Under the pieces are notes generated by a model. The model did no database searches, was not told where the DNA came from, and saw nothing but the letters and a program-made list of their open reading frames with translations. From the NCBI GenBank assembly GCA_022841905.1, contig JALHQO010000002.1:310001-374000 (forward strand): a DNA stretch of 64,000 nt, read 5' to 3'. Origin of the DNA: Hyphomonadaceae bacterium (GTDB lineage: Bacteria; Pseudomonadota; Alphaproteobacteria; Caulobacterales; Aquidulcibacteraceae). Each line of letters starts with the position of its first letter. Position 1 is the first letter of the stretch. Below are positions 1 through 64,000 of this stretch, in pieces. A program made the translations under genes and the position numbers.

Positions 1-319
1 GCCCGGTTTGTCGACCGTGACGCACTTCCTCTGAAGGCGTTGGCGTCAGTTTCGGGTCGATGTGCTTCGGCGCTGCGGGCGCGAGTTCTGAGATCACGAA
101 GCCCGGCGTCGCTGGCAGCAGTACGAAGTCGCCGGCGGCGAGTGTGATCGGCGCCGCGCCATCGACCGCGAGCCGGCACTGGCCCTCCAAGACGGCGGAG
201 AAGCTTGGATGACCGAATTCGGCATAGCGGACGGCCCAGGCGCCGGCGCCGCTGATGCCTTTGGCGAACACGGCGCGTGGCTTGAGCAGGGTGACGACAT
301 CGGAGAGGGGATCGCTCAT
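1..319 (-). CDS. AraC-family transcriptional regulator, N-terminal part (runs off window)
   Basis: Reading the minus strand from an ATG at 319 gives an open frame to the window edge that begins MSDPLSDVVTLLKPRAVFAK. It continues with a cupin-like run (FGHPSFSAVLEG, DFVLLPATPGF) typical of the N-terminal effector-binding domain of AraC regulators of the cupin_6 type. The DNA-binding domain would lie outside the window. The gene is divergent from the short-chain dehydrogenase that starts 30 bases away, a common arrangement in which the regulator controls the oxidoreductase. The link to the SDR is inference; the cupin-type N-terminus is what the sequence shows. Confidence 0.75.
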   Translation of the reverse strand, partial: MSDPLSDVVTLLKPRAVFAKGISGAGAWAVRYAEFGHPSFSAVLEGQCRLAVDGAAPITLAAGDFVLLPATPGFVISELAPAAPKHIDPKLTPTPSEEVRHGRQTG

Positions 320-348
320 TTCTGATCTCCAGACAAAAGGAGACTGCG

Positions 349-1092
349 ATGAAGACGATATTGATCACCGGCTGTTCCAGCGGCTACGGGCTCGAAACGG
401 CGCGCCATTTCCATGCGCAGGGCTGGCGCGTCATTGCCACGATGCGGACGCCGCGCGCCGATCTTGCGCCGCACTCGGATCGCTTCCGCATCATCGCGCT
501 CGATGTGACGAAACCCGAAAGCATCGCCGCGGCGCTGGCCGAGGCGGGGCCCATCGATGCGCTGGTCAACAATGCCGGCATTGGCTTGATGGGCGCGCTC
601 GAAGCGACGGCCATGGCGAAGGCGCGCGAGATTTTCGAGACCAACACGTTCGGCGTCATGGCGATGACGCAGGCGGCGATCCCGCAAATGCGGGCGCGCC
701 TCACCGGCGTGATCGTCAATGTCACCTCGAGCGTCGTGCTGGCGCCGATGCCGCTCGTCTCTGTGTACGCCGCGAGCAAATGGGCGATCGAGGGATTCAC
801 TGAATCGCTTAGCCATGAACTCGGCGCGTTCGATGTGCGGGTGAAGCTTGTGCAACCGGGGTACGGCCCGTCGACGCGTTTCGCGCAAAACTCCGATGTC
901 GACATGGCGGCCGCCATCTCTGAGGTCTATCAAGCGTTCGCGCAGCCGATCCTTGCGGCGTTCGCGGAGCCCGCTGCGGTGACTACTGCGCATGACGTCG
1001 CCGAAGGCGTGTGGCGCGCCGTTAATGACACGTCGAGCCAGTTGCGCTTTCCGGCGGGTCCGGATGCAGCGGCGTTGGCGCGTGCGGGGTAA
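349..1092 (+). CDS. SDR-family NAD(P)-dependent oxidoreductase
   Basis: A 247-residue classical short-chain dehydrogenase. The cofactor motif TGxxxGxG is TGCSSGYG at residues 7-14, NNAG is at 74-77, the catalytic Ser lies in NVTSS near 127, and YxxxK is Y140/K144. The length is normal for the family. An AAAGGAG ribosome-binding site precedes the ATG at 349. It is transcribed away from the AraC-type gene at 1-319, which is its likely regulator. The substrate cannot be read from the sequence. Proteins of this classical type reduce or oxidise a carbonyl/alcohol pair in the cytoplasm. Confidence 0.9.
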   Translation: MKTILITGCSSGYGLETARHFHAQGWRVIATMRTPRADLAPHSDRFRIIALDVTKPESIAAALAEAGPIDALVNNAGIGLMGALEATAMAKAREIFETNTFGVMAMTQAAIPQMRARLTGVIVNVTSSVVLAPMPLVSVYAASKWAIEGFTESLSHELGAFDVRVKLVQPGYGPSTRFAQNSDVDMAAAISEVYQAFAQPILAAFAEPAAVTTAHDVAEGVWRAVNDTSSQLRFPAGPDAAALARAG

Positions 1093-1093
1093 T

Positions 1094-1261
1094 TTAAGTC
1101 TTAAGCAGCGGCTGGTGGGGCTCGGGCGTGTGGTGAGAGATGTGCGTCTGATCCCGCGTGTCGAAGTGCTGACCGCAAACTTCGCAGCGTCTGAGATCGG
1201 ACAGCATCTTGGCGTGATCCGAGAAGGGCGGCAGGCGCGGCAGCTTCGGATCTTTGTTCAT
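1094..1261 (-). CDS. small zinc-finger-like protein
   Basis: A 55-residue frame on the minus strand starting with ATG at 1261 and beginning MNKDPKLPRLPPF. It holds a C-x2-C pair (RCEVCGQHF) followed by a His cluster (HISHH), which looks like a small zinc-binding knuckle, and it ends PEPHQPLLKT. It is the only frame in this gap with a recognisable motif. No clear Shine-Dalgarno sequence precedes it, and the palindrome GTACGGAACCGTAC abuts the start. The function is unknown; a Zn-binding role is inferred from the Cys/His spacing only. Confidence 0.45.
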   Translation of the reverse strand: MNKDPKLPRLPPFSDHAKMLSDLRRCEVCGQHFDTRDQTHISHHTPEPHQPLLKT

Positions 1262-1275
1262 GTACGGAACCGTAC
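1262..1275. repeat. short palindrome before the zinc-finger ORF
   Basis: GTACGGAACCGTAC, two 6-base arms (GTACGG/CCGTAC) around AA, directly upstream of the ATG at 1261. It could be an operator for the small gene or a translational hairpin. There is no independent evidence for either. Confidence 0.35.
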
Positions 1276-1390
1276 AAACTTCGCCGCAGTAAGCGAGGTA
1301 ATACGCGATTTAGTCGAGGATCATTGTGGCGGGCGCCCCGCGCTGCCGCAATGAACCCGCGTGCCGCGTAACGAAGCGTGTCTCGCAATG

Positions 1391-1427
1391 AAAAGGGGGC
1401 GACGCTGTTTCCAGCGCCGCCCCGTCT
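1391..1427 (-). terminator. rho-independent terminator of katG
   Basis: Read on the minus strand, a GC-rich hairpin (GGGGCGGCGCTG, loop GAAA, CAGCGTCGCCCC, one mismatch) is followed by TTTT at 1394-1391. It lies about 25 bases past the katG stop, the right place for katG termination. Confidence 0.7.
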
Positions 1428-1450
1428 TGTCTTAGCTAATCAGCGTTAGC

Positions 1451-3709
<2,259 letters not shown>

Positions 3710-3744
3710 CTAGGACGGTGGCCGATAGGTTCCGGCCTGAGAGT

Positions 3745-4251
3745 TCAGCGCTCCAATTCGCTGATCAGCCAGGCGCGGGCGGCGCGCCATTGGCGTTTTA
3801 CGGTGGAGGGGGAGGAGCCTTCCACGTCAGCGATCTCCTCGACCGTTAACCCGGCGAAGAAACGTTGTTCGACCAGGCGGGCGCGTTCGGGATCGATCTG
3901 TTCGAGCTTGGTAAGTGCTGCGTCCAAGTCTTCGAGGTCGAGTGCGCCTTCGCCTTCGCCCGGCCATTGCGTCAGCACCGGCGGCGCTTGGCGCTTGGCG
4001 GCGCGCAAGCGGCGCAATTCGTCCATCAGGATTTGGCGCATGATCCGCGCTGACAGCGATAGGAAGTGGGTGCGGCTGCGTATGTCGATGCGGTTGAGAT
4101 CGAAAATCTTGATCGCGGCGGCGTGGGCCAGATCGGTCGGCTGGATCTGGAGTTTTGCGGCGTCGCCATTGAGCACGCCGCGGGCGACGCGGCGGAACTC
4201 GTCATAATGGGCGACGAGCAAGTCTTTCTGGCCGGGGCTCTCAACGGTCAC
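3745..4251 (-). CDS. ECF-type RNA polymerase sigma factor
   Basis: A 168-residue sigma-70 family protein with region 2 (residues about 10-80, MRQILMDELRRLRAAKRQ) and region 4 (EQRFFAGLTVEEIADVEGSS, then a recognition helix STVKRQWRAARAWL). It resembles the ECF subfamily often encoded beside Ser/Thr kinases. The start codon is GTG at 4251. It lies 75 bases downstream of the kinase-TPR gene on the same strand. No anti-sigma factor is present, so the kinase may control it; that pairing is known for some ECF groups and is inferred here. Confidence 0.88.
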   Translation of the reverse strand: MTVESPGQKDLLVAHYDEFRRVARGVLNGDAAKLQIQPTDLAHAAAIKIFDLNRIDIRSRTHFLSLSARIMRQILMDELRRLRAAKRQAPPVLTQWPGEGEGALDLEDLDAALTKLEQIDPERARLVEQRFFAGLTVEEIADVEGSSPSTVKRQWRAARAWLISELER

Positions 4252-4326
4252 CCAATGATTTTGGCGGCTCAGCGGCGCGGTTACAATGGCGGGGGACGTG
4301 ACCGGCGTTATGGCCGCGCGCTTTCC

Positions 4327-6702
4327 CTATATGCGCGAGCCTAGACCGGCGCGCGGCGGCGCACAGGCGCGGCGGACGAAATCCCGCGATTGCGTCAGCG
4401 TGACGGTACGGTCGCGTTCCGACATCGCGCCCGAGCGGTTGAGGTCTTCGTAGATCGCCAACCCTTCTTCCCAGGCCGCGCAGGCGCGCGCGTAGGCGGC
4501 GCCGTTGTACGAGTTTCCGCCATGCGTCATCAGCGCCGCCGCCAAGCTGCGCCGCGCGCCCGCCGTGTCGCCGGCGCGTCTCGCCAATTCACGGTGCGCG
4601 GCGATGACTTCTTGGCCTACGGCATAGCTTTCACTGAAGCGGTCGAGATCGGCCAGTACTTGTGCATAAACCTCGGTCGCGATCGCCACCATGCGGATGG
4701 CGCCGGCATCGTTGGGATCGCGTTCGCGCATGCGCCGTGCGACGGCCACGGATTCCTCGATCGAGGCGCGCGCCGCCTCGTTGCGCTCGTTGCTGCGATG
4801 AACGACGGCGCGATACCAGAGCGCGATTGCGTAATTTCGCATGTAAGCGGGATTGTTCGGCGCTGCTTCGGTAACGGCGCGCTGCTGCGCGACGGCGCGA
4901 TCAAGCGTCAGCCGCGCCTCCTCAACCATCTCCAAACGATGATAGGCCTCGCCCATCAGCCTCAGATTGGAGCCGCGCGCGCGCATGACGTCGACATCGC
5001 TGCCTAATGCCTGGGGCAACGCCGCAGCGAACGTCTCGGCTTGTTGATGCAATGGCAGCGCTTCCGCGTAGCGATCGTTCCAGCCGAAGGAATCCGCTTG
5101 CGCCTGTAGGGCCGCAATATACTGGCGCGCGGCGCGTGCATCGGCGAGCCGATAGGGCTCGAGGATCGTTTGCGCCCGCGCTGCAAGAGTTAATGCGGCG
5201 TCGGCGTTGTTGTCGGTGTAGAGCGCGGCCCCGGATTGTTCGAGCAATAGCGTCACCATAGCGCGCGCCACGTTTTCATCCCCCGGATGGGCCTCAAACA
5301 ACGGCTCGAGAATTTCGCGCGATTGCGCGAGCAGGGCGTTGGCGTCTTCGTAGCGGCCGAGTTCACTGGCTTGGCCACCGCCGACCACTTGCGACAAACG
5401 CAAGAAGCCCAAGCCCGCTTCGACCCGAACATCGATCGGCGCATTGGGATCGGCAGCGAGCGCTTCGAGATAGGTGAGGCTGGTGCGCGCCAGCATTTCG
5501 CGCGCGTTGGTTGTGCCAGCAGTCAGCGACACTTCGTCGAACACTTCGAACAGCATGGAGTTGGCGATGGCGCGGGTTTGCTGGAAACGCTCTTCAGCCA
5601 GATCGCGGGCGCGCTCGGCGCGCGCGTTGGCGATGAGCGTGGCCCCGAGGCCGCCTGCCAAGAGTACGAAGGCGGCAAGGCTCGCCGCCAAAGCGCCGCC
5701 ATGGCGGGCGGCGAATTTACGGAGACGATAACCGGCTTTGGCGGAATAGGCCTTCACTGGCTGGCGTGCGCGCCATGCATCGAGATCAGCCCGCAATGCA
5801 TCGACGCTGGGATAGCGCGCTTGCGGATCGTCGGCGCAGGCGCGGGCGATGATGGCGCGCACTTCGCGTTCGCCAGGTTTTGGCGTCAGCAAGTCGTCGA
5901 GAACGCGGCCGAGCGAAAAGATGTCCGCCGATGTCGTCACCGCCGCGCCGCCGGTTGCGCGTTCGGGTGCTGCGTAGCCGGGCGTCATCGTCAGCGCTGC
6001 TGCTGCGCCGTCCTGAGCGCCGTCGCTAGTCGGCCGCGCGATGCCGAAGTCGATCAGCTTGGCGACGCCTTCGCCGGTGACGAGCACGTTCGCTGGCGTC
6101 AGATCGCGGTGCACGACCAGGCGGCTGTGCGCGAACGCCACCGCCTCGCAGATGTCGCTGAAAATGCGCAAGCGCTCTGCGCGCGTGGCCTTTGTCTGCT
6201 CCGCCCACTCCAGCAGCGGCGCGCCATCGACATATTCCATGACGATGTAAGGCGAGCCGGTTTCGGTCTCGCCGCCATCATAGAGGCGCGCGATGTTGGG
6301 ATGTGTGAGCGAGGCGAGCGTCTGCCGCTCACGCTGAAAGCGCGCGACCAGATCGTCGGAAAAGAGTCCTGGCTTGATGATCTTGATGGCGACCGTGCGG
6401 GAAAAGTCGCCAGCGTCGCGCTCGGCCAGATAAACCGCACCCATGCCGCCGCGCCCAATCAGATCGGTGATCCGATAGGCCCCGAGCCGCGAGGGGACGG
6501 CCTCGGCCTCGATCGCCGCGAAGGCGCCGGCGGTGCGCACTTTCTGGCTGCCGTCGGCGCTGACCAACGCGGCCGTCCGTGCACGCAAGAGGGGCTGGCC
6601 TTCGGTTTTCTGGTCGAGCCAGGCCGCGCGCTCATCCGGCGGCACATCGAGCGCCTGCTCGAACAACGCCAGCGCCTCGCGTTCCAGCGCGGCGTCAGAC
6701 AT
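4327..6702 (-). CDS. membrane Ser/Thr protein kinase with C-terminal TPR-like repeats
   Basis: About 791 residues from the ATG at 6702; an in-frame TTG at 6720 would add six. The kinase domain spans roughly 72-312: glycine loop IGRGGMGAVY, Lys107 in VAIKIIKP, catalytic HRDLTPANVL (D200, N205) and DFG at 218-220. One transmembrane helix (about 337-357) follows, then a long helical region with TPR-like units (for example RYAEALPLHQQAETFAAALP). The C-terminal part should be periplasmic, so it could sense an extracytoplasmic signal. It precedes an ECF sigma factor, the likely downstream target. Confidence 0.9.
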   Translation of the reverse strand: MSDAALEREALALFEQALDVPPDERAAWLDQKTEGQPLLRARTAALVSADGSQKVRTAGAFAAIEAEAVPSRLGAYRITDLIGRGGMGAVYLAERDAGDFSRTVAIKIIKPGLFSDDLVARFQRERQTLASLTHPNIARLYDGGETETGSPYIVMEYVDGAPLLEWAEQTKATRAERLRIFSDICEAVAFAHSRLVVHRDLTPANVLVTGEGVAKLIDFGIARPTSDGAQDGAAAALTMTPGYAAPERATGGAAVTTSADIFSLGRVLDDLLTPKPGEREVRAIIARACADDPQARYPSVDALRADLDAWRARQPVKAYSAKAGYRLRKFAARHGGALAASLAAFVLLAGGLGATLIANARAERARDLAEERFQQTRAIANSMLFEVFDEVSLTAGTTNAREMLARTSLTYLEALAADPNAPIDVRVEAGLGFLRLSQVVGGGQASELGRYEDANALLAQSREILEPLFEAHPGDENVARAMVTLLLEQSGAALYTDNNADAALTLAARAQTILEPYRLADARAARQYIAALQAQADSFGWNDRYAEALPLHQQAETFAAALPQALGSDVDVMRARGSNLRLMGEAYHRLEMVEEARLTLDRAVAQQRAVTEAAPNNPAYMRNYAIALWYRAVVHRSNERNEAARASIEESVAVARRMRERDPNDAGAIRMVAIATEVYAQVLADLDRFSESYAVGQEVIAAHRELARRAGDTAGARRSLAAALMTHGGNSYNGAAYARACAAWEEGLAIYEDLNRSGAMSERDRTVTLTQSRDFVRRACAPPRAGLGSRI

Positions 6703-6922
6703 GGCGCTGTACCCACGCAAAATCGCTGCACAATCCGCGCATTATGTCCCCCGAGCGGCGGTCAGCTAAGCGTCTTGTCTCCGCTCTGGCAATGCGTCGC
6801 CGGGCCAGTTTCTAATTTTTCTTAACCAAGATGACCCGTTCGTCTCGGCCTTTGCGCCTTCTTGGACATGCGTTGCCTCGCGGGATCGCGGCGGAGGGCG
6901 ACGTCCACTTGGAGGGGTAATC

Positions 6923-7927
6923 ATGAAACTGTTTGTTGGGGCGGCTGTCGCCGCCTGTTTGATGGTCGTAACGCAACCGGCCAACGCCCAAAGCTTCGGC
7001 TTCGAGCGTGTGTCGATGCAGGTCGGCTATGGCGACTTAGATTTGAACAGCACCGCCGGCTCGGCGGCGATGTACGCCCGCATTGAAGCCGCGGCGCATC
7101 AAGTGTGCGGCGGCGACCCGTCGCGCGAGCGCAACTGGCGCGTGCGCCGGGCCATGCGCGATTGCGTCCGGACCGCCACGCACGACGCGGTCGCGGCGTC
7201 CGGCAGCCAAAGCCTCAGCGCCTACGCGGAGTCGCCGGGCTATTATCAGCGCCGTATCGAAATCAATCGCGATAACGCCGAAGCGCGCGTCTTCTATGCT
7301 GACCTCAATCTCAACTCCGCATACGGCCAGACAATGCTTGCCCGCCGTCTCGATCGCGCCGCGGACCGGCTCTGCCGCAATGCGGGCGATCGCCAGGAGC
7401 GGAACGCCTGCGAGGTCGGCGCGCGTGAACAAGCGCAAACGCAGGTGGCCGCCATCATCTCCGAACGTCAGCTCGCGCAAGCGGATGATGGTCAGGTGGT
7501 GTTGACCGCTGCGTCGCTGCCCGCGGGCGCCGCCGTCCCTCCGCCGTCGGCGCCCGCGGCTCAGCCGCAGGTGATTGCCGCAATGACGGACTACGGTGTC
7601 TGCGCCGCACGCTCGCATAATGCCGCCTTCGGCGCGTCGTCCGCCGCACTCGGCGCGACCGCTCGCCGCGAAATCGGCTACGCGCTCGACAGCGCTTCGG
7701 TGTGCACGCTTGAGCGCGCGGTCATCGCAGCTGACGCGTCCAGCGCTCTCGCCCAACGCCGCGCCGCGGCGCTTCGGTCGGCCCTGATCGCGCGTGGCGT
7801 GCCCGCTACGAGCATCGTCATCGAAGACACGCAAGCCGCCGATGGCGCCGCCGTCTCCATGCAGTTCAGCGGCGTCGCCTATGGCGGCTCCACCACGCTC
7901 GCCGAAGTCCGCGACGCCGGCGTCTAA
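6923..7927 (+). CDS. secreted double-UrcA protein with OmpA-like tail
   Basis: 334 residues with a signal peptide cleaved after about NAQ (residue 23). Two UrcA-type repeats follow: QVGYGDLDLNSTAGSAAMYA with C62/C81, and VFYADLNLNSAYGQTMLARR with C151/C163, each with the spaced Cys pair likely to form a disulfide. After a Pro/Ala linker the C-terminus (276-300, ALAQRRAAALRSALIARGVP) resembles the second half of an OmpA-like peptidoglycan-associating domain. GGAGGGG precedes the ATG and a strong terminator follows. UrcA proteins are exported proteins of unknown function in Alphaproteobacteria; the fused tail is unusual. Confidence 0.8.
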   Translation: MKLFVGAAVAACLMVVTQPANAQSFGFERVSMQVGYGDLDLNSTAGSAAMYARIEAAAHQVCGGDPSRERNWRVRRAMRDCVRTATHDAVAASGSQSLSAYAESPGYYQRRIEINRDNAEARVFYADLNLNSAYGQTMLARRLDRAADRLCRNAGDRQERNACEVGAREQAQTQVAAIISERQLAQADDGQVVLTAASLPAGAAVPPPSAPAAQPQVIAAMTDYGVCAARSHNAAFGASSAALGATARREIGYALDSASVCTLERAVIAADASSALAQRRAAALRSALIARGVPATSIVIEDTQAADGAAVSMQFSGVAYGGSTTLAEVRDAGV

Positions 7928-7950
7928 GCCAACACTGCCGCGAAAACTCA

Positions 7951-7980
7951 AGGGCGGTCCGCAAGGGCCGCCCTTTTTTT
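7951..7980 (+). terminator. rho-independent terminator of the UrcA gene
   Basis: The stem AGGGCGGTCC / GGGCCGCCCT around a GCAA loop, with one G-T pair, is followed by seven T residues. It sits 23 bases after the UrcA stop codon. Confidence 0.9.
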
Positions 7981-7983
7981 GCG

Positions 7984-8367
7984 CTATGATCGCGGCTGCG
8001 GCGATTGCTGGCGCGGCTGAAGGGCGCGCTGAAGTGCAGGGCGCACGCGGAGAAAGCCGCGATAGGCGAACTCGAGCAGCGCCAATGCTGGCGGCCAACG
8101 CGCCAGTATTCCAAGCGGACGCAGCATTGGCACAGCCCGCCACATCGCCGCGAACGCAGCGGCGCCGGAGAGCAAGACCCCGTCGCCCTCGCGAGCATGG
8201 AAGCGCGCCAGCAATTCGTTTCGATCTATCGGGCAGCTTGTTGCATCGCCGGCGACATCGACGAAATGGATAGCGCCGCGTTGATCGAGCCGGCGCATCA
8301 GGCTAATCTCGCGCCGGCACAGCGGACAATCGCCGTCGAACCAAACGGTAAGCTCGGGCGCGGGCAT
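7984..8367 (-). CDS. DCC-type thiol-disulfide oxidoreductase (DUF393)
   Basis: 127 residues opening with LTVWFDGDCPLCRREI, the DxxCxxC signature of the DCC family, a thioredoxin-like fold thought to do thiol-disulfide exchange. The middle (LLSGAAAFAAMWRAVP) matches the usual helix of the family. Its ATG overlaps the TGA of the upstream SOUL gene by one base (ATGA), so the two are very likely translated together. The physiological partner is unknown. Confidence 0.85.
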   Translation of the reverse strand: MPAPELTVWFDGDCPLCRREISLMRRLDQRGAIHFVDVAGDATSCPIDRNELLARFHAREGDGVLLSGAAAFAAMWRAVPMLRPLGILARWPPALALLEFAYRGFLRVRPALQRALQPRQQSPQPRS

Positions 8368-8984
8368 CAGGTTGCGAGTTCCAGCATGACTTCGTTACGG
8401 CGCATCCAGGGGAGCGTCCACGGCGGATTGTAGAACGCGTAAGTCGCGGGGCCAGTCGCCACTTCGCCGCGTGCGGCGACGCGCCGGCGCAACTCCTCGA
8501 CATGCCGCACGAGATTGTTTTCGCCGCCAAGGCCAGTGAAGCGCAGCACGGCGACTCTCCGGCGCGGTTGCTCTCGAACAACAACACTAGCGTCGAGGGG
8601 GCGGGGCATGTCTGAAAGAGCGGATCCCGGCGGCATGTAGAAGGTCACCACCCAACGCGCGCCCGAAGCGGCCTGCGTCACTGGCGCTGTCATGGCGATG
8701 CGTTGGCCAGTGGGGCGCTGCGTGACCGGGGCAGTCATGGCGATCTCTTGGTTTGGCGCGTTGCCGCCGAAGATGAACCGCGCCAGCCGCCGAAAGCCTT
8801 CGTTGATCGCAGCGCCGCGCTCGCCTTCGATCTCCGTCTCCGCCACGACCGTTGCGCTATAGTCGCGAATTTGGAACGGGCCGTCCTCGTAAACCAGGGT
8901 CCAGCGCGGTTCTTCAACCGCATGTGCCGACGGCGCAGCCATGATCAACCCAACCAAGAAAAACGTGAACCAGAGAGATTTCAT
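8367..8984 (-). CDS. exported SOUL haem-binding family protein
   Basis: 205 residues with an N-terminal signal peptide (ending about APSAHA, residue 22). The body matches the SOUL/HBP family: FGGNAPNQEIAMTAPVTQ and the repeated IAMTAPVTQ, a mid-region VTFYMPPG, and a C-terminal YNPPWTLPWMRRNEVML. SOUL proteins bind haem or related hydrophobic ligands; bacterial members are little studied. With a signal peptide this one should act in the periplasm. It is coupled by overlap to the DCC oxidoreductase, which could service thiols in the same compartment or ligand pathway, though the DCC protein shows no signal peptide. Confidence 0.88.
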   Translation of the reverse strand: MKSLWFTFFLVGLIMAAPSAHAVEEPRWTLVYEDGPFQIRDYSATVVAETEIEGERGAAINEGFRRLARFIFGGNAPNQEIAMTAPVTQRPTGQRIAMTAPVTQAASGARWVVTFYMPPGSALSDMPRPLDASVVVREQPRRRVAVLRFTGLGGENNLVRHVEELRRRVAARGEVATGPATYAFYNPPWTLPWMRRNEVMLELAT

Positions 8985-9108
8985 ACCGCTCAGTACGAAC
9001 CAACAGGCGCCTTGAGATCATATTGGCCCGCAGCACCGCCGCGCGTGGACTTCAAGAAGTGCGCTTCATAGATTAGCGCATGCGCAGCTGCGTCGCGCCA
9101 AAAGGTTC

Positions 9109-9591
9109 GTGACCGCCATGGTATCGTCATCGGTGATTGCTCTGGCGATCTTTTTCGTTGCGAGCTTCGCTGCTGCGTCCACAGGCGCCGTGTTCCGCCC
9201 CGGCGTTTGGTACGCTAATTTGCGTAAACCCAAATGGACGCCGCCGAATTGGGCATTTCCGATCGTGTGGTCGGTTCTGTTCTGCGCCATTGCGGTGTCT
9301 GGGTGGTTGGTTTGGGAAACGGCCGGACTGTCGGCTTGGCCTGCGCTGACCCTGTTTGGCGTGCATTTGATCGTGAACGCTGCCTGGTCGTTTCTGTTCT
9401 TTGGATTGAAGCGCCTCGACTGGGCGATGGCTGAAGTCGTGTGCTTGTGGTTGACGATCGCGGCTCTGATTGCCGTGTTCGCGCTCATCAACACAATAGC
9501 AGCGCTCTTGCTCGCGCCATACTTGGCGTGGGTCAGCGTGGCCGCGATGCTGAACCTTCGCCTTCTGCAGCTCAACGGCGCACGCGGCTAG
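9109..9591 (+). CDS. tspO: TspO/MBR-family tryptophan-rich sensory protein
   Basis: 160 residues, five predicted membrane helices, rich in Trp. Family signatures are visible: WYANLRKPKWTPPNWAFPIVW near the first loop and NAAWSFLFFGLKRLDWA in the middle. TspO binds porphyrins and is involved in tetrapyrrole and stress signalling in Alphaproteobacteria. The start is uncertain: GTG at 9109 or ATG at 9118, both after AAAAGG at 9100-9105. The exported SOUL haem-binding gene lies divergently about 120 bases away, so both could relate to tetrapyrrole handling; this is inference. Confidence 0.92.
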   Translation: MTAMVSSSVIALAIFFVASFAAASTGAVFRPGVWYANLRKPKWTPPNWAFPIVWSVLFCAIAVSGWLVWETAGLSAWPALTLFGVHLIVNAAWSFLFFGLKRLDWAMAEVVCLWLTIAALIAVFALINTIAALLLAPYLAWVSVAAMLNLRLLQLNGARG

Positions 9592-9624
9592 AACCTGCAA
9601 ACGCGTCGCGTTTCGCAACGGCGG

Positions 9625-9701
9625 TGGCGACCCCGGAGAGATTCGAACTCCCGACCATCTGCTTAGGACGCAGCAGCTCTATCCAGCTGAGCTACGGGGC
9701 C
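9625..9701 (-). tRNA. tRNA-Arg (anticodon CCU)
   Basis: The minus strand folds as a 77-base tRNA including an encoded 3' CCA. The acceptor is GGCCCCG/CGGGGTC, the D stem GCTC/GAGC, the anticodon arm reads CTGCGTCCTAAGCAG with anticodon CCT, and the T arm holds GTTCGAATC. No variable-arm expansion is seen. The 3' flank shows no integrase and no repeated tRNA fragment, so there is no sign it is used as an attachment site. Confidence 0.95.
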
Positions 9702-10223
9702 GGCCTGGATTTTTGCTAGTGAGATCAAACGATGCGCGCAAGCCCGGGCGGGAACATCCCGTGTGCTCGTCAGGGTGAGGCGATTGAGGTGCATCGCGCC
9801 AAGCGATTAATACGCCTAATGTACGATTGCGCACAGACTGGCGATCTCGCGCTTGCAACGGTCTCAGCACGTTAGGGGCTTTCCTCCCCCCACCTACCGT
9901 TCCTAACGGATCACGGATCGGCTTCCTCGCCCCGCCGCGAGGGAGCCGCTTTCCCGCTCAATCATTGGAAAAATTGGAAGTGCGTACCGCTCCACGCCCG
10001 AGAACTGTATCGCCCGTTATCTTGATGATCGGACTTGGCTTACCTCGTGCGCGCTTGCGGCGGCTTATTGCTTCACACTCTGAGCTAGCCAGAAGAAAAT
10101 TCAGTGTTTTATGGCGCCCAACCTCGTTTTGGTGCATTGTAGACACATCGGCCGTCACCAGTTGGCGAGCGGCTGACTGAGAGATGATTGAAGCTCCCGC
10201 CTCTGCGTGATGGAGCATACCCA
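9702..10223. other. 522-base intergenic stretch without a convincing gene
   Basis: Between tRNA-Arg and the Crp/Fnr gene. Short frames exist on both strands (for example 9827-10180 plus and 9958-10224 minus), but none has a ribosome-binding site, family motif or plausible codon pattern. The part from about 9960 to 10150 is AT-richer than its surroundings and may hold the Crp gene promoter. An 8-codon frame (ATG at 10184, stop by 10210) ends just before the Crp start and could be a leader peptide; that is speculative. Confidence 0.5.
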
Positions 10224-10970
10224 TTGTCCTTTCCCCCCAAGATCGCAGTTAAGAACCGTATTCTCGCGGCGTTGCCGCCCGAGGAATTCGCCAAAGTCGC
10301 GCCGCATCTGACGCGCGTTGAACTGAGTCTTGGCCAGTCCTTGCACCGTGCGGGCGACACGATCGACGTCGTCTACTTCGTCGAGAGCGGGTTCATCTCC
10401 GCGCTCACCATGCTGTCGGATGGGCAGCCTTTGGAAATTGGCTTGATCGGCGCCGAAGGCATTGCCGGTGTTTCCGTCATTCTCGGCGCCACGACATCGT
10501 ATAGCGAAACCATGTGCCAGACGGGCGGCGGCGCGTTTCGCATGCCGGCAGCGTTGCTTAAAGATGTGGTGACCCACGCGCCGCATCTGCGCGATCTGCT
10601 GTTGCGCTACGTCCACGTGTTTCATGTTCAGGTCGCGCAGACGGCGGCGTGTAACGCGCACCACGAACTCGGCCAGCGCTTGGCGCGCTGGCTGCTCGCC
10701 GCGCACGATCGCAGCCACGTGCCGGAATTGTCGCTGACGCAAGATCTGATCGCGGTGATGCTCGGCGTGCGCCGCTCCACCGTCAGCATCGCCGCCGGCA
10801 CTTTGCAGAAGGCTGGCGTCATCCGCTATCAGCACGGCCACATCACCATCACCGACCGCGTCGGCCTCGAGAACGCAGCGTGCGAGTGCTATGAGGCGGT
10901 GGCGGGTGAGTACCGGAATCTGTTCGGCGATTATCCCCATCGTGTCGTCGGTGTGAACGCGATGGCCTGA
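10224..10970 (+). CDS. Crp/Fnr-family transcriptional regulator
   Basis: About 248 residues from TTG at 10224, chosen because GGAG lies 8 bases upstream at 10212-10215; an in-frame TTG at 10188 would add 12 residues. An N-terminal cyclic-nucleotide-binding-like beta barrel (GQSLHRAGDTIDVVYFVESG, EIGLIGAEGIAGVSVILG) is followed by a Crp-type winged helix (LTQDLIAVMLGVRRSTVSIA). No Fe-S cysteine cluster of the Fnr type is evident, and the usual cAMP-binding FGE/RT residues are not clear, so the ligand is unknown. It lies about 110 bases upstream of the RyR-domain gene and may regulate it. Confidence 0.88.
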   Translation: MSFPPKIAVKNRILAALPPEEFAKVAPHLTRVELSLGQSLHRAGDTIDVVYFVESGFISALTMLSDGQPLEIGLIGAEGIAGVSVILGATTSYSETMCQTGGGAFRMPAALLKDVVTHAPHLRDLLLRYVHVFHVQVAQTAACNAHHELGQRLARWLLAAHDRSHVPELSLTQDLIAVMLGVRRSTVSIAAGTLQKAGVIRYQHGHITITDRVGLENAACECYEAVAGEYRNLFGDYPHRVVGVNAMA

Positions 10971-11081
10971 CGTCCGGCCAAACCTAGCCGCCAAATCCGC
11001 CGCTCCCGCAACCCTTCCGCTCTGGACACCGCTAGCCGCGCCGCCGATCATGGCGCCAGCTGGGGACGAGGGGGAACGCGC

Positions 11082-12908
11082 ATGGCGCAGCGCAACGCCA
11101 ATCTGTGGTCGTGCATCGCGTCGCGGCTCACCGCCATAGCGCACACCCGCGCCGGCGCGTTCCGCTGGGGGGTGATCGTGCTTCTGACGCTGATCTGGAT
11201 CGGCGGCGGCATGTATTATTGGTGGGATCGCGGCTGGCTTGAGGCGCTTTATCTCACCGTCGGCGCTGTCGGCATGTGGGACGATTATTTCGGCGCGCAG
11301 GATACGACGCTGCAGGTCGTGCGCTATGCGGCGATCGCAGTGCCGGTCGTTGGTTTGCTGTTTGCGTTCTCGGGGCAACTTGGTCGCTCGCTGGCGCGGC
11401 TCTTCAATCTCGGCGCATCGCACCATGTGGTGATTGCGGGCGATAGCCCGGCGGCCTTGTCGCTGGCGCTCGATTGCCGGCGCTACAAAGATAGCGTGAT
11501 CCTCTTGGCCGAGGGTCTACCGGATGAAACCGCGCTTGGGCTCCGCCGCAAAGGCATCACCGTCCTCGAAGGCGACGCCGCTCATTTGGAAACACTGCGC
11601 ACGGCGCGCGCGCACCATGCCGCGCATGTGGTGGCGTTCGAACCGGACGACACGGCAAACCTGCAGATCGAGGCGGCGGTGCGCCGGCTGATCGGCGATG
11701 GCAAACGCAGGCCGCCGATTGGCGTGCATGTGTCGACGCGCTCGTCGCTGCTGTTGAAGGAGGCGCGCGAAATGCGCTCGATGCAGATGCGGCGCGGCAA
11801 GAACGCGGCGCCGCCGATCGATCCGAAGCCGTTTTCGCTGGAAGAGCTCGCCGGCCGCGCCTTGATCCAGCACGAGAGCCAAACGCTGCTCAGCCTGGCG
11901 CAACAGCTGGGGCAAGACCGCGTCCATGTCGTGTTCTTCGGCTTTGACCAAGGCGCGGAAGCCGTGGCGGAGCGCATTTTGGTTTCGCTGTGGTCAGCGC
12001 ATTTCGAAGCGCCGCGTATCACCGTGCTGGCGCCGAACCATGAAGCGGTGGCGGCTGGCTTCCAGGCGCGTCACCGCGAAGCATTCGCGCATCCGCAAGT
12101 GTGGAGCGCCGACATTCAGTTTCTGCCTTTCGATTGGGATGCAGCCTCGATCACTGACGATCTGCTTGGCGAGATCGAACAGGCGCGCGGCAAGCCGACC
12201 GCAGTCGTTGTCTCCACCGGCGCCGATCCCGGCAATATCCATCTCGCTATCGCCCTGAAGCGCGCCTGCAATCGTGGCGGCCGCTGGCCCGTGCCGATCT
12301 ATATGCGTGAGACCAGCCAATCCGAGTTTTCCAAGGAATACGCCAAGGGCGACGAGACTGAAGAGCTCGATGCGTACCTGCAAGCTTTCGGTGGCCACCA
12401 AAGCACTGCGACGCGCGCGCGCATCATCAATGGCTCGCTCGATCGCGGCGCCGCCGTCGCGCACGAGCATTACAATAAGGGCCTCGGCAAGCGCGACGCG
12501 ATGAGCATGAAGGAGCTGCAGTCGGCGATGAAGGATTGGGGTGACGTGCTCGAAACCTACCGCGCCGCCAATCGCGCTGTCTCCGATGCCGCCATGACGA
12601 AACTGTGGGACGCCGGCTGGCGACCGGTCGCCAAGGGCGAGAAGGGCGATACCGCGCCCACCGTGCCTGACGAAATCATGGAGCGCATGGCCAAACGCGA
12701 GCATGATCGCTGGATGGCTGAGCGGCTCGTATCAGGCTGGCGCCCCACCGCGCCGAACGAAAAGCGCAATAACGATTTGATGATCCACGACAAGATCGTG
12801 CCGTGGGATGCGTTGAGCGAGGCCGACAAAAACAACGACGTCGTGCAAGTGCGCGCGTCGATGGATGTCGCCCGCGTGACGCACAAGGATGGCTTTGTGA
12901 AGCGCTAG
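11082..12908 (+). CDS. two-TM, tandem RCK-like protein with C-terminal RyR domain
   Basis: 608 residues. Two membrane helices (about 27-46 and 80-98) flank a pore-helix-like segment WLEALYLTVGAVGMWDD, reminiscent of a K+ channel filter but without TVGYGD. Two Rossmann-like RCK/TrkA-N units follow (about 113-230, HHVVIAGDSPAALSLALD; about 285-430, VHVVFFGFDQGAEAVAERIL). The C-terminus (about 536-600) carries a RyR repeat: REHDRWMAERLVSGW, then HDKIVPWDALSEADKNNDVV. RyR domains are known from ryanodine receptors and from bacterial proteins of unclear role. A ligand-gated channel or nucleotide sensor at the inner membrane is the likely function. It shares its last four bases with the convergent phoX. 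Confidence 0.8.
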   Translation: MAQRNANLWSCIASRLTAIAHTRAGAFRWGVIVLLTLIWIGGGMYYWWDRGWLEALYLTVGAVGMWDDYFGAQDTTLQVVRYAAIAVPVVGLLFAFSGQLGRSLARLFNLGASHHVVIAGDSPAALSLALDCRRYKDSVILLAEGLPDETALGLRRKGITVLEGDAAHLETLRTARAHHAAHVVAFEPDDTANLQIEAAVRRLIGDGKRRPPIGVHVSTRSSLLLKEAREMRSMQMRRGKNAAPPIDPKPFSLEELAGRALIQHESQTLLSLAQQLGQDRVHVVFFGFDQGAEAVAERILVSLWSAHFEAPRITVLAPNHEAVAAGFQARHREAFAHPQVWSADIQFLPFDWDAASITDDLLGEIEQARGKPTAVVVSTGADPGNIHLAIALKRACNRGGRWPVPIYMRETSQSEFSKEYAKGDETEELDAYLQAFGGHQSTATRARIINGSLDRGAAVAHEHYNKGLGKRDAMSMKELQSAMKDWGDVLETYRAANRAVSDAAMTKLWDAGWRPVAKGEKGDTAPTVPDEIMERMAKREHDRWMAERLVSGWRPTAPNEKRNNDLMIHDKIVPWDALSEADKNNDVVQVRASMDVARVTHKDGFVKR

Positions 12909-14947
12909 TCGCCGATTCGCCCGCCATCGTCGCGGGTCACGACGACGACCGCAGAACGCGGCCAGCGGTCGCCGCCGTCGGGGAAGTGTGATGGCGGCGG
13001 CGCGCCGGTCCAACGCAGCTGCCAGTATTCCTGGCCAGCTACCGTGTTGGCGCCGGGGTGCTGGATGCAGCACATGAAAGCGCGCTCGTCCGGCGTCAGC
13101 AGCGGGCCGCAAATCTCAGCGCCGACCGGGCCGACGAGGAAGCGCTTCACCGGGCGCGGCAGCGTGGCATTCGCTGGCGTGACGACAACGTTGTCATTGC
13201 AGTCACCGAACACGGCGTCGCTGCCATCGGTGGCGATCCAAACGCGGTGCGTCGAGTCGAGCAGGATATTGTCGGGGCAGGCGAAGCGATCGCCGGTGAA
13301 GGTCGGCTGGCCGTTCCAATCGACGGAGACGTGGGCGTGGAGCCCGGTGCGGGTCTCATGAATGAGGTCAGGCGCATCCGGATCGCCGCAGAGTGCGAAA
13401 ACGTCCCAGGTAAAGCGCTCGGCGGCATTGTCGCCATTGGCTTCATCAAGGCGCAGGATGTGACCGGGCAAATTGTTCTGCGCCGTGTTGGGATTTTCGC
13501 TTTCACGGCGCGGATTGCCGGGCGTCTCGAAGCCGCGCTCATTGTTGTTGGTGCAGGCGATCAGCACTGTGCCGTCGCCACGCCAATTCGCGTCGATCAC
13601 TGGCTCGACGTCCTCTGGGCGGTCCATCGGCGTCGCGTCGAGCAGACGGGCGGCGTCGCGCACGCGCATGACCAGATCGCCCTGATCGGCGAAGCGGATT
13701 GGAGATTCCGCCGCTTGCGCCGCGGCGTTCGCGGTCTCGACCGTGAGCTTCAGCCAGCGGCCCTGGCCGTTTTCGAGGAATTGCGCGGCGTAGAGATCGC
13801 CTTCGTCGAGCAGATCCATGTTGGCGGCGCGATTGTTCGCATCGAAGCGGCCGCGCGTGACAAACTTGTAGAGATGCTCGCCGCGTTGATCGTCGCCAGT
13901 GTAGACGGCAACGCGCCCATCGCGCGCGATGGCGGTGTTGGCGCACTCGTTTTTCTTGCGGCCGAGGGCGGTGCGTTTCTTGGGCGTTGAGTTAGGATCG
14001 TAGGGGTCGATCTCGACGATCCAGCCGAAGAGGGCGGGACCGTGCGGATTGTCGGCGATGCGATACTGCGACGGCGCGATGCGGCGCGGGATGTAAGGGG
14101 CGGGATAGCCATGGCTTAGAACGTCGAGCGCGTAGGCGTCATCACGGCTTGCTTCGGTGACATCCTCCGGCGTTCCCGCGAACATGGAGTCGAAGTTTTC
14201 TTCCGCCGACAAAAACGTGCCCCAGGGCGTCACGCCGCCAGCGCAGTTTTGCAGCGTGCCGCACGCTACTTCGCCGGCGCCCCCGCCAGGTTCGTTGGCG
14301 TTGAACACGGTGGATGCGGCGACCACCCATGGATGCTGCGCCGCGGGCCCGCTGATGCGCACTGGTGTGAAGGGCGTGATGCGGCGGTTGAAGCCTTCGC
14401 CTGGCGCTGGGTTTTTCAGCGCGCGCCAATCGGCGTCGTCGCGCTCGATCTCAACGATGCTAACGCCGACTGAAGTATAAAGCGTCTCCAGGTGCGCGGC
14501 GGAGAACTGATCCATGCGCTCAAGCGCCGGAAACATCAGCTCAGCCGAAGCGTATTCATTGTTGACGCACAGGATCAGACGATCGCCGTTGCGCGGCGGC
14601 GGGAAGGCGTAGGTGTGCGGCAGCGCCGCTAGCATGTCGCAATTCTGGCCAAAGCGTTGCTCCTGCTCGGCGCGGGTTAGCGTGTCGGGATCGAAGTTGA
14701 CCGAGACGGTGTCGAAAAGCGCGTCGCCCCAGGCGATCAAAGTGCGGAACGAATAGCCCGGCGGCAGTGACACGGTGTCCGCATTAGTGGCGGCGACGGA
14801 GGCGAAGTTCATTACCGCCGGTGGAGCGGCAGAACTCGCTGCCGGGCCCGGCGTTGCGCAACCGGCGAGGTTCAAGAGCGGCATGCCAACCAAGCCGCCG
14901 AGCACGGCGCGCCGCGATGCGATCAGATCGTTGATGTGCTTTGCCAT
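12905..14947 (-). CDS. phoX: PhoX-family phosphatase (DUF839)
   Basis: 680 residues. The N-terminus SRRAVLGGLVGMPLLNLAGC combines a twin-arginine-like start with a lipobox Cys. The body matches PhoX-type enzymes: GTLQNCAGGVTPWGTFLSAEENFD-type core, then ARDGRVAVYTGDDQRGEHLYKF, and a C-terminal HVSVDWNGQPTFTGDRFACP region. PhoX enzymes are periplasmic Ca/Fe-dependent alkaline phosphatases that release phosphate from organic esters, though this subfamily has not all been tested. It is 21 bases downstream of SelO on the same strand and convergent with the RyR gene, sharing the palindromic CTAG of both stop codons. Confidence 0.88.
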   Translation of the reverse strand: MAKHINDLIASRRAVLGGLVGMPLLNLAGCATPGPAASSAAPPAVMNFASVAATNADTVSLPPGYSFRTLIAWGDALFDTVSVNFDPDTLTRAEQEQRFGQNCDMLAALPHTYAFPPPRNGDRLILCVNNEYASAELMFPALERMDQFSAAHLETLYTSVGVSIVEIERDDADWRALKNPAPGEGFNRRITPFTPVRISGPAAQHPWVVAASTVFNANEPGGGAGEVACGTLQNCAGGVTPWGTFLSAEENFDSMFAGTPEDVTEASRDDAYALDVLSHGYPAPYIPRRIAPSQYRIADNPHGPALFGWIVEIDPYDPNSTPKKRTALGRKKNECANTAIARDGRVAVYTGDDQRGEHLYKFVTRGRFDANNRAANMDLLDEGDLYAAQFLENGQGRWLKLTVETANAAAQAAESPIRFADQGDLVMRVRDAARLLDATPMDRPEDVEPVIDANWRGDGTVLIACTNNNERGFETPGNPRRESENPNTAQNNLPGHILRLDEANGDNAAERFTWDVFALCGDPDAPDLIHETRTGLHAHVSVDWNGQPTFTGDRFACPDNILLDSTHRVWIATDGSDAVFGDCNDNVVVTPANATLPRPVKRFLVGPVGAEICGPLLTPDERAFMCCIQHPGANTVAGQEYWQLRWTGAPPPSHFPDGGDRWPRSAVVVVTRDDGGRIGD

Positions 14948-14968
14948 GTCACCCTCTTTGGCCGCTGA

Positions 14969-16411
14969 CTAATCGCGGCCTGCAACACTTCCATGACAAG
15001 AGACGCCCAGTGCGGCGTTTAGCGCGGCGATGTCCGCAAGCTTGGCCTCAAACGCCAACCAATCGTCGCGTTCCGCAATCGCAGCCCAGAGCGCTTCGAC
15101 TTCGCTAATCACTAACGAAACCGGCGTCGGTCGTGACCAATAGGAATGGCTGAGCAAAGCGCTATCGCCGGTGCGCGCCTCCAGGCCCTCGCGGATTGGG
15201 TCAAACGCCGCATCAGCATAGAGCGCGGCTTGTGGGCTTTGCGTGGCGCGATCGACGCTGGCGGCGCCGCCCACCCAATCGTGGAAGAACTGATCCCAAC
15301 CGGCTTGGCTTTGCGTCAACCAGTCGAACAGGCTTTGCAGGAACGTCATGTCAGCGCTGACATCGCCGCGCTCGAGATGGAGCCGTCCGAACATCGTCGC
15401 GCGCAAGCCTTCCTGATAAGCAGGCACGAAACGCGCGAGCTCCGCCTCTAACGCGGTCGAAGGGCAAACCAGCGATAGCGCGCCGCCCAGTTGCGCCAGC
15501 GCCCACGACACCGCTTCTGGCTGGCGCCCGAACGCATAGAGCCCGCTTTCGTCGAAATAGGCGGCGGTGAAATTCGGATCGCTGGCCGGCAGGAAACGCC
15601 ACGGCCCGTAATCAAAGCTTTCGCCGGTGATGTTCAAATTGTCCGTATTGAGCACGCCGTGGACGAAGCCCGCGCTCATCCAGCTCCCAGCCAGCCTTGC
15701 ATTCGCCACCACCGCTTCACCAAACAGCGCCGCGGCGCGCCGCTCGGCGGCGAGATGCAGGTGCTGGGGATAGTAGGCCGTCAGCGCATGTTCGATCAGG
15801 ATGTGGAGCAGGTCGGGGCGCTCAAAGAAAGCCAGCCGCTGGAACGTGCCGAAGCGGAGGTGGCTGTGCGAGAGCCGGGTCAACACAGCCGAGCGCGTGG
15901 GCGAGGGCTCGTCGCCCCGTGTGAGCGCCTCGCCGGTCTCGAACAGCGAAAACGCCTTCGAGGTATAGACGCCGAGCGCCTCCAGCATGGCCGCCGCCAG
16001 CACCTCGCGCACGCCGCCCTTTAGCGTGAGACGCCCATCACCAAAGCGGGAATAGGGCGTTTGGCCCGAGCCCTTGGTGGCCAAATCGAGCAGCCGGCCA
16101 GCATCGTCACGCAGCTGCGCGAAGAGAAAGCCGCGCCCATCGCCGATCTGACTGTTGTAGGTCCGGAACTGATGGCCGTGGTAGCGCATTGCCAAGGGCG
16201 ACGGCATGTTCTCCGGCAACGCTTCAAAGCGCGCGAAATGCGTCTCCCATTCCGGCGCAGTCAGCTCACCCAGACCGACGCGCTCGGCCCAGGGCTGATT
16301 GCGCCAGCGCAAGAGATGCTGTGGAAATCGCGCCGCCGCCACTGGATCGGCGAATTCCGGCCCGAGTTGTGCAAACAGAGGATCGGGTTGGTAGAGCGGT
16401 GAAACAGGCAT
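14969..16411 (-). CDS. selO: SelO/YdiU-family protein AMPylase
   Basis: 480 residues. SelO is a pseudokinase-fold enzyme that transfers AMP to Ser/Thr/Tyr of target proteins in redox stress. Seen here: MRYHGHQFRTYNSQIGDGRG and LATKGSGQTPYSRFGDGR near the nucleotide site, GGVREVLAAAMLEALGV, and the metal/active-site run GFVHGVLNTDNLNITGESFD followed by DYGPW. The length equals the usual about 480. The C-terminal NPKY...RNYLAQ block common in many SelO proteins is not recognisable here; instead it ends ALGVSCHGSVAGRD. It is probably co-transcribed with phoX downstream. Confidence 0.88.
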   Translation of the reverse strand: MPVSPLYQPDPLFAQLGPEFADPVAAARFPQHLLRWRNQPWAERVGLGELTAPEWETHFARFEALPENMPSPLAMRYHGHQFRTYNSQIGDGRGFLFAQLRDDAGRLLDLATKGSGQTPYSRFGDGRLTLKGGVREVLAAAMLEALGVYTSKAFSLFETGEALTRGDEPSPTRSAVLTRLSHSHLRFGTFQRLAFFERPDLLHILIEHALTAYYPQHLHLAAERRAAALFGEAVVANARLAGSWMSAGFVHGVLNTDNLNITGESFDYGPWRFLPASDPNFTAAYFDESGLYAFGRQPEAVSWALAQLGGALSLVCPSTALEAELARFVPAYQEGLRATMFGRLHLERGDVSADMTFLQSLFDWLTQSQAGWDQFFHDWVGGAASVDRATQSPQAALYADAAFDPIREGLEARTGDSALLSHSYWSRPTPVSLVISEVEALWAAIAERDDWLAFEAKLADIAALNAALGVSCHGSVAGRD

Positions 16412-16527
16412 TCACTAACCTAGGCGCGCGAAGCGTGCACGTCATGGCGCCGAACGGCGCGACGAGCCGTGACGACGCCATGGTTATGTGGCATGACCGT
16501 ACAGGGACGCGAAGAGGACAAAATCTG

Positions 16528-17601
16528 ATGTCGGCTCGCGCAGTCGGGACATTATTGGCGACGTGCGCCGTGCTGGCGCTCGGCGCTTGCGACCGCTCGA
16601 ACGGCTCGACCAAAACCGAGGAAAGCTCCTCCGAGCGCATCTCCGCCGGTCTCGACGTTTGCTCGCAAGAAAGCGACGCATTCGCCGCTCAGGTGTGTGG
16701 AAATCGCGCGCTGGTCGGGCTCGATAACCAAGTTCGCGAAACCCTGGTCGCCGAAGCCGCCAACGTCTCGGACGCCGGCGCTGCTTTGCTTGTGCAGAAC
16801 CAAACCCGCTGGCGGGCGGCGCAGCGCATTCAGTGCGGCTTGCTCGATGCCGAAACCGCGCCGACCGCCGAACAACAGCAATGCCTCGAAAACGAGTTCC
16901 GCGCCCGCGCCCGCGATTCCGTCGACGCCGTGCAGCAAGTGGGGCCCTACACCTTTCAGCGCATGGAGCTCGTCGACGCCACGCCGGTGACGGCGGAGAT
17001 CGCATCCGCGTCCGGCCTCGGCGATGAAGCGCCGAACGCCATCGTCCGCGACATCCGTTTCCCGCGCATCGACGGTGAACAGACGCCGGAGATCCGCCGC
17101 TTCAACGAACTGGTGGCGCAAGAGCCGCAATTCCGTCTGCAGGACGCGACCAACGAAACGATCGATTACGCCATCGCCTATGCCGGCCCGGAACTGGTGT
17201 CGGTGCGCTTCACGGTCACGCAGGACACATTGGGCGCGGCGAACGTGAACAGCACCGTGCGCGCCGTCACCGTTGTGATGACGGAAGGCCGCGCGCTTGC
17301 GGCGGGCGATGTTTTCACCGCCGGCTCCGGCTGGGAAAATTTCATCACCGCGCGTGCAGTGCAGGCGATCGGCCGTGAGTATAGCGACTACACCAATTTC
17401 CCGCCGCGCCGCGACGTCTACGAAACGGCGACCAAGGCGCACCTGTGGCTGGTCACCGAAGCGGGACTGGTACTGCTTTTCCCGCCGCTCTCGTTTGGCG
17501 GCTCGCACGCCGATGGCGGCACCGAAGTGACGATCCCCTGGGCCGATCTGCGCCCCTATCTCAATCCCGCAGCACCCACGCCAATCCGTCCGTCAGCCTG
17601 A
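16528..17601 (+). CDS. lipoprotein with LprI-like and DUF3298-like domains
   Basis: 357 residues from the ATG at 16528, which follows GAGGAC and gives a clean lipoprotein signal (VLALGAC, lipobox C21). An LprI-like segment (about 38-120: Cys-spaced QVCGNRALVGLDNQV, TRWRAAQRIQC) is followed by a DUF3298/RsiV-like domain with terminal HLWLVTEAGLVLLFPPLSFG and TIPWADLRPYL. LprI-type domains inhibit lysozyme, and RsiV-type domains bind lysozyme in Firmicutes, so an envelope role against host lysozyme is a reasonable guess. It is divergent from selO and overlaps the convergent ABC permease by 9 bases. Confidence 0.75.
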   Translation: MSARAVGTLLATCAVLALGACDRSNGSTKTEESSSERISAGLDVCSQESDAFAAQVCGNRALVGLDNQVRETLVAEAANVSDAGAALLVQNQTRWRAAQRIQCGLLDAETAPTAEQQQCLENEFRARARDSVDAVQQVGPYTFQRMELVDATPVTAEIASASGLGDEAPNAIVRDIRFPRIDGEQTPEIRRFNELVAQEPQFRLQDATNETIDYAIAYAGPELVSVRFTVTQDTLGAANVNSTVRAVTVVMTEGRALAAGDVFTAGSGWENFITARAVQAIGREYSDYTNFPPRRDVYETATKAHLWLVTEAGLVLLFPPLSFGGSHADGGTEVTIPWADLRPYLNPAAPTPIRPSA

Positions 17602-18993
17602 GTACGACGAGTAGCCGTACCAAAGGATGAGCAGAACGAGCCGCGGCGCAAATCCCGAACCGCTGATCGCCGCGAGCAGGGCGGCGACAGCCGCTGCAAC
17701 GGCGCCTGTTCCAACCGCGTAGCTCAGCACCTCGAATGACGGCGTGCGTGCGAGCGCCGGCAGCGCCAACAGCGTCGTCCACGCACTGCCCGCAAAGACG
17801 AACGCAGCGCGCCGCTGCATCGGTGCGAACGCGGCGACACGCGTGAGCGACAGCAAGTGCCGCGCTTCGCTGCGACCGGCATGCGCCGTCAGCCCGAAGA
17901 TCAGCAGCAGCAAAGCCGCTGGACTTGCGATTGATCGGAAGTCCACGAAGTAGCTCGCGATCGCAATGATGGCGGCCAGCAAAATAAAGATGCGGCCAGC
18001 GCCGATTAGGCGAAACTCCGCGACGATAAGATTGAAGGCGCCTGAAAGCGCGCGTCGCGCTGGCGGCGCGCTGATCATCGCCCGCGGCGGCGCGCCAGGA
18101 CGCAGCCATGCGCCCAACCAGGCGGCGCCGGCGGAGCGGCGCTTGGCGCGATGCGGCTTATAGATCACCCCAGCGACGACGACGAGCGCCACCGCAATGA
18201 CGATCCAAAGCAAGCGTGATTCAATGTAGCCCGGCGACGTGAGGCCGGCCATGACATCGAGATAGACGTGTCCGGGTTCGACCTGGATGCCGCCGATGGA
18301 AATGGCAAAGTCGCCCGCCTCGCCAGGCGCGCCATACTGTAGCGGCGTCACGAAACCGGCGAAGTCGAACATGTTGGCGCCGAGGCTGGCCGGTTTGCCA
18401 GCGATCGCCGCGGGCATCGCGATTGATGTGATCCACAAGACGAAATAGGCAAAGTCGCCAAAGCCGCTGCGCAATAACGGTCGCGCGTCGAACAGGATGC
18501 GCAGTGCGCAGAGCCCGATCAAAGATGGCGCCGCAACGAGCCAGAGCGCGAACGTGATCTCGGCGAGGTTCAGATCCTGCCAAGGCAAGATCAGCCAGCC
18601 CAAGAACCAGCCGGCGGCCGTCAGCGCCGCGAGCATGGCCAGCATCACGACGCAGTCAGCCGCAAACCTTCCCAGGCCGATGGAAATGCGGGATGCCGCC
18701 GTCGTTTCTTCGACTTGCCAGGGCTGGCGCCGGTTGGTGTTGGAGCGCAGATAAAGCCAGCCGATCGGCAGCAGCAATGTCGTCACCACGATGCCGAGCG
18801 ATACGCCCAGAAACGCCGATGTCATTTCCGGCAGTTGGCCGTCGATCGCGATGACTACGCCGCCGCCGTCGATGCGCAGCATGTAACGCGCGCCAATCGG
18901 CGCGACCAGCAACAGCAGCCAGAGCCCCCAGCTGCGCCAATAGCGCGCGAGCGAGGTGCTGAGCGAAGACGCGGAGATCGCCAGCGCGCTCAT
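17593..18993 (-). CDS. ABC-2-like transporter permease
   Basis: 466 residues with about ten hydrophobic helices (for example GLWLLLLVAPIGARY, FLGVSLGIVVTTLLLPIGWL, IFILLAAIIAIASYF). No substrate-specific motif is seen. Its ATG overlaps the TGA of the ATP-binding gene (ATGA), so the pair forms a two-gene ABC exporter. The cargo is unknown. Substrate-binding or membrane-fusion partners are absent, which favours export or a regulatory role over import. Confidence 0.75.
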   Translation of the reverse strand: MSALAISASSLSTSLARYWRSWGLWLLLLVAPIGARYMLRIDGGGVVIAIDGQLPEMTSAFLGVSLGIVVTTLLLPIGWLYLRSNTNRRQPWQVEETTAASRISIGLGRFAADCVVMLAMLAALTAAGWFLGWLILPWQDLNLAEITFALWLVAAPSLIGLCALRILFDARPLLRSGFGDFAYFVLWITSIAMPAAIAGKPASLGANMFDFAGFVTPLQYGAPGEAGDFAISIGGIQVEPGHVYLDVMAGLTSPGYIESRLLWIVIAVALVVVAGVIYKPHRAKRRSAGAAWLGAWLRPGAPPRAMISAPPARRALSGAFNLIVAEFRLIGAGRIFILLAAIIAIASYFVDFRSIASPAALLLLIFGLTAHAGRSEARHLLSLTRVAAFAPMQRRAAFVFAGSAWTTLLALPALARTPSFEVLSYAVGTGAVAAAVAALLAAISGSGFAPRLVLLILWYGYSSYSG

Positions 18994-19625
18994 GCGAGTT
19001 TGCCGTCGCTGACTCTGAGTGTCGCCACGGCGTTTTGGGCCAGCTCGTCGGCAAGGTGCGTCGTCACCACGACGATGGCCGTCTTGGCGCGCTCGACGAT
19101 GAGCGCGCCCAACTTGCGCGCGGTTTCGCCGTCGAGTTCAGCCGTGGGCTCATCGAGCGCCAACACCTCTGGCGCGCCGAGCAACGCTTGCGCGAAGATC
19201 AAGCGCCTGCGCATGCCGCCGGAGAAGCTGGCGATGCGGTTGTTGATGTCGGCGTGTAAGCCGATGGCGTCGGTAAGGGCGCCGAACTGATTGTCAGCGG
19301 CGGCGAGCGCGAGACCCTTTAACGCCGCGATGTGCATGGCGAACTCGCGCGCCGTGAGGTCCTCCGGCAGATCGACAGCTTGCGGTGCGTAGCCGAGAAC
19401 GCGTCGCAATCGCGTGCGCGCAGCGGGAAGCCTCTCGCCATTCCAGGAGAGCGACCCGCGCGTCGGCTTCTCAGCCGTTGCGATCAGCCGCAGCAAAGTG
19501 GATTTGCCCGCGCCGCTCGGGCCGGTGAGCAAGGTCAATCCGGGCTCGAATGTGTGAGAAACATCGCCAAGCACGACCTTTCGCCCATACGATTTGGTTA
19601 TCCCGCTCAATGCAAGGGATGTCAT
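18990..19625 (-). CDS. ABC transporter ATP-binding protein
   Basis: 211 residues with Walker A GPSGAGKST, signature FSGGMRRR, Walker B VLALDEPTAELD and the switch His in VVTTHLAD. The size and the compact insertion-free architecture fit ABC-2 type exporters. It is translated ahead of and coupled to the membrane subunit. Upstream (19626-19740) it is divergent from an MFS exporter gene. Confidence 0.93.
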   Translation of the reverse strand: MTSLALSGITKSYGRKVVLGDVSHTFEPGLTLLTGPSGAGKSTLLRLIATAEKPTRGSLSWNGERLPAARTRLRRVLGYAPQAVDLPEDLTAREFAMHIAALKGLALAAADNQFGALTDAIGLHADINNRIASFSGGMRRRLIFAQALLGAPEVLALDEPTAELDGETARKLGALIVERAKTAIVVVTTHLADELAQNAVATLRVSDGKLA

Positions 19626-19740
19626 GCCAGCGCGCGCCCCGAATGCCTGTGTCGAGAAGAGGATGCGTTGGGTCTACGCATCAGATGCAGGTAGAACGTG
19701 TCGCGCTTCCTTTGGGGCGGGGATAGGGTAACCACGCGCG

Positions 19741-20934
19741 ATGCAGTCTCGCCCCGCTTCGTTGGCCGCGCTTGTCGGCGTCGTGCTGATTGGCATGACG
19801 GGGTTTGGCATATTCCTGCCGATCTTTCCGTTTCTGGCGCTCGAAGTCGGCGCCTCGCCGACGGCGGCGACGATCGCCATGGGCGCGTACTCGTTCGGGC
19901 AGTTGATCTCATCGCCATTCTGGGGGCGCTTGAGCGATCGCGTCGGGCGCAAATCGATTCTGGTTGTCGGATTGATCGGCAGCATTGCCTCTTACCTCTG
20001 GATCGCGCGCGCCGGCAGTGTTGAAGAATTGGGGGCGGCGCGTCTCTTCGGCGGGCTGATGGCCGGCAATGTCGGCGCGGCGTTCGCGGCGGCGGCCGAT
20101 CTCGCCGACGATAAGACGCGCGCGCGGAATATGGGTTTGCTTGGCGCCGCTGTCGGCGTTGGTTTCATCGCCGGCCCCGCGCTCGGCGCGCTGCTGGTCG
20201 GCGCCGAGGAGAGCCGCGCGAGCTTTGCGTTCGTCTGTCAGATCAGCGCAGCACTTGCCGGCCTCGCCGCGCTCGCAGCACTCTTTCTCTTCCGCGAAAG
20301 CTTGCCGCGGGAAGTGCGACGCAAGCAGGGCGAAGCGCGCGTTAGCCGCATGGCGTTGCTATCCGCGCGCCCGGCGCTGACGCGTTTTATCATCGTCATG
20401 TTCCTGATCATCGCAGCGCAAGCGATGATGGAGACGGTGTTCGGCCTATGGGCCGACGCCGAACTGGATTGGGGCGCGAGCGAAGTCGGCTGGACGTTGG
20501 CATGCTTGGGCTTTGGCGCAGCCTTGCTGCAAGGCGGCGCCGCCGGACGCATGGCGCGCGTGATGGGCGAGCGCACCACCTTGCTGATCGGGCTTGCGTT
20601 CTTCGCCGCCGGCTTTGGCGGCATGGGCGTGGCGCGCGACGCCCCGGCGCTGATTGCGGCGCTGACGGCGCTCGTCATCGGCATCGGTTTGGTGACGCCC
20701 GCGCTCAATTCGTTGATTGCCGAACAAGCATCGGAGCATGAACGCGGCGCGGTGATGGGCTTGTCGCAATCGGCGTCGGCATTGGGGCGCGTGGCAGGGC
20801 CGCTCGTCTCCGGCCCGCTGTTCGATCTCTTCGTCCCCGGCGCGCCATTCATCGCGGCATCGTTGCTGATCTTGGCGGCGCTGTTCGTAACTTTGGGCGA
20901 ACCGGCGAAAGAGGCGCTGGTTGTGAGGGACTAG
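19741..20934 (+). CDS. MFS transporter, TetA-like drug/metabolite exporter
   Basis: 397 residues with twelve predicted helices. The loop 2-3 motif A is GRLSDRVGRK, and the first helix reads GMTGFGIFLPIFPFLALEVG. The N-terminal half resembles 12-TM DHA1 drug:proton antiporters of the TetA/Bcr group. The exported compound cannot be read from the sequence. The gene ends 40 bases from the convergent epmB, with a shared hairpin between them. Confidence 0.88.
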   Translation: MQSRPASLAALVGVVLIGMTGFGIFLPIFPFLALEVGASPTAATIAMGAYSFGQLISSPFWGRLSDRVGRKSILVVGLIGSIASYLWIARAGSVEELGAARLFGGLMAGNVGAAFAAAADLADDKTRARNMGLLGAAVGVGFIAGPALGALLVGAEESRASFAFVCQISAALAGLAALAALFLFRESLPREVRRKQGEARVSRMALLSARPALTRFIIVMFLIIAAQAMMETVFGLWADAELDWGASEVGWTLACLGFGAALLQGGAAGRMARVMGERTTLLIGLAFFAAGFGGMGVARDAPALIAALTALVIGIGLVTPALNSLIAEQASEHERGAVMGLSQSASALGRVAGPLVSGPLFDLFVPGAPFIAASLLILAALFVTLGEPAKEALVVRD

Positions 20935-20939
20935 GGATG

Positions 20940-20975
20940 AGGGACGAGGGATGAGTTTTTGGGCATCTCGTCCCT
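20940..20975. terminator. bidirectional hairpin between MFS gene and epmB
   Basis: AGGGACGAGGGATG pairs imperfectly with CATCTCGTCCCT around a loop containing TTTTT. It lies between the convergent MFS and epmB stops and overlaps the epmB stop codon. Short direct copies of GGGATGAGGGA precede it. It may act as a terminator in both directions. Confidence 0.45.
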
Positions 20976-21969
20976 AATCCCGATACTTCCGCCAAACCCC
21001 ATCCTTATCCCGCATCTCGTATCCATCCTCGGTTTCGCGCACGGATGGCGACGCCAGCGGCGCTTTGCCGTGACCGCCGGGGATGTCGAGCACGTAGGTT
21101 GGTTGGGCGAGGCCGGAGACGCGTTGGTTCAATTCCTGCGCTATTGCTTGGCCTTCGGCGATGGTGCAGCGGAAGTGCGATGTGCCCGGCGCTTTATCGA
21201 GATGGTGCAAATAATAGGGCTTCACGCGCGCTTCGACCAAAGCGCGCATCAACGCTTCCAACGTCTCCGCATCGTCATTGACGCCCTTCAGCAGCACCGT
21301 CTGCGCCAGCATCGGCACGCCGGCATCGACGATGCGCGCGATCGCGGCGCGGGCATGCTCGGTGAGTTCGCGCGCATGATTGGTGTGCAGCACGACATAA
21401 GTCGTCGCGCCATCGACGCGCAGCGCCTCCACCAAATCCGGCGTCACTCGCAGCGGATCGACGGCGGGCAGGCGTGTATGCCAGCGGATAATCTTCACGT
21501 GCGCTATTTCCGCGAGACGCTCGCTGATTTCGCGCACACGCCGCGCTGACAGTAAGAACGGATCGCCGCCGGTGAGGATGACTTCCCAGATTTCCGGTTG
21601 CGCTTCGATGTAAGCGAGAGCTGCCTCCAGCTCTTCGCTGCTTAACGTGCCGTCACCCAGCGGACCGACCATCTCGCGCCGAAAGCAGAAGCGGCAGTAC
21701 ACCGGGCAGACGTGCACCAGTTTCAGCAAGCAGCGATCGGCGTAGCGATGCACCACGCCTTTCACCGGCGTATGCGCTTCATCGCCGATCGGGTCGGCCA
21801 GTTCGTCCGGCGCAATCTCGAGCTCGCGCGCATCGGGGCGAAACTGAGCGGCGATCGGATCGTCCGGCGTGGTTGGATCGATCAGCGCGTCCATCGCCGG
21901 CGTGATCGCGACGGCGTAGCGCTGGGCCACCTCCGCCAGCGGATCATCTTTCGGCTTGGCGCTCACCAC
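20974..21969 (-). CDS. epmB: EF-P beta-lysylation protein EpmB (lysine 2,3-aminomutase family)
   Basis: 331 residues. A radical-SAM enzyme of the KamA type with the cluster motif CPVYCRFC (C88, C92, C95), the GGDPF motif in VILTGGDPFLL, and PLP-binding family features near YYLHHLDKAPGTSHFRC. In EF-P systems EpmB makes (R)-beta-lysine from lysine for attachment to EF-P. The call as EpmB rather than catabolic KamA rests on the epmA and efp neighbours. The start is GTG at 21969, overlapping the TAG of the GNAT gene by one base. Confidence 0.93.
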   Translation of the reverse strand: MVSAKPKDDPLAEVAQRYAVAITPAMDALIDPTTPDDPIAAQFRPDARELEIAPDELADPIGDEAHTPVKGVVHRYADRCLLKLVHVCPVYCRFCFRREMVGPLGDGTLSSEELEAALAYIEAQPEIWEVILTGGDPFLLSARRVREISERLAEIAHVKIIRWHTRLPAVDPLRVTPDLVEALRVDGATTYVVLHTNHARELTEHARAAIARIVDAGVPMLAQTVLLKGVNDDAETLEALMRALVEARVKPYYLHHLDKAPGTSHFRCTIAEGQAIAQELNQRVSGLAQPTYVLDIPGGHGKAPLASPSVRETEDGYEMRDKDGVWRKYRD

Positions 21970-22460
21970 TAAACTCCAAACGCTTTCGCGTAACGCACGC
22001 GGCCGCCGATTTCGAGCGCGCCGGGTTTCAGCTCCAGCGCCATGAGATGCGGCCCCGAAAACGGCGCCTGCAGACGCTCCGCCAGCGCCGCCGAGAAACC
22101 GAATTTGGGATAATAAGTCTCGTACCCGAGCACAACGATGGCGTCGAAGCCCAGTTCGGCGCAGCGCGCATTGCCGGCGCGGATCAAAGCGCTGCCGATT
22201 CCAGTTTTTTGAAACGCCTTCAACACCGAAACCGGCGCGAGCGCGGCGGCATGGATGGTGTGCTCCGGCCCATCGATCGCCAGCGGCGAATAGAGAATGT
22301 GGCCTTGGATGGCGATGTTGGTGGCCTCCACAAGTTCAACCGCCACATCGCCATCGGCGCGCAATTGCTCAACCAGGCTCGCTTCTTCGCTCTGGCCGAA
22401 GGCATGGGAGATTACCGCGCGAATGGCGGGGTAATCGCTTGGTGTCGCGTCTCGGATCAT
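21969..22460 (-). CDS. GNAT-family N-acetyltransferase
   Basis: 163 residues. The acetyl-CoA pyrophosphate loop is in KTGIGSALIRAGNARCAELG, followed by IVVLGYETYYPKFGFSAA, the pattern of the YhbS-like GNAT group. It sits between epmA (48 bases) and epmB (one-base overlap), so it is within the EF-P modification operon. The substrate is unknown; a role in modifying EF-P, lysine or beta-lysine is a guess based on position alone. Confidence 0.85.
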   Translation of the reverse strand: MIRDATPSDYPAIRAVISHAFGQSEEASLVEQLRADGDVAVELVEATNIAIQGHILYSPLAIDGPEHTIHAAALAPVSVLKAFQKTGIGSALIRAGNARCAELGFDAIVVLGYETYYPKFGFSAALAERLQAPFSGPHLMALELKPGALEIGGRVRYAKAFGV

Positions 22461-22508
22461 GGGCGCCTTATGGACTGCCGGCGCGCCGGGAACCAGTACG
22501 GCGCTGCC

Positions 22509-23423
22509 TTATGATGGCGTCCAAAGCACATCATTGATGTGCCGCGCGTCCGTCGCCAGCATCACCAGGCGATCAAACCCCAGCGCGACGCCGCTTGCCG
22601 GCGGCATATGCGCTAAGGCCGCCAGAAAATCTTCATCGATCGGCCAGCGCTGACCGTAGCGCTTCTGCTTTTCGTCCATCGCCGCGATCAGCCGCACGCG
22701 CTGCTCGACCGGATCGGTGAGCTCGCCAAATCCGTTCGCCAGCTCGACGCCGCAAGCATAAAGCTCGAACCGTTCGGCCACGCTCGCATCGTGCGGGCAG
22801 GGCCGCGCCAGCGCCGCTTCGCTGATCGGGTATTCAGTCAGCAATGTCAGCGCGCCGTCGCCGAGATTGGGTTCGATGTGTTTGACGATGGCCGCCGAGA
22901 ACGCATCGCTGTCGCGCGGCATCGGCTCGGGCGAGAGTTCGGTGAACGCGTCGCGTACGCTGATGCGCTCGGCTGCGGTGAACGGATCGCAACTCTTGTC
23001 CCGCCAGCGCAGCATTGCCGCATTCGCGGTGCGCGTCGCCACGCGCGCGATCTCGATGCAATCGTCCATCACCGCCTCGTGCGGCGCGCCGGCGCGATAC
23101 CATTCGATCATCGTGAATTCCGGCGCATGCAGCGGGCCGGCCTCGCCCTTGCGCCAGCACTTGCCGAGATAAAACAGCTTCTCCTCGCCCGCCGCCAAGA
23201 GCCGCTTCATCGCGAATTCGGGGCTGGTGTGGAGATAGCGTCCGCCCGCTTCGAACGCCTCGATATGCGTTTCAGCGCCAGGCGAGGGCACGAGCACGTT
23301 CGGCTCGGCCTCCGTGAACCCTTGCGCCCAGAACCACTCCCGCACCGCCCGCAAAATCGCGGCGCGCGTGTCGAGAAATGGCTTCCGGTCAGCGTGGCGG
23401 GATTTTTCCCAGTACTGGCTCAT
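22509..23423 (-). CDS. epmA: EF-P lysine ligase EpmA (PoxA/GenX)
   Basis: 304 residues, a class II lysyl-tRNA-synthetase paralogue lacking the anticodon-binding domain. Motif 2 region: EKLFYLGKCWRKGEAGPLHAPEFTMIEWY; motif 3: GVALGFDRLVML. The N-terminal LVPSPGAETHIEAF and LHTSPEFAMKRLLAAG match the family. EpmA ligates (R)-beta-lysine to the conserved Lys of EF-P. It is divergent from efp, with epmB downstream. epmC is not seen. Confidence 0.95.
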   Translation of the reverse strand: MSQYWEKSRHADRKPFLDTRAAILRAVREWFWAQGFTEAEPNVLVPSPGAETHIEAFEAGGRYLHTSPEFAMKRLLAAGEEKLFYLGKCWRKGEAGPLHAPEFTMIEWYRAGAPHEAVMDDCIEIARVATRTANAAMLRWRDKSCDPFTAAERISVRDAFTELSPEPMPRDSDAFSAAIVKHIEPNLGDGALTLLTEYPISEAALARPCPHDASVAERFELYACGVELANGFGELTDPVEQRVRLIAAMDEKQKRYGQRWPIDEDFLAALAHMPPASGVALGFDRLVMLATDARHINDVLWTPS

Positions 23424-23427
23424 GAAT

Positions 23428-23556
23428 CCCCTCCACTTGAGGAGAGGGGGCAGGGGGCGGGGTTAAGCTCCGGCCAATCAGCACACGGCGCTATTCTTTC
23501 CGCCGTCGCCGCTTCACCCCACCCCCCGGCCCCCTCCTCTCGAGAGGAGGGGGAGG
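23428..23556. repeat. inverted-arm intergenic repeat between epmA and efp
   Basis: Two G/C-tract arms in opposite orientation, one near 23428-23467 and one near 23512-23556. Read outward each contains GAGAGG, a G-run, CGGGG or TGGGG, and TTAAG/TGAAG. The right arm also holds the palindrome CTCCTCTCGAGAGGAG. The layout is like a BIME or MITE-type intergenic element. It sits in the divergent promoter region of epmA and efp, so it may affect their expression. Confidence 0.6.
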
Positions 23557-23664
23557 CAGAGCGCCGCTTTGCGAAACCGGCAAAGATCGCTAGAGAAGCC
23601 CCCAATTCCGGTCCTTTCGGTCAGTTCAGGGCCCGCCGTCCGCGGCAGGCTGAGTGAGGTTTAC

Positions 23665-24240
23665 GTGGTCAAAGTCATCGCCAGCGACGTCCGCAAAGGC
23701 AACGTGCTCGAGCACGAAGACGGCAAGCTTTATGTCGTCATGAGCCACGAAACCTTCCGTCCGGGCAAGGGCACGCCGACGACCACCATCGTCATGCGCC
23801 GCATCATCGACGGCGTGAAGACGACCGCCGTCTACAAAACCTCGGACGGCCTGGAGAAGGCGTTCGTCGAGCAAGTGAAGCACACGTATCTGTTCGATGA
23901 CGGCGACGCCGGCCTCGTCTTCATGAACCCCGATACCTACGAGCAGGTGCATCTGACCAAGGATATGGTCGGCGATTCCTTCGCTTATTTGCAGCCGGAA
24001 ATGGTCGTCGATCTCACCATGTATGAAGGCCAAGCGCTCTCGATCGAACTGCCGCCGCGCATCACCGCGACGATCGAAACCACTGAGCCCGTCGTGAAGG
24101 GCCAAACCGCATCGTCGTCCTACAAGCCCGCCATGCTCGATAACGGCGTGAAAACGATGGTGCCGCCGCACATCGGCCCCGGCACGCGCGTCGTGATCTC
24201 GACCGAAGACGGCTCCTACGTCGAGCGCGCAAAGGATTGA
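23665..24240 (+). CDS. efp: translation elongation factor P
   Basis: 191 residues from GTG at 23665, which reads [20 protein letters not shown]; upstream codons are open but not EF-P-like, and GAGG lies 5 bases before. EF-P relieves ribosome stalling at polyproline. The modified residue is the Lys of PGKGT at position 35, compatible with the EpmA/EpmB pathway encoded alongside. The C-terminal domain ends with [19 protein letters not shown], as in the family. Twelve bases separate its stop from the following acetyltransferase, suggesting read-through into the next genes. Confidence 0.97.
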
Positions 24241-24252
24241 TCGCGCGCGCCG

Positions 24253-24717
24253 ATGGCCTTCACCGTCCACCGGCTCGTTTCAGGCGACATCGCGCTTTAT
24301 CGCGCGATGAATGCGATGTTCGCGCTGGCGTTCGAGGATGCGGACTCTTACGCGTCGACGCCGCCGTCTGACGCTTATGTCGAGACGCTGATGGCGAAAG
24401 AGCATGTCATCCCGCTCGTCGCGCTTTCTGATGGCGTCGTGATCGGCGGGCTGGTTGCGTATGAGCTCGACAAGTTCGAACAAGAGCGGCGCGAGATTTA
24501 CATTTATGATCTCGCAGTCGTCGAAGCGTTCCGCCGCCAAGGCGTGGCCAGCGCGTTGATCGCGCATCTGGGCGAGATCGCAGCGCAGCGCGGCGCCTGG
24601 GTGATTTACGTCCAGGCCGATTATGGCGACGATCCTGCGATCGCGCTCTACACCAAGCTCGGCGTGCGCGAAGACGTGATGCACTTCGATATCGATCCAG
24701 CTAAAGACGAAACATGA
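24253..24717 (+). CDS. AAC(3)-I-like aminoglycoside N-acetyltransferase
   Basis: 154 residues of GNAT fold. Close resemblance to the AAC(3)-I family is visible from memory of its signatures: EIYIYDLAV, FRRQGVASALI (acetyl-CoA loop), VIYVQADYGDDPAIALYTKL and the terminal MHFDIDP. Such enzymes acetylate the 3-amino group of gentamicin-type aminoglycosides. No integron or transposon is nearby, so this appears chromosomal. Its TGA overlaps the ATG of the beta-lactamase gene, so the two are coupled. Whether it confers resistance is untested. Confidence 0.85.
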   Translation: MAFTVHRLVSGDIALYRAMNAMFALAFEDADSYASTPPSDAYVETLMAKEHVIPLVALSDGVVIGGLVAYELDKFEQERREIYIYDLAVVEAFRRQGVASALIAHLGEIAAQRGAWVIYVQADYGDDPAIALYTKLGVREDVMHFDIDPAKDET

Positions 24718-25628
24718 CGTCCACTTTTACCCGCCGCGGTGCGCTGCTGAGCGGCTTGGCGCTCGGCGCCTGCGCACAATCTGCGACGCCGGAACCAAAT
24801 TATACGCCGCCCGCAAACGACCAGCGCTTTGCAGCGATCGAAGCGCGTATCGGCGGACGCGTCGGCGTCGCGGCTTGGAATACAGCCACCAACGCTTGGC
24901 TCGGTCATCGTCGGCACGAGCGCTTCGCCATGTGCTCGACGTTCAAATGGGCGCTCGCTGCGCACATGCTTTGGATTGGCGCGCGCCAGCCTGATTTCCT
25001 CGGGTCTCGCGTGCTCTATCGTGAAGCGGATTTGCTGAGCTACGCGCCAGTGACACGCGAACGCTTCGGATCAGGGCCCATGGGAATAGGCGAAATGACG
25101 GTCGAGGATTTGTGTGAAGCGGCCGTCGGCCTCAGCGACAACACGGCGGCCAACCTTTTGCTTGAAGGCGCGGCGATGGGTCCAGATGGGTTCGCCCGAT
25201 TCCTTCGCGCCAACGGCGACGCCGTCACGCGCCTCGATCGCTACGAGATCGAACTCAATGACGTGCCGCCTGGCGACGAACGCGACACGACGACCCCCGA
25301 AGCGATGGCGCGCACGCTCAAGCGTTTCCTCGTCGACGATGCCGTGCTCACGCCCGCGCATCGCGAAAAGCTGATCGGCTGGATGGTCGAGAGCCCCACT
25401 GGCCTGCAACGTTTGCGCGCGGGCTTTCCCGGTGATTGGCGCGTCGGTGATAAGACCGGCACCTGGACGGCTGAACACAACGCGACCAACGACGTCGCCA
25501 TCGCTTGGCCGCCCAATGGTGCGCCGATCGTCGTGGCATCTTATCTCCGCGCGAGCACGGCAGACGCCGCCGCCCGCAACGCCGCGCACGCGGAGATCGC
25601 ACGCATCATCGCAGACGAGTGGGGCTGA
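24714..25628 (+). CDS. class A beta-lactamase
   Basis: 304 residues. The N-terminus TRRGALLSGLALGAC suggests a lipoprotein, possibly Tat-exported, anchored by C20. Active-site motifs are complete: S75-T-F-K78 (CSTFKW), SDN 141-143, E178 in EIELN, and KTG 247-249. Cys74 precedes the catalytic Ser as in some carbapenem-hydrolysing class A enzymes, but the partner Cys after KTG is missing (KTGTW). It hydrolyses beta-lactams; the spectrum cannot be judged. It is translated in overlap with the AAC(3)-I-like gene. Confidence 0.92.
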   Translation: MTSTFTRRGALLSGLALGACAQSATPEPNYTPPANDQRFAAIEARIGGRVGVAAWNTATNAWLGHRRHERFAMCSTFKWALAAHMLWIGARQPDFLGSRVLYREADLLSYAPVTRERFGSGPMGIGEMTVEDLCEAAVGLSDNTAANLLLEGAAMGPDGFARFLRANGDAVTRLDRYEIELNDVPPGDERDTTTPEAMARTLKRFLVDDAVLTPAHREKLIGWMVESPTGLQRLRAGFPGDWRVGDKTGTWTAEHNATNDVAIAWPPNGAPIVVASYLRASTADAAARNAAHAEIARIIADEWG

Positions 25629-25629
25629 T

Positions 25630-25929
25630 ATGCCGTGGTTTCGTCTCTTCGCGTGTGGCGAGGATTTTCCCGTGATCATCGACAATAATGTCGAGGTCGT
25701 GGGCTTTTACACCACGCGTTACGTCGAAGCTGAAACACAAGGCGAAGCCGAAGCGCTCGCGTCCGAGATGCTATTCGAAGATGAAGACCTGCAACCGCCG
25801 CCGGGCGATTGGAGCGATCTGCAATCGCGCATCGTGTTCGAGGAAGTCGAGCAGGTGGCGGCGCCGCTCGACATTGACGACAATTTCTCCTTCTTCCCGA
25901 TGGACGAGGAAGACGAGGACGATTTCTGA
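25630..25929 (+). CDS. small acidic hypothetical protein
   Basis: 99 residues from the ATG at 25630, one base after the beta-lactamase stop codon. It begins MPWFRLFACGEDFPV and ends in an acidic tail (PMDEEDEDDF). No membrane helix, signal or known motif. Its TGA overlaps the arsC ATG by one base, so it lies inside the efp-to-arsC transcription unit. I do not recognise the family. Confidence 0.75.
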   Translation: MPWFRLFACGEDFPVIIDNNVEVVGFYTTRYVEAETQGEAEALASEMLFEDEDLQPPPGDWSDLQSRIVFEEVEQVAAPLDIDDNFSFFPMDEEDEDDF

Positions 25930-26282
25930 TGGCGAAGAAGGCCACCATCTATCACAACCCAAAATGCTCCACCTCGCGCCAAGTGCTCGAGATGATCGAA
26001 GCCGCTGGCTATAAGGTCGAAGTGATCGAGTATCTCAAAACCGGCTGGACGAAAAAGCAGCTGAAGAACCTCTTCGCCGCCGCCGGCCTGACGCCGCGCC
26101 AGGCTTTGCGTACGAGAGCCGCTGAAGCGGAAGAACTGGGCTTGCTCGATCCGAAAGTCAGCGATGCGAAGCTGTTGGAGGCGATGGTCGAGCATCCTGT
26201 GCTGGTCGAGCGCCCGTTCGTCGTCACGGCCAAAGGCGCGCTGCTAGCGCGGCCGAAGGAAAAAGTGCGCGACATTCTCTAA
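25929..26282 (+). CDS. arsC: ArsC-family glutaredoxin-like reductase
   Basis: 117 residues. Catalytic Cys in YHNPKCSTSRQ, then EVIEYLKTGWTKKQLKNLF, and a C-terminal HPVLVERPFVVTAKGALLARP in which the Arg of ERPFVV fits the arsenate-binding Arg of the family. It is either a glutaredoxin-dependent arsenate reductase or a YffB-like relative. No arsR, arsB or acr3 is beside it, so the arsenic role is inferred from family only. It is the last gene of the operon before the cobalamin riboswitch. Confidence 0.88.
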   Translation: MAKKATIYHNPKCSTSRQVLEMIEAAGYKVEVIEYLKTGWTKKQLKNLFAAAGLTPRQALRTRAAEAEELGLLDPKVSDAKLLEAMVEHPVLVERPFVVTAKGALLARPKEKVRDIL

Positions 26283-26330
26283 GTGAGTGCTGCGCGTTTG
26301 CGCCGCTGCGCGCACTGCGATAAGCCTCCA

Positions 26331-26470
26331 ACGTCGGTTAAGGGAACGCGGTGCAAATCCGCGGCTGCTCCCGCAGCTGTAAGCGGCGAGCGCGTTGGCG
26401 ATAACCACTGCCCGGTTGGGCGGGAAGGGGCCAGGGCGCATTCGAGTCGCGAGCCAGAAGACCTGCCGGC
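26331..26470 (+). promoter_or_regulatory. cobalamin (B12) riboswitch
   Basis: A leader with the conserved cobalamin aptamer blocks: AAGGGAACGCGGTGCAAATC, CCGCAGCTGTAAGCGG, CACTGCCCGGTTGGGCGGGA and the B12 box GCCAGAAGACCTGCC. The GGAGG of the downstream gene (26500-26504) lies just past the aptamer and is probably the control point. High cobalamin should shut off the transporter genes. Confidence 0.95.
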
Positions 26471-26509
26471 ATGAAGCCTTTGGCCCGGGATGTGGCCGTG
26501 GAGGTCGTC

Positions 26510-27310
26510 GTGCGGTGGATCATTGCAGCGTTTGTGCTCGCCTGCGCGTCGGCCGCGCACGCTGAACCGCGCCGCATCGTCAGCCTCGATTATTGCGCCG
26601 ACCAGTTCGTGCTCGCGCTCGCCGACCGCGACCAGATCGCGGCGCTCTCGCGCGGTTCACAGCGCGACGACTCGTACTATCGCGCGCGCGCGCTCGGCAT
26701 TAGGCAAACGCGCGGCACACTGGAAGAAGTGCTGGCGCTGCGCCCCGATCTCATCGTGCGCAATTGGGGCGGGCCGTGGGATGCGGCGCAAATTTACGCG
26801 CGTTTCGAGGTGCCAGTGCTGCAAGTCGGCGATACGCCGGATTTCGCCAGCGCCCGCGCCGATTTGCTCGACGCCGCACGCATGCTTGGCCATGCCGACC
26901 GCGGCGAAGCGTTGGCGCGCGATCTTGATTTGCGCTTGGCCCGCTTGAGCGCGCATCGCAGCGGCGGCCCCGTCATGTACCTCTCCGGCGGCGGCGCCGT
27001 GGCGGGTAGCGGTACGATGATGGATGCTGTTATCAACGCCGCAGGCGGCCACAACGTTCGCACTGAAGCGAGTTGGACGGTGATGCCGCTGGAGCGTTTG
27101 GTTGAAACACCGCCAGCGCTGATCGCGCTCGGCTTCTTCTATAGCGGCCGCGATCGCGTCAATGCTTGGTCGCCATCGCGTCATCCGGCTTTGCGTCGTG
27201 CACTGGCGCAAGCACGCACGGTGCGCCTGCCGCCAGCGACAATTGCTTGCGAGGCTTGGTACGCGATCGACGCAGCCGAAGCGATCGCCGCCGCGTTGCG
27301 TGAGTCATGA
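26510..27310 (+). CDS. btuF: cobalamin ABC transporter substrate-binding protein, BtuF-like
   Basis: 266 residues from GTG at 26510. This start has GGAGG five bases upstream and gives a proper signal peptide (MRWIIAAFVLACASAAHA); an ATG at 26471 would add 13 residues just past the riboswitch box and spoil the signal. The mature part matches class III binding proteins: RRIVSLDYCADQFVLALADR, LRPDLIVRNW, VMPLERLVETPPALIALG. It is periplasmic and delivers B12 to BtuCD. The riboswitch leader supports the substrate assignment. Confidence 0.88.
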   Translation: MRWIIAAFVLACASAAHAEPRRIVSLDYCADQFVLALADRDQIAALSRGSQRDDSYYRARALGIRQTRGTLEEVLALRPDLIVRNWGGPWDAAQIYARFEVPVLQVGDTPDFASARADLLDAARMLGHADRGEALARDLDLRLARLSAHRSGGPVMYLSGGGAVAGSGTMMDAVINAAGGHNVRTEASWTVMPLERLVETPPALIALGFFYSGRDRVNAWSPSRHPALRRALAQARTVRLPPATIACEAWYAIDAAEAIAAALRES

Positions 27311-28269
27311 GCGCGAGCTTGCGCACATCTTTGGCGCTCATCGCGCTCAGCATAGCCGCACTCGCAGCCGCCTTGTGGCTCGGGCCCGTCGCCGTTGATC
27401 CGTTCGCCAACGATGCAGCCACGCGCACGATCGTTTGGGACATTCGTTTGCCCCGTGCACTCACGGCTTGGATTGTTGGTGCAGCGCTGGGACTTGCGGG
27501 CGCTGCGCTACAAGGTTTGTTGCGCAACCCGCTGGCCGATGCGGGCGTGCTTGGCTTGTCCGGATTCGCGGCACTCGGCGCTGTGATCGCGTTTGCGTTC
27601 GGCTTTGCGATGCTTGCGCCGCTAATGGCGATCGCGTTCGCGGCCGCCGCCGCGCTGATCGTGACGATGCTCGGCTGGCGCGCGCGCGGGCCTGCGAGTT
27701 TGGCGCTGATTGGCGTGGGGCTTTCGAGCTTCGCCGGCGGCCTGATCGCGCTCGCGCTCAATCTCGCGCCAAACCCCGGCGCGCTCGCTGATCTCGTCAA
27801 CTGGACGCTCGGCTCGGTCGAAGGTCGTTCGATGAACGACGTCATGCTCGCGGGCGCCTGCCTCGTGCTCGGCGCGATCCTCATCGCATTCGCTGCACGC
27901 GGTTTGCAGGCGCTCACACTCGGCGAAGAAGCCGCCGCCGCGATTGGCGCCAATCTGTCGAACACGGGCACGCTTGTTATCCTCGGCGCAGCTGCATGCA
28001 CGGGTGGCGCGACCGCTGTTGCAGGCGTGATCGGTTTTGTCGGCATCGCCGCGCCGCACCTCGTGCGTGCGCTCGCCGGACATGACCCGGCGCGACTGCT
28101 GTGGCCGAGCGCGCTTGCAGGTGGGGCGTTGCTCGTCTGTGCCGACATCGCCGTACGTTTGTTGCCGACAGACTCCGAATTGAAGCTCGGCGTCGCAGCG
28201 GCTTTGATCGGCGGCCCTGTGTTTGCACTGATCGCTGCTCGCCTTGCCGCTCGGGGAGGTGACGCATGA
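27307..28269 (+). CDS. btuC: cobalamin ABC transporter permease, BtuC-like
   Basis: 320 residues, about ten helices, of the FecCD/BtuC family: RLPRALTAWIVGAALGLAG near the N-terminus, GLLRNPLADAGVLGLSGF, and GFVGIAAPHLVRALAGHDPA, which contacts the ATPase. The start overlaps the btuF stop by four bases. Substrate is assigned from the B12 riboswitch upstream; the family also carries ferric siderophores and haem. Confidence 0.92.
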   Translation: MSASLRTSLALIALSIAALAAALWLGPVAVDPFANDAATRTIVWDIRLPRALTAWIVGAALGLAGAALQGLLRNPLADAGVLGLSGFAALGAVIAFAFGFAMLAPLMAIAFAAAAALIVTMLGWRARGPASLALIGVGLSSFAGGLIALALNLAPNPGALADLVNWTLGSVEGRSMNDVMLAGACLVLGAILIAFAARGLQALTLGEEAAAAIGANLSNTGTLVILGAAACTGGATAVAGVIGFVGIAAPHLVRALAGHDPARLLWPSALAGGALLVCADIAVRLLPTDSELKLGVAAALIGGPVFALIAARLAARGGDA

Positions 28270-29033
28270 GTGCGTTGTTGGAGCTTGGCGCGGTGAGCGT
28301 CTCTCTTGGCGGGCGCTCTGTTGTTGCTGGAGCGAGTTTCAGTCTCGCATCTGGTCAGATCGTTGCGCTGCTTGGTCCGAACGGCGCTGGCAAGACGACA
28401 TTGATCCGCGCCGCACTTGGGCTCACGCCGATCGACTCCGGCGCGTCGCGCTTGATCGGTGATGATCCCTCGCGCCTCTCGCCCCGCGAACGCGCTTTGC
28501 GTGCTGCTTATCTCCCGCAACGCCCGCAAGCGATCTGGCCGGTGAGCGTTGAAAATCTCGTCGCCCTTGGACGCTTCGCGCATGGCGCCGCACCCGATCG
28601 TTTGTCGCCGCGCGATCAGGCTGCGGTGGACGTGGCCATCGATGCCTGCGCGCTCACATCGTTACGCGCCCGATCGATGAACGAAATCAGCGGCGGCGAA
28701 AAAGCGCGCGCCCATCTTGCACGTGCTCTCGCGCAACAAGCGCCGCTTCTCGCGCTCGATGAGCCAACAGCCGGCCTTGATCCCGCGCAAGCGCTCGCGG
28801 TGGCGGCCATTCTTCGCAAACATGCGGAGCAAGGCGGCGTATTATTCTCAACGCATGATGTAACTTTAGCGGCCAATTGCGCCGATCAAGTTTTGCTGAT
28901 GCGCGAGGGAAAAGTCATCGCACAGGGCGCGCCGCGAGAGGCGCTGACAAGTGTGGCGCTGCGCGAGGCTTATGGCGTTTCAGGCAGCATCGAACAGATT
29001 GGTGGGACGCTGACGGCGATCTTCAGAGCTTGA
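28266..29033 (+). CDS. btuD: cobalamin ABC transporter ATP-binding protein, BtuD-like
   Basis: 255 residues. Walker A GPNGAGKTT, signature ISGGEKARAHLAR, Walker B LLALDEPTAGLDP, switch His in STHDVTLA. It begins inside the last codons of btuC (ATGA) and ends 11 bases into the convergent acyl-CoA synthetase gene. Together with btuF and btuC it makes a complete periplasmic B12 importer; the outer-membrane receptor BtuB is not in the window. Confidence 0.93.
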   Translation: MSALLELGAVSVSLGGRSVVAGASFSLASGQIVALLGPNGAGKTTLIRAALGLTPIDSGASRLIGDDPSRLSPRERALRAAYLPQRPQAIWPVSVENLVALGRFAHGAAPDRLSPRDQAAVDVAIDACALTSLRARSMNEISGGEKARAHLARALAQQAPLLALDEPTAGLDPAQALAVAAILRKHAEQGGVLFSTHDVTLAANCADQVLLMREGKVIAQGAPREALTSVALREAYGVSGSIEQIGGTLTAIFRA

Positions 29034-30822
29034 ACGCGCCGCTCTGAATCTCGGCATAGAGCGCAGGCGTAATCTCTACGTAACGGCCCTCTCTGGGATG
29101 ATCGAAATAAAGCGTCTGTTCGATTTTTGCCGGATCGAAGCCGTCGCGCACGAGATCGACTTTGCGATACTTGAACGTCCCCGTTGTTTCGATCGCCGGC
29201 TGCATACGCAGAAAAATCGGCCGCGCATAGGGCGGCAGCTCGTGCGCAAGATATTCGCGCAAGTCATCGAACACGAAGCCTTCGCCGGGCGTGATCGCGG
29301 CCATGCCGGCGCGGCCATCGAGCTTATCGACCTTCACGCCATAAACGTTGACCTCATCGACGCCCGGGTAGCGTCCGAGCGCCTCGGCGACTTCAGTGGT
29401 GGAGACGTTTTCGCCTTTCCAGCGGAAGGTGTCGCCAATGCGATCCACGAAATAGAAGTATCCCGCCGCGTCCTGGCGCATCAGATCGCCGGTGCGAAAC
29501 CAAGCGTCGCCGATCTCGAACACGTCGCGCAGGATTTTGCGCTCCGATGCGGCTTTGTCGGCGTAGCCGGTGTAATTGTGTCGCGCATCGTCTTTGATCA
29601 GACCGATGGCTTCGCCGATTTCGCCGGTCTCGCATTGCATGCAGAGGCCGTCAGGCCCGCGGATGGGCGTTTCTGAATCGATGTCGAATTTCACCAAGCG
29701 TACTTGGAAATTGTTGCGCAGATAGGGCGGCACGCGGCCGATGGCGCCGGGCTGGCCGTCGAAATTAAACATCGACACGTTGCCTTCGGTCGAGCCGTAG
29801 AATTCGAGAATCTCCGGCACGCCGAAGCGCTGTTGGAATTCCTCCCAAACATCGGGCCGCAAGCCATTGCCGAAAGCGAGGCGCAAATGGTGCGTGCGCT
29901 CCTTCGGATGCGGCGGCTGGTTCACCAGATAGCGGCAGAGTTCGCCGATATAGACGAAGATGGTGCAATCATTTTCGGCGACATCGTCCCAAAAATGCGT
30001 CGCCGAGAATTTGCGCCGCAACACCAAAGTGGCGCCATTGAGCAACGCCGCGCCTGCGCCGCAGAGCCCGCCGGTGGAGTGATAAAGCGGCAGCGGATTA
30101 TAGACGCGATCCTCCGGCGTCGCCGCCGTCGCGCCGGCAAAGGCGCGCATGTAGAGTTGTGCGCGCATGTGCGTGATGCGCGCAGCTTTTGGCATGCCGG
30201 TGGTGCCGGAGGTGTAGATGTAAAGCGCAACGTCGCGCGCTTTGATGCCGGCGCGGCGATCTTTGCTCGGCGCTGGTGGGGGGAGTTTCGGTTCTTTCAG
30301 ATCGAGCGCGCGGCGGCCTTCGCTCAGTTCGCCCTCCGCGTCGATCACCCAATACGTCACCGGCCGCGGCAAGCCGGCGCGAATGGTGTCGACCGCGGCC
30401 AGGCTTTCAGTATCGGTGATGACGTGCGTTGCGCCGGAAATCGAGAGGCAATGCGCGAGGGCGGCGCCAGTGAGGTTGGTGTTGATCAGAGCCGCCGCCG
30501 CGCCAATTTTCGCGAGGCCGGCCCATGCGGGAATGTATTCGGCGCGGTTCGGCAAAAGCAGCGCAACCGTATCGCCGCGCTGAACGCCTTGCGCATCGGC
30601 CCAGGCCGCGAAGCGATTGGCGATGTGATCCAGCTGGCGATAAGTGTAGCGCTCGCCTTCGAAGATGAGCGCGGTGTGATCGCCGAAGCGTTCGATCGCA
30701 GTTTCGAAATCATCGCAGATCAGGACGTCGGAGTCGGGCGCGATTTTGCGCACGGCCCAAAGCGTGCGCGCTAATCCGCGTAGAAATCTGAACTCGCGCG
30801 CGGCCCGCGCTGCAACGTTCAT
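29023..30822 (-). CDS. very-long-chain acyl-CoA synthetase (FATP-like AMP-binding enzyme)
   Basis: 599 residues. ANL superfamily motifs: YIYTSGTTGMPKAA (P-loop A3), EFYGSTEGNVS (A5), WFRTGDLMRQD (A7) and a C-terminal TGTFKYRKVDLV with the catalytic Lys (A10). The layout and the EFYGSTEGN form match the FATP/FadD-like group that activates long and very long fatty acids. It is downstream (77 bases) of the hybrid histidine kinase gene on the same strand, but no functional link is evident. Confidence 0.9.
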   Translation of the reverse strand: MNVAARAAREFRFLRGLARTLWAVRKIAPDSDVLICDDFETAIERFGDHTALIFEGERYTYRQLDHIANRFAAWADAQGVQRGDTVALLLPNRAEYIPAWAGLAKIGAAAALINTNLTGAALAHCLSISGATHVITDTESLAAVDTIRAGLPRPVTYWVIDAEGELSEGRRALDLKEPKLPPPAPSKDRRAGIKARDVALYIYTSGTTGMPKAARITHMRAQLYMRAFAGATAATPEDRVYNPLPLYHSTGGLCGAGAALLNGATLVLRRKFSATHFWDDVAENDCTIFVYIGELCRYLVNQPPHPKERTHHLRLAFGNGLRPDVWEEFQQRFGVPEILEFYGSTEGNVSMFNFDGQPGAIGRVPPYLRNNFQVRLVKFDIDSETPIRGPDGLCMQCETGEIGEAIGLIKDDARHNYTGYADKAASERKILRDVFEIGDAWFRTGDLMRQDAAGYFYFVDRIGDTFRWKGENVSTTEVAEALGRYPGVDEVNVYGVKVDKLDGRAGMAAITPGEGFVFDDLREYLAHELPPYARPIFLRMQPAIETTGTFKYRKVDLVRDGFDPAKIEQTLYFDHPREGRYVEITPALYAEIQSGAFKL

Positions 30823-30899
30823 ATTGATCAGCCTCCGAGCCTCTAGTTAGGGGCGTTCGGCGTAAAGAAAACCTAAGCAGCCGTGAAAATCGCCGCGCA

Positions 30900-32885
30900 T
30901 TACGCCGCAAGCACGTCGCGCACCGCTTCGATCAGTTCGCGCTCGTCGAACGGCTTGCGCAAAAGTGACGCTTGCGTTGCGGAAGCTTCGATCGCTTCGG
31001 CGTCGGCATAGCCCGAAACGATCAGCACGCGCAGGCCGGATTCACGCCGGCGTGCATGCTCGGCGAGTTCGAGGCCGGTCATGCCCGGCATTGAGTAGTC
31101 GGTGAGCAAAAGGTCCGGCGCGCCATTTTCCAGCATCCGCAAGGCAGCACCCGGATCTTCCGCTTCCTCGGCCTGATAGCCTGCATCGCGCAATGTCTCA
31201 GCCATGAAGGCGCGCACGCCGGGTTCATCGTCGACCACCAGCACGCGTTGGCCGGCGCCGTGCGGCAAAATTTGATCCGGCGTGGCGGGCTCTTGCGCAC
31301 TCTGTTTCGGCGCTTCGGTGCGTGGGAGGAGGAGGCGGATAGTCGTGCCGCGTCCTGGCGCGCTATCGATCTCCACCGCGCCGCCCGATTGACGTGCTGC
31401 GCCGAACACTTGTGCGAGACCAAGGCCGGTGCCTTTGCCGGCGGGCTTGGTGGTGAAGAACGGCTCCATCGCGCGATCGGCGACTTCTTTCGGCATGCCC
31501 ATGCCGTTATCGCGCACCGCGAGCTCGATGAAGTTTTCGCGCGCTGACGGTCGCGCTTCGATTGCGATCGAGCCGCCTTCGGGCATCGCGTCGCGAGCGT
31601 TGATCACCATGTTCAAAATGGCGAGTTCAAGCTGGTTTTCGTCCGTACGCACCCAGCGCGCGTCGGGATGGAGATCGAAGCTCAATGTCGTGCCGGCTTC
31701 GATCGAGCGGCGAAGCAATTCTTCCATACCTGGCACGAGCGTGTGCAGATCGACCGGCGTCAGTTCCATCTGCTTGCCGCGCGAGAAGGCCAGCAGCTGT
31801 TTCGTCAAACGATCGCCGCGACGGGCTGCATCGAGCATGTGTTCGGCGATTTGGCGCTGCTTGGGATCTTCGAGCCGCTTCAGCAGCATGTTGAGACCGC
31901 CGATGACGACGGTGAGCAAATTGTTGAAATCGTGCGCGACGCCGCCGGTGAGCTGGCCGATGGCTTCGAGCTTTTGCGTTTGCGCCAAGCGCGCTTCGGC
32001 GGCGCGGCGTTCGGCCAGATCGCGCAGCGCCCAAACGATGAGCCCCGCCGCCAAGGCCAATGCGAGCAAGCCGCCGACCACGACGGAGATGTAGGAATAA
32101 GTGCGCGGCGCTTCGATCAGGCGCGCTTCTACGGCGATGTGCGCCGACCAGCCGATGCCTGGATCGCGCACGAAGGCGGTGTTGTTGCGGAAGCCTTCCC
32201 AGGTGACGCCTTCATAGACGCCGGATTGTTCGCCGCCGGCGATGGCGTCGCGCACATATTGTGTCGATTGGGTGCCGACGCGTTCGTCGAAGTCTGCGCT
32301 GCGCCCGACGAAGGCGCCGTTGCGGTCCACCAGAGCGGTTATGGTGTTTGGCGGCGAATGGCGGACTAAGATGTCCTGAAACACCGCCGGATCGAGCGCT
32401 GTGGTGAGCAAATAGCGGCCATCGCCGATCGGCATATTGAGATAGACGCACGGACAGGCCGGCCCTTCGCGCATAACGCCGCCGACGGGTTGGGGATCTT
32501 CGCCGATAGCCGGGTTTATCGCGCCGCTGCCGAACGGGCGGTGCAGGCTGAAAATTTCGCGGCGCGTATCGAGATCGGAGACGATGACGTTGCGCCAATG
32601 CGGATTGAACGCGGCAATCTCTCCGGCGCGATCGTAAGCGCCGCGCCATTCGCCGCGCTCGAACATGTCGGCGCTGGCCAGTACTTCCATCAGCACCAGA
32701 TCGGACTCGATGCGCGCATCGACCAAAGCCATGATCTGGCTGGCTTGCGCCAAGGTTCGGCTCTCTACCTCCTCGCGTTCGCGGCTGAAGGCGAAAGAGA
32801 GTTGCACCACGACCAATAGGACAATCGGCAGCGCCAGCGCCGCACCGATCAGTACGAACGATCTTTGAGTAGCCGTGCCCTGCAA
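30900..32885 (-). CDS. membrane hybrid histidine kinase
   Basis: 661 residues from a TTG start at 32885 with GAGG five bases upstream. TM1 about 10-30, a periplasmic Cache/CHASE-like sensor (about 35-262), TM2 about 265-286, HisKA with H318 in [11 protein letters not shown], HATPase ([26 protein letters not shown]), and a C-terminal receiver with phospho-acceptor D596 in [10 protein letters not shown] and Lys in RKPFD. The GGVAHDFNN type is common for orphan hybrid kinases of Alphaproteobacteria. The signal and output partner are unknown. Confidence 0.93.
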
Positions 32886-32942
32886 TACGTCCTCGCCGAC
32901 GCGAGACCTTAGGGACCGCCGCAGCGCGCTGCAACGAGGAAC

Positions 32943-33026
32943 CTAGGCATTCACTTGGGCGACGAAGGCGAAAGCGGGCAAAATTGCGATCATCCAGGTG
33001 ATCAAATGGCTGACATGCGGTTTCAT
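32943..33026 (-). CDS. 27-residue membrane peptide
   Basis: ATG at 33026, preceded by GAGAGGAC with suitable spacing, encodes MKPHVSHLITWMIAILPAFA followed by FVAQVNA and stop. It is a single hydrophobic helix with a basic N-terminus. It lies between the hybrid histidine kinase start and a small gene. The good ribosome-binding site and clean hydrophobic profile argue for a real small membrane protein; the function is unknown. Confidence 0.5.
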   Translation of the reverse strand: MKPHVSHLITWMIAILPAFAFVAQVNA

Positions 33027-33115
33027 GGGCGTCCTCTCAGCGTCGAGGCTAGGGCCGCTCTGTTGCCGCGTTATTGCGCGTTCGTTTCGCGCGCGCGGCG
33101 TTTTTGTGACCGCCG

Positions 33116-33376
33116 CTAGTTCGCCCTCTCGCCCTCGGGAAACGCGCCGGCGAACTCGACGATGCAACGCCCCGGCCAATTCAGCGCCGCGACCAGATGC
33201 AGCCCGTGGCTCTCGGCGATTTCCTGCGACGGAAACGTGTCCGGCCCCGCATGCACGCCGGGAAACACCGTGCCCAAGCGATCCAAATTCAGCACGCGAT
33301 AGATGCGATAATAGTTGCGCCAGATCTTCGCGGGCGGCGACGGCGCGGGGCGCGACTTGGGCTTAAGATCGAGCAT
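33116..33376 (-). CDS. small conserved-looking hypothetical protein
   Basis: 86 residues from the ATG at 33376 (an in-frame TTG at 33412 would add 12). It begins MLDLKPKSRPAPSPPAKIW and has a patterned core, YRIYRVLNLDRLGTVFPGVH and SHGLHLVAALNWPGRCIVEF. No signal, membrane helix or motif that I recognise. No clear Shine-Dalgarno. The codon pattern and absence of a better frame support a real gene. Confidence 0.55.
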   Translation of the reverse strand: MLDLKPKSRPAPSPPAKIWRNYYRIYRVLNLDRLGTVFPGVHAGPDTFPSQEIAESHGLHLVAALNWPGRCIVEFAGAFPEGERAN

Positions 33377-33468
33377 CGCACCGATAGGTGAGGGCGCCTG
33401 CGCGCAAGTCAAGCGCCTGCGTTCACGGCAAGCAGGCTCGCCATGGCGCAGGTCGCAAAGTGTGGGTT

Positions 33469-34095
33469 TTAGCGCGCGCTAGCTCGTGTCGAACGACGCG
33501 CACGCCTCGCCGGCCGCGACGCCGACCGTGCCGAACGCGACCGCGCGACAAGCGACGGCGTCTCCGCCTCGTAGCGCATCAACGCACGCGCGCGCTGTGG
33601 CTTGGCGTGTAAGCGCCGTGCGAGACGGCGTGCGTAAGGGAGCGGATCGTTGAACACGCGCAAGAGCGCCTCGGCGCGCTCGGCCAGCGGCCAGGCGGAG
33701 TTGAAACCGGGACCGCCGGCTTCCAGCCGGCACTTTGCTTTGACCATTTTGCCGGCTGGAAGCCGGCGGTCCTCGGAGATGAAACACCGAAACCCAACCC
33801 GCCACGTCTCCGGCGCGTCGGCGCTAAATTCCATCGTCCGCCGTTTGCGCACGCGCTTCGCCCGGAGCACCACGCGCGCATCCAACTTCGGCAACGCAGC
33901 TGCTTCGACCAGCAAGAGTTGACGCATCAGCGCCTCGCCCGCGCGCAGCCATTTGGCCAGCAGCCGCCATTGCGCGCGCACCTAAGTGTGCCGCGCCGCA
34001 ATCACCTCCGGCGCGCCGAAGACGTCAAACAGCGTAACAATGAAATGCCGCGCAATGAGCCAAAGCTGGCGGCGAGGATGATCGGATTCTGACAT
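33469..34095 (-). pseudogene. broken gene: in-frame stop and internal REP-like palindrome
   Basis: Minus-strand reading from ATG 34095 gives MSESDHPRRQLWLIARHFIV, then TLFDVFGAPEVIAARHT, then TAG (33984-33982). The same frame continues from the next codon as VRAQWRLLAKWLRAGEALMR and on to 33469. The two parts look like one protein split by a nonsense codon. Within the second part, residues encoded by 33710-33772 (SEDRRLPAGKMVKAKCRLEA) come from a perfect inverted repeat that keeps the frame open. A GTG follows the TAG directly, so coupled restart is possible. The intact family is unknown to me. Confidence 0.6.
33710..33772. repeat. REP-like inverted repeat, copy 1 (inside a coding frame)
   Basis: Perfect 23-base arms at 33710-33732 and 33750-33772 around a 17-base loop. 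The arm starts GGACCGCCGGCTTCCAGCCG. The first 11 bases are shared with the element at 55543-55608, and the rest is similar. It lies in frame inside a degraded gene, so it is an insertion or in situ expansion. Confidence 0.8.
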
Positions 34096-34149
34096 GGGCG
34101 TGCGCGCAGTTTAACGCAGGGGTGAGGGCGGTCGGATTGGGCACGCTCT

Positions 34150-34178
34150 GTCCCTTCTCCTTAACCAGGAGAAGGGAC
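34150..34178. repeat. perfect hairpin next to truncated parE
   Basis: GTCCCTTCTCC, loop TTAACCA, GGAGAAGGGAC: 11-base perfect arms. It lies just beyond the premature end of the parE remnant and may be a small mobile repeat that replaced its 3' part, or simply a terminator without a T-run. Confidence 0.6.
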
Positions 34179-34192
34179 TCCGTGCTTGTAAT

Positions 34193-34312
34193 CTATCCTC
34201 TGGATTGATCGTCCTTGCGGCGCATCGCAGCTGCGCCGAACCGTTCGTGCGACCTCGCCAACGCATCGCCGATGTCGGCACGAGCGCGCGCGGCCAGGTC
34301 GATGCGCCTCAT
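34193..34312 (-). pseudogene. parE: truncated ParE-like toxin remnant
   Basis: ATG at 34312 overlaps the parD stop (ATGA), as in parDE operons. It reads MRRIDLAARARADIGDALAR then SHERFGAAAMRRKD, the first helices of a ParE/RelE-fold toxin. A stop comes after 39 codons, whereas ParE toxins are usually about 90-105 residues with catalytic-fold beta strands that are missing here. The toxin must be non-functional. Confidence 0.65.
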
Positions 34313-34615
34313 TCAGCCGGCGTGCGCACAGCGCTTTTCCCGGCCTCGAACTCGGCTTCGACTTCGTCGGCAATCGCGCTCATGTAAGCGTCGATATCCT
34401 CGACCTTCTCGAAGCGACCGGCGGCCAGGTCATCGTCGGCTTCCTGGATCGCGGCGCGCAGCGCCTGGACTTTCGCCGCGTGCGCTTCCTGGTCGGCCTT
34501 TAGCGCGCGGAGGCCCGCGGACCACTTCGCTGGCGTTCTGCAACTGCCCGGACTCGACCTGTTCGGCGACGAAGCGGTCCACGGCGTCGGTGAGATTGAT
34601 GTTGCGGGTGGCCAT
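34309..34615 (-). pseudogene. parD: frameshifted ParD-like antitoxin
   Basis: From ATG 34615 the frame gives MATRNINLTDAVDRFVAEQV, then ESGQLQNASEVVR, a ribbon-helix-helix ParD N-terminus. The family continuation (AGLRALKADQEAHAAKVQAL and on to VRTPAE) is in another frame. A two-base loss in a CGCGCG-like run near 34512-34522 would explain the shift. The C-terminal part is the toxin-binding tail. A sequencing error in this GC repeat cannot be excluded, but the adjacent toxin is also broken. Confidence 0.65.
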
Positions 34616-34681
34616 GAGGGGATAATGAGGCGGTTGGTCGGCGGAGCCGACGCTTCTTGGATCGAGCTCAAAACTACTTCC

Positions 34682-34706
34682 CATGATAACCGCCAAACCT
34701 ATCATG
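34682..34706. promoter_or_regulatory. inverted repeat in the parD / cyclase-like divergent region
   Basis: CATGATA and TATCATG arms separated by 11 bases, in an AT-rich stretch 67 bases upstream of the parD start and 87 bases upstream of the cyclase-like gene. It could be the old ParD autoregulatory operator. Only the symmetry is observed. Confidence 0.35.
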
Positions 34707-34793
34707 AGAACAAATGCAGAACAATAACTGCACTGCTCGCGTTTTGCGATGGTTAACGAGAGATTCCCATCACGACAAATGCGGTAGCGGCGG

Positions 34794-35621
34794 ATGCCAT
34801 CTAACGACACGTACGAGAAGCGTTTTGTCGCCTTCGTAGACATTCTTGGGTTCGGGGACTGGGTGAAGCGCGCTGACGCCAATCCGGCGCTCCGCGGTCA
34901 AATCGCCGACAGCCTTCGAAGAGCAAAAGAGGTCGAAGCGCCCAGCAAAGGAACGACAACCGGTCTTGCGTTTCACTTCTTCTCTGACTCGATCATCGCA
35001 TCTGCAGAGTTTTCCGTCGGCGGGCTCTGGCACCTTCTTTTCTCGATGGACGCGCTCGCTTGGAATTTGATTCAGCAGGATGTGTGGGTTCGCGGCGGCG
35101 TTGCGGTAGGCGGCGTTTTCGTTGACCCCGAGATCGTGTTTGGAACGGGGATAAATGAAGCTTACCGCCTCGAGAGCGTGGTGTCGAAGAATCCACGCAT
35201 CATCCTAAGTCGTCCAGTGATGGAGAAAGTCGTGGCCTTTGCCGAGACTGAGAACTGGACCATGGAAATAGCACAGAGTCGTATCTTGCGAGATTCGGAC
35301 GGAGTGTACTTTCTCAATTTCTTGAATGACGTGGCGGCGGCAAATGCCGAAAGCGCCAAGCTGGAAGAGTCGCGAGAGCGTCCGTGGGTCATCATTGGAA
35401 GTCGAGTGCGTGGCCTCATTCAAGCGCGGGTCGATTCAACGATCGACTCTCCGGACATTTATGCGAAGGCGAAATGGATGGCCGACTACTGGAATCGAGT
35501 CGTCGTTCGCGACCGCTCGGAAGAAAAGTTGCCGATGGGACGCGTCAGGCTGGCCAGCGACTACGGCACGCCGCGTCCGCTTCCATTCAGACCGACTTTC
35601 ACGAGCTCGGAAAAACACTAG
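34794..35621 (+). CDS. stand-alone class III nucleotidyl cyclase-like protein
   Basis: 275 residues, visibly AT-richer than its neighbours (row 35281-35340 has 30 G/C of 60). Cyclase-fold signatures: FVAFVDILGFGDW with metal Asp D16, FHFFSDSIIAS with D65, VRGGVAVGG at 99-107, then FGTGINEAYRLES, where N121 and R125 keep the NxxxR spacing used in catalysis. No membrane, receiver or sensor domain is attached. This compact form resembles cyclases of signalling-based anti-phage systems such as Pycsar, but no effector gene is adjacent. A nucleotide cyclase of unknown product is my best guess. Confidence 0.65.
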   Translation: MPSNDTYEKRFVAFVDILGFGDWVKRADANPALRGQIADSLRRAKEVEAPSKGTTTGLAFHFFSDSIIASAEFSVGGLWHLLFSMDALAWNLIQQDVWVRGGVAVGGVFVDPEIVFGTGINEAYRLESVVSKNPRIILSRPVMEKVVAFAETENWTMEIAQSRILRDSDGVYFLNFLNDVAAANAESAKLEESRERPWVIIGSRVRGLIQARVDSTIDSPDIYAKAKWMADYWNRVVVRDRSEEKLPMGRVRLASDYGTPRPLPFRPTFTSSEKH

Positions 35622-35644
35622 CTCGTACGCGGTGGCAAAAAGGG

Positions 35645-37588
<1,944 letters not shown>

Positions 37589-37627
37589 CGCGGACACTAC
37601 GCGCGCGGGCGCACGCGTTCAAGGAGC

Positions 37628-38908
37628 TTAGTCCGCGCGTAAATCGCGGAACTCTTGGCCGTCGACGAGCGTCAGCGTCATGGCAGTGATGCGCCCGCGT
37701 GCGCCGCGCTCGAAGGTCACGCGTTGCAGCGGCGCCGCGCCCGCGACGGCGAACTGATCGGGCCCGAGCGGCAACAGCACGAGCGGTGGGCGGCGATCGC
37801 GGCGCAGCACGAGGCGGTCGTTCTCGATGGCGATGGAGCGCGCGCCGTATGCGCCGGCATAGTCGCGCAGCGCGCGCGGGTAGGGCGCGGATTCGGCGCG
37901 CAGAGCATCGAGCGCCCATTGCGCTTCGCGCGCGGCGGTCTCGTCGGCAGGCGCGCGGAGCGCGGCTTCGAGCGCGAGTTCGCGCGCGCGCGTCAGTGCG
38001 ACGGTGTTGGCGGCGGCGACGTTCGGCTGCACGCCTGTGCCTTCCCAGTTGCGCCCGGTGATCGGATTGATCGGCGAGCCGCCCGAGACGAAGACAGCGA
38101 GATTGTCGCCCACCGGGATGAGGCCGCCCGGATTGGCGCCGCCGCCGGAGGCTTCGCCGACAATGGTGGCGCGGCCGGCCGCTTGTAACGTGTAAGCGAG
38201 GCTCTCGCATGCCGAGCCGGTGCGGCCGCTGATGACGATGAAGAGCGGCGTTTCCAGTCTGCGTCCGGTGGCGGGCGGCGCCGGCGGCGTCTCGAAGCCT
38301 TCGCCGCGGCGGCTGACAAAGCGATTATAGACGTTGGCGCCCTCGGGCACGAAGTGGCCGACAAGGTAACCGACCATGGCGGGCGAGCCGCCGGCGCAGT
38401 CGCGCAGATCGAACACGAGCGCTTGGGCGCCGCCGACCAAGGTGAACGCCGCATCGACGGCGCGCTTGGCTGCGCTGGAGTCGGCGTTGTCCGGATTGAA
38501 GTGGGCGAGCAGGCGGAAATCGATCACGCCGACTCCCGCCGGGTACATGACAACGCTCGGCACGCCATAAGCCGCGCGTGCGTCGTTGCCGAAGCCGCCG
38601 GGTTGCGGTGCGCGTGGCCCGCCAGCTTGGGGCGGCCGATACTCGACGCGGAAGTGGCCGTCGTGCGGATGCAAGGTGGCAGTGAGCGCGCTGGCGAGTT
38701 CGCCGGGATTGGAGAGATCGTAGCGGCCGGCGGCGGCGGCGGCGCGAACTTCGGCGGCGATGGAACGCGCGCGGGCTTCGTCGTAGAAATTTTCTTCGAC
38801 GGCTTCCGCGACACGCTCTGCCACGGCGCGCGGCTCGGCGACTTGCGCTGACGCAGGCAAAATAGCGAACGCAGCCAGCGCCGCTGTCGCCAGGATTAAT
38901 CTCTTCAT
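37628..38908 (-). CDS. secreted S41-family peptidase
   Basis: 426 residues from the ATG at 38908 (GAGGGG upstream; a TTG at 38920 is also in frame). Signal peptide ending about PASAQ. S41/tail-specific protease core: VIDFRLLAHFN, DLRDCAGGSPAMVGYLVGHF, and the catalytic Ser in ISGRTGSACESLAYTLQ followed by TIVGEASGGGANPG. A C-terminal region of beta character follows (ENDRLVLRRDRRPPLVLLPL). It lacks an obvious PDZ domain, like the interphotoreceptor-retinoid-binding type of S41 enzymes. It should act outside the cytoplasm; the substrate is unknown. Confidence 0.88.
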   Translation of the reverse strand: MKRLILATAALAAFAILPASAQVAEPRAVAERVAEAVEENFYDEARARSIAAEVRAAAAAGRYDLSNPGELASALTATLHPHDGHFRVEYRPPQAGGPRAPQPGGFGNDARAAYGVPSVVMYPAGVGVIDFRLLAHFNPDNADSSAAKRAVDAAFTLVGGAQALVFDLRDCAGGSPAMVGYLVGHFVPEGANVYNRFVSRRGEGFETPPAPPATGRRLETPLFIVISGRTGSACESLAYTLQAAGRATIVGEASGGGANPGGLIPVGDNLAVFVSGGSPINPITGRNWEGTGVQPNVAAANTVALTRARELALEAALRAPADETAAREAQWALDALRAESAPYPRALRDYAGAYGARSIAIENDRLVLRRDRRPPLVLLPLGPDQFAVAGAAPLQRVTFERGARGRITAMTLTLVDGQEFRDLRAD

Positions 38909-39008
38909 GGTGCCCCTCAAGCTCGTCTTTTGACGACCGCTTACGCGCCATTTGTTTCAGCGTTGTTTCAAGGCCGCGTCAGTGGTCGCGTCTGTGGGGG
39001 CGCTCGTC

Positions 39009-39425
39009 TCAGGTCGGTTGTTTCGAAAACCAGCCGACGAAAGCGAGCCATGCGCCGAGGAGCAGAAGTACGGCGCTCGTGACCAGCACAAACGGGCCGG
39101 GGCCGGTGAGCACGCCGTGCACGAGGCCCGCCAACAGGCTCGGCGCCAGCATCAGCGTTATGCCGCGTACGATGGCGAGCATGCCCAACAGCGAAATCAC
39201 GATCGCGGGCAGGCTCGACCAATGATGATGCGCGGCGAACAGCACCATGCCGACGATCAAGGTGAAAATGCCGGTGACGAAAGCGAGCGCGCCATCCTGC
39301 AGGATGGCGGGGATGATGAGTGCGATGTCGCCGCCGCGGGCAAGAATGATGGCGCCGATGATGATCAGGAGCGGCCCGATCACGCGGGCGCAGAAGCGGG
39401 TGGCGGCGGCTTGAGCTTCGGTCAT
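39009..39425 (-). CDS. small integral membrane protein
   Basis: 138 residues with four hydrophobic helices (for example GPLLIIIGAIILARGG, FVTGIFTLIVGMVLFAA, FVLVTSAVLLLLGAWLAFVG). No signature residues recognised. It is divergent from the 57-residue gene starting at 39579. Confidence 0.7.
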   Translation of the reverse strand: MTEAQAAATRFCARVIGPLLIIIGAIILARGGDIALIIPAILQDGALAFVTGIFTLIVGMVLFAAHHHWSSLPAIVISLLGMLAIVRGITLMLAPSLLAGLVHGVLTGPGPFVLVTSAVLLLLGAWLAFVGWFSKQPT

Positions 39426-39578
39426 GCTTCACCTGTCGCCGAAGAGGTTAGGCCGTCCTTGCGCGCGATCAAGCGCTCGCGCGAATAAGGCAAAGGCGGG
39501 GCATTTGCACGCGCAGGCGGGCAAGCCATTGCGGGCGGGGCGGCGCTTGCGCATGTTGGCGGCCAAGGAGCGCACTGC

Positions 39579-39752
39579 ATGGGAACGCCGGCGGATTTCA
39601 CGATTATCGTCTTGCTGGTGGCGATCAGCGTCGGTCTGTGGACCATGTACGACCGCATCGTGCAATTGCAGCGCGACGTCGAAGCGTTGAAGCGCAAGGC
39701 GGGCGTGGTGGATCCGCCGCCACCCGCGACCGCGCTGCCGCCGGCGGAATAG
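39579..39752 (+). CDS. 57-residue single-TM protein with a short coiled coil
   Basis: AAGGAG at 39565-39570 precedes ATG 39579. The product MGTPADFTIIVLLVAISVGL then WTMYDRIVQLQRDVEALKRK has one TM helix, an amphipathic heptad-like helix and a Pro-rich tail. The TAG is one base before the GTG of the AraC gene, so the two are coupled. The function is unknown; such small membrane proteins often act as partners of other membrane proteins. Confidence 0.65.
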   Translation: MGTPADFTIIVLLVAISVGLWTMYDRIVQLQRDVEALKRKAGVVDPPPPATALPPAE

Positions 39753-39753
39753 T

Positions 39754-40572
39754 GTGAGCGCGCCGGACTATTGCGAGATCGCGCCGCGCGCATCGCTTGC
39801 CGATTTTGTTCGCTGCGTCTGGACGTTTCGCGCGCCAGCGGACAACGCGCCGCAACCGATCGCCCCGGATGGATGCTGCGAGCTGATCATCCATCGCGGC
39901 GCGCCTTATCTGGAGCGCGGCGTCGACGGCGATGTCGAGCAGGCGGCGATCATCTTCGCCGGGCAGCTGACGGCGCCGCTCACGTTAGTCGCGGCGCCTG
40001 ACGTTGACGTGATCGGCGTGCGTTTTCAGCCGTGGGCGGCGCGGGCGTTTCTGGGCCGCGTCGCCGATAGCGCGACGGACAAACGGATCGATCTTGTGAG
40101 CGCGCACGGCGCAACGGCGTCGGAAGTGCTCGGCGCCGTGCGTCGCGCGGCTTCGACCGAAGTGGGCGTCGCGTTAGCGCAGGATTACGTCGCCGCGTGT
40201 GTTGCGGAGCGGAGCCTCGACGCAGAGGTGCGCGCTGCTGTGCTTGCACTGATGGCGAATGACGCTGCGCCGACGCCAAGTGACGTGTCGAAGCGACAGT
40301 GGCAGCGGCGCTTCAAGGCGGAGGTCGGCGTCTCGCCGCGGCAATTGCAGAGCGTGCTCAGGTTTCGGCGCGTGTTCGATGAAATCGAAAAGCCAGGGCC
40401 GGTGGGTTGGGTCGAGGCCGCACTTGCCGCAGGCTATTTCGATCAGCCGCACATGGCGCGCGACTTTCGCCGTTTCCTCGGTGTTTCGTCGCGGCAATGG
40501 GCGGCGCAGAAGTTCGGACTCGCAAAAGCGCTGGCGGCGCCGGAAACATACAAGAAGCCGGGCGGCGCTTAG
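39754..40572 (+). CDS. AraC-family transcriptional regulator
   Basis: 272 residues from GTG at 39754. An N-terminal domain of the DUF6597 type (PDGCCELIIHRGAPY, VIGVRFQPWAARAFLG) precedes a C-terminal AraC helix-turn-helix (SKRQWQRRFKAEVGVSPRQL, then ALAAGYFDQPHMARDFRRFL). This architecture is common in orphan regulators of Proteobacteria. The neighbours (57-residue TM protein upstream, DUF6265 lipoprotein downstream) may be targets. Confidence 0.88.
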   Translation: MSAPDYCEIAPRASLADFVRCVWTFRAPADNAPQPIAPDGCCELIIHRGAPYLERGVDGDVEQAAIIFAGQLTAPLTLVAAPDVDVIGVRFQPWAARAFLGRVADSATDKRIDLVSAHGATASEVLGAVRRAASTEVGVALAQDYVAACVAERSLDAEVRAAVLALMANDAAPTPSDVSKRQWQRRFKAEVGVSPRQLQSVLRFRRVFDEIEKPGPVGWVEAALAAGYFDQPHMARDFRRFLGVSSRQWAAQKFGLAKALAAPETYKKPGGA

Positions 40573-40599
40573 GCTTAGGGTCGAGGCCGGAGGTGTTGC

Positions 40600-41052
40600 G
40601 TGCGGGCTTTGATTTTGGCGTTGGCGCTGGCTGGTTGTGGCGCGACGGCGCAGGCGCCGGGGCGCGATCTCGATTGGATCAGCGGCTACTGGCTCGCCTG
40701 CGAAGGCGGCGAGACAGCGGAAAGCTGGATCGGCGCGGGTCGCGGAGTGCTGCTTGGGACGAATCTGAGCGATGGCGGCTACGAGTTTCTGCGCATCGCG
40801 GAGAACGGCGAAGGCGGCGTGAGCTATTACTCGATGCCGGCTGGGCGTTCACCGCCGACCGCTTTTGCGCTGATCAGCAATGCCGATCAGCGCGCCGTGT
40901 TTGAAAACCTGGCGCACGATTTCCCGCAGCGCATCATTTATGAGCGCGACGGCGATGTGATGGTCGCGCGCATCGAAGGTCCGATGGATGGCCGCGTCGA
41001 ACTCATGGAATGGCGCTTTACGCGCGCCGTACCGGATTCGCGCTGTGCTTAA
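40600..41052 (+). CDS. DUF6265-family lipoprotein
   Basis: 150 residues from GTG at 40600 with GGAGG six bases upstream. The N-terminal lipobox is LALALAGC. The body matches DUF6265: LDWISGYWLACEGGETAESW, GRGVLLGTNLSDGGYEFLRI, and VFENLAHDFPQRIIYERDGD. A lipocalin-like beta barrel is expected; no biochemical role is known. It overlaps the convergent mscS gene by 4 bases. Confidence 0.82.
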   Translation: MRALILALALAGCGATAQAPGRDLDWISGYWLACEGGETAESWIGAGRGVLLGTNLSDGGYEFLRIAENGEGGVSYYSMPAGRSPPTAFALISNADQRAVFENLAHDFPQRIIYERDGDVMVARIEGPMDGRVELMEWRFTRAVPDSRCA

Positions 41053-42218
41053 GCGGACGGCGCATCCGGCGCGACGAGCTTGAGGTGCGGGTACGGAATT
41101 TCGACGCCGGCTTGTTCGAAGCCCAACTTCACGCGGTGCAAATATTCGCGCTTCACGCTCCATTGCTTGCCGGGCAACGTCTTCAGGCGCGCCTTCAGCA
41201 TGACGGCGGAGTCGGCGAGTTGATCGACGCCGACAACCTCGATCTCATCCAGAATAAAGCCGCGAAACGCTTCGTCCTGCCGCAGCTCATCGCCGACCGA
41301 TTTCATGACGCGCAATGCGGCGCTGATGTCGGATCTGTAGTCGATGGAGAGATCGAACACGGCGAAGGCGAAGCCTTTGGTGCGGTTATGGATCACTTGC
41401 GCTTCGCTGTAGGGGAAGATGTGCAATGTGCCGTCGAAGTCGCGCAGCTTGATGGTGCGGATCGACATTTCTTCCACGACGCCGCCGAAATCCTGAATCA
41501 TAACCACGTCTCCGACCGAAACGGCGTCCTCGATGATGAGGAATACGCCGGTTAGAAAATCCTTCACGATCGTCTGCGCGCCGAAGCCGATGGCGAGGCC
41601 GACGATGCCGGCGCCGGCGAGCAGCGGCCCGATCTCCACGCCGACTTCGGCGAGCGACATCATGGTCGCGGCGATGACGAGCGCGGTGGTGGAAACACCG
41701 GTCAGTACAGGCGCTAATGTGCGCAGTTGCGAAGCGCGGCGTCCGTTGCGCGCGCGATTGGCGACGCGCGAGAAGACCTGCCGGATGGCAAGCTGCGAAA
41801 TCTCGATCGCCGCGAGCGAGAGCACGATGATCAGCGCGATGCGGCCGGCAATACCGAGCACGGCGCCGACAGGGCCCTCGCTCAGCTGCTCGAAGTCGAA
41901 GCCCCAAAGGCGCAGGATGACGAGCAGCGCGGTGACGAAAATCGCGATGCGCGCGATGCGAAGTGTCCAGCGCCCGATCGGCAGTCGTTTGCGCGGCGCG
42001 CCATCGGCGGCCGGCGCCAGCCGATCGGTCGCGGCTTTGAGCAAGAGACGCAAGCCCCACATCATCAGCGCCGCGCCGACAAAAACCAGGACCGACAAGC
42101 CGCCGCGTATGGCGGCTTGTTCCGGGTCGAGCGTCATCAAACCAGTGATGAAGCTTTGCAGCTGCTCGATGAGCGTTGGCGTGGGTTCCGCGGTGGCGGT
42201 GAAGGCGAAGAGACTCAT
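41049..42218 (-). CDS. mscS: MscS-family mechanosensitive channel
   Basis: 389 residues from the ATG at 42218. Helices precede the pore-lining TM3 LLAGAGIVGLAIGFGAQTIV, followed by KDFLTGVFLIIEDAVSVGDV and the beta domain VVMIQDFGGVVEEMSIRTIK. The C-terminal vestibule ends in EIPYPHLKL. The length is longer than E. coli MscS, with additional N-terminal helices as in MscS-like paralogues. Role: release of solutes on hypo-osmotic shock or small-ion efflux. The DUF423 gene is 59 bases upstream. Confidence 0.92.
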   Translation of the reverse strand: MSLFAFTATAEPTPTLIEQLQSFITGLMTLDPEQAAIRGGLSVLVFVGAALMMWGLRLLLKAATDRLAPAADGAPRKRLPIGRWTLRIARIAIFVTALLVILRLWGFDFEQLSEGPVGAVLGIAGRIALIIVLSLAAIEISQLAIRQVFSRVANRARNGRRASQLRTLAPVLTGVSTTALVIAATMMSLAEVGVEIGPLLAGAGIVGLAIGFGAQTIVKDFLTGVFLIIEDAVSVGDVVMIQDFGGVVEEMSIRTIKLRDFDGTLHIFPYSEAQVIHNRTKGFAFAVFDLSIDYRSDISAALRVMKSVGDELRQDEAFRGFILDEIEVVGVDQLADSAVMLKARLKTLPGKQWSVKREYLHRVKLGFEQAGVEIPYPHLKLVAPDAPSA

Positions 42219-42277
42219 GGGCGCGATATTAGGGCGTCGCGCGACGATTTCGAGCGCTGGCGCCGCAGCCAATCGCC

Positions 42278-42631
42278 TCAGAGGCGAGGTTTCGCGAAGA
42301 CCAGTACGACCCAGCCTAGAATAAGCGCGATGCCGCCAATGGGCGCCAGCATGGCGACGCTGCGTTCTCCGGTGAGCGACAGAGTATAGAGCACGAGCGC
42401 GAACAGGCCGGCGCCGCCAAGGATCATGCCGCCGGCAATGGCGTTCAGCCGTCCGCTGCGGTTGGCGAGCGCTAAGCCCGTTGCGGCGGCGATCAGTTGA
42501 ATGAAGGCGCCAAGCTGGATGCGATCGAGCGCTTCTGGCGTCAGCGTGGCGCGCAGCGCATGCGACGCCAGCACAAGCATCACGAGTGCCGCAACGCCGC
42601 TCAACGCAGCGACAATGTTCATCCAACGCAT
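42278..42631 (-). CDS. DUF423 membrane protein (YgdD-like)
   Basis: 117 residues from ATG 42631. The sequence MRWMNIVAALSGVAALVMLV then SHALRATLTPEALDRIQLGA fits DUF423 (TMEM256-like), with four TM helices and a terminal GGIALILGWVVLVF. The function is unknown. A longer frame from upstream (MSRRRAP...) is less likely since the family starts at this Met. Confidence 0.85.
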   Translation of the reverse strand: MRWMNIVAALSGVAALVMLVLASHALRATLTPEALDRIQLGAFIQLIAAATGLALANRSGRLNAIAGGMILGGAGLFALVLYTLSLTGERSVAMLAPIGGIALILGWVVLVFAKPRL

Positions 42632-42723
42632 GGCGTCTCTTAGCCTGCGCAAGCGCGCCGGCCAATGCGCGCCTGGTGCGCGGCGGCGTGACAATCGGTC
42701 CGACGCGCGTTAGGTGAGGCGCC

Positions 42724-43962
42724 ATGAGCGCGTCCGAGAGCGAAAAAGACGGTCGCAAGACGGACCGTTATGCGCGGACGCGCGAGCGGATCATCGAGGC
42801 CGCGTCGCATTCCATCAATGAGCTTGGCGTCAAGGGGATGACGTTCGCGGACGTCGGCCAGCGCGTCGATCTCAACACGACGAGCCTCACCTATTACTTC
42901 AAGCGCAAGGAATTGCTGGCTGAGGCCGCGTTCGAGCGCTCGATGAATCAGATCGAAAGCGCGGTGCGTGAGGCGGGGCGCGAGGCCGATACGCGCGCCC
43001 GGGTATCGGCCTATCTTCGCTTGACGCTGGAGGAGTGGGCGCGTGTGCGCCGTCGCGAAGAGCAGCCGCGCGCGCGCTTGTCTGACATTCGTGCGATGGA
43101 GCAGCCGGTTCTGGGACGGCTGGCCGACCGCTGGACCGGGTTGTTCCGCGAATTGCGCGAGACGCTGTTCGGGGTCGCCAGCACGGCAGAGGAGAAAGCT
43201 CTCCGCACCGCGCGTGCGGCGGTACTGGTAGAAAACGTGTTTTGGCTGCCGGCTTGGCTCAACGCTTACTCGACCACCGACTTCCCGCGCGTGCATCGGC
43301 GCCTGTTCGAGATTTTTGATAAAGGACTGGCGCCGGAAAACCCGACGTGGCGCCCGCTCGAACTTGATGTCGATGACGGCGAAGACGATGTTGGCGCCGA
43401 AGCTTTCCTGCGCGCCGCGACGCGGCTGATCAACGATCTTGGCTATCGCGGCGCGTCGGTTGAACGCATCGCCGCGACGCTGCAAGTGACGAAGGGCAGC
43501 TTCTATCATCATCTCGAAGCCAAGGACGATCTCGTCGTCGAGTGTTTCGAACGCTCCTACGATCGCGTGTCGCGCGTGCAGGCGGCGGCGATCGCGGCGG
43601 GTGAAGACGCGTGGGGCGCGCTGACTTCCGCGACCGCGCTGCTCATCGATAGGCAATTCTTCAGCGACTTCCCGCTGCTGCGCACCACGGCGCTGCAAGC
43701 GCTGCCGCCGGATGTGCGCCGCCATCGCGTTATTGAACGCTCCGACCGGATGGCGCGGCGCTTCGCGGGCATCATCGCCGACGGCGTCAGTGAGGGCTCG
43801 ATCCGGGCGGTCGACCCGATGATCGCCAGCCAAGTGCTGATGTCCACGATCAACAACGCCTACGACTTGCGGCGTTGGGCCGAGCGCCTCGGGCAGGGGG
43901 CGGCTGGCCGCTATTACGGCTCGACCGTCCTTTACGGCTTCTTCCGCCCGCCGCCTGCCTGA
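42724..43962 (+). CDS. tandem TetR-family regulator (two TetR units in one chain)
   Basis: 412 residues, about twice a normal TetR protein. HTH 1 (about 17-63): IEAASHSINELGVKGMTFAD, RVDLNTTSLTYYFKRKELL. A ligand-domain-like helical segment follows to about 215. HTH 2 (about 225-275): LINDLGYRGASVERIAATLQ, VTKGSFYHHLEAKDDLVVE, then its own C-terminal domain. Such a chain could bind two half-operators without dimerising in the usual way. It is 211 bases upstream of a TonB receptor on the same strand and may control it. Confidence 0.88.
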   Translation: MSASESEKDGRKTDRYARTRERIIEAASHSINELGVKGMTFADVGQRVDLNTTSLTYYFKRKELLAEAAFERSMNQIESAVREAGREADTRARVSAYLRLTLEEWARVRRREEQPRARLSDIRAMEQPVLGRLADRWTGLFRELRETLFGVASTAEEKALRTARAAVLVENVFWLPAWLNAYSTTDFPRVHRRLFEIFDKGLAPENPTWRPLELDVDDGEDDVGAEAFLRAATRLINDLGYRGASVERIAATLQVTKGSFYHHLEAKDDLVVECFERSYDRVSRVQAAAIAAGEDAWGALTSATALLIDRQFFSDFPLLRTTALQALPPDVRRHRVIERSDRMARRFAGIIADGVSEGSIRAVDPMIASQVLMSTINNAYDLRRWAERLGQGAAGRYYGSTVLYGFFRPPPA

Positions 43963-44050
43963 CTGGGCGCCGACGCCGTACCGTTCTCCTCTATGAGTGT
44001 TGTGGTACGCACACCATTCCTTCCAAAAAATAGCACTTATCGCTGCGTCT

Positions 44051-44069
44051 ACGGGCAAAAATTGCCCGT
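44051..44069. promoter_or_regulatory. palindrome upstream of TonB receptor, candidate TetR operator
   Basis: ACGGGCAA AAA TTGCCCGT: perfect 8-base arms around three bases. It lies 7 bases upstream of a possible -35 box (TTGACC at 44076-44081; TATTAG at 44101-44106 could be the -10 with a 19-base spacer). This position fits regulation of the receptor by the adjacent TetR. No experimental support. Confidence 0.45.
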
Positions 44070-44173
44070 ATTGGCTTGACCCGCATCTGTTCCCGAGTCG
44101 TATTAGAACATACGGTATCTTCTAAAAATGCCGGGAAGAGGGCGGCTGAAGCCGCCACGCGGGAGGAAATGCA

Positions 44174-46585
44174 ATGGAAATCAAGGCGGGGCGGAAGCCT
44201 GGGCTGGCGCGGACGGTCGGCCGGACGGCGCTTTTGGCGGTTGGGGCGATCACTGGGGCATTGGCGGGGGCCGAGCAGGCGCGCGCTCAAGAGGAGCGTG
44301 ACGAGATCATTGTGACGGCGCAGCGGCGCGAGCAGGCGATCCAGGATGTGCCGATCGCCATCAACGCCTTCAACGCTGAGCAACTGGAAGAGGCCAATAT
44401 TGGCGATGTCAGCGATTTGCAGGTGATCACGCCGAGCTTGTTCGTGAACACGACGGGGAGTGCTGCGTCTGACGCCACCATTCGCATCCGCGGCGTCGGC
44501 ACCACCGGCAACAATGCCGGCCTCGAAGGCGCGGTCGGCGTCTTCATCGATGGCGTTTATCGCAACCGCAGCGGCATGGCGCTTGGGCAACTGACCGACG
44601 TTGAACGCATCGAGGTTCTGCGCGGCCCGCAATCGACGCTGTTCGGCAAGAACACGTCCGCCGGCGCGCTCAGCATCATCACGCGCGCGCCAGATTTCGC
44701 CGGCGTCTCAGCCGGCGGCTCGATGACATTCGGCGATCCCGACGTGCTCGGCATGACCGGCTACGTCAATCTTTCGGTCGCTGACAATCTGGCCTTGCGT
44801 TTCACCGGCGCCGCAGATTCACGCGAGGGCTATATCGAGAACCGCAATACTGGCGCGCAAAACCAGGATGTGGATCGCTGGTTCGTGCGCGGCCAAGCGC
44901 TGTGGGACATGAACACCGACGCAAGCTTCCGACTGATCGTCGACTACAGCGAGATCAACAATAACGGCAACACAGCGGTCCGCGCGCGCCACGCCGGCGC
45001 CCGCGCCGCGACCATCAACATCATCGAAACCAATGCCGGCCTCTCGCCGACGGCGGCGGGCACGTTCGACAGCAACTCGCTCAACGGCGATCCGAACAAC
45101 CAGGCCGAGGATTTCGGCATTTCCGGCGAACTCAACTGGGATCTGTCGCCGTCAGTCACGCTGACCAACATCACGGCCTATCGCGACTACAATCGCGCCA
45201 ATGCCGGCGACACTGACTTCACCGGCGCCGATCTGCTCAACGCCTCCGCCACAGAAGGCTATCAGACCATCTCAAACGAGATCCGCCTGATCGGCGAGAG
45301 CGGCCGCCTGCAATGGTTGGTCGGCGGCTTCTACAGCCAAGAAGAGGTCGACGCGTTCACGCGGCTTGAGTTCGGCGTGGACACGGGCCGCTACCTCTGC
45401 GGCTTGTTCACCGCCAATATGGTGGCGTCCTGCTTCAACGCGACCGGCTTGCAGCCGGCTTCGATCAACACGACGTTCATCGGCGACAACAATTTCAACC
45501 CCAACCTGGTGATCGCCGGCGAGGGCTCTGAAGGCATATTCGATGTCTCGTCGCGCAGTTGGTCGGTGTTCGCGCAAGGCACATGGGCGTTGACCGATCG
45601 GTTCAGCGCCACGCTCGGCCTGCGCTATATCGACGACCACAAGGAAGGCACCGGCGACAACACCGTTGATAACACTGTCGCGCTCACCGACAATAACTCG
45701 CTGCCGCCCTTCCTGGGTCTGGTGAATGACTTCACCGCCGAGGTGGACGACACCGCGCTTACCGGCACCTTCAACGTCCAGTACGAATTCACGCCGGACC
45801 TCATGGTCTATGCGTCGTACTCGCGTGGCTACAAAGCTGGCGGCATCAATCTCGATCGGACGTCAGCCACGATCGTCACGCCGCTCACTGGCGCGCAGCC
45901 GGTCGCCGATCCGACATTCGATCCGGAGTTTTCGGACAATTACGAGATCGGCATGAAGTCGCAGTGGTTCAACAACAGTCTAGGTCTCAACTTGACGGCG
46001 TTCAACACCGAGTTCGAGGATCTGCAGATCCTCTCGTTTACGGGGCTTGCATTTATTGTCGAGACAATGCCGAGCGCGCGCACGCGCGGTGTCGAACTTG
46101 AAAGCTATTGGGAGCCGGTCGAGGATCTCGTCTTCACCGCCGGCGTCACCTACGCCGATACGGAATACGGCTCGGGCTCGCTGCTGACGCAAAGCTTGCC
46201 GAACCCGCCGATCAATTTGACTGGCCTGCACTTCACCAATGCGCCGGTGTGGTCGGGTTCGTTGGGCATGGCCTATTCGTGGGACCTCACGTCGAATCTC
46301 GAAGGCTATTTCAACATCAACGGCTTCTACGGCAGCGACCGCAGCACCAGCTCAGCGCAAGGACCCGATAAGGAGCAAGAGGCCTACGAGTTGATCAACT
46401 TCCGCATGGGCCTCGCCCACGCCGCCGGTTGGGATCTCGCGCTCTGGTGCCGCAATTGCGGCGACACCGAATACTATCAGGTGTTGTTCAACTCCGTGTA
46501 CCAGAACAGCGCCACTAGCCCGAACGTCGACGGCTATATCGGCGATCGCCGCGAAATCGGGCTGACGCTCTCCGTCGACTTCTAA
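44174..46585 (+). CDS. TonB-dependent receptor
   Basis: 803 residues, GGAGG upstream. A long signal peptide ends near ARAQ; the TonB box/plug start is DEIIVTAQRREQAIQDVPIA. Plug: IRIRGVGTTGNNAGLEGAVG, VERIEVLRGPQSTLFGKNTS. The C-terminal beta strand ends ...RREIGLTLSVDF. It imports an unknown substrate (iron chelate, B12, carbohydrate or aromatic are all used by this broad family) across the outer membrane. The tandem TetR gene upstream suggests inducible uptake. No catabolic genes adjoin. Confidence 0.95.
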   Translation: MEIKAGRKPGLARTVGRTALLAVGAITGALAGAEQARAQEERDEIIVTAQRREQAIQDVPIAINAFNAEQLEEANIGDVSDLQVITPSLFVNTTGSAASDATIRIRGVGTTGNNAGLEGAVGVFIDGVYRNRSGMALGQLTDVERIEVLRGPQSTLFGKNTSAGALSIITRAPDFAGVSAGGSMTFGDPDVLGMTGYVNLSVADNLALRFTGAADSREGYIENRNTGAQNQDVDRWFVRGQALWDMNTDASFRLIVDYSEINNNGNTAVRARHAGARAATINIIETNAGLSPTAAGTFDSNSLNGDPNNQAEDFGISGELNWDLSPSVTLTNITAYRDYNRANAGDTDFTGADLLNASATEGYQTISNEIRLIGESGRLQWLVGGFYSQEEVDAFTRLEFGVDTGRYLCGLFTANMVASCFNATGLQPASINTTFIGDNNFNPNLVIAGEGSEGIFDVSSRSWSVFAQGTWALTDRFSATLGLRYIDDHKEGTGDNTVDNTVALTDNNSLPPFLGLVNDFTAEVDDTALTGTFNVQYEFTPDLMVYASYSRGYKAGGINLDRTSATIVTPLTGAQPVADPTFDPEFSDNYEIGMKSQWFNNSLGLNLTAFNTEFEDLQILSFTGLAFIVETMPSARTRGVELESYWEPVEDLVFTAGVTYADTEYGSGSLLTQSLPNPPINLTGLHFTNAPVWSGSLGMAYSWDLTSNLEGYFNINGFYGSDRSTSSAQGPDKEQEAYELINFRMGLAHAAGWDLALWCRNCGDTEYYQVLFNSVYQNSATSPNVDGYIGDRREIGLTLSVDF

Positions 46586-46611
46586 CGACCGCTCTCCCAG
46601 GGCGTTTCTTG

Positions 46612-46648
46612 AGCCGCGGCCATCATCGCCGCGGCTCTTTTCTTTTGC
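46612..46648 (+). terminator. terminator after TonB receptor
   Basis: GAGCCGCGGC, loop CATCAT, CGCCGCGGCTC, followed by TTTTCTTTT. It lies 27 bases after the receptor stop codon. Confidence 0.88.
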
Positions 46649-46690
46649 CTGCGCCCGCGCGCGCTCTATGTAGAGCGCGAGAGGGATCAC

Positions 46691-47632
46691 ATGCAGAGCA
46701 AACGAGAAATCGGCCGCAGCGGCATCAAGATCACGCCGCTGATGCTGGGCGGCAATGTGTTTGGCTGGACGGCCGATGAAGCGGCGTCGTTCGCCATCCT
46801 GGACGCGTTCGTCGATCACGGCGGCGACGCGATCGACACGGCCGATGTCTATTCGGCCTGGGCGCCGGGCCATGAAGGCGGCGAGAGCGAGCGTGTCATC
46901 GGCGCTTGGCTAAAGCAAAGCGGCAAGCGCAACCGGGTGGTGATCGGCACGAAGGTTGGCATGTGGCCGAAGCGGCTGGGCATCAAGCGCGAGAACATTA
47001 TTGCCGCGTGCGAGGATTCGCTGGCGCGGCTCGGCATCGAGACCATCGATCTCTATTGGCTGCACCGCGACGACGAGGCGACTGCGCCGGAGGACTATCT
47101 CTCTGCGCTCGATGATTTGGTGAAAGCCGGCAAGGTGCGTGCGATTGGCGCGTCAAACTTTAAGCCTGGCCGGTTCGCCGAAGGCTTGGCGGAGAGCAAG
47201 AAGAGCGGCAAGGCGCGCTTCGATGCGCAGCAGCCGGAGTACCACCTGCTCAATCGCGAGATCGAAGCCGAACTGATGCCGCTCTGCGTGCGCGAGGGCG
47301 TGTCGCTCTTGCCGTATTATGGCCTGGCGAGTGGCTATCTCACCGGCAAGTACCGCAGCGCTGACGACAAAAGCAAAAGCATACGCGGCGGGCGCATGGA
47401 TAAGTACATGGAAGGCAAGGGCCCTGCCGTACTCGCGGCGCTCGACGCCATCAGCGCGCGCCACAACGCAACACTGGCGCAAGTCGCATTGGCGTGGATC
47501 ATGGCCAAGCCCGCCATCGCCGCGCCGATTGCGAGCGCGACGCGTGTCGATCAGCTGGTCGAGTTGATGGGCGCGCTGAACGTGTCGCTCAGTGCTGATG
47601 ATGTGGCCGAGCTGGATCGCGTTAGCGCTTAA
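46691..47632 (+). CDS. aldo/keto reductase
   Basis: 313 residues. The catalytic tetrad is visible: Asp and Tyr in DTADVYSAW, Lys in VIGTKVG, His in YWLHRDD. The C-terminal NADPH region includes IASATRVDQLVELMGALNV. The YajO/Tas-like group of AKRs is the closest by layout. Substrate unknown. GAGAGGGATC precedes the ATG. It is separated from the receptor gene by a terminator, so probably independent. Confidence 0.93.
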   Translation: MQSKREIGRSGIKITPLMLGGNVFGWTADEAASFAILDAFVDHGGDAIDTADVYSAWAPGHEGGESERVIGAWLKQSGKRNRVVIGTKVGMWPKRLGIKRENIIAACEDSLARLGIETIDLYWLHRDDEATAPEDYLSALDDLVKAGKVRAIGASNFKPGRFAEGLAESKKSGKARFDAQQPEYHLLNREIEAELMPLCVREGVSLLPYYGLASGYLTGKYRSADDKSKSIRGGRMDKYMEGKGPAVLAALDAISARHNATLAQVALAWIMAKPAIAAPIASATRVDQLVELMGALNVSLSADDVAELDRVSA

Positions 47633-47664
47633 CGTGGTCAATCGCCGTTAGTGATGCTTGCTAA

Positions 47665-50409
47665 TTGGTTCGCAACAGGTTCCCCACAAATTTACATGTG
47701 GGTTTGCGGACGGGTTGGCACTTGCGCACACAATATCTGAAAGCCGGAGCACGGAAGGCGCGTCTGCGCGTACGCGCGCGCCGTCATGCATCTGAAAATG
47801 CGGCGAACGATGAAGCGTCTGATGTGGCGCCGGCGCCGGCGGCGCTTGAACAAGCGCCGTCCGAAACGCCGCACACGCGCAGGCTCGCGCTCAACGAGCC
47901 CACGCCTGACGTGGCAAACGATCGGTTAGCGGCGGCTGAAGAGGACGAGGCGCCACCCTTCGATCCGCCGGACGAGGATGACATTCTAGGCCTCACCGAA
48001 GAATTCGAGGACGAGTTCATCGAAGCAGACGCGCCGTTCGATGCGCCCGATGACGTGGAAGAGAGTTTCGGCGTCGCCCCTGTCGCGCCGCCGCGCGACC
48101 TGCCGGTGATCGAGTTGATCACGCCGATCGAAGCGCCTGCGCCGAAGCCTGCGCCGCGCCGTGAGGCGAGGGCGGAGGCGCCGCTGACGCCAACGCCCGA
48201 GCGCAAGGTCGATTTGCCGACGCCGCCGATCAGCGTGCTGGCGAGTTGGGACCGGGGCGAGAGCGGCGACATGCTCGCGGCCTTCGCTGAAGATAAACGC
48301 CTCGCGCGCGCCGATATCGACATCGAACGCGGCGGCCTCGACGGCGCGCTGGCGGCGCTCGACGGCGGCGCGCGGCCCGATCTTGTCATTGTGGATACAA
48401 CGCTGAGCGGCGCTGAAATGATGCAAGGCGTCGATCGGCTGCTCGCGCGCCTCGACGCAGGCGCCAAGCTGATCGTCATTGGCGCAGTCAACGATATTGG
48501 CGTGCTGCGCGCGTTGAACCAGCGCGGCGTTGCCGCTTACATGATGGCGCCGGTGACGGCGAACGATCTGGCGCAGACGGTGTGCGCACAATTCGAACAC
48601 GCCGATCGCTCGCGCGTGATCGCGGTGATGGGCGCACGCGGCGGCGTCGGCGCTTCCACCTTGGCCCAGAACATCGCCTGGACGATCGCCGAACGCTGCG
48701 ATGCGCCAACCGCGCTCATTGATCTCGATATTGGCTTCGGAGCGGCGGCGGCGAGCTTTCAGGTCGAGCCGCAAGGCTTCGTCACCGATCTCGTCGGCGC
48801 CGAAGCCGACGAAGCGACGCTCGATCGCGCATTGGCGCAGCCTTTGGATCGATTGCTGCTCGCCGCATCGCCGGCAAAGCCAGAGCTTGGTTTGGCGCTC
48901 GATGCAGGCGCAGTTGAGACCATGCTGGCGCGCGTGCGCCGCACCAGCGCATTCGTCGTGCTCGATCTGCCGCATGCGTGGACGACGTGGGTGAAACAGG
49001 CATTGCTCAGCGCCGATGAAATCGTGCTGGTCGCTGGCCCTGATCTCGCCAGCCTGCGCAACACCGACAATCTGGTGAAACTACTGCGTGAAACGCGCGA
49101 CCGGCGCGGCGAGCCGACATTGGCGCTCTCAATGCTCGGCGTGCCGAAGCGGCCAGAGATTTCGCTCAAGGATTTCGCTGAGTCGGTGGGCGTGTTGCCG
49201 GCGGTGACGTTCGCATTCGATCCGGAAGTCTATGGCGCAGCCGAGATGAACCGGCGCTTGCTCTGCGTCGAAGCGCCGAAATCAAAGCACGCGCTAGCGA
49301 TCGAAACGCTCGCCTGCGCGCTGAGTGGGCGTGAGATTGTTGAGCAAAAGCGCGAACGGCGGCGAGTGCGGCCGGAGCCAGCTTTGCCGGCCGAGGCGCC
49401 GCTGACCTTGGAGTTGACGGAGAAGGTTGAAGAGACGCCGGAGGAGCTGCCGATCGCGGAGGTCGTCACCGAGTCGGCGGTCGAACCTGCACCGCCATTC
49501 CAGATGGCGCCGGAAACGCTGGCGCCAACAGCCGTGGAGGCGCCGAAGCCCGCGCCGATTGCAGCGGACGACCACCTCAGCGAACGCGAGTGCGCTTATG
49601 TTGAAAAGGCGCGCCGGCGCGCATTGGGCGAAGTGGAGGCGCGGCGTATCGCGCAAGGGCGCCGCCAACCTCGCGGTAGTTCGCGCACCTTATTGCGTTT
49701 CACCGGCGTGATTGCGGCTGCTTATGCGCTTGGCCTTGTGACCGTGTGGGCGTCGCGCGAGCAAGGCGCCAATGTCGCCTCAGCTGCGCTGACGCCCGCG
49801 ACGTCAGTGGCGATGGAAACGCCCGCCGATCCGTTCGCGGCATTGCAACGCGACTACGCGAACGCGCTTACGTTGCTTGCGAACGATGATCCGCAGGGAG
49901 TCGTCATGTTGCGGCGCACGGCGGAAGCCGGTTTCCCGCTGGCGCAATATCGTCTGGCGAAATTGTATGAGAGCGGCGACGGTGTCGCGCAAGACATGGT
50001 CAGCGCGCGGCAATGGACGGAGCGCGCGGCGGGCGCCGGCAATGTACGCGCCATGCATGATCTCGGTTTTTACTTCGCGCGCGGCGAGGCGGTGGCGCTG
50101 GACGAAGCGGCGGCGTTCCGCTGGTTTCGCCAAGCCGCCGAGTTCGGCCATTCCGACAGCCAATACAATCTTGGCGTCCTCTATCAGCAAGGCCGCGGCG
50201 TCAGCGCCGACATGGCCGAAGCTCTGTTCTGGTTCACACTCGCCGCCAACCAAGGCGACGCCGCCGCGCAAGAGCGCGTCGCGCAGCTTGGCGCCGAGCT
50301 CTCCATCGTCCACCTCGAACAAGCCCGCGCCCGCGCCGAAGGCTTCAGCCCGCGCACGCCGAACGCGATGGCGAACGGGGAAGCCTTACCCGCCGCGGTT
50401 GGCGACTAG
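47665..50409 (+). CDS. CpaE/TadZ-like ATPase fused to TM helix and PodJ-type Sel1 repeats
   Basis: 914 residues from a TTG at 47665; the start is uncertain (GTG 47698 or TTG 47704/47722 are also in frame). After an acidic disordered N-terminus (about 45-185) comes a pseudo-receiver (about 188-310, [15 protein letters not shown]) and a MinD/ParA-like ATPase with deviant Walker [11 protein letters not shown] (323-332) and [12 protein letters not shown] linker, a TM helix (about 676-695), then periplasmic Sel1 repeats (about 735-870: [40 protein letters not shown]). CpaE/TadZ places type IVc pili at a pole; PodJ recruits CpaE in Caulobacter. No tad genes adjoin. Confidence 0.85.
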
Positions 50410-52332
50410 ATCATCCACCACGCTCGGATCGGCCAGCGTGCTGGTGTCGCCCAAATTGCTGAGGTCGTTTTCGGCGATTTTGCGCAGGATGCGGCGCATG
50501 ATTTTGCCGCTGCGGGTTTTTGGCAGGCCGGGCGCCCATTGGATGATGTCGGGCGTGGCGGTCGGGCCGATTTCGCGGCGGACGAAATGTTTGAGTTCGT
50601 CCTTCAGCGCGTCGCTGGTTTGGACGCCTTGCTTCAACGTGACGAAGCAATAAATGCCTTGGCCCTTGATGTCGTGCGGATAGCCGACGACGGCGGCTTC
50701 GGCGACCTTCGTATCCGCCACCAGCGCGCTTTCGATTTCGGCAGTGCCAATGCGGTGTCCGCTGACGTTCAGCACGTCATCGACACGGCCGGTGATCCAG
50801 TAATAGCCGTCCTCGTCGCGCCGGCAGCCGTCGCCAGTGAAGTATGCGCCGGGATAGGTGCGGAAATACGTGTCGAAGAAGCGCTGGTGATCGCCGTAGA
50901 CGGTGCGCATTTGGCCGGGCCAGGAATCGAGCAGCACGAGATTGCCGCTCGTCGCGCCTTCGAGGAACGCGCCTTTGTCATCGACGAGCGCGGGCTTGAT
51001 GCCGAAGAAGGGGCGGGTGGCGCTGCCGGGTTTCATGGCGGTGGCGCCGGGAAGGTTGGTGATGAGGGCGGCGCCGGTTTCGGTTTGCCACCAGGTGTCG
51101 ACAACCGGGCAACGGCTGTCGCCCACTGTGCGATAATACCAAAGCCACGCTTCCGGATTGATCGGCTCGCCGACAGTGCCGATGAGGCGCAAGCTTGCGC
51201 GTGAGGTGCGTTGCACCGGCGCTTCGCCATCGCGCATCAAGGCGCGGATCGCGGTGGGGGCGGTGTAGAAGATGTTGACCTGGTGTTTGTCGACCACCTC
51301 CCAGAAGCGCGACGTGGTCGGATAGTTCGGCACGCCTTCGAAGATCAGCGTCGTCGCGCCGTTCGCGAGCGGGCCGTAGACGATGTAGGAATGGCCGGTG
51401 ACCCAGCCCACGTCAGCGGTGCACCAATAAATGTCGCCGGGGTGATAATCGAAGACGTAGTGATGCGTCATCGACGCATAGACGAGATAGCCGCCCGTCG
51501 TGTGCAGCACGCCTTTGGGTTTGCCGGTTGAGCCTGAGGTGTAGAGGATGAAGAGCGGATCTTCCGCGTTCATCGGCTCCGGCGCGCAGTCGGCGGAGAC
51601 GCTTGCGGCTTCATCCTCATAGACGAAATCGCGCCCGTCCTTCATCGGCACGCCGGCGCCGGTGCGGGTGACGACGAGCACGGCGGAGACGTCCGTCGCC
51701 ACGTGCGCGTGTTCGAGCGCTTCATCGACATTCTGTTTGAGCGGAATGATTTTGCCGCCGCGCACGCCTTCGTCAGCGGTGATGACGACGCGTGAGTCGC
51801 AATCCTTGATGCGGCTGGCGAGGCTTTCTGGGCTAAAGCCGCCGAAGACGACGGAGTGGATGGCGCCGATGCGCGCGCAGGCGAGCATGGCGTAGGCCGC
51901 CTCCGGAATCATCGGCATGTAAATGGTGACGCGATCGCCCTTCTTTACGTTGTGCTTCTTCAGCACATTGGCGAAGCGGCAGACTTCGGCGTGCAGTTGG
52001 CGATACGTGATGTGAGCGGAATGGTCGGGATCGTCGCCTTCCCAAATGATCGCGACTTGGTCGCCGCGTTCTTCAAGGTGGCGGTCGATGCAATTGGCGG
52101 CGACGTTGAGGACGCCGTCTTCGTACCAGCGGATGCGGAAGTCGGCTTCGTTGAAGCTCGTATCCTTCACCTTGGTGTAGGGCGTGATCCAATCCAGCCG
52201 CTGCCCATGCACGCCCCAGAACGCTTCCGGATCGTTCGACGCCGACGCATGCATGGCGCGGTATTTCACGTCATCGACATAAGCGCGCTTGACCCATTCT
52301 TCGGGCGCCGGGATGACAACGGGATCGGACAT
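50386..52332 (-). CDS. acs: acetyl-CoA synthetase
   Basis: 648 residues from the ATG at 52332 (AGAGGA upstream). It converts acetate, ATP and CoA to acetyl-CoA. Motifs: [18 protein letters not shown], the AMP-binding [49 protein letters not shown] and the regulatory acetylation Lys in [13 protein letters not shown]. The length matches bacterial Acs. It is convergent with the CpaE-like gene, overlapping it by 24 bases, and lies beside lrp-ald, a sensible acetate/alanine carbon setting. Confidence 0.97.
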
Positions 52333-52414
52333 GGGCGTTCCTCTTTCGGGCGATTGTCGCGATGCGGCGGGGCGGAGACAAGGCTCATCCCCCACTCCGC
52401 GAGGGACGGGGCTT

Positions 52415-52894
52415 TTAGTGCGCCACGCTTGCCGCGCGTCTGAACACGGTGCGTATCGTGAAATTGCTTACCAGCCGCCGCACACCCGGCAGCCGCGACA
52501 GCGTTTCTTGGTGGACGCGCTCGTAGCGGTCGTCGTCGGCGATGACGATGCGGAGCAGGTAGTCGCTTTCGCCGGTCATTAGATGGCAGTCCTGCACTTC
52601 GCGGCATTTGGCGACGGCGCGTTCGAAGGCGGCCATGGTTTCGCTGCGCTGGTTTTCGAGCGTCACGGCGACGAACACGGTCGCGCTGCGGCCCAGCGCT
52701 TTCTCCGAGAGGATCGCAGCATAGCCCTCGATGACGCCGGCGGCCTCCATCGCTTTGACGCGGCGGTGGCAGGCGGAGGGGGAGAGGCCGATGCGCTCGG
52801 CCAGGGACGCGGCGGTGAGGACGCCGTCGCGCTCGAGCTCGATCAGGATTTTATGGTCGAAGTCGTCGAGCTGGGCGGGAGAATTTGCCGGCAT
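52415..52894 (-). CDS. Lrp/AsnC-family regulator, probable regulator of ald
   Basis: 159 residues from the ATG at 52894 (longer frames run upstream but the family starts here: [20 protein letters not shown]). [26 protein letters not shown]/ligand domain: [20 protein letters not shown]. Divergent from ald with 108 bases between. Lrp-type activators commonly control alanine dehydrogenase in response to alanine. Confidence 0.93.
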
Positions 52895-52941
52895 GAGGTC
52901 CCTGGCGCTTGGAAATGAGCGTCGAATGCGGCCAATGTAGC

Positions 52942-52979
52942 GAAATATCCAAGAATATGCACGCCGTTTGGGATAATTC
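52942..52979. promoter_or_regulatory. candidate Lrp operator between lrp and ald
   Basis: GAAATATCC (52942-52950) and GGATAATTC (52971-52979) form imperfect inverted arms (7 of 9) in an AT-rich patch, with AAGAATATGC between. Symmetric AT-rich sites of this kind are typical for Lrp/AsnC proteins. A single position between the divergent genes fits autoregulation and ald control. Confidence 0.45.
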
Positions 52980-53002
52980 GGCGTCCAAGAGGAGGACTTC
53001 CC

Positions 53003-54115
53003 ATGCGCGTCGGCTGCCCGAAGGAAATCAAGGTCCATGAATATCGCGTCGGCCTGACGCCGGAGAGCGCGGCTGAGCTGGTGCGCTACGGGCACGATGT
53101 GTTTCTGGAGACGAAAGCCGGCGAAGGCATCGGCGCGCCGGATAGCGTCTACGAAAAAGTCGGCGTGAAAATTCTGCCGAATGCGGACGCCGTGTTCGCC
53201 GAAGCCGAGATGATCGTAAAGGTGAAGGAGCCGCAAGCGGTCGAGATCGCGCGGCTAACGCCCAAGCACACGCTCTTCACCTACCTCCACCTCGCGCCCG
53301 ATCCCGAGCAAGCCGAGGGCCTGATGAAGTCAGGCGCGACCTGCATTGCGTACGAAACGGTGACGGACGCGAACGGTCGCTTGCCGCTGTTGAAGCCGAT
53401 GTCGGAAGTCGCCGGCCGCATGGCGATCCAGGTTGGCGCGCACTACCTGGAAAAAGCCCATGGCGGCCGCGGCGTGCTGATGGGCGGCGTGCCGGGCGTG
53501 CGCCCGGCTGATGTCGTGATCCTTGGCGCTGGCGTCTCTGGCTACAACGCCGCGCAAATTGCCGTCGGCATGCGCGCGCGCGTTGTCGTTTTCGACAAGA
53601 ACTTGGCGCGCCTCGAAGAACTCGACCGCGAGTTCGATGGCCGCTTGGAGACCGTGTATTCAACCAGCGCCGCGATCGCCGAAGCGATCAAGCACGCGGA
53701 CGTGGTTGTCGGCGCGGTGCTGGTGGCGGGCGCTGCGGCGCCGAAGTTGATCACCAAGTCGATGCTGAAGACGATGCAGCCGGGTTCGGTGCTGGTCGAT
53801 ATCTCGATCGACCAAGGCGGCTGCTTCGAAACGTCGAAGCCGACGACGCACTCCGATCCGGTGTTCACCGTCGATGGCGTCATCCACTATTGCGTCGCCA
53901 ACATGCCGGGCGCTGTGTCGCGCACGAGCGCGTTTGCGCTCAACAATGCGACGCTGCCGTTCGCGCTGGCGCTCGCCAACAAGGGCTACAAACAAGCGTT
54001 GATCGATGATCCGCACTTGGCCAACGGCCTCAACGTCTATGAAGGCGCGATCACGCACGAAGCTGTGGCGAAGGATTTGGGCAAGCCGTTCAAGCGGCCG
54101 AGTTGGCTGGGCTGA
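53003..54115 (+). CDS. ald: alanine dehydrogenase
   Basis: 370 residues. NAD-dependent L-alanine oxidation to pyruvate and ammonium. Motifs: RVGCPKEIKVHEYRVGLTPE, substrate-site EYRVG and KVKEPQ, HLAPDPEQAEGLMKSG, and Rossmann VVILGAGVSGYNAAQIAVGM. The catalytic His/Asp loop is in VLVDISIDQGGCFETSKPTT, HSDPVF. AGGAGG precedes ATG 53003. It is divergent from an Lrp-family regulator. Confidence 0.97.
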   Translation: MRVGCPKEIKVHEYRVGLTPESAAELVRYGHDVFLETKAGEGIGAPDSVYEKVGVKILPNADAVFAEAEMIVKVKEPQAVEIARLTPKHTLFTYLHLAPDPEQAEGLMKSGATCIAYETVTDANGRLPLLKPMSEVAGRMAIQVGAHYLEKAHGGRGVLMGGVPGVRPADVVILGAGVSGYNAAQIAVGMRARVVVFDKNLARLEELDREFDGRLETVYSTSAAIAEAIKHADVVVGAVLVAGAAAPKLITKSMLKTMQPGSVLVDISIDQGGCFETSKPTTHSDPVFTVDGVIHYCVANMPGAVSRTSAFALNNATLPFALALANKGYKQALIDDPHLANGLNVYEGAITHEAVAKDLGKPFKRPSWLG

Positions 54116-54209
54116 TGCGGTAACCGATGCCGCCGCTTTCACACGCGTAGACGGTTCATTTAACCTAAACGTGTAGGAAAACCCCACTAAACAACATTGG
54201 TGGGCTTCC

Positions 54210-55001
54210 ATGGCCGCGACTTGCAATGGCTGCCGCGATGGCGCGGCGTTCGATCTTCCGATCACGATGGCGTTTCAGCCGATCGTGAACGTCAGCACGC
54301 AAACCGTATTTGCGCACGAAGCGCTGGTGCGCGGCGTGGACGGGGAGGGCGCGGGTTCCGTGCTGGCGCGCGTGTCCGACGAGAACCGCTATGCCTTCGA
54401 TCAGAATTGCCGCGTCAAGGCGATCGAACTGGCCGCCGATCTGAAACTGGCCGACCAAGGCGCGCTGCTTTCGATCAACTTCCTGCCGAACGCCGTCTAC
54501 GAGCCGCGCGCCTGTATCCGGCTGACGCTGTCGTCCGCGATGCGCACCAAGTTTCCGCTGCAGAACATCGTGTTCGAGTTCACCGAGGTGGAGCGCCTGG
54601 ATTCGGCGCACGTGCTCAACATTCTGCGCACCTACCGCTCGATGGGCTTCAAGACCGCGATTGACGATTTCGGCGCCGGCTATGCGGGTCTCGGTCTCCT
54701 CTCCACGTTCCAGCCCGACCTCGTGAAGCTCGATATGGATCTCATCCGCGGCCTCGATAAGAGCAGCGTGAAGCAAACCATCGTGCGCAACACGCTGACC
54801 ATGCTGCGCGAGCTTGGCGTCACGCCGATTTGCGAAGGCGTCGAAACTGTTGGCGAGTTCGAAGTGCTGCGCGATCTCGGCGTCGATTTGATGCAGGGCT
54901 ATTTGTTCGCCAAGCCAGCGCTTGCTGCGCTGCCCGCGCCGATCCGGCCGCGCGCAGCTTCAGAGGCAGATCAACGTTTGAGCGCCACCAGCGGACGTTA
55001 G
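54210..55001 (+). CDS. EAL-domain c-di-GMP phosphodiesterase
   Basis: 263 residues, EAL domain only. Catalytic residues appear complete: E37 in HEALVRG, N90 in SINFLP, E123 in FEFTE, D152/D153 in IDDFGAGYAG, K173 in LVKLDMD, E209/E212 in CEGVETVGEF and Q229 in MQGYLFAKP. The domain should hydrolyse c-di-GMP to pGpG. No sensor domain is fused; N-terminal Cys5 and Cys8 (ATCNGC) could bind a metal. A TTAACC motif upstream (about 54159) resembles a half CtrA site, unverified. Confidence 0.92.
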   Translation: MAATCNGCRDGAAFDLPITMAFQPIVNVSTQTVFAHEALVRGVDGEGAGSVLARVSDENRYAFDQNCRVKAIELAADLKLADQGALLSINFLPNAVYEPRACIRLTLSSAMRTKFPLQNIVFEFTEVERLDSAHVLNILRTYRSMGFKTAIDDFGAGYAGLGLLSTFQPDLVKLDMDLIRGLDKSSVKQTIVRNTLTMLRELGVTPICEGVETVGEFEVLRDLGVDLMQGYLFAKPALAALPAPIRPRAASEADQRLSATSGR

Positions 55002-55522
55002 TTGATGTTGGCTGGCGCGACCTCGATCGCGTCCGGCGCCGCGCCGTCGGGGCCGCGCGTCCAGGTCACGATGAGATGGCGCGTTTGGCTGCCGATCTCG
55101 CTAGTCGCCTCGTTCATCGTGCTCTCTTGAATCTCAAGATCGACGCGTCCTGGCGAATCCGAAAGCACGCGATAGCTCAGAAAATCGCCGACGCGGAAGA
55201 CGCGCCAGCCATCGCCGGTGCTCTGGAAGAAGGCGATCTGCGTGTAGAGGCCGTTCATAGCCGGATCGCCGCCGGCGAGGCCGAACAGTTTCACGCCACT
55301 GCTCTCGCCTTGGTTCTCTAGGAACTGAACCTCTGTCACCGAGGCGGCCCATTGGATGCTCTCGTCATCCGTCATCGCCTCCAGCCTCTCCGCATTGCCG
55401 GACACCGTGAGCGTCACCGGCGCCGCCTCGGGCGCTGGTGTTTCGTCACCCGCCGGCGCCGCCGCGAATGTGCAGGCCGCGAGCGCAGCGCTGGCCAAAA
55501 CCGCGATCAGTGAAACACGCAT
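54998..55522 (-). CDS. lipoprotein of unknown function
   Basis: 174 residues from the ATG at 55522. Lipoprotein signal LIAVLASAALAAC. The mature part has no motif I recognise; TQIAFFQSTGDGWRVFRVGD and DLEIQESTMNEATSEIGSQT suggest a beta-rich domain. It is convergent with the EAL gene (four-base overlap at 54998-55001) and divergent from the MmcQ gene, with the REP-like repeat in between. Confidence 0.75.
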   Translation of the reverse strand: MRVSLIAVLASAALAACTFAAAPAGDETPAPEAAPVTLTVSGNAERLEAMTDDESIQWAASVTEVQFLENQGESSGVKLFGLAGGDPAMNGLYTQIAFFQSTGDGWRVFRVGDFLSYRVLSDSPGRVDLEIQESTMNEATSEIGSQTRHLIVTWTRGPDGAAPDAIEVAPANIN

Positions 55523-55542
55523 GGGATGATCCTCCGCCGTGC

Positions 55543-55608
55543 TTATGGACCGCCGGCGTCCCGCCGGCAAACGCCAGCGCTGGCCGGCAGGACGCCGGCG
55601 GTCCATAA
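55543..55608. repeat. REP-like inverted repeat, copy 2
   Basis: TTATGGACCGCCGGCGTCCC at 55543-55562 and its continuation to 55569 pair with 55581-55608, one mismatch within about 27 bases. It shares GGACCGCCGGC with the repeat at 33710-33772. It is intergenic here, in the promoter region between a lipoprotein gene and the MmcQ-like gene. Confidence 0.8.
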
Positions 55609-55615
55609 AAGTGCG

Positions 55616-55963
55616 ATGGCCGTCACCAAAGCCCGCGTCCGCAAACTGGCGCTCGCGCTCGAAGGCGCGAGCGAGGTGGTGCACATCGATCGCCCGGCCT
55701 TCCGCACCAAGCGCAAGATTTTCGCGACGGTGACGCCGGACGCGCCGCGCGTGAACCTCATGTTCGATGCGGCGACGCAGGAATTTTTCCGCGAGCACGC
55801 GCCCGGCGTGATCGAACCACTCCCCGGCGGCTGGGGCCGCCTGGGCATTTCCTATTGCGATCTGAGCCAGGCGGATGAGGCGCTCGTCCACTCCGCGCTC
55901 AAAGCCGCGCACGCTCTGGCATTGCCAAAGGCGCCGAAGAAGCGTGCGAAGAAGAAAAGCTAG
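55616..55963 (+). CDS. MmcQ/YjbR-family protein
   Basis: 115 residues from the ATG at 55616. Family features: LALALEGASEVVHIDRPAFR and KIFATVTPDAPRVNLMFDAA, with a central PGGWGRLGISYCDLSQADEA and a Lys-rich C-terminus (KKRAKKKS). The fold resembles a CyaY-like DNA-binding domain; the role in the cell is unknown. The start lies 8 bases past the REP-like repeat, so the repeat occupies its promoter or leader. Confidence 0.82.
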   Translation: MAVTKARVRKLALALEGASEVVHIDRPAFRTKRKIFATVTPDAPRVNLMFDAATQEFFREHAPGVIEPLPGGWGRLGISYCDLSQADEALVHSALKAAHALALPKAPKKRAKKKS

Positions 55964-56127
55964 CTGTCACAATTCGTGCGCGGCGCATGGCCGTCGATCA
56001 CAAATCTGTGGGCGCGCGTCTTGCGTGGACCTTGGCGGCATCCTGGTCGTTACATGCGGACAGAGCACGGCGTGAAAGGTTCTGTTCAGCATTAACGCAC
56101 TATTGTGAAGGAGCTCGGAGTTCGACC

Positions 56128-56313
56128 ATGCTCGAGAAATCAATCGGCGAGCCTTGTCCAACCTGCCAGACGCCGTTGCAGCGGCGCCGCTCCACGTTTC
56201 GCACCGTTGTTGGCGACGTCGCGTTCTGCGCGCGCTGCTGCTCATCGTTCGAACTGAAGCTGGATGAGGACGACCGCGCGCTGGCCTTGGCGGCGGAATT
56301 CGCGCCGGTCTAA
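56128..56313 (+). CDS. small zinc-ribbon protein
   Basis: 61 residues, ATG 56128 with GGAG six bases upstream. A four-Cys ribbon: CPTC (residues about 9-12) and CARCC (about 34-38), then an acidic helix KLDEDDRALALAAEF. It could be a small regulatory or assembly factor. Not a known named family. Confidence 0.65.
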   Translation: MLEKSIGEPCPTCQTPLQRRRSTFRTVVGDVAFCARCCSSFELKLDEDDRALALAAEFAPV

Positions 56314-56468
56314 CTTGGCGCCGACCTGATAGAGCCCGCGCCCGCGCGGGTAGCCTCCCATAAACATTGCCTATTTTCGAGACACGCGCCGGGCTTGCCC
56401 CGTTGCGCGTTCGATGCAGCCATGAAACACTGAGGTGCGGCCAGAAACTGGCTGCGCATAAGCGAGAA

Positions 56469-56491
56469 GCGGCGCCAGCCGCTGGCGCCGC
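56469..56491. promoter_or_regulatory. palindrome in the leader of the EF-G-like gene
   Basis: GCGGCGCCAGC, C, GCTGGCGCCGC: perfect 11-base arms, 36 bases before the EF-G-like start. A second short hairpin (CCCC AAA? CGGGG) follows. It would form a stable RNA structure in the 5' leader or act as an operator. Function unknown. Confidence 0.4.
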
Positions 56492-56527
56492 CCGACCCCA
56501 AACGGGGACAACAAGGGAGGCAGCGCC

Positions 56528-58516
56528 ATGCCTGAAAGCAAATCAGCAAACGTCGTGAGGGCTATAGCCGTCGTCGGTCCGACCGGAGCGGGCAAGACGG
56601 CGTTGACACAGGCTCTGGCATCAGCCGCTTCGGGCGGTTCGGGCGCAGTCCCGAACGCGGCGGGCCAATCGACCGAAACGCAATTCACCGCCATCGACTT
56701 CATGGGCGACCATTACGCGCTGATCGACACGCCCGGCGCCGTGGATTTTCTGGCCGACGCGGATTTCGCGCTGCCGGCCGCCGACATGGCGATCGTCGTT
56801 GCTGACAGCGATCCGGACAAAGCGCTGCTGCTGCAGCCGTTCCTGAAGACGCTGGAGGAGCTGAACATTCCCCACGCCATCTTCATCAACAAGATCGACA
56901 GCGCACGCGGCCGCATCCGCGATCTGCTGGAAGCGCTGCAGGCGGTGAGCGCTGTGCCTTTGGTGGCGCGGCAAATCCCGATCTGGAAGGATGAGAAAGT
57001 CGCTGGCTACGTCGATCTGGCGCTGGAGCGGGCGTTTCAGTACGAACCGGGCAAGCCGTCGAAGGTGATCGATATCCCGAAAGATTTGGCCGAGCGCGAA
57101 ACCGAAGCGCGCTTCCATATGCTCGAACAGCTGGCCGATTTCGATGACACGCTGATGGAGCAATTGCTTTCCGACGTGACGCCGGATCGCGACGTCGTGT
57201 TTGCCGATCTGGTGCGTGAGATGCGCGAGAGCCTGATCGTGCCGGTTTTCTTCGGCTCGACGTCGCAGGGCCATGGCGTGCGTCGGCTGCTGAAGGCGTT
57301 CCGGCACGACACGCCGGCGCCGAGCCTTGCGGCCGAGCGCTTGGGTCTCTTGGGTGGCGGCGCGTACGTGATGAAAATTTCGCACGCGGGGCAGGCAGGC
57401 AAGCTTGCTTACGCGCGCGTGTTTGGCGCCAAGCTCTCGGATTCCGATCAAGTTACATTGAGCGATGGCTCGACGGCGCGGCCGGGGGCGCTTTTTTCCG
57501 TGCAAGGCGCGCAGACGAAGAAGGTGTCGAGCGCGCCGGAGGGCGATGTCGTGGCGATCGGCAAGCTCGATCCGGTGGCGGCGGGCGATGCGCTCGGGCA
57601 AAGCCAGGCGATCAGGATCGCGCGCAAGAAGCGCTTTCCCGTCTATCAGCTCGCTATCGCGACCAAGGACCGCAAGGACGATGTGCGCCTCTCCGGCGCG
57701 CTGCAAAAGCTGGTCGATGAAGATGCCGGCCTTGAGATCGTGCACGACCAGACGACGCACGAAGTCCTGCTGCAAGGCCAAGGCGAGCCGCATCTGCGGA
57801 CGGTGATCGACCGGCTAAAGGCGCGCTTCAATGTCGATGTCGCCACCGCGCCGCCGTCGACGCCGTACAAGGAAAGCATCCGCAAAAAGGCGGAGGTGCG
57901 CGGGCGCCACAAGAAGCAAACCGGCGGGCACGGCCAGTTCGGCGATTGCGTCATCCAGGTCGAGCCGCTGCCGCGCGGCAAGGGCTTCGAGTTTGTCGAT
58001 AAGATCACGGGCGGCGCTATCCCGCGACAATGGATTCCAGCGGTCGAAGCTGGCGTGAAGGACGCGATGAGCAAGGGCGCGATTGGTTTTCCGGTCGTGG
58101 ATGTCGCCGTCACCTTAATCGATGGGTCGTTCCACTCGGTCGATTCAAGCGAGCACTCGTTCCAGCAAGCCGGCCGCATCGGCATGCAGGAAGCGATGGG
58201 CCAGTGCGGCTCGGTGCTGTTGGAGCCGATCGAGAAGCTGACCATCTACACGCCAAGCTCGGGCACGCCGAAAATCAATTCGGCGGTGTCGAGCCATAAC
58301 GGCCAAATCCTCGGCTTCGAACCGCGCGAAGGCTGGCCGGGTTGGGACAAAGTCGATGTGTATCTGCCGCACGCTGAGCGGCAGAATTTCATCATCGAAC
58401 TGCGCTCGCTGACGCAAGGCTTGGCGACGTTCGAAGCGTCGTTCGATCATATGGTCGAAGTGACGGGCCGGCGGGCGGATGACGTAGCAAAGCGGGTGCA
58501 GGGCAGCGCCGCGTGA
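56528..58516 (+). CDS. elongation factor G-like GTPase (FusA paralogue)
   Basis: 662 residues. GTPase motifs: P-loop GPTGAGKT (17-24), DTPG in YALIDTPGAVDFL, NKID in AIFINKIDSARGR. Domains II-V follow the EF-G plan, with HKKQTGGHGQFGDCVIQVEP and the C-terminal EASFDHMVEVTGR. It is shorter than EF-G (about 700), and the switch I region is contracted. This paralogous group is annotated as EF-G-like; its role is unsettled (translation stress or ribosome rescue). A leader palindrome precedes it. Confidence 0.88.
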   Translation: MPESKSANVVRAIAVVGPTGAGKTALTQALASAASGGSGAVPNAAGQSTETQFTAIDFMGDHYALIDTPGAVDFLADADFALPAADMAIVVADSDPDKALLLQPFLKTLEELNIPHAIFINKIDSARGRIRDLLEALQAVSAVPLVARQIPIWKDEKVAGYVDLALERAFQYEPGKPSKVIDIPKDLAERETEARFHMLEQLADFDDTLMEQLLSDVTPDRDVVFADLVREMRESLIVPVFFGSTSQGHGVRRLLKAFRHDTPAPSLAAERLGLLGGGAYVMKISHAGQAGKLAYARVFGAKLSDSDQVTLSDGSTARPGALFSVQGAQTKKVSSAPEGDVVAIGKLDPVAAGDALGQSQAIRIARKKRFPVYQLAIATKDRKDDVRLSGALQKLVDEDAGLEIVHDQTTHEVLLQGQGEPHLRTVIDRLKARFNVDVATAPPSTPYKESIRKKAEVRGRHKKQTGGHGQFGDCVIQVEPLPRGKGFEFVDKITGGAIPRQWIPAVEAGVKDAMSKGAIGFPVVDVAVTLIDGSFHSVDSSEHSFQQAGRIGMQEAMGQCGSVLLEPIEKLTIYTPSSGTPKINSAVSSHNGQILGFEPREGWPGWDKVDVYLPHAERQNFIIELRSLTQGLATFEASFDHMVEVTGRRADDVAKRVQGSAA

Positions 58517-58517
58517 G

Positions 58518-58913
58518 CTAGCGCGGCCAGAGCACCATTTGCGTCTGCGTGACGAGCGCCACCGGCTTGCCGTCCGTTGTGGCGATATTGGTTTGCCAGA
58601 CGCTCGTCGTGCGGCCGCGATGCACGGGCGTGGTTTCGCCGCGCACGGTGACGCCGGCTTTCGCGCCGCCGAGGAAGTTCGTCTTACTCTCGATCGTCGT
58701 GGTGCCGACAGCGCCTGGCGGCAGCGCCATGAAGCCGCCAATGGCGCCGAGCGCATCCGCGAACGCCATGATCGCGCCGCCGTGCAGGACGCCGCCGGCT
58801 GTGCAGAGATCGTCGCGCACCAAGAGTTCGCCCATGATTTTGTCGGCGCTCGCTTCAGTGACGTTGACGCCCATCAGCTTTGCGAACGGCATCGTGTCGG
58901 CGGGATTGGTCAT
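58518..58913 (-). CDS. PaaI-type hotdog thioesterase
   Basis: 131 residues from ATG 58913. Hotdog motif AGGVLHGGAIMAFADALGAI, then TIESKTNFLGGAKAG and a basic RGRTTSVWQTNI. It likely hydrolyses acyl- or aryl-CoA thioesters. Its ATG overlaps the EamA stop by four bases. One base separates its stop from that of the EF-G-like gene. Confidence 0.88.
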   Translation of the reverse strand: MTNPADTMPFAKLMGVNVTEASADKIMGELLVRDDLCTAGGVLHGGAIMAFADALGAIGGFMALPPGAVGTTTIESKTNFLGGAKAGVTVRGETTPVHRGRTTSVWQTNIATTDGKPVALVTQTQMVLWPR

Positions 58914-59803
58914 GGATGCAGCTCTGGTTTCAGCGCCGTGAGGCGCCGCTCGTCCCATGCGGCCCACAGGCATGCGGCGACGATCAGCATCGCGCCAGCA
59001 TAGATTTCCACGCGCGGGACTTCCTGGAAAATCACGAAGCCGATCAAAGTCGCCCAGATCAGTTCGGTGTAGTGGATCGGCGCCAGTTGCTGCGCCTCGG
59101 CGCGGGCGTAAGCGCGCGCCATCAGATACATGAAAACGGCCGCCAGTGCGCCCATCAGCACGAAGAAGGGCCACGTCTCCGCCACTGGCGGCGTCGCGAA
59201 CGCGATGGTGGGGATGAGAAGGATCAGGCCCGGAAACAGGCTCGTCATCAGCCCGACAATCGGCGCGCCATCCTTCTGCGCGCGCTCGCGCAGCAGCACC
59301 ATAGCGACGGAGAAGAACGCCGCCGACACCAGAACGGCGATGACGCCCAGATCATGCTGCGGCGATTCCGCTTCGCTCGGCGCGCCCTGCATGGCGACGA
59401 TGACGCCGGCAAAGCCAATGGCGGCGCAGATTACACTGGTCAGGCGGATGCGCTCTTTGAGGATGAGCGCCGCCACAAATGGCGCCAGCAGCGGATAGAT
59501 GAAGGAGAGCGTTACCGCTTCCGCCAGAGGCAGAACCGAGAGCGCCCAGAAAAAAGTCACAGCGCAGGTGGCGATGACAAAGCCGCGCAGCCCATGCGCG
59601 CGCCACATTTCGGCGCTGATGGCGGGGCGCCCGGCGCGCCAGTAAATCGCGAACGAAAAGATCGCGCCGAACAAATAGCGCCCGAACGCGACCAGCAGCA
59701 CGTGATTGGTCTCAGCCAGGAATTTGATCGTGGCGTCCATCGACGCGCCGGCGACGATCGCCAGCGTCAACACCAGCGCCGGTGGCCATGTGCGTCCGAA
59801 CAC
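58910..59803 (-). CDS. EamA-family (DMT) membrane transporter
   Basis: 297 residues, ten helices, two EamA repeats (for example FFWALSVLPLAEAVTLSFIY and FLMARAYARAEAQQLAPIHY-type ends). DMT proteins export amino acids or other metabolites. The start is GTG at 59803, five bases after GGGGAG, which sits in the 3' arm of a strong hairpin. It is coupled to the thioesterase gene downstream. Confidence 0.88.
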   Translation of the reverse strand: MFGRTWPPALVLTLAIVAGASMDATIKFLAETNHVLLVAFGRYLFGAIFSFAIYWRAGRPAISAEMWRAHGLRGFVIATCAVTFFWALSVLPLAEAVTLSFIYPLLAPFVAALILKERIRLTSVICAAIGFAGVIVAMQGAPSEAESPQHDLGVIAVLVSAAFFSVAMVLLRERAQKDGAPIVGLMTSLFPGLILLIPTIAFATPPVAETWPFFVLMGALAAVFMYLMARAYARAEAQQLAPIHYTELIWATLIGFVIFQEVPRVEIYAGAMLIVAACLWAAWDERRLTALKPELHP

Positions 59804-59806
59804 GAA

Positions 59807-59840
59807 AACTCCCCGCGCGCCTTTTGGCCCGCGGGGAGTT
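59807..59840 (-). terminator. terminator/SD-masking hairpin ahead of the EamA gene
   Basis: AACTCCCCGCG pairs perfectly with CGCGGGGAGTT (11 base pairs, 12-base loop), followed by TTTTC on the minus strand. It ends the acidic-lipoprotein transcript but also holds the EamA ribosome-binding site GGGGAG in its 3' arm. It may act as terminator, attenuator or both. Confidence 0.65.
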
Positions 59841-59866
59841 CAACGGCAATAACCGTTTGTCGTGTG

Positions 59867-60112
59867 TTACGGCGTGGCCGGCGGAACGCCGCCCGTCGTC
59901 GAGTCACCCGGGACGGCGTCGGCGCCGTCAGCGGCTTCGTCGGCCGCTTCGCCGGCTTCTTCCATCGGGCCTTGGCCCGGGTCGATGTCGCCAGTGGTTG
60001 CTTCTTCGTATGCGGAGTCGGCGGCTTCGCCGGCTTCTTCATTCGGGCCTTGGCCACAAGCGGCAACGCTCAACAGCGCGGCGGCGGCGGCAATCGCTAG
60101 AACTGATCTCAT
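59867..60112 (-). CDS. small acidic lipoprotein, copy A
   Basis: 81 residues. Lipobox LLSVAAC. The mature part is strongly acidic with a repeat: GQGPNEEAGEAAD and GQGPMEEAGEAAD. It lies 27 bases downstream of a second acidic lipoprotein gene. Entericidin-like or surface-spacer roles are possible; none is shown. Confidence 0.7.
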   Translation of the reverse strand: MRSVLAIAAAAALLSVAACGQGPNEEAGEAADSAYEEATTGDIDPGQGPMEEAGEAADEAADGADAVPGDSTTGGVPPATP

Positions 60113-60139
60113 TTTCTCTCTCCTGCAGTGAACTTGCCA

Positions 60140-60367
60140 TTAGGTGCGCGGGTTGCCGTCTGTTGCGTCTTCCACGGCTTCGCCGGTGTCTTCTCCAGCT
60201 TCTTCAATCGCATCGCCAGCGTCGTCGGCGGCGCGCTCGAGATCGTTGCCGGCGTCCTCAAGCGCTTGTTCTGCGTTCGAGTCGTCCTCAATGGTCGTCT
60301 CTTGCGTGCATGCGCCCAGCGTCAGAAGGCTCGCCGCGGCAACAGCGACCAAAACAGATTTCAACAT
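60140..60367 (-). CDS. small acidic lipoprotein, copy B
   Basis: 75 residues. Lipobox LLTLGAC, then an acidic alpha-helical tail (EDAGNDLERAADDAGDAIEE). Similar composition to its neighbour at 59867-60112, from which it may have diverged. Probably co-transcribed with it. Confidence 0.7.
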   Translation of the reverse strand: MLKSVLVAVAAASLLTLGACTQETTIEDDSNAEQALEDAGNDLERAADDAGDAIEEAGEDTGEAVEDATDGNPRT

Positions 60368-60604
60368 TCAATTCTCTCCTAAGCCCGGCGAGTTTTTGGA
60401 TCGCCGCCGGAAGGGTGAACGCGCGCTTTAAGACACGGTTCCAAAAAGGCGGCGCGGGCGAGCGAACCCACCCGGCGCCGCCGCCCCGACCGCCTCGAGA
60501 GGGAGCGATCGGCGGCGTTGAAAACACTGGACGGCAGCGCTGGTTCCCCACGTCGCGGTGGCAGCCGGGCGGGAGCGGGCTATAAGGCCGGAAAAGAGGA
60601 AACT

Positions 60605-61738
60605 ATGGCGCTCACCGAAGACCAGGACATGATCGTCGACACCGCTCGCGCATTCGCGATGGAGCGGCTCAGGCCCAATGCGGCGCGCTGGGAAGAGGAA
60701 GGCCTCGACCGCGGCGTGCTAGAAGAGCTGGCGCAGCTGGGCTTCGCCGGCATCTATGTGAAGGAGGAGCACGGCGGCTCCGGGCTGACGCGCCTCGATG
60801 CGGCGCTCATCTTCGAAGAGTTGTCGCGCGGCTGTGTGGCGACTGCGGCGTTCCTGTCGATCCACAATATGTGCGCCTGGATGATCGATAGCTTCGGCGC
60901 TGAAGAACAGCGCGCGCAGTGGCTGCCCCAGTTGACGCAGATGAAGAAGATCGCGTCCTATTGCTTGACCGAACCTGGCTCGGGCTCCGACGCCGGCGCG
61001 CTGTGCACGACGGCCAAGGCCGACGGCAATTCGCAATACGTCATTAACGGCTCGAAAGCGTTTATCTCCGGCGCCGACTTCTCCGATCTCTACGTTCTGA
61101 TGTGCCGCACCGGCGAAGATGGGCCGAAGGGTGTCTCCACGTTGCTGGTCGAGAACGGCGCCGCTGGGCTCTCATTTGGAAAAGCTGAAGACAAGATGGG
61201 CTGGCGCGCTCAGCCTACGGCGATCGTGACTTTCGAGGATTGCCGCGTGCCGGTCGAAAACCGCGTCGGCCCGGAAGGTGAGGGCTTTAAGTACGCGATG
61301 AAGGGGCTCGATGGCGGGCGCTTGAACATCGCCGCGTGCGCATTGGGCGGCGCACAAGATGCGTTCGATCGCGCACTGCAATACGTGCAGGAGCGCAAGC
61401 AGTTCGGCAAACGCATCGCCGATTTCCAGAATACGCAGTTCACCTTGGCCGATATGGCGACCGATCTCGCCGCCTCGCGCGCGCTGTTGCGTCAAGCGGC
61501 TTCCAAGCTCGACGCCAAAGCGCCGGACGCCACCAAGTTCTGCGCCATGGCCAAGCGCTTCGTCACCGACACCGCGTTTAAGGTGGCCGATCAGGCGCTG
61601 CAGCTGCATGGCGGCTACGGCTATCTGGCCGATTACGAAGTCGAACGCATCGTGCGCGATCTGCGCGTGCACCGCATTCTCGAAGGCACCAACGAGATCA
61701 TGCGGGTCATTATCTCGCGGGAGCTGTTGAAGGCGTGA
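60605..61738 (+). CDS. acyl-CoA dehydrogenase
   Basis: 377 residues from the ATG at 60605 (GAGGAAACT upstream). FAD enzyme: SYCLTEPGSGSDAGALCTTA, RVPVENRVGPEGEGFKYAMK, GGRLNIAACALGGAQ, and the catalytic Glu in LEGTNEIMRVIISREL (E360). It resembles the isobutyryl- or short-chain branch. It catalyses alpha-beta desaturation in fatty acid or branched amino-acid degradation. First gene of a four-gene overlapping operon. Confidence 0.94.
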   Translation: MALTEDQDMIVDTARAFAMERLRPNAARWEEEGLDRGVLEELAQLGFAGIYVKEEHGGSGLTRLDAALIFEELSRGCVATAAFLSIHNMCAWMIDSFGAEEQRAQWLPQLTQMKKIASYCLTEPGSGSDAGALCTTAKADGNSQYVINGSKAFISGADFSDLYVLMCRTGEDGPKGVSTLLVENGAAGLSFGKAEDKMGWRAQPTAIVTFEDCRVPVENRVGPEGEGFKYAMKGLDGGRLNIAACALGGAQDAFDRALQYVQERKQFGKRIADFQNTQFTLADMATDLAASRALLRQAASKLDAKAPDATKFCAMAKRFVTDTAFKVADQALQLHGGYGYLADYEVERIVRDLRVHRILEGTNEIMRVIISRELLKA

Positions 61739-61989
61739 CCGTCAATTTCCGCAGCGTGCGCGCCATTCTGTGGCGCGACTGGGACCCGATCGGCTGCGGC
61801 GTGCCGGAAGACGAATACGACGATTACGTGCCGCCGGTCGTGGCGATGTTGACTCAAGGCAAGACGCGCGCCGACGTTGCCGACTATCTGCGCGTGACCG
61901 CGGCGGAGACGATTGCCTGCCCGGTCAGTGAAGAGAAATTGGCGCTGGTGGTCGATAAATTGTTCGCATTGAAGGGGACTAACGCATGA
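61735..61989 (+). CDS. small conserved-looking hypothetical protein
   Basis: 84 residues from GTG at 61735, overlapping the dehydrogenase stop (GTGA). It begins MTVNFRSVRAILWRDWDPIG and continues DEYDDYVPPVVAMLTQG, a pattern I associate with DUF1871-like small proteins. No motif for catalysis or membrane. Its end overlaps the next gene by 4 bases. Confidence 0.7.
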   Translation: MTVNFRSVRAILWRDWDPIGCGVPEDEYDDYVPPVVAMLTQGKTRADVADYLRVTAAETIACPVSEEKLALVVDKLFALKGTNA

Positions 61990-62369
61990 TCATTCGCGCA
62001 ATGGGGCTTGGCTTTTTGCTTTGGCTCGCGGTCGCCGCGGCGTTCCGTTTCGGCGGGCAGTATTTCTTTTTGCCAGACGGGCGGATGATGGCGTTTTTGT
62101 CCGCGCCGGTGATCGGCGTGTTAGCGGCGCTGGTGCTGCTGCGGGTTTTGAAAGAAGCGCGCGGCGATGAAGGTGAGGCCTCGATCGGCGTCGCTCTGCC
62201 GTCGCTCTTTCTCAACGGCTTTATGACGCACGAGTTCGCAACGACGTTGCCGAACATCGACCCGACACTCGACGCTACATTCGGCGCTTGGTCGCTTTTG
62301 TTCGCGGCGTCGATCCTTTTTGTTGGCCTCTCCATGACCAAGCTCGCGCCGCAGGACGAGCGTATATGA
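61986..62369 (+). CDS. DUF5367-like membrane protein
   Basis: 127 residues, about four helices (GLGFLLWLAVAAAFRFGGQY, APVIGVLAALVLLRVL, LLFAASILFVGLSM). Similar in pattern to DUF5367. ATGA overlaps on both sides place it in the operon with the acyl-CoA dehydrogenase and the GlpQ-like gene. Function unknown. Confidence 0.7.
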   Translation: MIIRAMGLGFLLWLAVAAAFRFGGQYFFLPDGRMMAFLSAPVIGVLAALVLLRVLKEARGDEGEASIGVALPSLFLNGFMTHEFATTLPNIDPTLDATFGAWSLLFAASILFVGLSMTKLAPQDERI

Positions 62370-63421
62370 GGCGGCGCGACATTCTGGTTGGCGCGGCGGG
62401 CTTAGCGGGATGTGCGAGCATGGGTGAAAGCAGCGCGATGCGTCCGATCGTGATCGCCCATCGCGGCGCCAGCGCCTATCGGCCGGAGCACACGCTCGCG
62501 GCGTATCGGCTGGCGATCCAGCAAGGCGCCTATTTCATCGAGCCCGATCTGGTAATGACGCGCGACGGCGTGCTCGTCTGCCGCCACGAGAATGAGATTT
62601 CAGGGACGACCGATGTCGCCACGCGTCCTGAGTTTGTCGAACGCCGGGCGGAGAAGACGGTCGATGGCCAAACCGCCACGGGCTGGTGGGTCGAAGATTT
62701 CACGCTGGTTGAGCTGAAAACCCTGCGCGCTAAGGAGCGGCTGCCGCAGCTACGCCCGGCGAACACGGCGTTTGACGGCCAGGAAGACGTGCCGACGTTC
62801 GAGGAAGCCCTAGCGCTGGCGCGTGGAGCCGGTGTCGGCATCTATCCGGAACTGAAGCATCCGACCTTCCTGCGCGAGCAGGGGCTCGATGCAACGGCGG
62901 CGCTGGTCGGCGTCGTACAAGCGGCTGGCGGGCAGGCCGTCGCTGACCGCATGTTCGTGCAGTGCTTCGAGACCGGCGCGATCGAAACGCTGGCGCGCAT
63001 GTCGTCGATCCGCTGGCAGTGCGTGCAATTGCTCTCGGCTTCCGGCGGGCCGTGGGACCGGCGCGGTACAACATACGCCGAGATGCTGAGCGATGACGGC
63101 CTGCGCGCAATGCGCGATCGCGGCGTGACGGGACTGGGCGTTGAGAAGTCGCTGGTGATCCCGCGCGATGCGGCGGGCCGCTCACTGCCGGCGACGGATT
63201 TGGTGTCACGCGCGCATGCGGCGGGCTTCGTGGTGCATCCGTGGACGATGCGGCCAGAGAATTACTTCCTCCCCGCCGAACTCCGCCTCGGCGATGCAAG
63301 CGCGCCGGACTACATGCGCCAACACGGCGACTTCGCGGCCGAGCTGCGCGCGTTTTACGCGGCTGGCGTCGATGGCGTGTTCAGCGATGCGCCGGACGCT
63401 GCGGTCGCGGCGCGGAGTTAG
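62366..63421 (+). CDS. glpQ: glycerophosphodiester phosphodiesterase (GlpQ-like) lipoprotein
   Basis: 351 residues from the ATG at 62366. The N-terminus MRRRDILVGAAGLAGC combines twin Arg and a lipobox. GDPD motifs: IVIAHRGASAYRPEHTLAAY, EPDLVMTRDGVLVCRHENE, YPELKHP and the C-terminal GVDGVFSDAPDAA. It cleaves glycerophosphodiesters to glycerol-3-phosphate and an alcohol in the periplasm. It starts within the stop codon of the DUF5367-like gene. Confidence 0.93.
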   Translation: MRRRDILVGAAGLAGCASMGESSAMRPIVIAHRGASAYRPEHTLAAYRLAIQQGAYFIEPDLVMTRDGVLVCRHENEISGTTDVATRPEFVERRAEKTVDGQTATGWWVEDFTLVELKTLRAKERLPQLRPANTAFDGQEDVPTFEEALALARGAGVGIYPELKHPTFLREQGLDATAALVGVVQAAGGQAVADRMFVQCFETGAIETLARMSSIRWQCVQLLSASGGPWDRRGTTYAEMLSDDGLRAMRDRGVTGLGVEKSLVIPRDAAGRSLPATDLVSRAHAAGFVVHPWTMRPENYFLPAELRLGDASAPDYMRQHGDFAAELRAFYAAGVDGVFSDAPDAAVAARS

Positions 63422-63468
63422 GAGCGCGGGCCTTCAGGCCCGCATTCGCGTCCGAAGACGCGCGCTCC
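63421..63468. repeat. cloverleaf-like inverted repeat
   Basis: An outer stem GGAGCGCG/CGCGCTCC encloses two hairpins: GCGGGCC-TTCA-GGCCCGC and CGCGTC-CGAA-GACGCG. It lies between the glpQ stop and the stop of the convergent gene at 63470. It could be a bidirectional terminator or a dispersed REP-type repeat. Confidence 0.7.
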
Positions 63469-63469
63469 G

Positions 63470-63817
63470 CTAAGCCACGCGGCGCAGCATGTTGCGGTTG
63501 AGGATTGGGCGCTGTGCTTCGAGGATGTCTTTCTCGACGCGTTCGCGCGCGGCGGGGTCTTTCACCACCAGGAGATGGATTTCCTTGGCGCCGAGGTTCT
63601 CGGCCGCGGCCCACATTTCGTGACGCGCGAGCGAGCGGGAGAAGTCCTCGGTCTTCGCCAGGAAGAGCGCGATCGGGCCGCCCCAATCGTGCGTCGGCTG
63701 ATCGTGCGGCTTCACGAACATGTAGACGCCGCCGAGCGGCTCCCAGGCGCGCGCCGCGCGGGCGATCTCGAACTCGTACCAGCGGCCGCTCGCGCCCTGC
63801 CAATTAAAGGTGTTCAT
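63470..63817 (-). CDS. small protein with GIY-YIG-like pattern
   Basis: 115 residues. GGVYMF near 29-34, ALFLAKTEDFSRSLARHE (about 50-67) in the place of the YIG-helix, and RERVEKDILEAQRPILNRN with a Glu and PxLN as in GIY-YIG nucleases. The second Tyr is replaced by Phe and the usual Arg/Tyr set is only partly kept, so activity is doubtful. It may be a non-catalytic or highly divergent relative; the match is inference from pattern. Confidence 0.6.
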   Translation of the reverse strand: MNTFNWQGASGRWYEFEIARAARAWEPLGGVYMFVKPHDQPTHDWGGPIALFLAKTEDFSRSLARHEMWAAAENLGAKEIHLLVVKDPAARERVEKDILEAQRPILNRNMLRRVA

Positions 63818-63943
63818 GCACGCCCCATCTTATGCCGACAGGTCGAATCTAGCGTGAGTCGGCGGCAAGCGAAGGCGCCGCGCCGTTTAAGGCGCCGGAT
63901 CGATGCTTACCGATTGGACATCCGCCGCGTCGAAAAAAGCGGG

Positions 63944-64000
63944 TCAGAAAACTTCAAGTGCCGCAGCCTGTTGCGCGGCGTGGTCGGGGCGGTCGATCGG
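63944..64000 (-). CDS. C-terminal end of a gene cut by the window edge
   Basis: Minus-strand frame open from the window end and closing with TGA at 63946-63944 after PIDRPDHAAQQAAALEVF. The reading looks like a protein C-terminus. A plus-strand ATG at 63903 also opens to the edge, so the choice is uncertain. Confidence 0.35.
   Translation of the reverse strand, partial: PIDRPDHAAQQAAALEVF

What the first reader, a model, noticed from the sequence alone, without database searches (positions are those of the whole stretch)
10224..12908. Crp-like regulator followed by a two-TM, tandem-RCK, RyR-domain membrane protein
The 608-residue protein couples a degenerate K+-channel-like pore (LYLTVGAVGMWDD), two Rossmann RCK-like units and a RyR repeat at the C-terminus. 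RyR domains outside eukaryotic calcium channels are poorly understood, and this layout suggests a nucleotide- or ligand-gated channel. A Crp/Fnr-type regulator is about 110 bases upstream on the same strand, so sensing and gating may form one unit.
Basis: partly seen in the sequence, partly recalled or inferred. Interest (0 to 1): 0.7.

Follow-up and report, generated by a model that had tools for sequence, protein, structure and literature searches.

The report
Predicted bacterial channel with RyR sensor
A conserved bacterial membrane protein joins a predicted ion-channel pore and gating ring to the nucleotide-binding domain of animal ryanodine receptors; its distant relatives often sit beside TIR and other immune-type genes, so it may be a channel opened by an immune signal, but this has not been tested here.

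Summary
The protein is real and as described: 608 aa, two TM helices with a pore-like helix, tandem RCK units and a C-terminal RyR domain. The Crp link fails: 0 of 18 assessable same-genus loci have Crp nearby, and Crp orthologues lie elsewhere. The gene is near-core in its genus (22 of 24 other genomes) and under purifying selection. Outside the genus it is rare; by my tally 12 of 14 lineages carry conflict- or signal-type neighbours (TIR, STAND, SLATT, patatin, RelA/SpoT-RyR), five of them TIR. A 2026 preprint shows that phage RyR-domain proteins bind or cleave the TIR signals 2'/3'cADPR (PMC13232231); the residues it names are kept here (H541 and W544 in 21 of 21 rows, D586 in 20, H569 in 17). 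Best reading: an RCK-ring channel whose RyR domain senses an ADPR-type nucleotide, in many relatives an effector of TIR/STAND systems. In the window's genus it is not linked to TIR genes, though 11 such genomes hold 10-25 TIR matches each against 0-4 in 16 relatives. Conduction, ligand and defence role are inferred.

The parts
11082..12908 (+). RCK-RyR membrane protein gene, 608 aa
   Evidence: match in 22 of 24 other same-genus genomes; dN/dS about 0.05-0.15 in four pairs
11151..11219 (+). TM1, residues 24-46
   Evidence: AF2 helix 24-46; hydropathy window 26-44
11235..11303 (+). pore-like helix 52-61 and filter-position loop 62-74; W66, D67, Y69, F70 invariant in the 13 window-clade rows; no TVGYG
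   Evidence: block pLDDT about 56-64 around residues 61-80, so the loop geometry is unsure
11304..11414 (+). TM2, residues 75-111, running into the cytoplasmic part
   Evidence: AF2; hydropathy 79-97
11418..11906 (+). RCK1 (about residues 113-275), TrkA_N match
   Evidence: Pfam 149-206; structure match; degenerate glycine motif GDSPAA (sequence)
11916..12476 (+). RCK2 (about residues 279-465)
   Evidence: structure only: DMI1, GsuK, KtrA, TrkA matches
12513..12905 (+). RyR domain region, residues 478-608; pocket H541, W544, H569, D586
   Evidence: Pfam; PDB profile E 1.7e-30; fold Z 9.6 to 6uhi, 8.3 to human RyR3 Repeat12; conservation
10224..10970 (+). Crp/Fnr-type regulator; NOT part of the unit
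   Evidence: for domains; against linkage

Best explanation
The protein is a tetrameric (inferred) cation channel of the 2TM plus tandem-RCK build, with a RyR domain fixed to the end of the gating ring as the ligand sensor. The RyR pocket binds an adenine-containing, NAD-derived nucleotide, most likely an ADP-ribose type signal such as a cADPR isomer, and moves the ring to open or close a pore that is not K+-selective. In distant relatives it works as a membrane effector in TIR, STAND or SLATT-type conflict systems. In the window's genus it has become a stable, unlinked core gene that probably answers the same class of signal, possibly from TIR proteins coded elsewhere. Shown here: domain architecture, pocket conservation, predicted fold, absence of a K+ filter motif, gene-neighbour pattern. 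Inferred: oligomer, conduction, ligand, direction of gating, defence role.
For: Pfam TrkA_N and RyR over cut-offs. The profile of 21 rows hits RyR in the PDB at 1.6e-26 and GsuK at 4.4e-13 over profile positions 31-206, that is pore and RCK1. Fold: DMI1 ring Z 18.9 (323 residues, 4.1 A), GsuK Z 18.6 (351 residues from residue 24, 8.5 A), KtrA 18.6, TrkA 17.7, CASTOR 17.5. RyR part alone: 6uhi Z 9.6, 3nrt Z 9.5, human RyR3 Repeat12 Z 8.3; rows 1-28 are all RyR entries, the next unrelated one has Z 3.1. RyDEP's ligand residues H75, W78, H100, D117 correspond to H541, W544, H569, D586, kept in 21, 21, 17 and 20 of 21 rows, 13 of which are close kin. TIR_2 over cut-off beside the gene, or two genes off, in Mycobacterium, Verrucomicrobia, G462, G533 and G162; G533 and G162 have one TIR_2 match each and it is that one. 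Expected TIR genes within 8 kb in nine genomes 0.05, seen in 3 of 9, P about 2e-5, computed after the pattern was seen. nSTAND1-FGE and reverse transcriptase in G108; DUF4062-NTPase in G096; STAND-TPR in Sinorhizobium; patatin and SLATT in others; RelA/SpoT-RyR in a Coriobacteriaceae MAG. GsuK is activated by ADP and NAD+ (PMC3510474); CASTOR is a Ca2+ channel without TVGYG (PMC6697748, passages).
Against: In the window's clade no TIR was seen near the gene: tblastn with 11 TIR queries found none in 33 clade stretches (20 plus 13, partly the same places), though this test found its two positive controls only with their own queries and so is insensitive; none of the TIR matches listed lies within 8 kb, but that list is cut. 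Two same-genus genomes without the gene also have many TIR matches (G008 11, G017 20). Near-core, vertical inheritance is unlike a typical defence gene. RCK1's glycine motif is degenerate in the window protein. No shared filter motif outside the window clade. Three of six adjacent TIR domains lack the recalled WxxxE motif. Six relatives score under the RyR cut-off (18.2, 25.4, 17.6, 22.2, 23.0 bits, and L105 with no hit at E 0.01); one of them (L107) has Phe in place of the pocket Trp. Six of the nine genomes of the TIR test show no TIR within 8 kb. On the tree the TIR label is no more clustered than in shuffles. No PADLOC hit.
Confidence: 0.52

Rival explanations
1. A housekeeping channel of this genus: it senses cell energy or NAD state (ADP, ATP, NAD+, ADPR) through ring and RyR domain and serves ion or osmotic balance, with no immune role left.
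For: Near-core and vertically kept: 22 of 24 other genus genomes, a downstream 480-codon gene kept in 17 of 20 loci, low dN/dS, no TIR found beside it in the clade. GsuK is activated by ADP and NAD+.
Against: Distant relatives are often beside conflict-type genes; no match in 16 same-order genomes; absence from the 99%-complete G008 suggests that it is dispensable.
Confidence: 0.25
2. A membrane-bound sponge or glycosidase for cADPR signals: an off-switch that protects TIR-rich cells from their own signals, not a channel.
For: Both residues of the RyDEP catalytic pair (H75, D117) are present as H541 and D586; RyDEP cleaves 2'/3'cADPR and two homologues sequester it; the genus genomes tested hold 10-25 TIR matches.
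Against: A soluble domain would do; the TM1, pore-like helix, TM2 and tandem RCK build argues for gating. In the preprint the other tested homologues did not cleave the signals.
Confidence: 0.12
3. One reading: Crp regulator and channel sense and gate together.
For: Same strand, 111 bases apart in this genome.
Against: 0 of 18 assessable same-genus loci; close Crp matches lie elsewhere; the own genome has five Crp matches, this one included.
Confidence: 0.03

Closest known systems
GsuK (Geobacter sulfurreducens 2TM tandem-RCK channel)
   Same: 2TM pore, tandem RCK, fold Z 18.6 from residue 24 on, sequence profile hit E 4.4e-13; nucleotide-activated (PMC3510474)
   Different: GsuK is a K+ channel and no RyR domain is mentioned in what I read of it; this family lacks a TVGYG-type motif and ends in RyR
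CASTOR/POLLUX/DMI1 plant nuclear Ca2+ channels
   Same: Tandem RCK ring fold (Z 17.5-18.9); no TVGYG; a filter Asp is needed in CASTOR (PMC6697748), and the window clade has an invariant D67 in the loop
   Different: Ca2+-gated; no RyR domain mentioned in the passages read; not among the best 60 sequence hits; the D67 likeness is by position only
RyDEP phage RyR-domain proteins (PMC13232231, preprint)
   Same: RyR domain with the same four ligand residues
   Different: Phage proteins that cleave or sequester signals; no membrane or RCK part mentioned
Animal ryanodine receptor Repeat12 domain
   Same: Homologous RyR domain (6uhi, RyR3); part of a channel
   Different: Different channel architecture; tandem repeats instead of one C-terminal domain
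Thoeris-type TIR systems
   Same: In 5 of 14 distant lineages a TIR gene lies next to or two genes from the RCK-RyR gene
   Different: The effectors named in what I read are SIR2-SLOG or macro-domain ThsA; the window's copy has no TIR neighbour
SLATT 2TM effectors
   Same: Predicted nucleotide-responsive pores in conflict systems (PMC7159879, PMC9503650, passages); SLATT-type genes lie beside some relatives
   Different: Another Pfam family; no RCK or RyR domain hit in the SLATT neighbours scanned

Membership tests
RyR domain family (PF02026) | profile match above the curated cut-off | tested here: met
   29.1 bits against 27.4; 32.4 in the genome search
RyR domain family (PF02026) | RyR fold | tested here: met
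   domain model pLDDT 87.5; Z 9.6 to 6uhi, 9.5 to 3nrt
RyR domain family (PF02026) | ligand residues H, W, H, D of RyDEP and RyR R12 | tested here: met
   H541 21/21, W544 21/21, H569 17/21, D586 20/21 rows; mapped through the RyR1 alignment and spacing
RCK-gated 2TM K+ channels (GsuK, MthK) | TM1, pore helix, TM2 followed by RCK domains | tested here: met
   predicted only, pore loop at low confidence
RCK-gated 2TM K+ channels (GsuK, MthK) | TVGYG-type selectivity filter | tested here: not met
   motif absent in the first 220 residues of 21 of 21 rows
RCK-gated 2TM K+ channels (GsuK, MthK) | tetrameric gating ring, K+ conduction | not testable with these tools
   only monomers could be predicted
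CASTOR/DMI1 Ca2+ channels | tandem RCK ring fold | tested here: met
   DMI1 Z 18.9, CASTOR Z 17.5
CASTOR/DMI1 Ca2+ channels | filter aspartate needed for Ca2+ | tested here: inconclusive
   D67 invariant in 13 window-clade rows, absent at that column in the 8 others
CASTOR/DMI1 Ca2+ channels | sequence homology | tested here: inconclusive
   not among the 60 shown of 123 profile hits
Thoeris system | TIR gene beside the effector gene | tested here: not met
   none found at the window or in 33 window-clade stretches by an insensitive tblastn; met in 5 of 14 distant lineages
Thoeris system | SIR2-SLOG or macro-domain ThsA effector | tested here: not met
   no such Pfam domain, no PADLOC hit
Thoeris system | response to a TIR-made nucleotide | not testable with these tools
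   needs biochemistry
RyDEP enzymes | catalytic pair H75/D117 | tested here: met
   H541 and D586
RyDEP enzymes | hydrolysis or tight binding of 2'/3'cADPR | not testable with these tools
   needs biochemistry
Crp-channel unit | conserved adjacency | tested here: not met
   0 of 18 assessable loci

The most novel reading that the evidence does not exclude
RCK-RyR proteins are cADPR-gated cation channels: effectors of TIR (Thoeris-like) and STAND immune systems, in which the RyR domain reads the TIR product and opens a membrane pore. That would be a bacterial counterpart of the disputed cADPR-to-RyR axis of animal cells. In the window's genus one core channel would serve as a common receptor for ten or more scattered TIR enzymes.
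Probability: 0.3. Interest if true: 0.9.

Novelty: new variant of a known kind. Interest (0 to 1): 0.7.

Why it matters
Whether cADPR-type signals act directly on RyR domains has long been argued in animal cell biology (recalled; the preprint PMC13232231 also raises it), and I found no host function described for bacterial RyR domains. Here is a compact protein that puts this sensor on a channel-type gating ring, keeps the ligand residues, and in distant relatives sits beside the kind of enzyme that makes such signals. That gives a direct test: does a cADPR isomer open a bacterial channel through a RyR domain? It could also add a channel-type effector to TIR immunity and give a reason why phages carry RyR-domain sponges and hydrolases.

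Tried and rejected
Crp pairing: tested and dropped. K+ channel in the strict sense: dropped, no filter motif. Phage or plasmid origin of the window gene: tblastn with the window protein gave no phage match at E 0.01 and three Sinorhizobium plasmids at about 25% identity. Known defence family: no PADLOC hit for seven proteins. A tree of 23 proteins supports the window clade (100/99), but many long branches meet and its deep placement is unsure; the TIR label needs three changes on that tree (two forced by starred branches) and 196 of 500 shuffles do as well, so the tree neither groups nor separates the TIR-linked members. Promoter/terminator scan of 9700-13100 was uninformative. Alignment A1 was too divergent for the contig scan. 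In the large sweeps only up to three or two candidates per genome were scored, so their counts are lower bounds. A tblastn for TIR genes near the clade's channel genes was negative but insensitive. The 2015 nucleotide-centric conflict-systems survey is not held, so I cannot say whether it already lists RCK-RyR proteins.

Papers seen: PMC13232231, parts 1 and 2 of 6 and passages; PMC3510474, abstract, outline and section 12; PMC6697748, PMC9503650, PMC7159879, PMC12948488 and PMC10907252, passages only. All others: search listings only.

What is not in print: full-text searches of the open-licence library listed no paper on TIR plus RCK-RyR proteins; most listings were cut at 15-25 rows, and most subscription journals are not held.

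Full report
OBSERVATION. The ORF at 11082-12908 (+) codes for 608 residues. Pfam finds TrkA_N (31.5 bits) and RyR (29.1 bits), both over their cut-offs. phmmer against PDB sequences finds a RyR1 chimera (E 2.9e-7) and MthK over residues 26-201 (E 3.7e-5). The upstream Crp/Fnr gene is real and ends 111 bases before the start codon.

CRP LINK. I fetched 20 loci of other genomes of the same genus. None shows a Crp hit at E 1e-8 covering over 30% of the protein; 18 of the 20 have at least 3.3 kb upstream of the channel gene, two have under 0.6 kb. What stays is downstream: the 480-codon ORF in 17 of 20 and the 680-codon ORF in 15 of 20. Upstream genes mostly differ from genome to genome. The Crp protein has matches at E 1e-20 in 10 of 30 genus genomes, the window's included; the closest one lies about 760 kb from the channel gene in G014 and about 1.05 Mb away in G020. 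The window's genome holds five Crp matches, this one included, one a 77% paralogue on another contig. G008 has a Crp match of 80% and no channel gene. The pairing looks like local chance.

DISTRIBUTION. 22 of 24 other same-genus genomes hold the gene and 0 of 16 same-order genomes do. Two copies are cut by contig ends (G001, G021) and one falls in three frames (G014). Named contigs of the same lengths show the clade to be mostly Hyphomonadaceae (Caulobacterales) MAGs. In four pairs dN is 0.03-0.16 against dS 0.6-1.1, so the protein is under purifying selection. Elsewhere it is sparse: 5 of 397 other genomes sampled in the phylum, 5 of 384 in the class, 4 of 48 in one further class (two of these four were already, and one, G221, matches over the RyR part only). 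These are lower bounds where only two or three candidates per genome were scored. Relatives also occur in Mycobacterium, a Coriobacteriaceae MAG, a Verrucomicrobia MAG and Methylobacterium and on three Sinorhizobium plasmids.

ANATOMY. A model from 21 aligned sequences (pLDDT 84.2, pTM 0.80) gives TM1 24-46, a short helix 52-61, TM2 75-111, two Rossmann-type units and the RyR helices. Hydropathy finds two TM segments in 19 of 21 rows and one in two rows. Structural matches are the gating rings of DMI1 (Z 18.9), KtrA (18.6), TrkA (17.7) and CASTOR (17.5), and GsuK including its pore (Z 18.6 over 351 residues, though at 8.5 A). By sequence profile GsuK is hit at 4.4e-13 over profile positions 31-206. 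No TVGYG-type motif occurs in 21 of 21. In the 13 window-clade rows W66, D67, Y69 and F70 are invariant; the 8 others share no filter motif. CASTOR, which also lacks TVGYG, is Ca2+-selective and needs a filter aspartate (PMC6697748, passages). GsuK is activated by ADP and NAD+ (PMC3510474).

RyR DOMAIN. Modelled alone (pLDDT 87.5) it matches the Bt-human RyR chimera 6uhi (Z 9.6), B. thetaiotaomicron 3nrt (9.5) and human RyR3 Repeat12 (8.3); the first unrelated row has Z 3.1. The profile reaches E 1.7e-30 against RyR sequences. The 2026 preprint PMC13232231 shows that phage RyDEP, a RyR-domain protein, cleaves 2' and 3'cADPR with residues H75, W78, H100 and D117, that most other tested phage homologues bind without cleaving, and that these residues are conserved in animal R12 domains. 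In RyR1 the spacing (+3, +25, +42) equals RyDEP's, and the RyR1-window alignment carries it over to H541, W544, H569 and D586. Conservation: 21, 21, 17 and 20 of 21 rows, 13 of them close kin and three near-identical Mycobacterium rows. Of nine further RCK-RyR relatives checked by motif, eight have H..W; the ninth, L107, has H with Phe for Trp.

NEIGHBOURS OUTSIDE THE GENUS. Counting each lineage once, I inspected 14. TIR_2 above cut-off lies next to the gene, or two genes away, in five: Mycobacterium (two of three loci scanned; convergent, 14 bases), Verrucomicrobia (same strand, 14 bases), G462 (TIR-nSTAND1-TPR, same strand, 37 bases), G533 (TIR-WD40, convergent, 24 bases) and G162 (TIR-nSTAND1-WD40, with a caspase-FGE gene between). 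Others: nSTAND1-FGE with a reverse transcriptase and an FGE remnant in G108; DUF4062-NTPase-WD40 in G096; a STAND-TPR protein overlapping by 4 bases on Sinorhizobium plasmids, whose DUF4062 and NB-ARC scores are just under cut-off; patatin with sub-threshold SLATT or DUF4231 in Methylobacterium and LL6 (REEB77, its near relative, was not scanned), and SLATT above cut-off in G604; a RelA/SpoT-RyR fusion in the Coriobacteriaceae MAG. In two lineages (G654, UBA1001), both with a contig end near, I saw nothing of this kind by eye; their neighbours were not scanned with Pfam. So 12 of 14 carry conflict- or signal-type neighbours by my own tally (labels entered by hand). The classes were named after seeing them. 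The TIR part alone was held against genome-wide TIR density: 0.05 expected within 8 kb in nine genomes, seen in 3 of 9, P about 2e-5, also after the fact. G533 and G162 hold a single TIR_2 match each, and it is that one. Three of six TIR domains scanned show the recalled WxxxE motif and three do not.

THE WINDOW'S GENUS. No TIR neighbour was found: tblastn with 11 TIR queries gave no hit at E 1e-3 in 33 window-clade stretches or in the window, but it recovered its positive controls only with their own queries and is insensitive; none of the matches listed lies within 8 kb, but that list is cut. Yet TIR_2 matches number 10-25 in the 11 genus genomes tested that have the gene (13 in the window's own), against 0-4 in 16 other genomes of family and order, 9 of them with none. 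The two genus genomes without the channel also have 11 and 20, so the link is at best at genus level, a single contrast. The own genome also carries a patatin gene followed by a soluble RyR-like protein with two H..W motifs (22.0 bits, under the 27.4 cut-off).

READING. The most likely mechanism is a ring-gated channel that senses an ADPR-type nucleotide through the RyR pocket. In distant relatives the neighbours point to an effector role in TIR or STAND immunity. For the window's gene the same ligand class is likely; an immune role is possible, and a metabolic one is nearly as plausible. The presence of both RyDEP catalytic residues leaves open a signal-destroying or signal-sponging function. 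Conduction, selectivity, ligand and tetramer are not shown.

NOVELTY. The parts are known (2TM/RCK channels, RyR domains, TIR systems); I found no text that joins them in the listings, but the library leaves out most subscription papers and one relevant survey was not held. I rate it a new variant of a known kind.

Noticed in passing
whole genomes of the window's genus: TIR_2 domains are expanded: 10-25 matches in each of 13 genus genomes tested against 0-4 in 16 other genomes of the same family and order; a tandem pair of about 320-350-aa TIR proteins (L113 2593-4661 in the own genome) seems to recur.
   Followed up: partly
L122 1625-2857 and 2904-3569 (own genome, contig C4): A patatin-like phospholipase gene followed by a 221-aa soluble protein with two RyR-like H..W motifs (RyR 22.0 bits, below cut-off).
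   Followed up: partly
L076 9733-12240 (-): RelA/SpoT-RyR fusion protein (835 aa) convergent with an RCK-RyR gene in a Coriobacteriaceae MAG.
   Followed up: partly
L082 5874-8459 and L126 1-1926: Guanylate-cyclase-RyR and TPR-RyR fusions, further hints that RyR is a bacterial nucleotide-related sensor module.
   Followed up: partly
L111 2-5308: nSTAND1-FGE protein, reverse transcriptase and FGE remnant directly upstream of an RCK-RyR gene; looks like a diversity-generating retroelement at a conflict locus (recalled pattern, repeats not checked).
   Followed up: no
G000, G001, G008, G019, G020: Several Crp/Fnr paralogues per genome, some as neighbouring pairs on opposite strands; some matches in G019 and G020 contain stop codons.
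   Followed up: no
window 9625-9701 (-) and upstream of 11082: tRNA-Arg(CCT) near a point where gene order changes between species of the genus, while downstream order is mostly kept.
   Followed up: partly
L051 (G014) around 7027-8850: The channel gene falls into three frames in this one genome; broken copy or assembly error.
   Followed up: no
phage records: 190 phage records match a bacterial RyR-domain query at E up to 1 (best 9e-9), the rows listed being mostly unnamed proteins.
   Followed up: no
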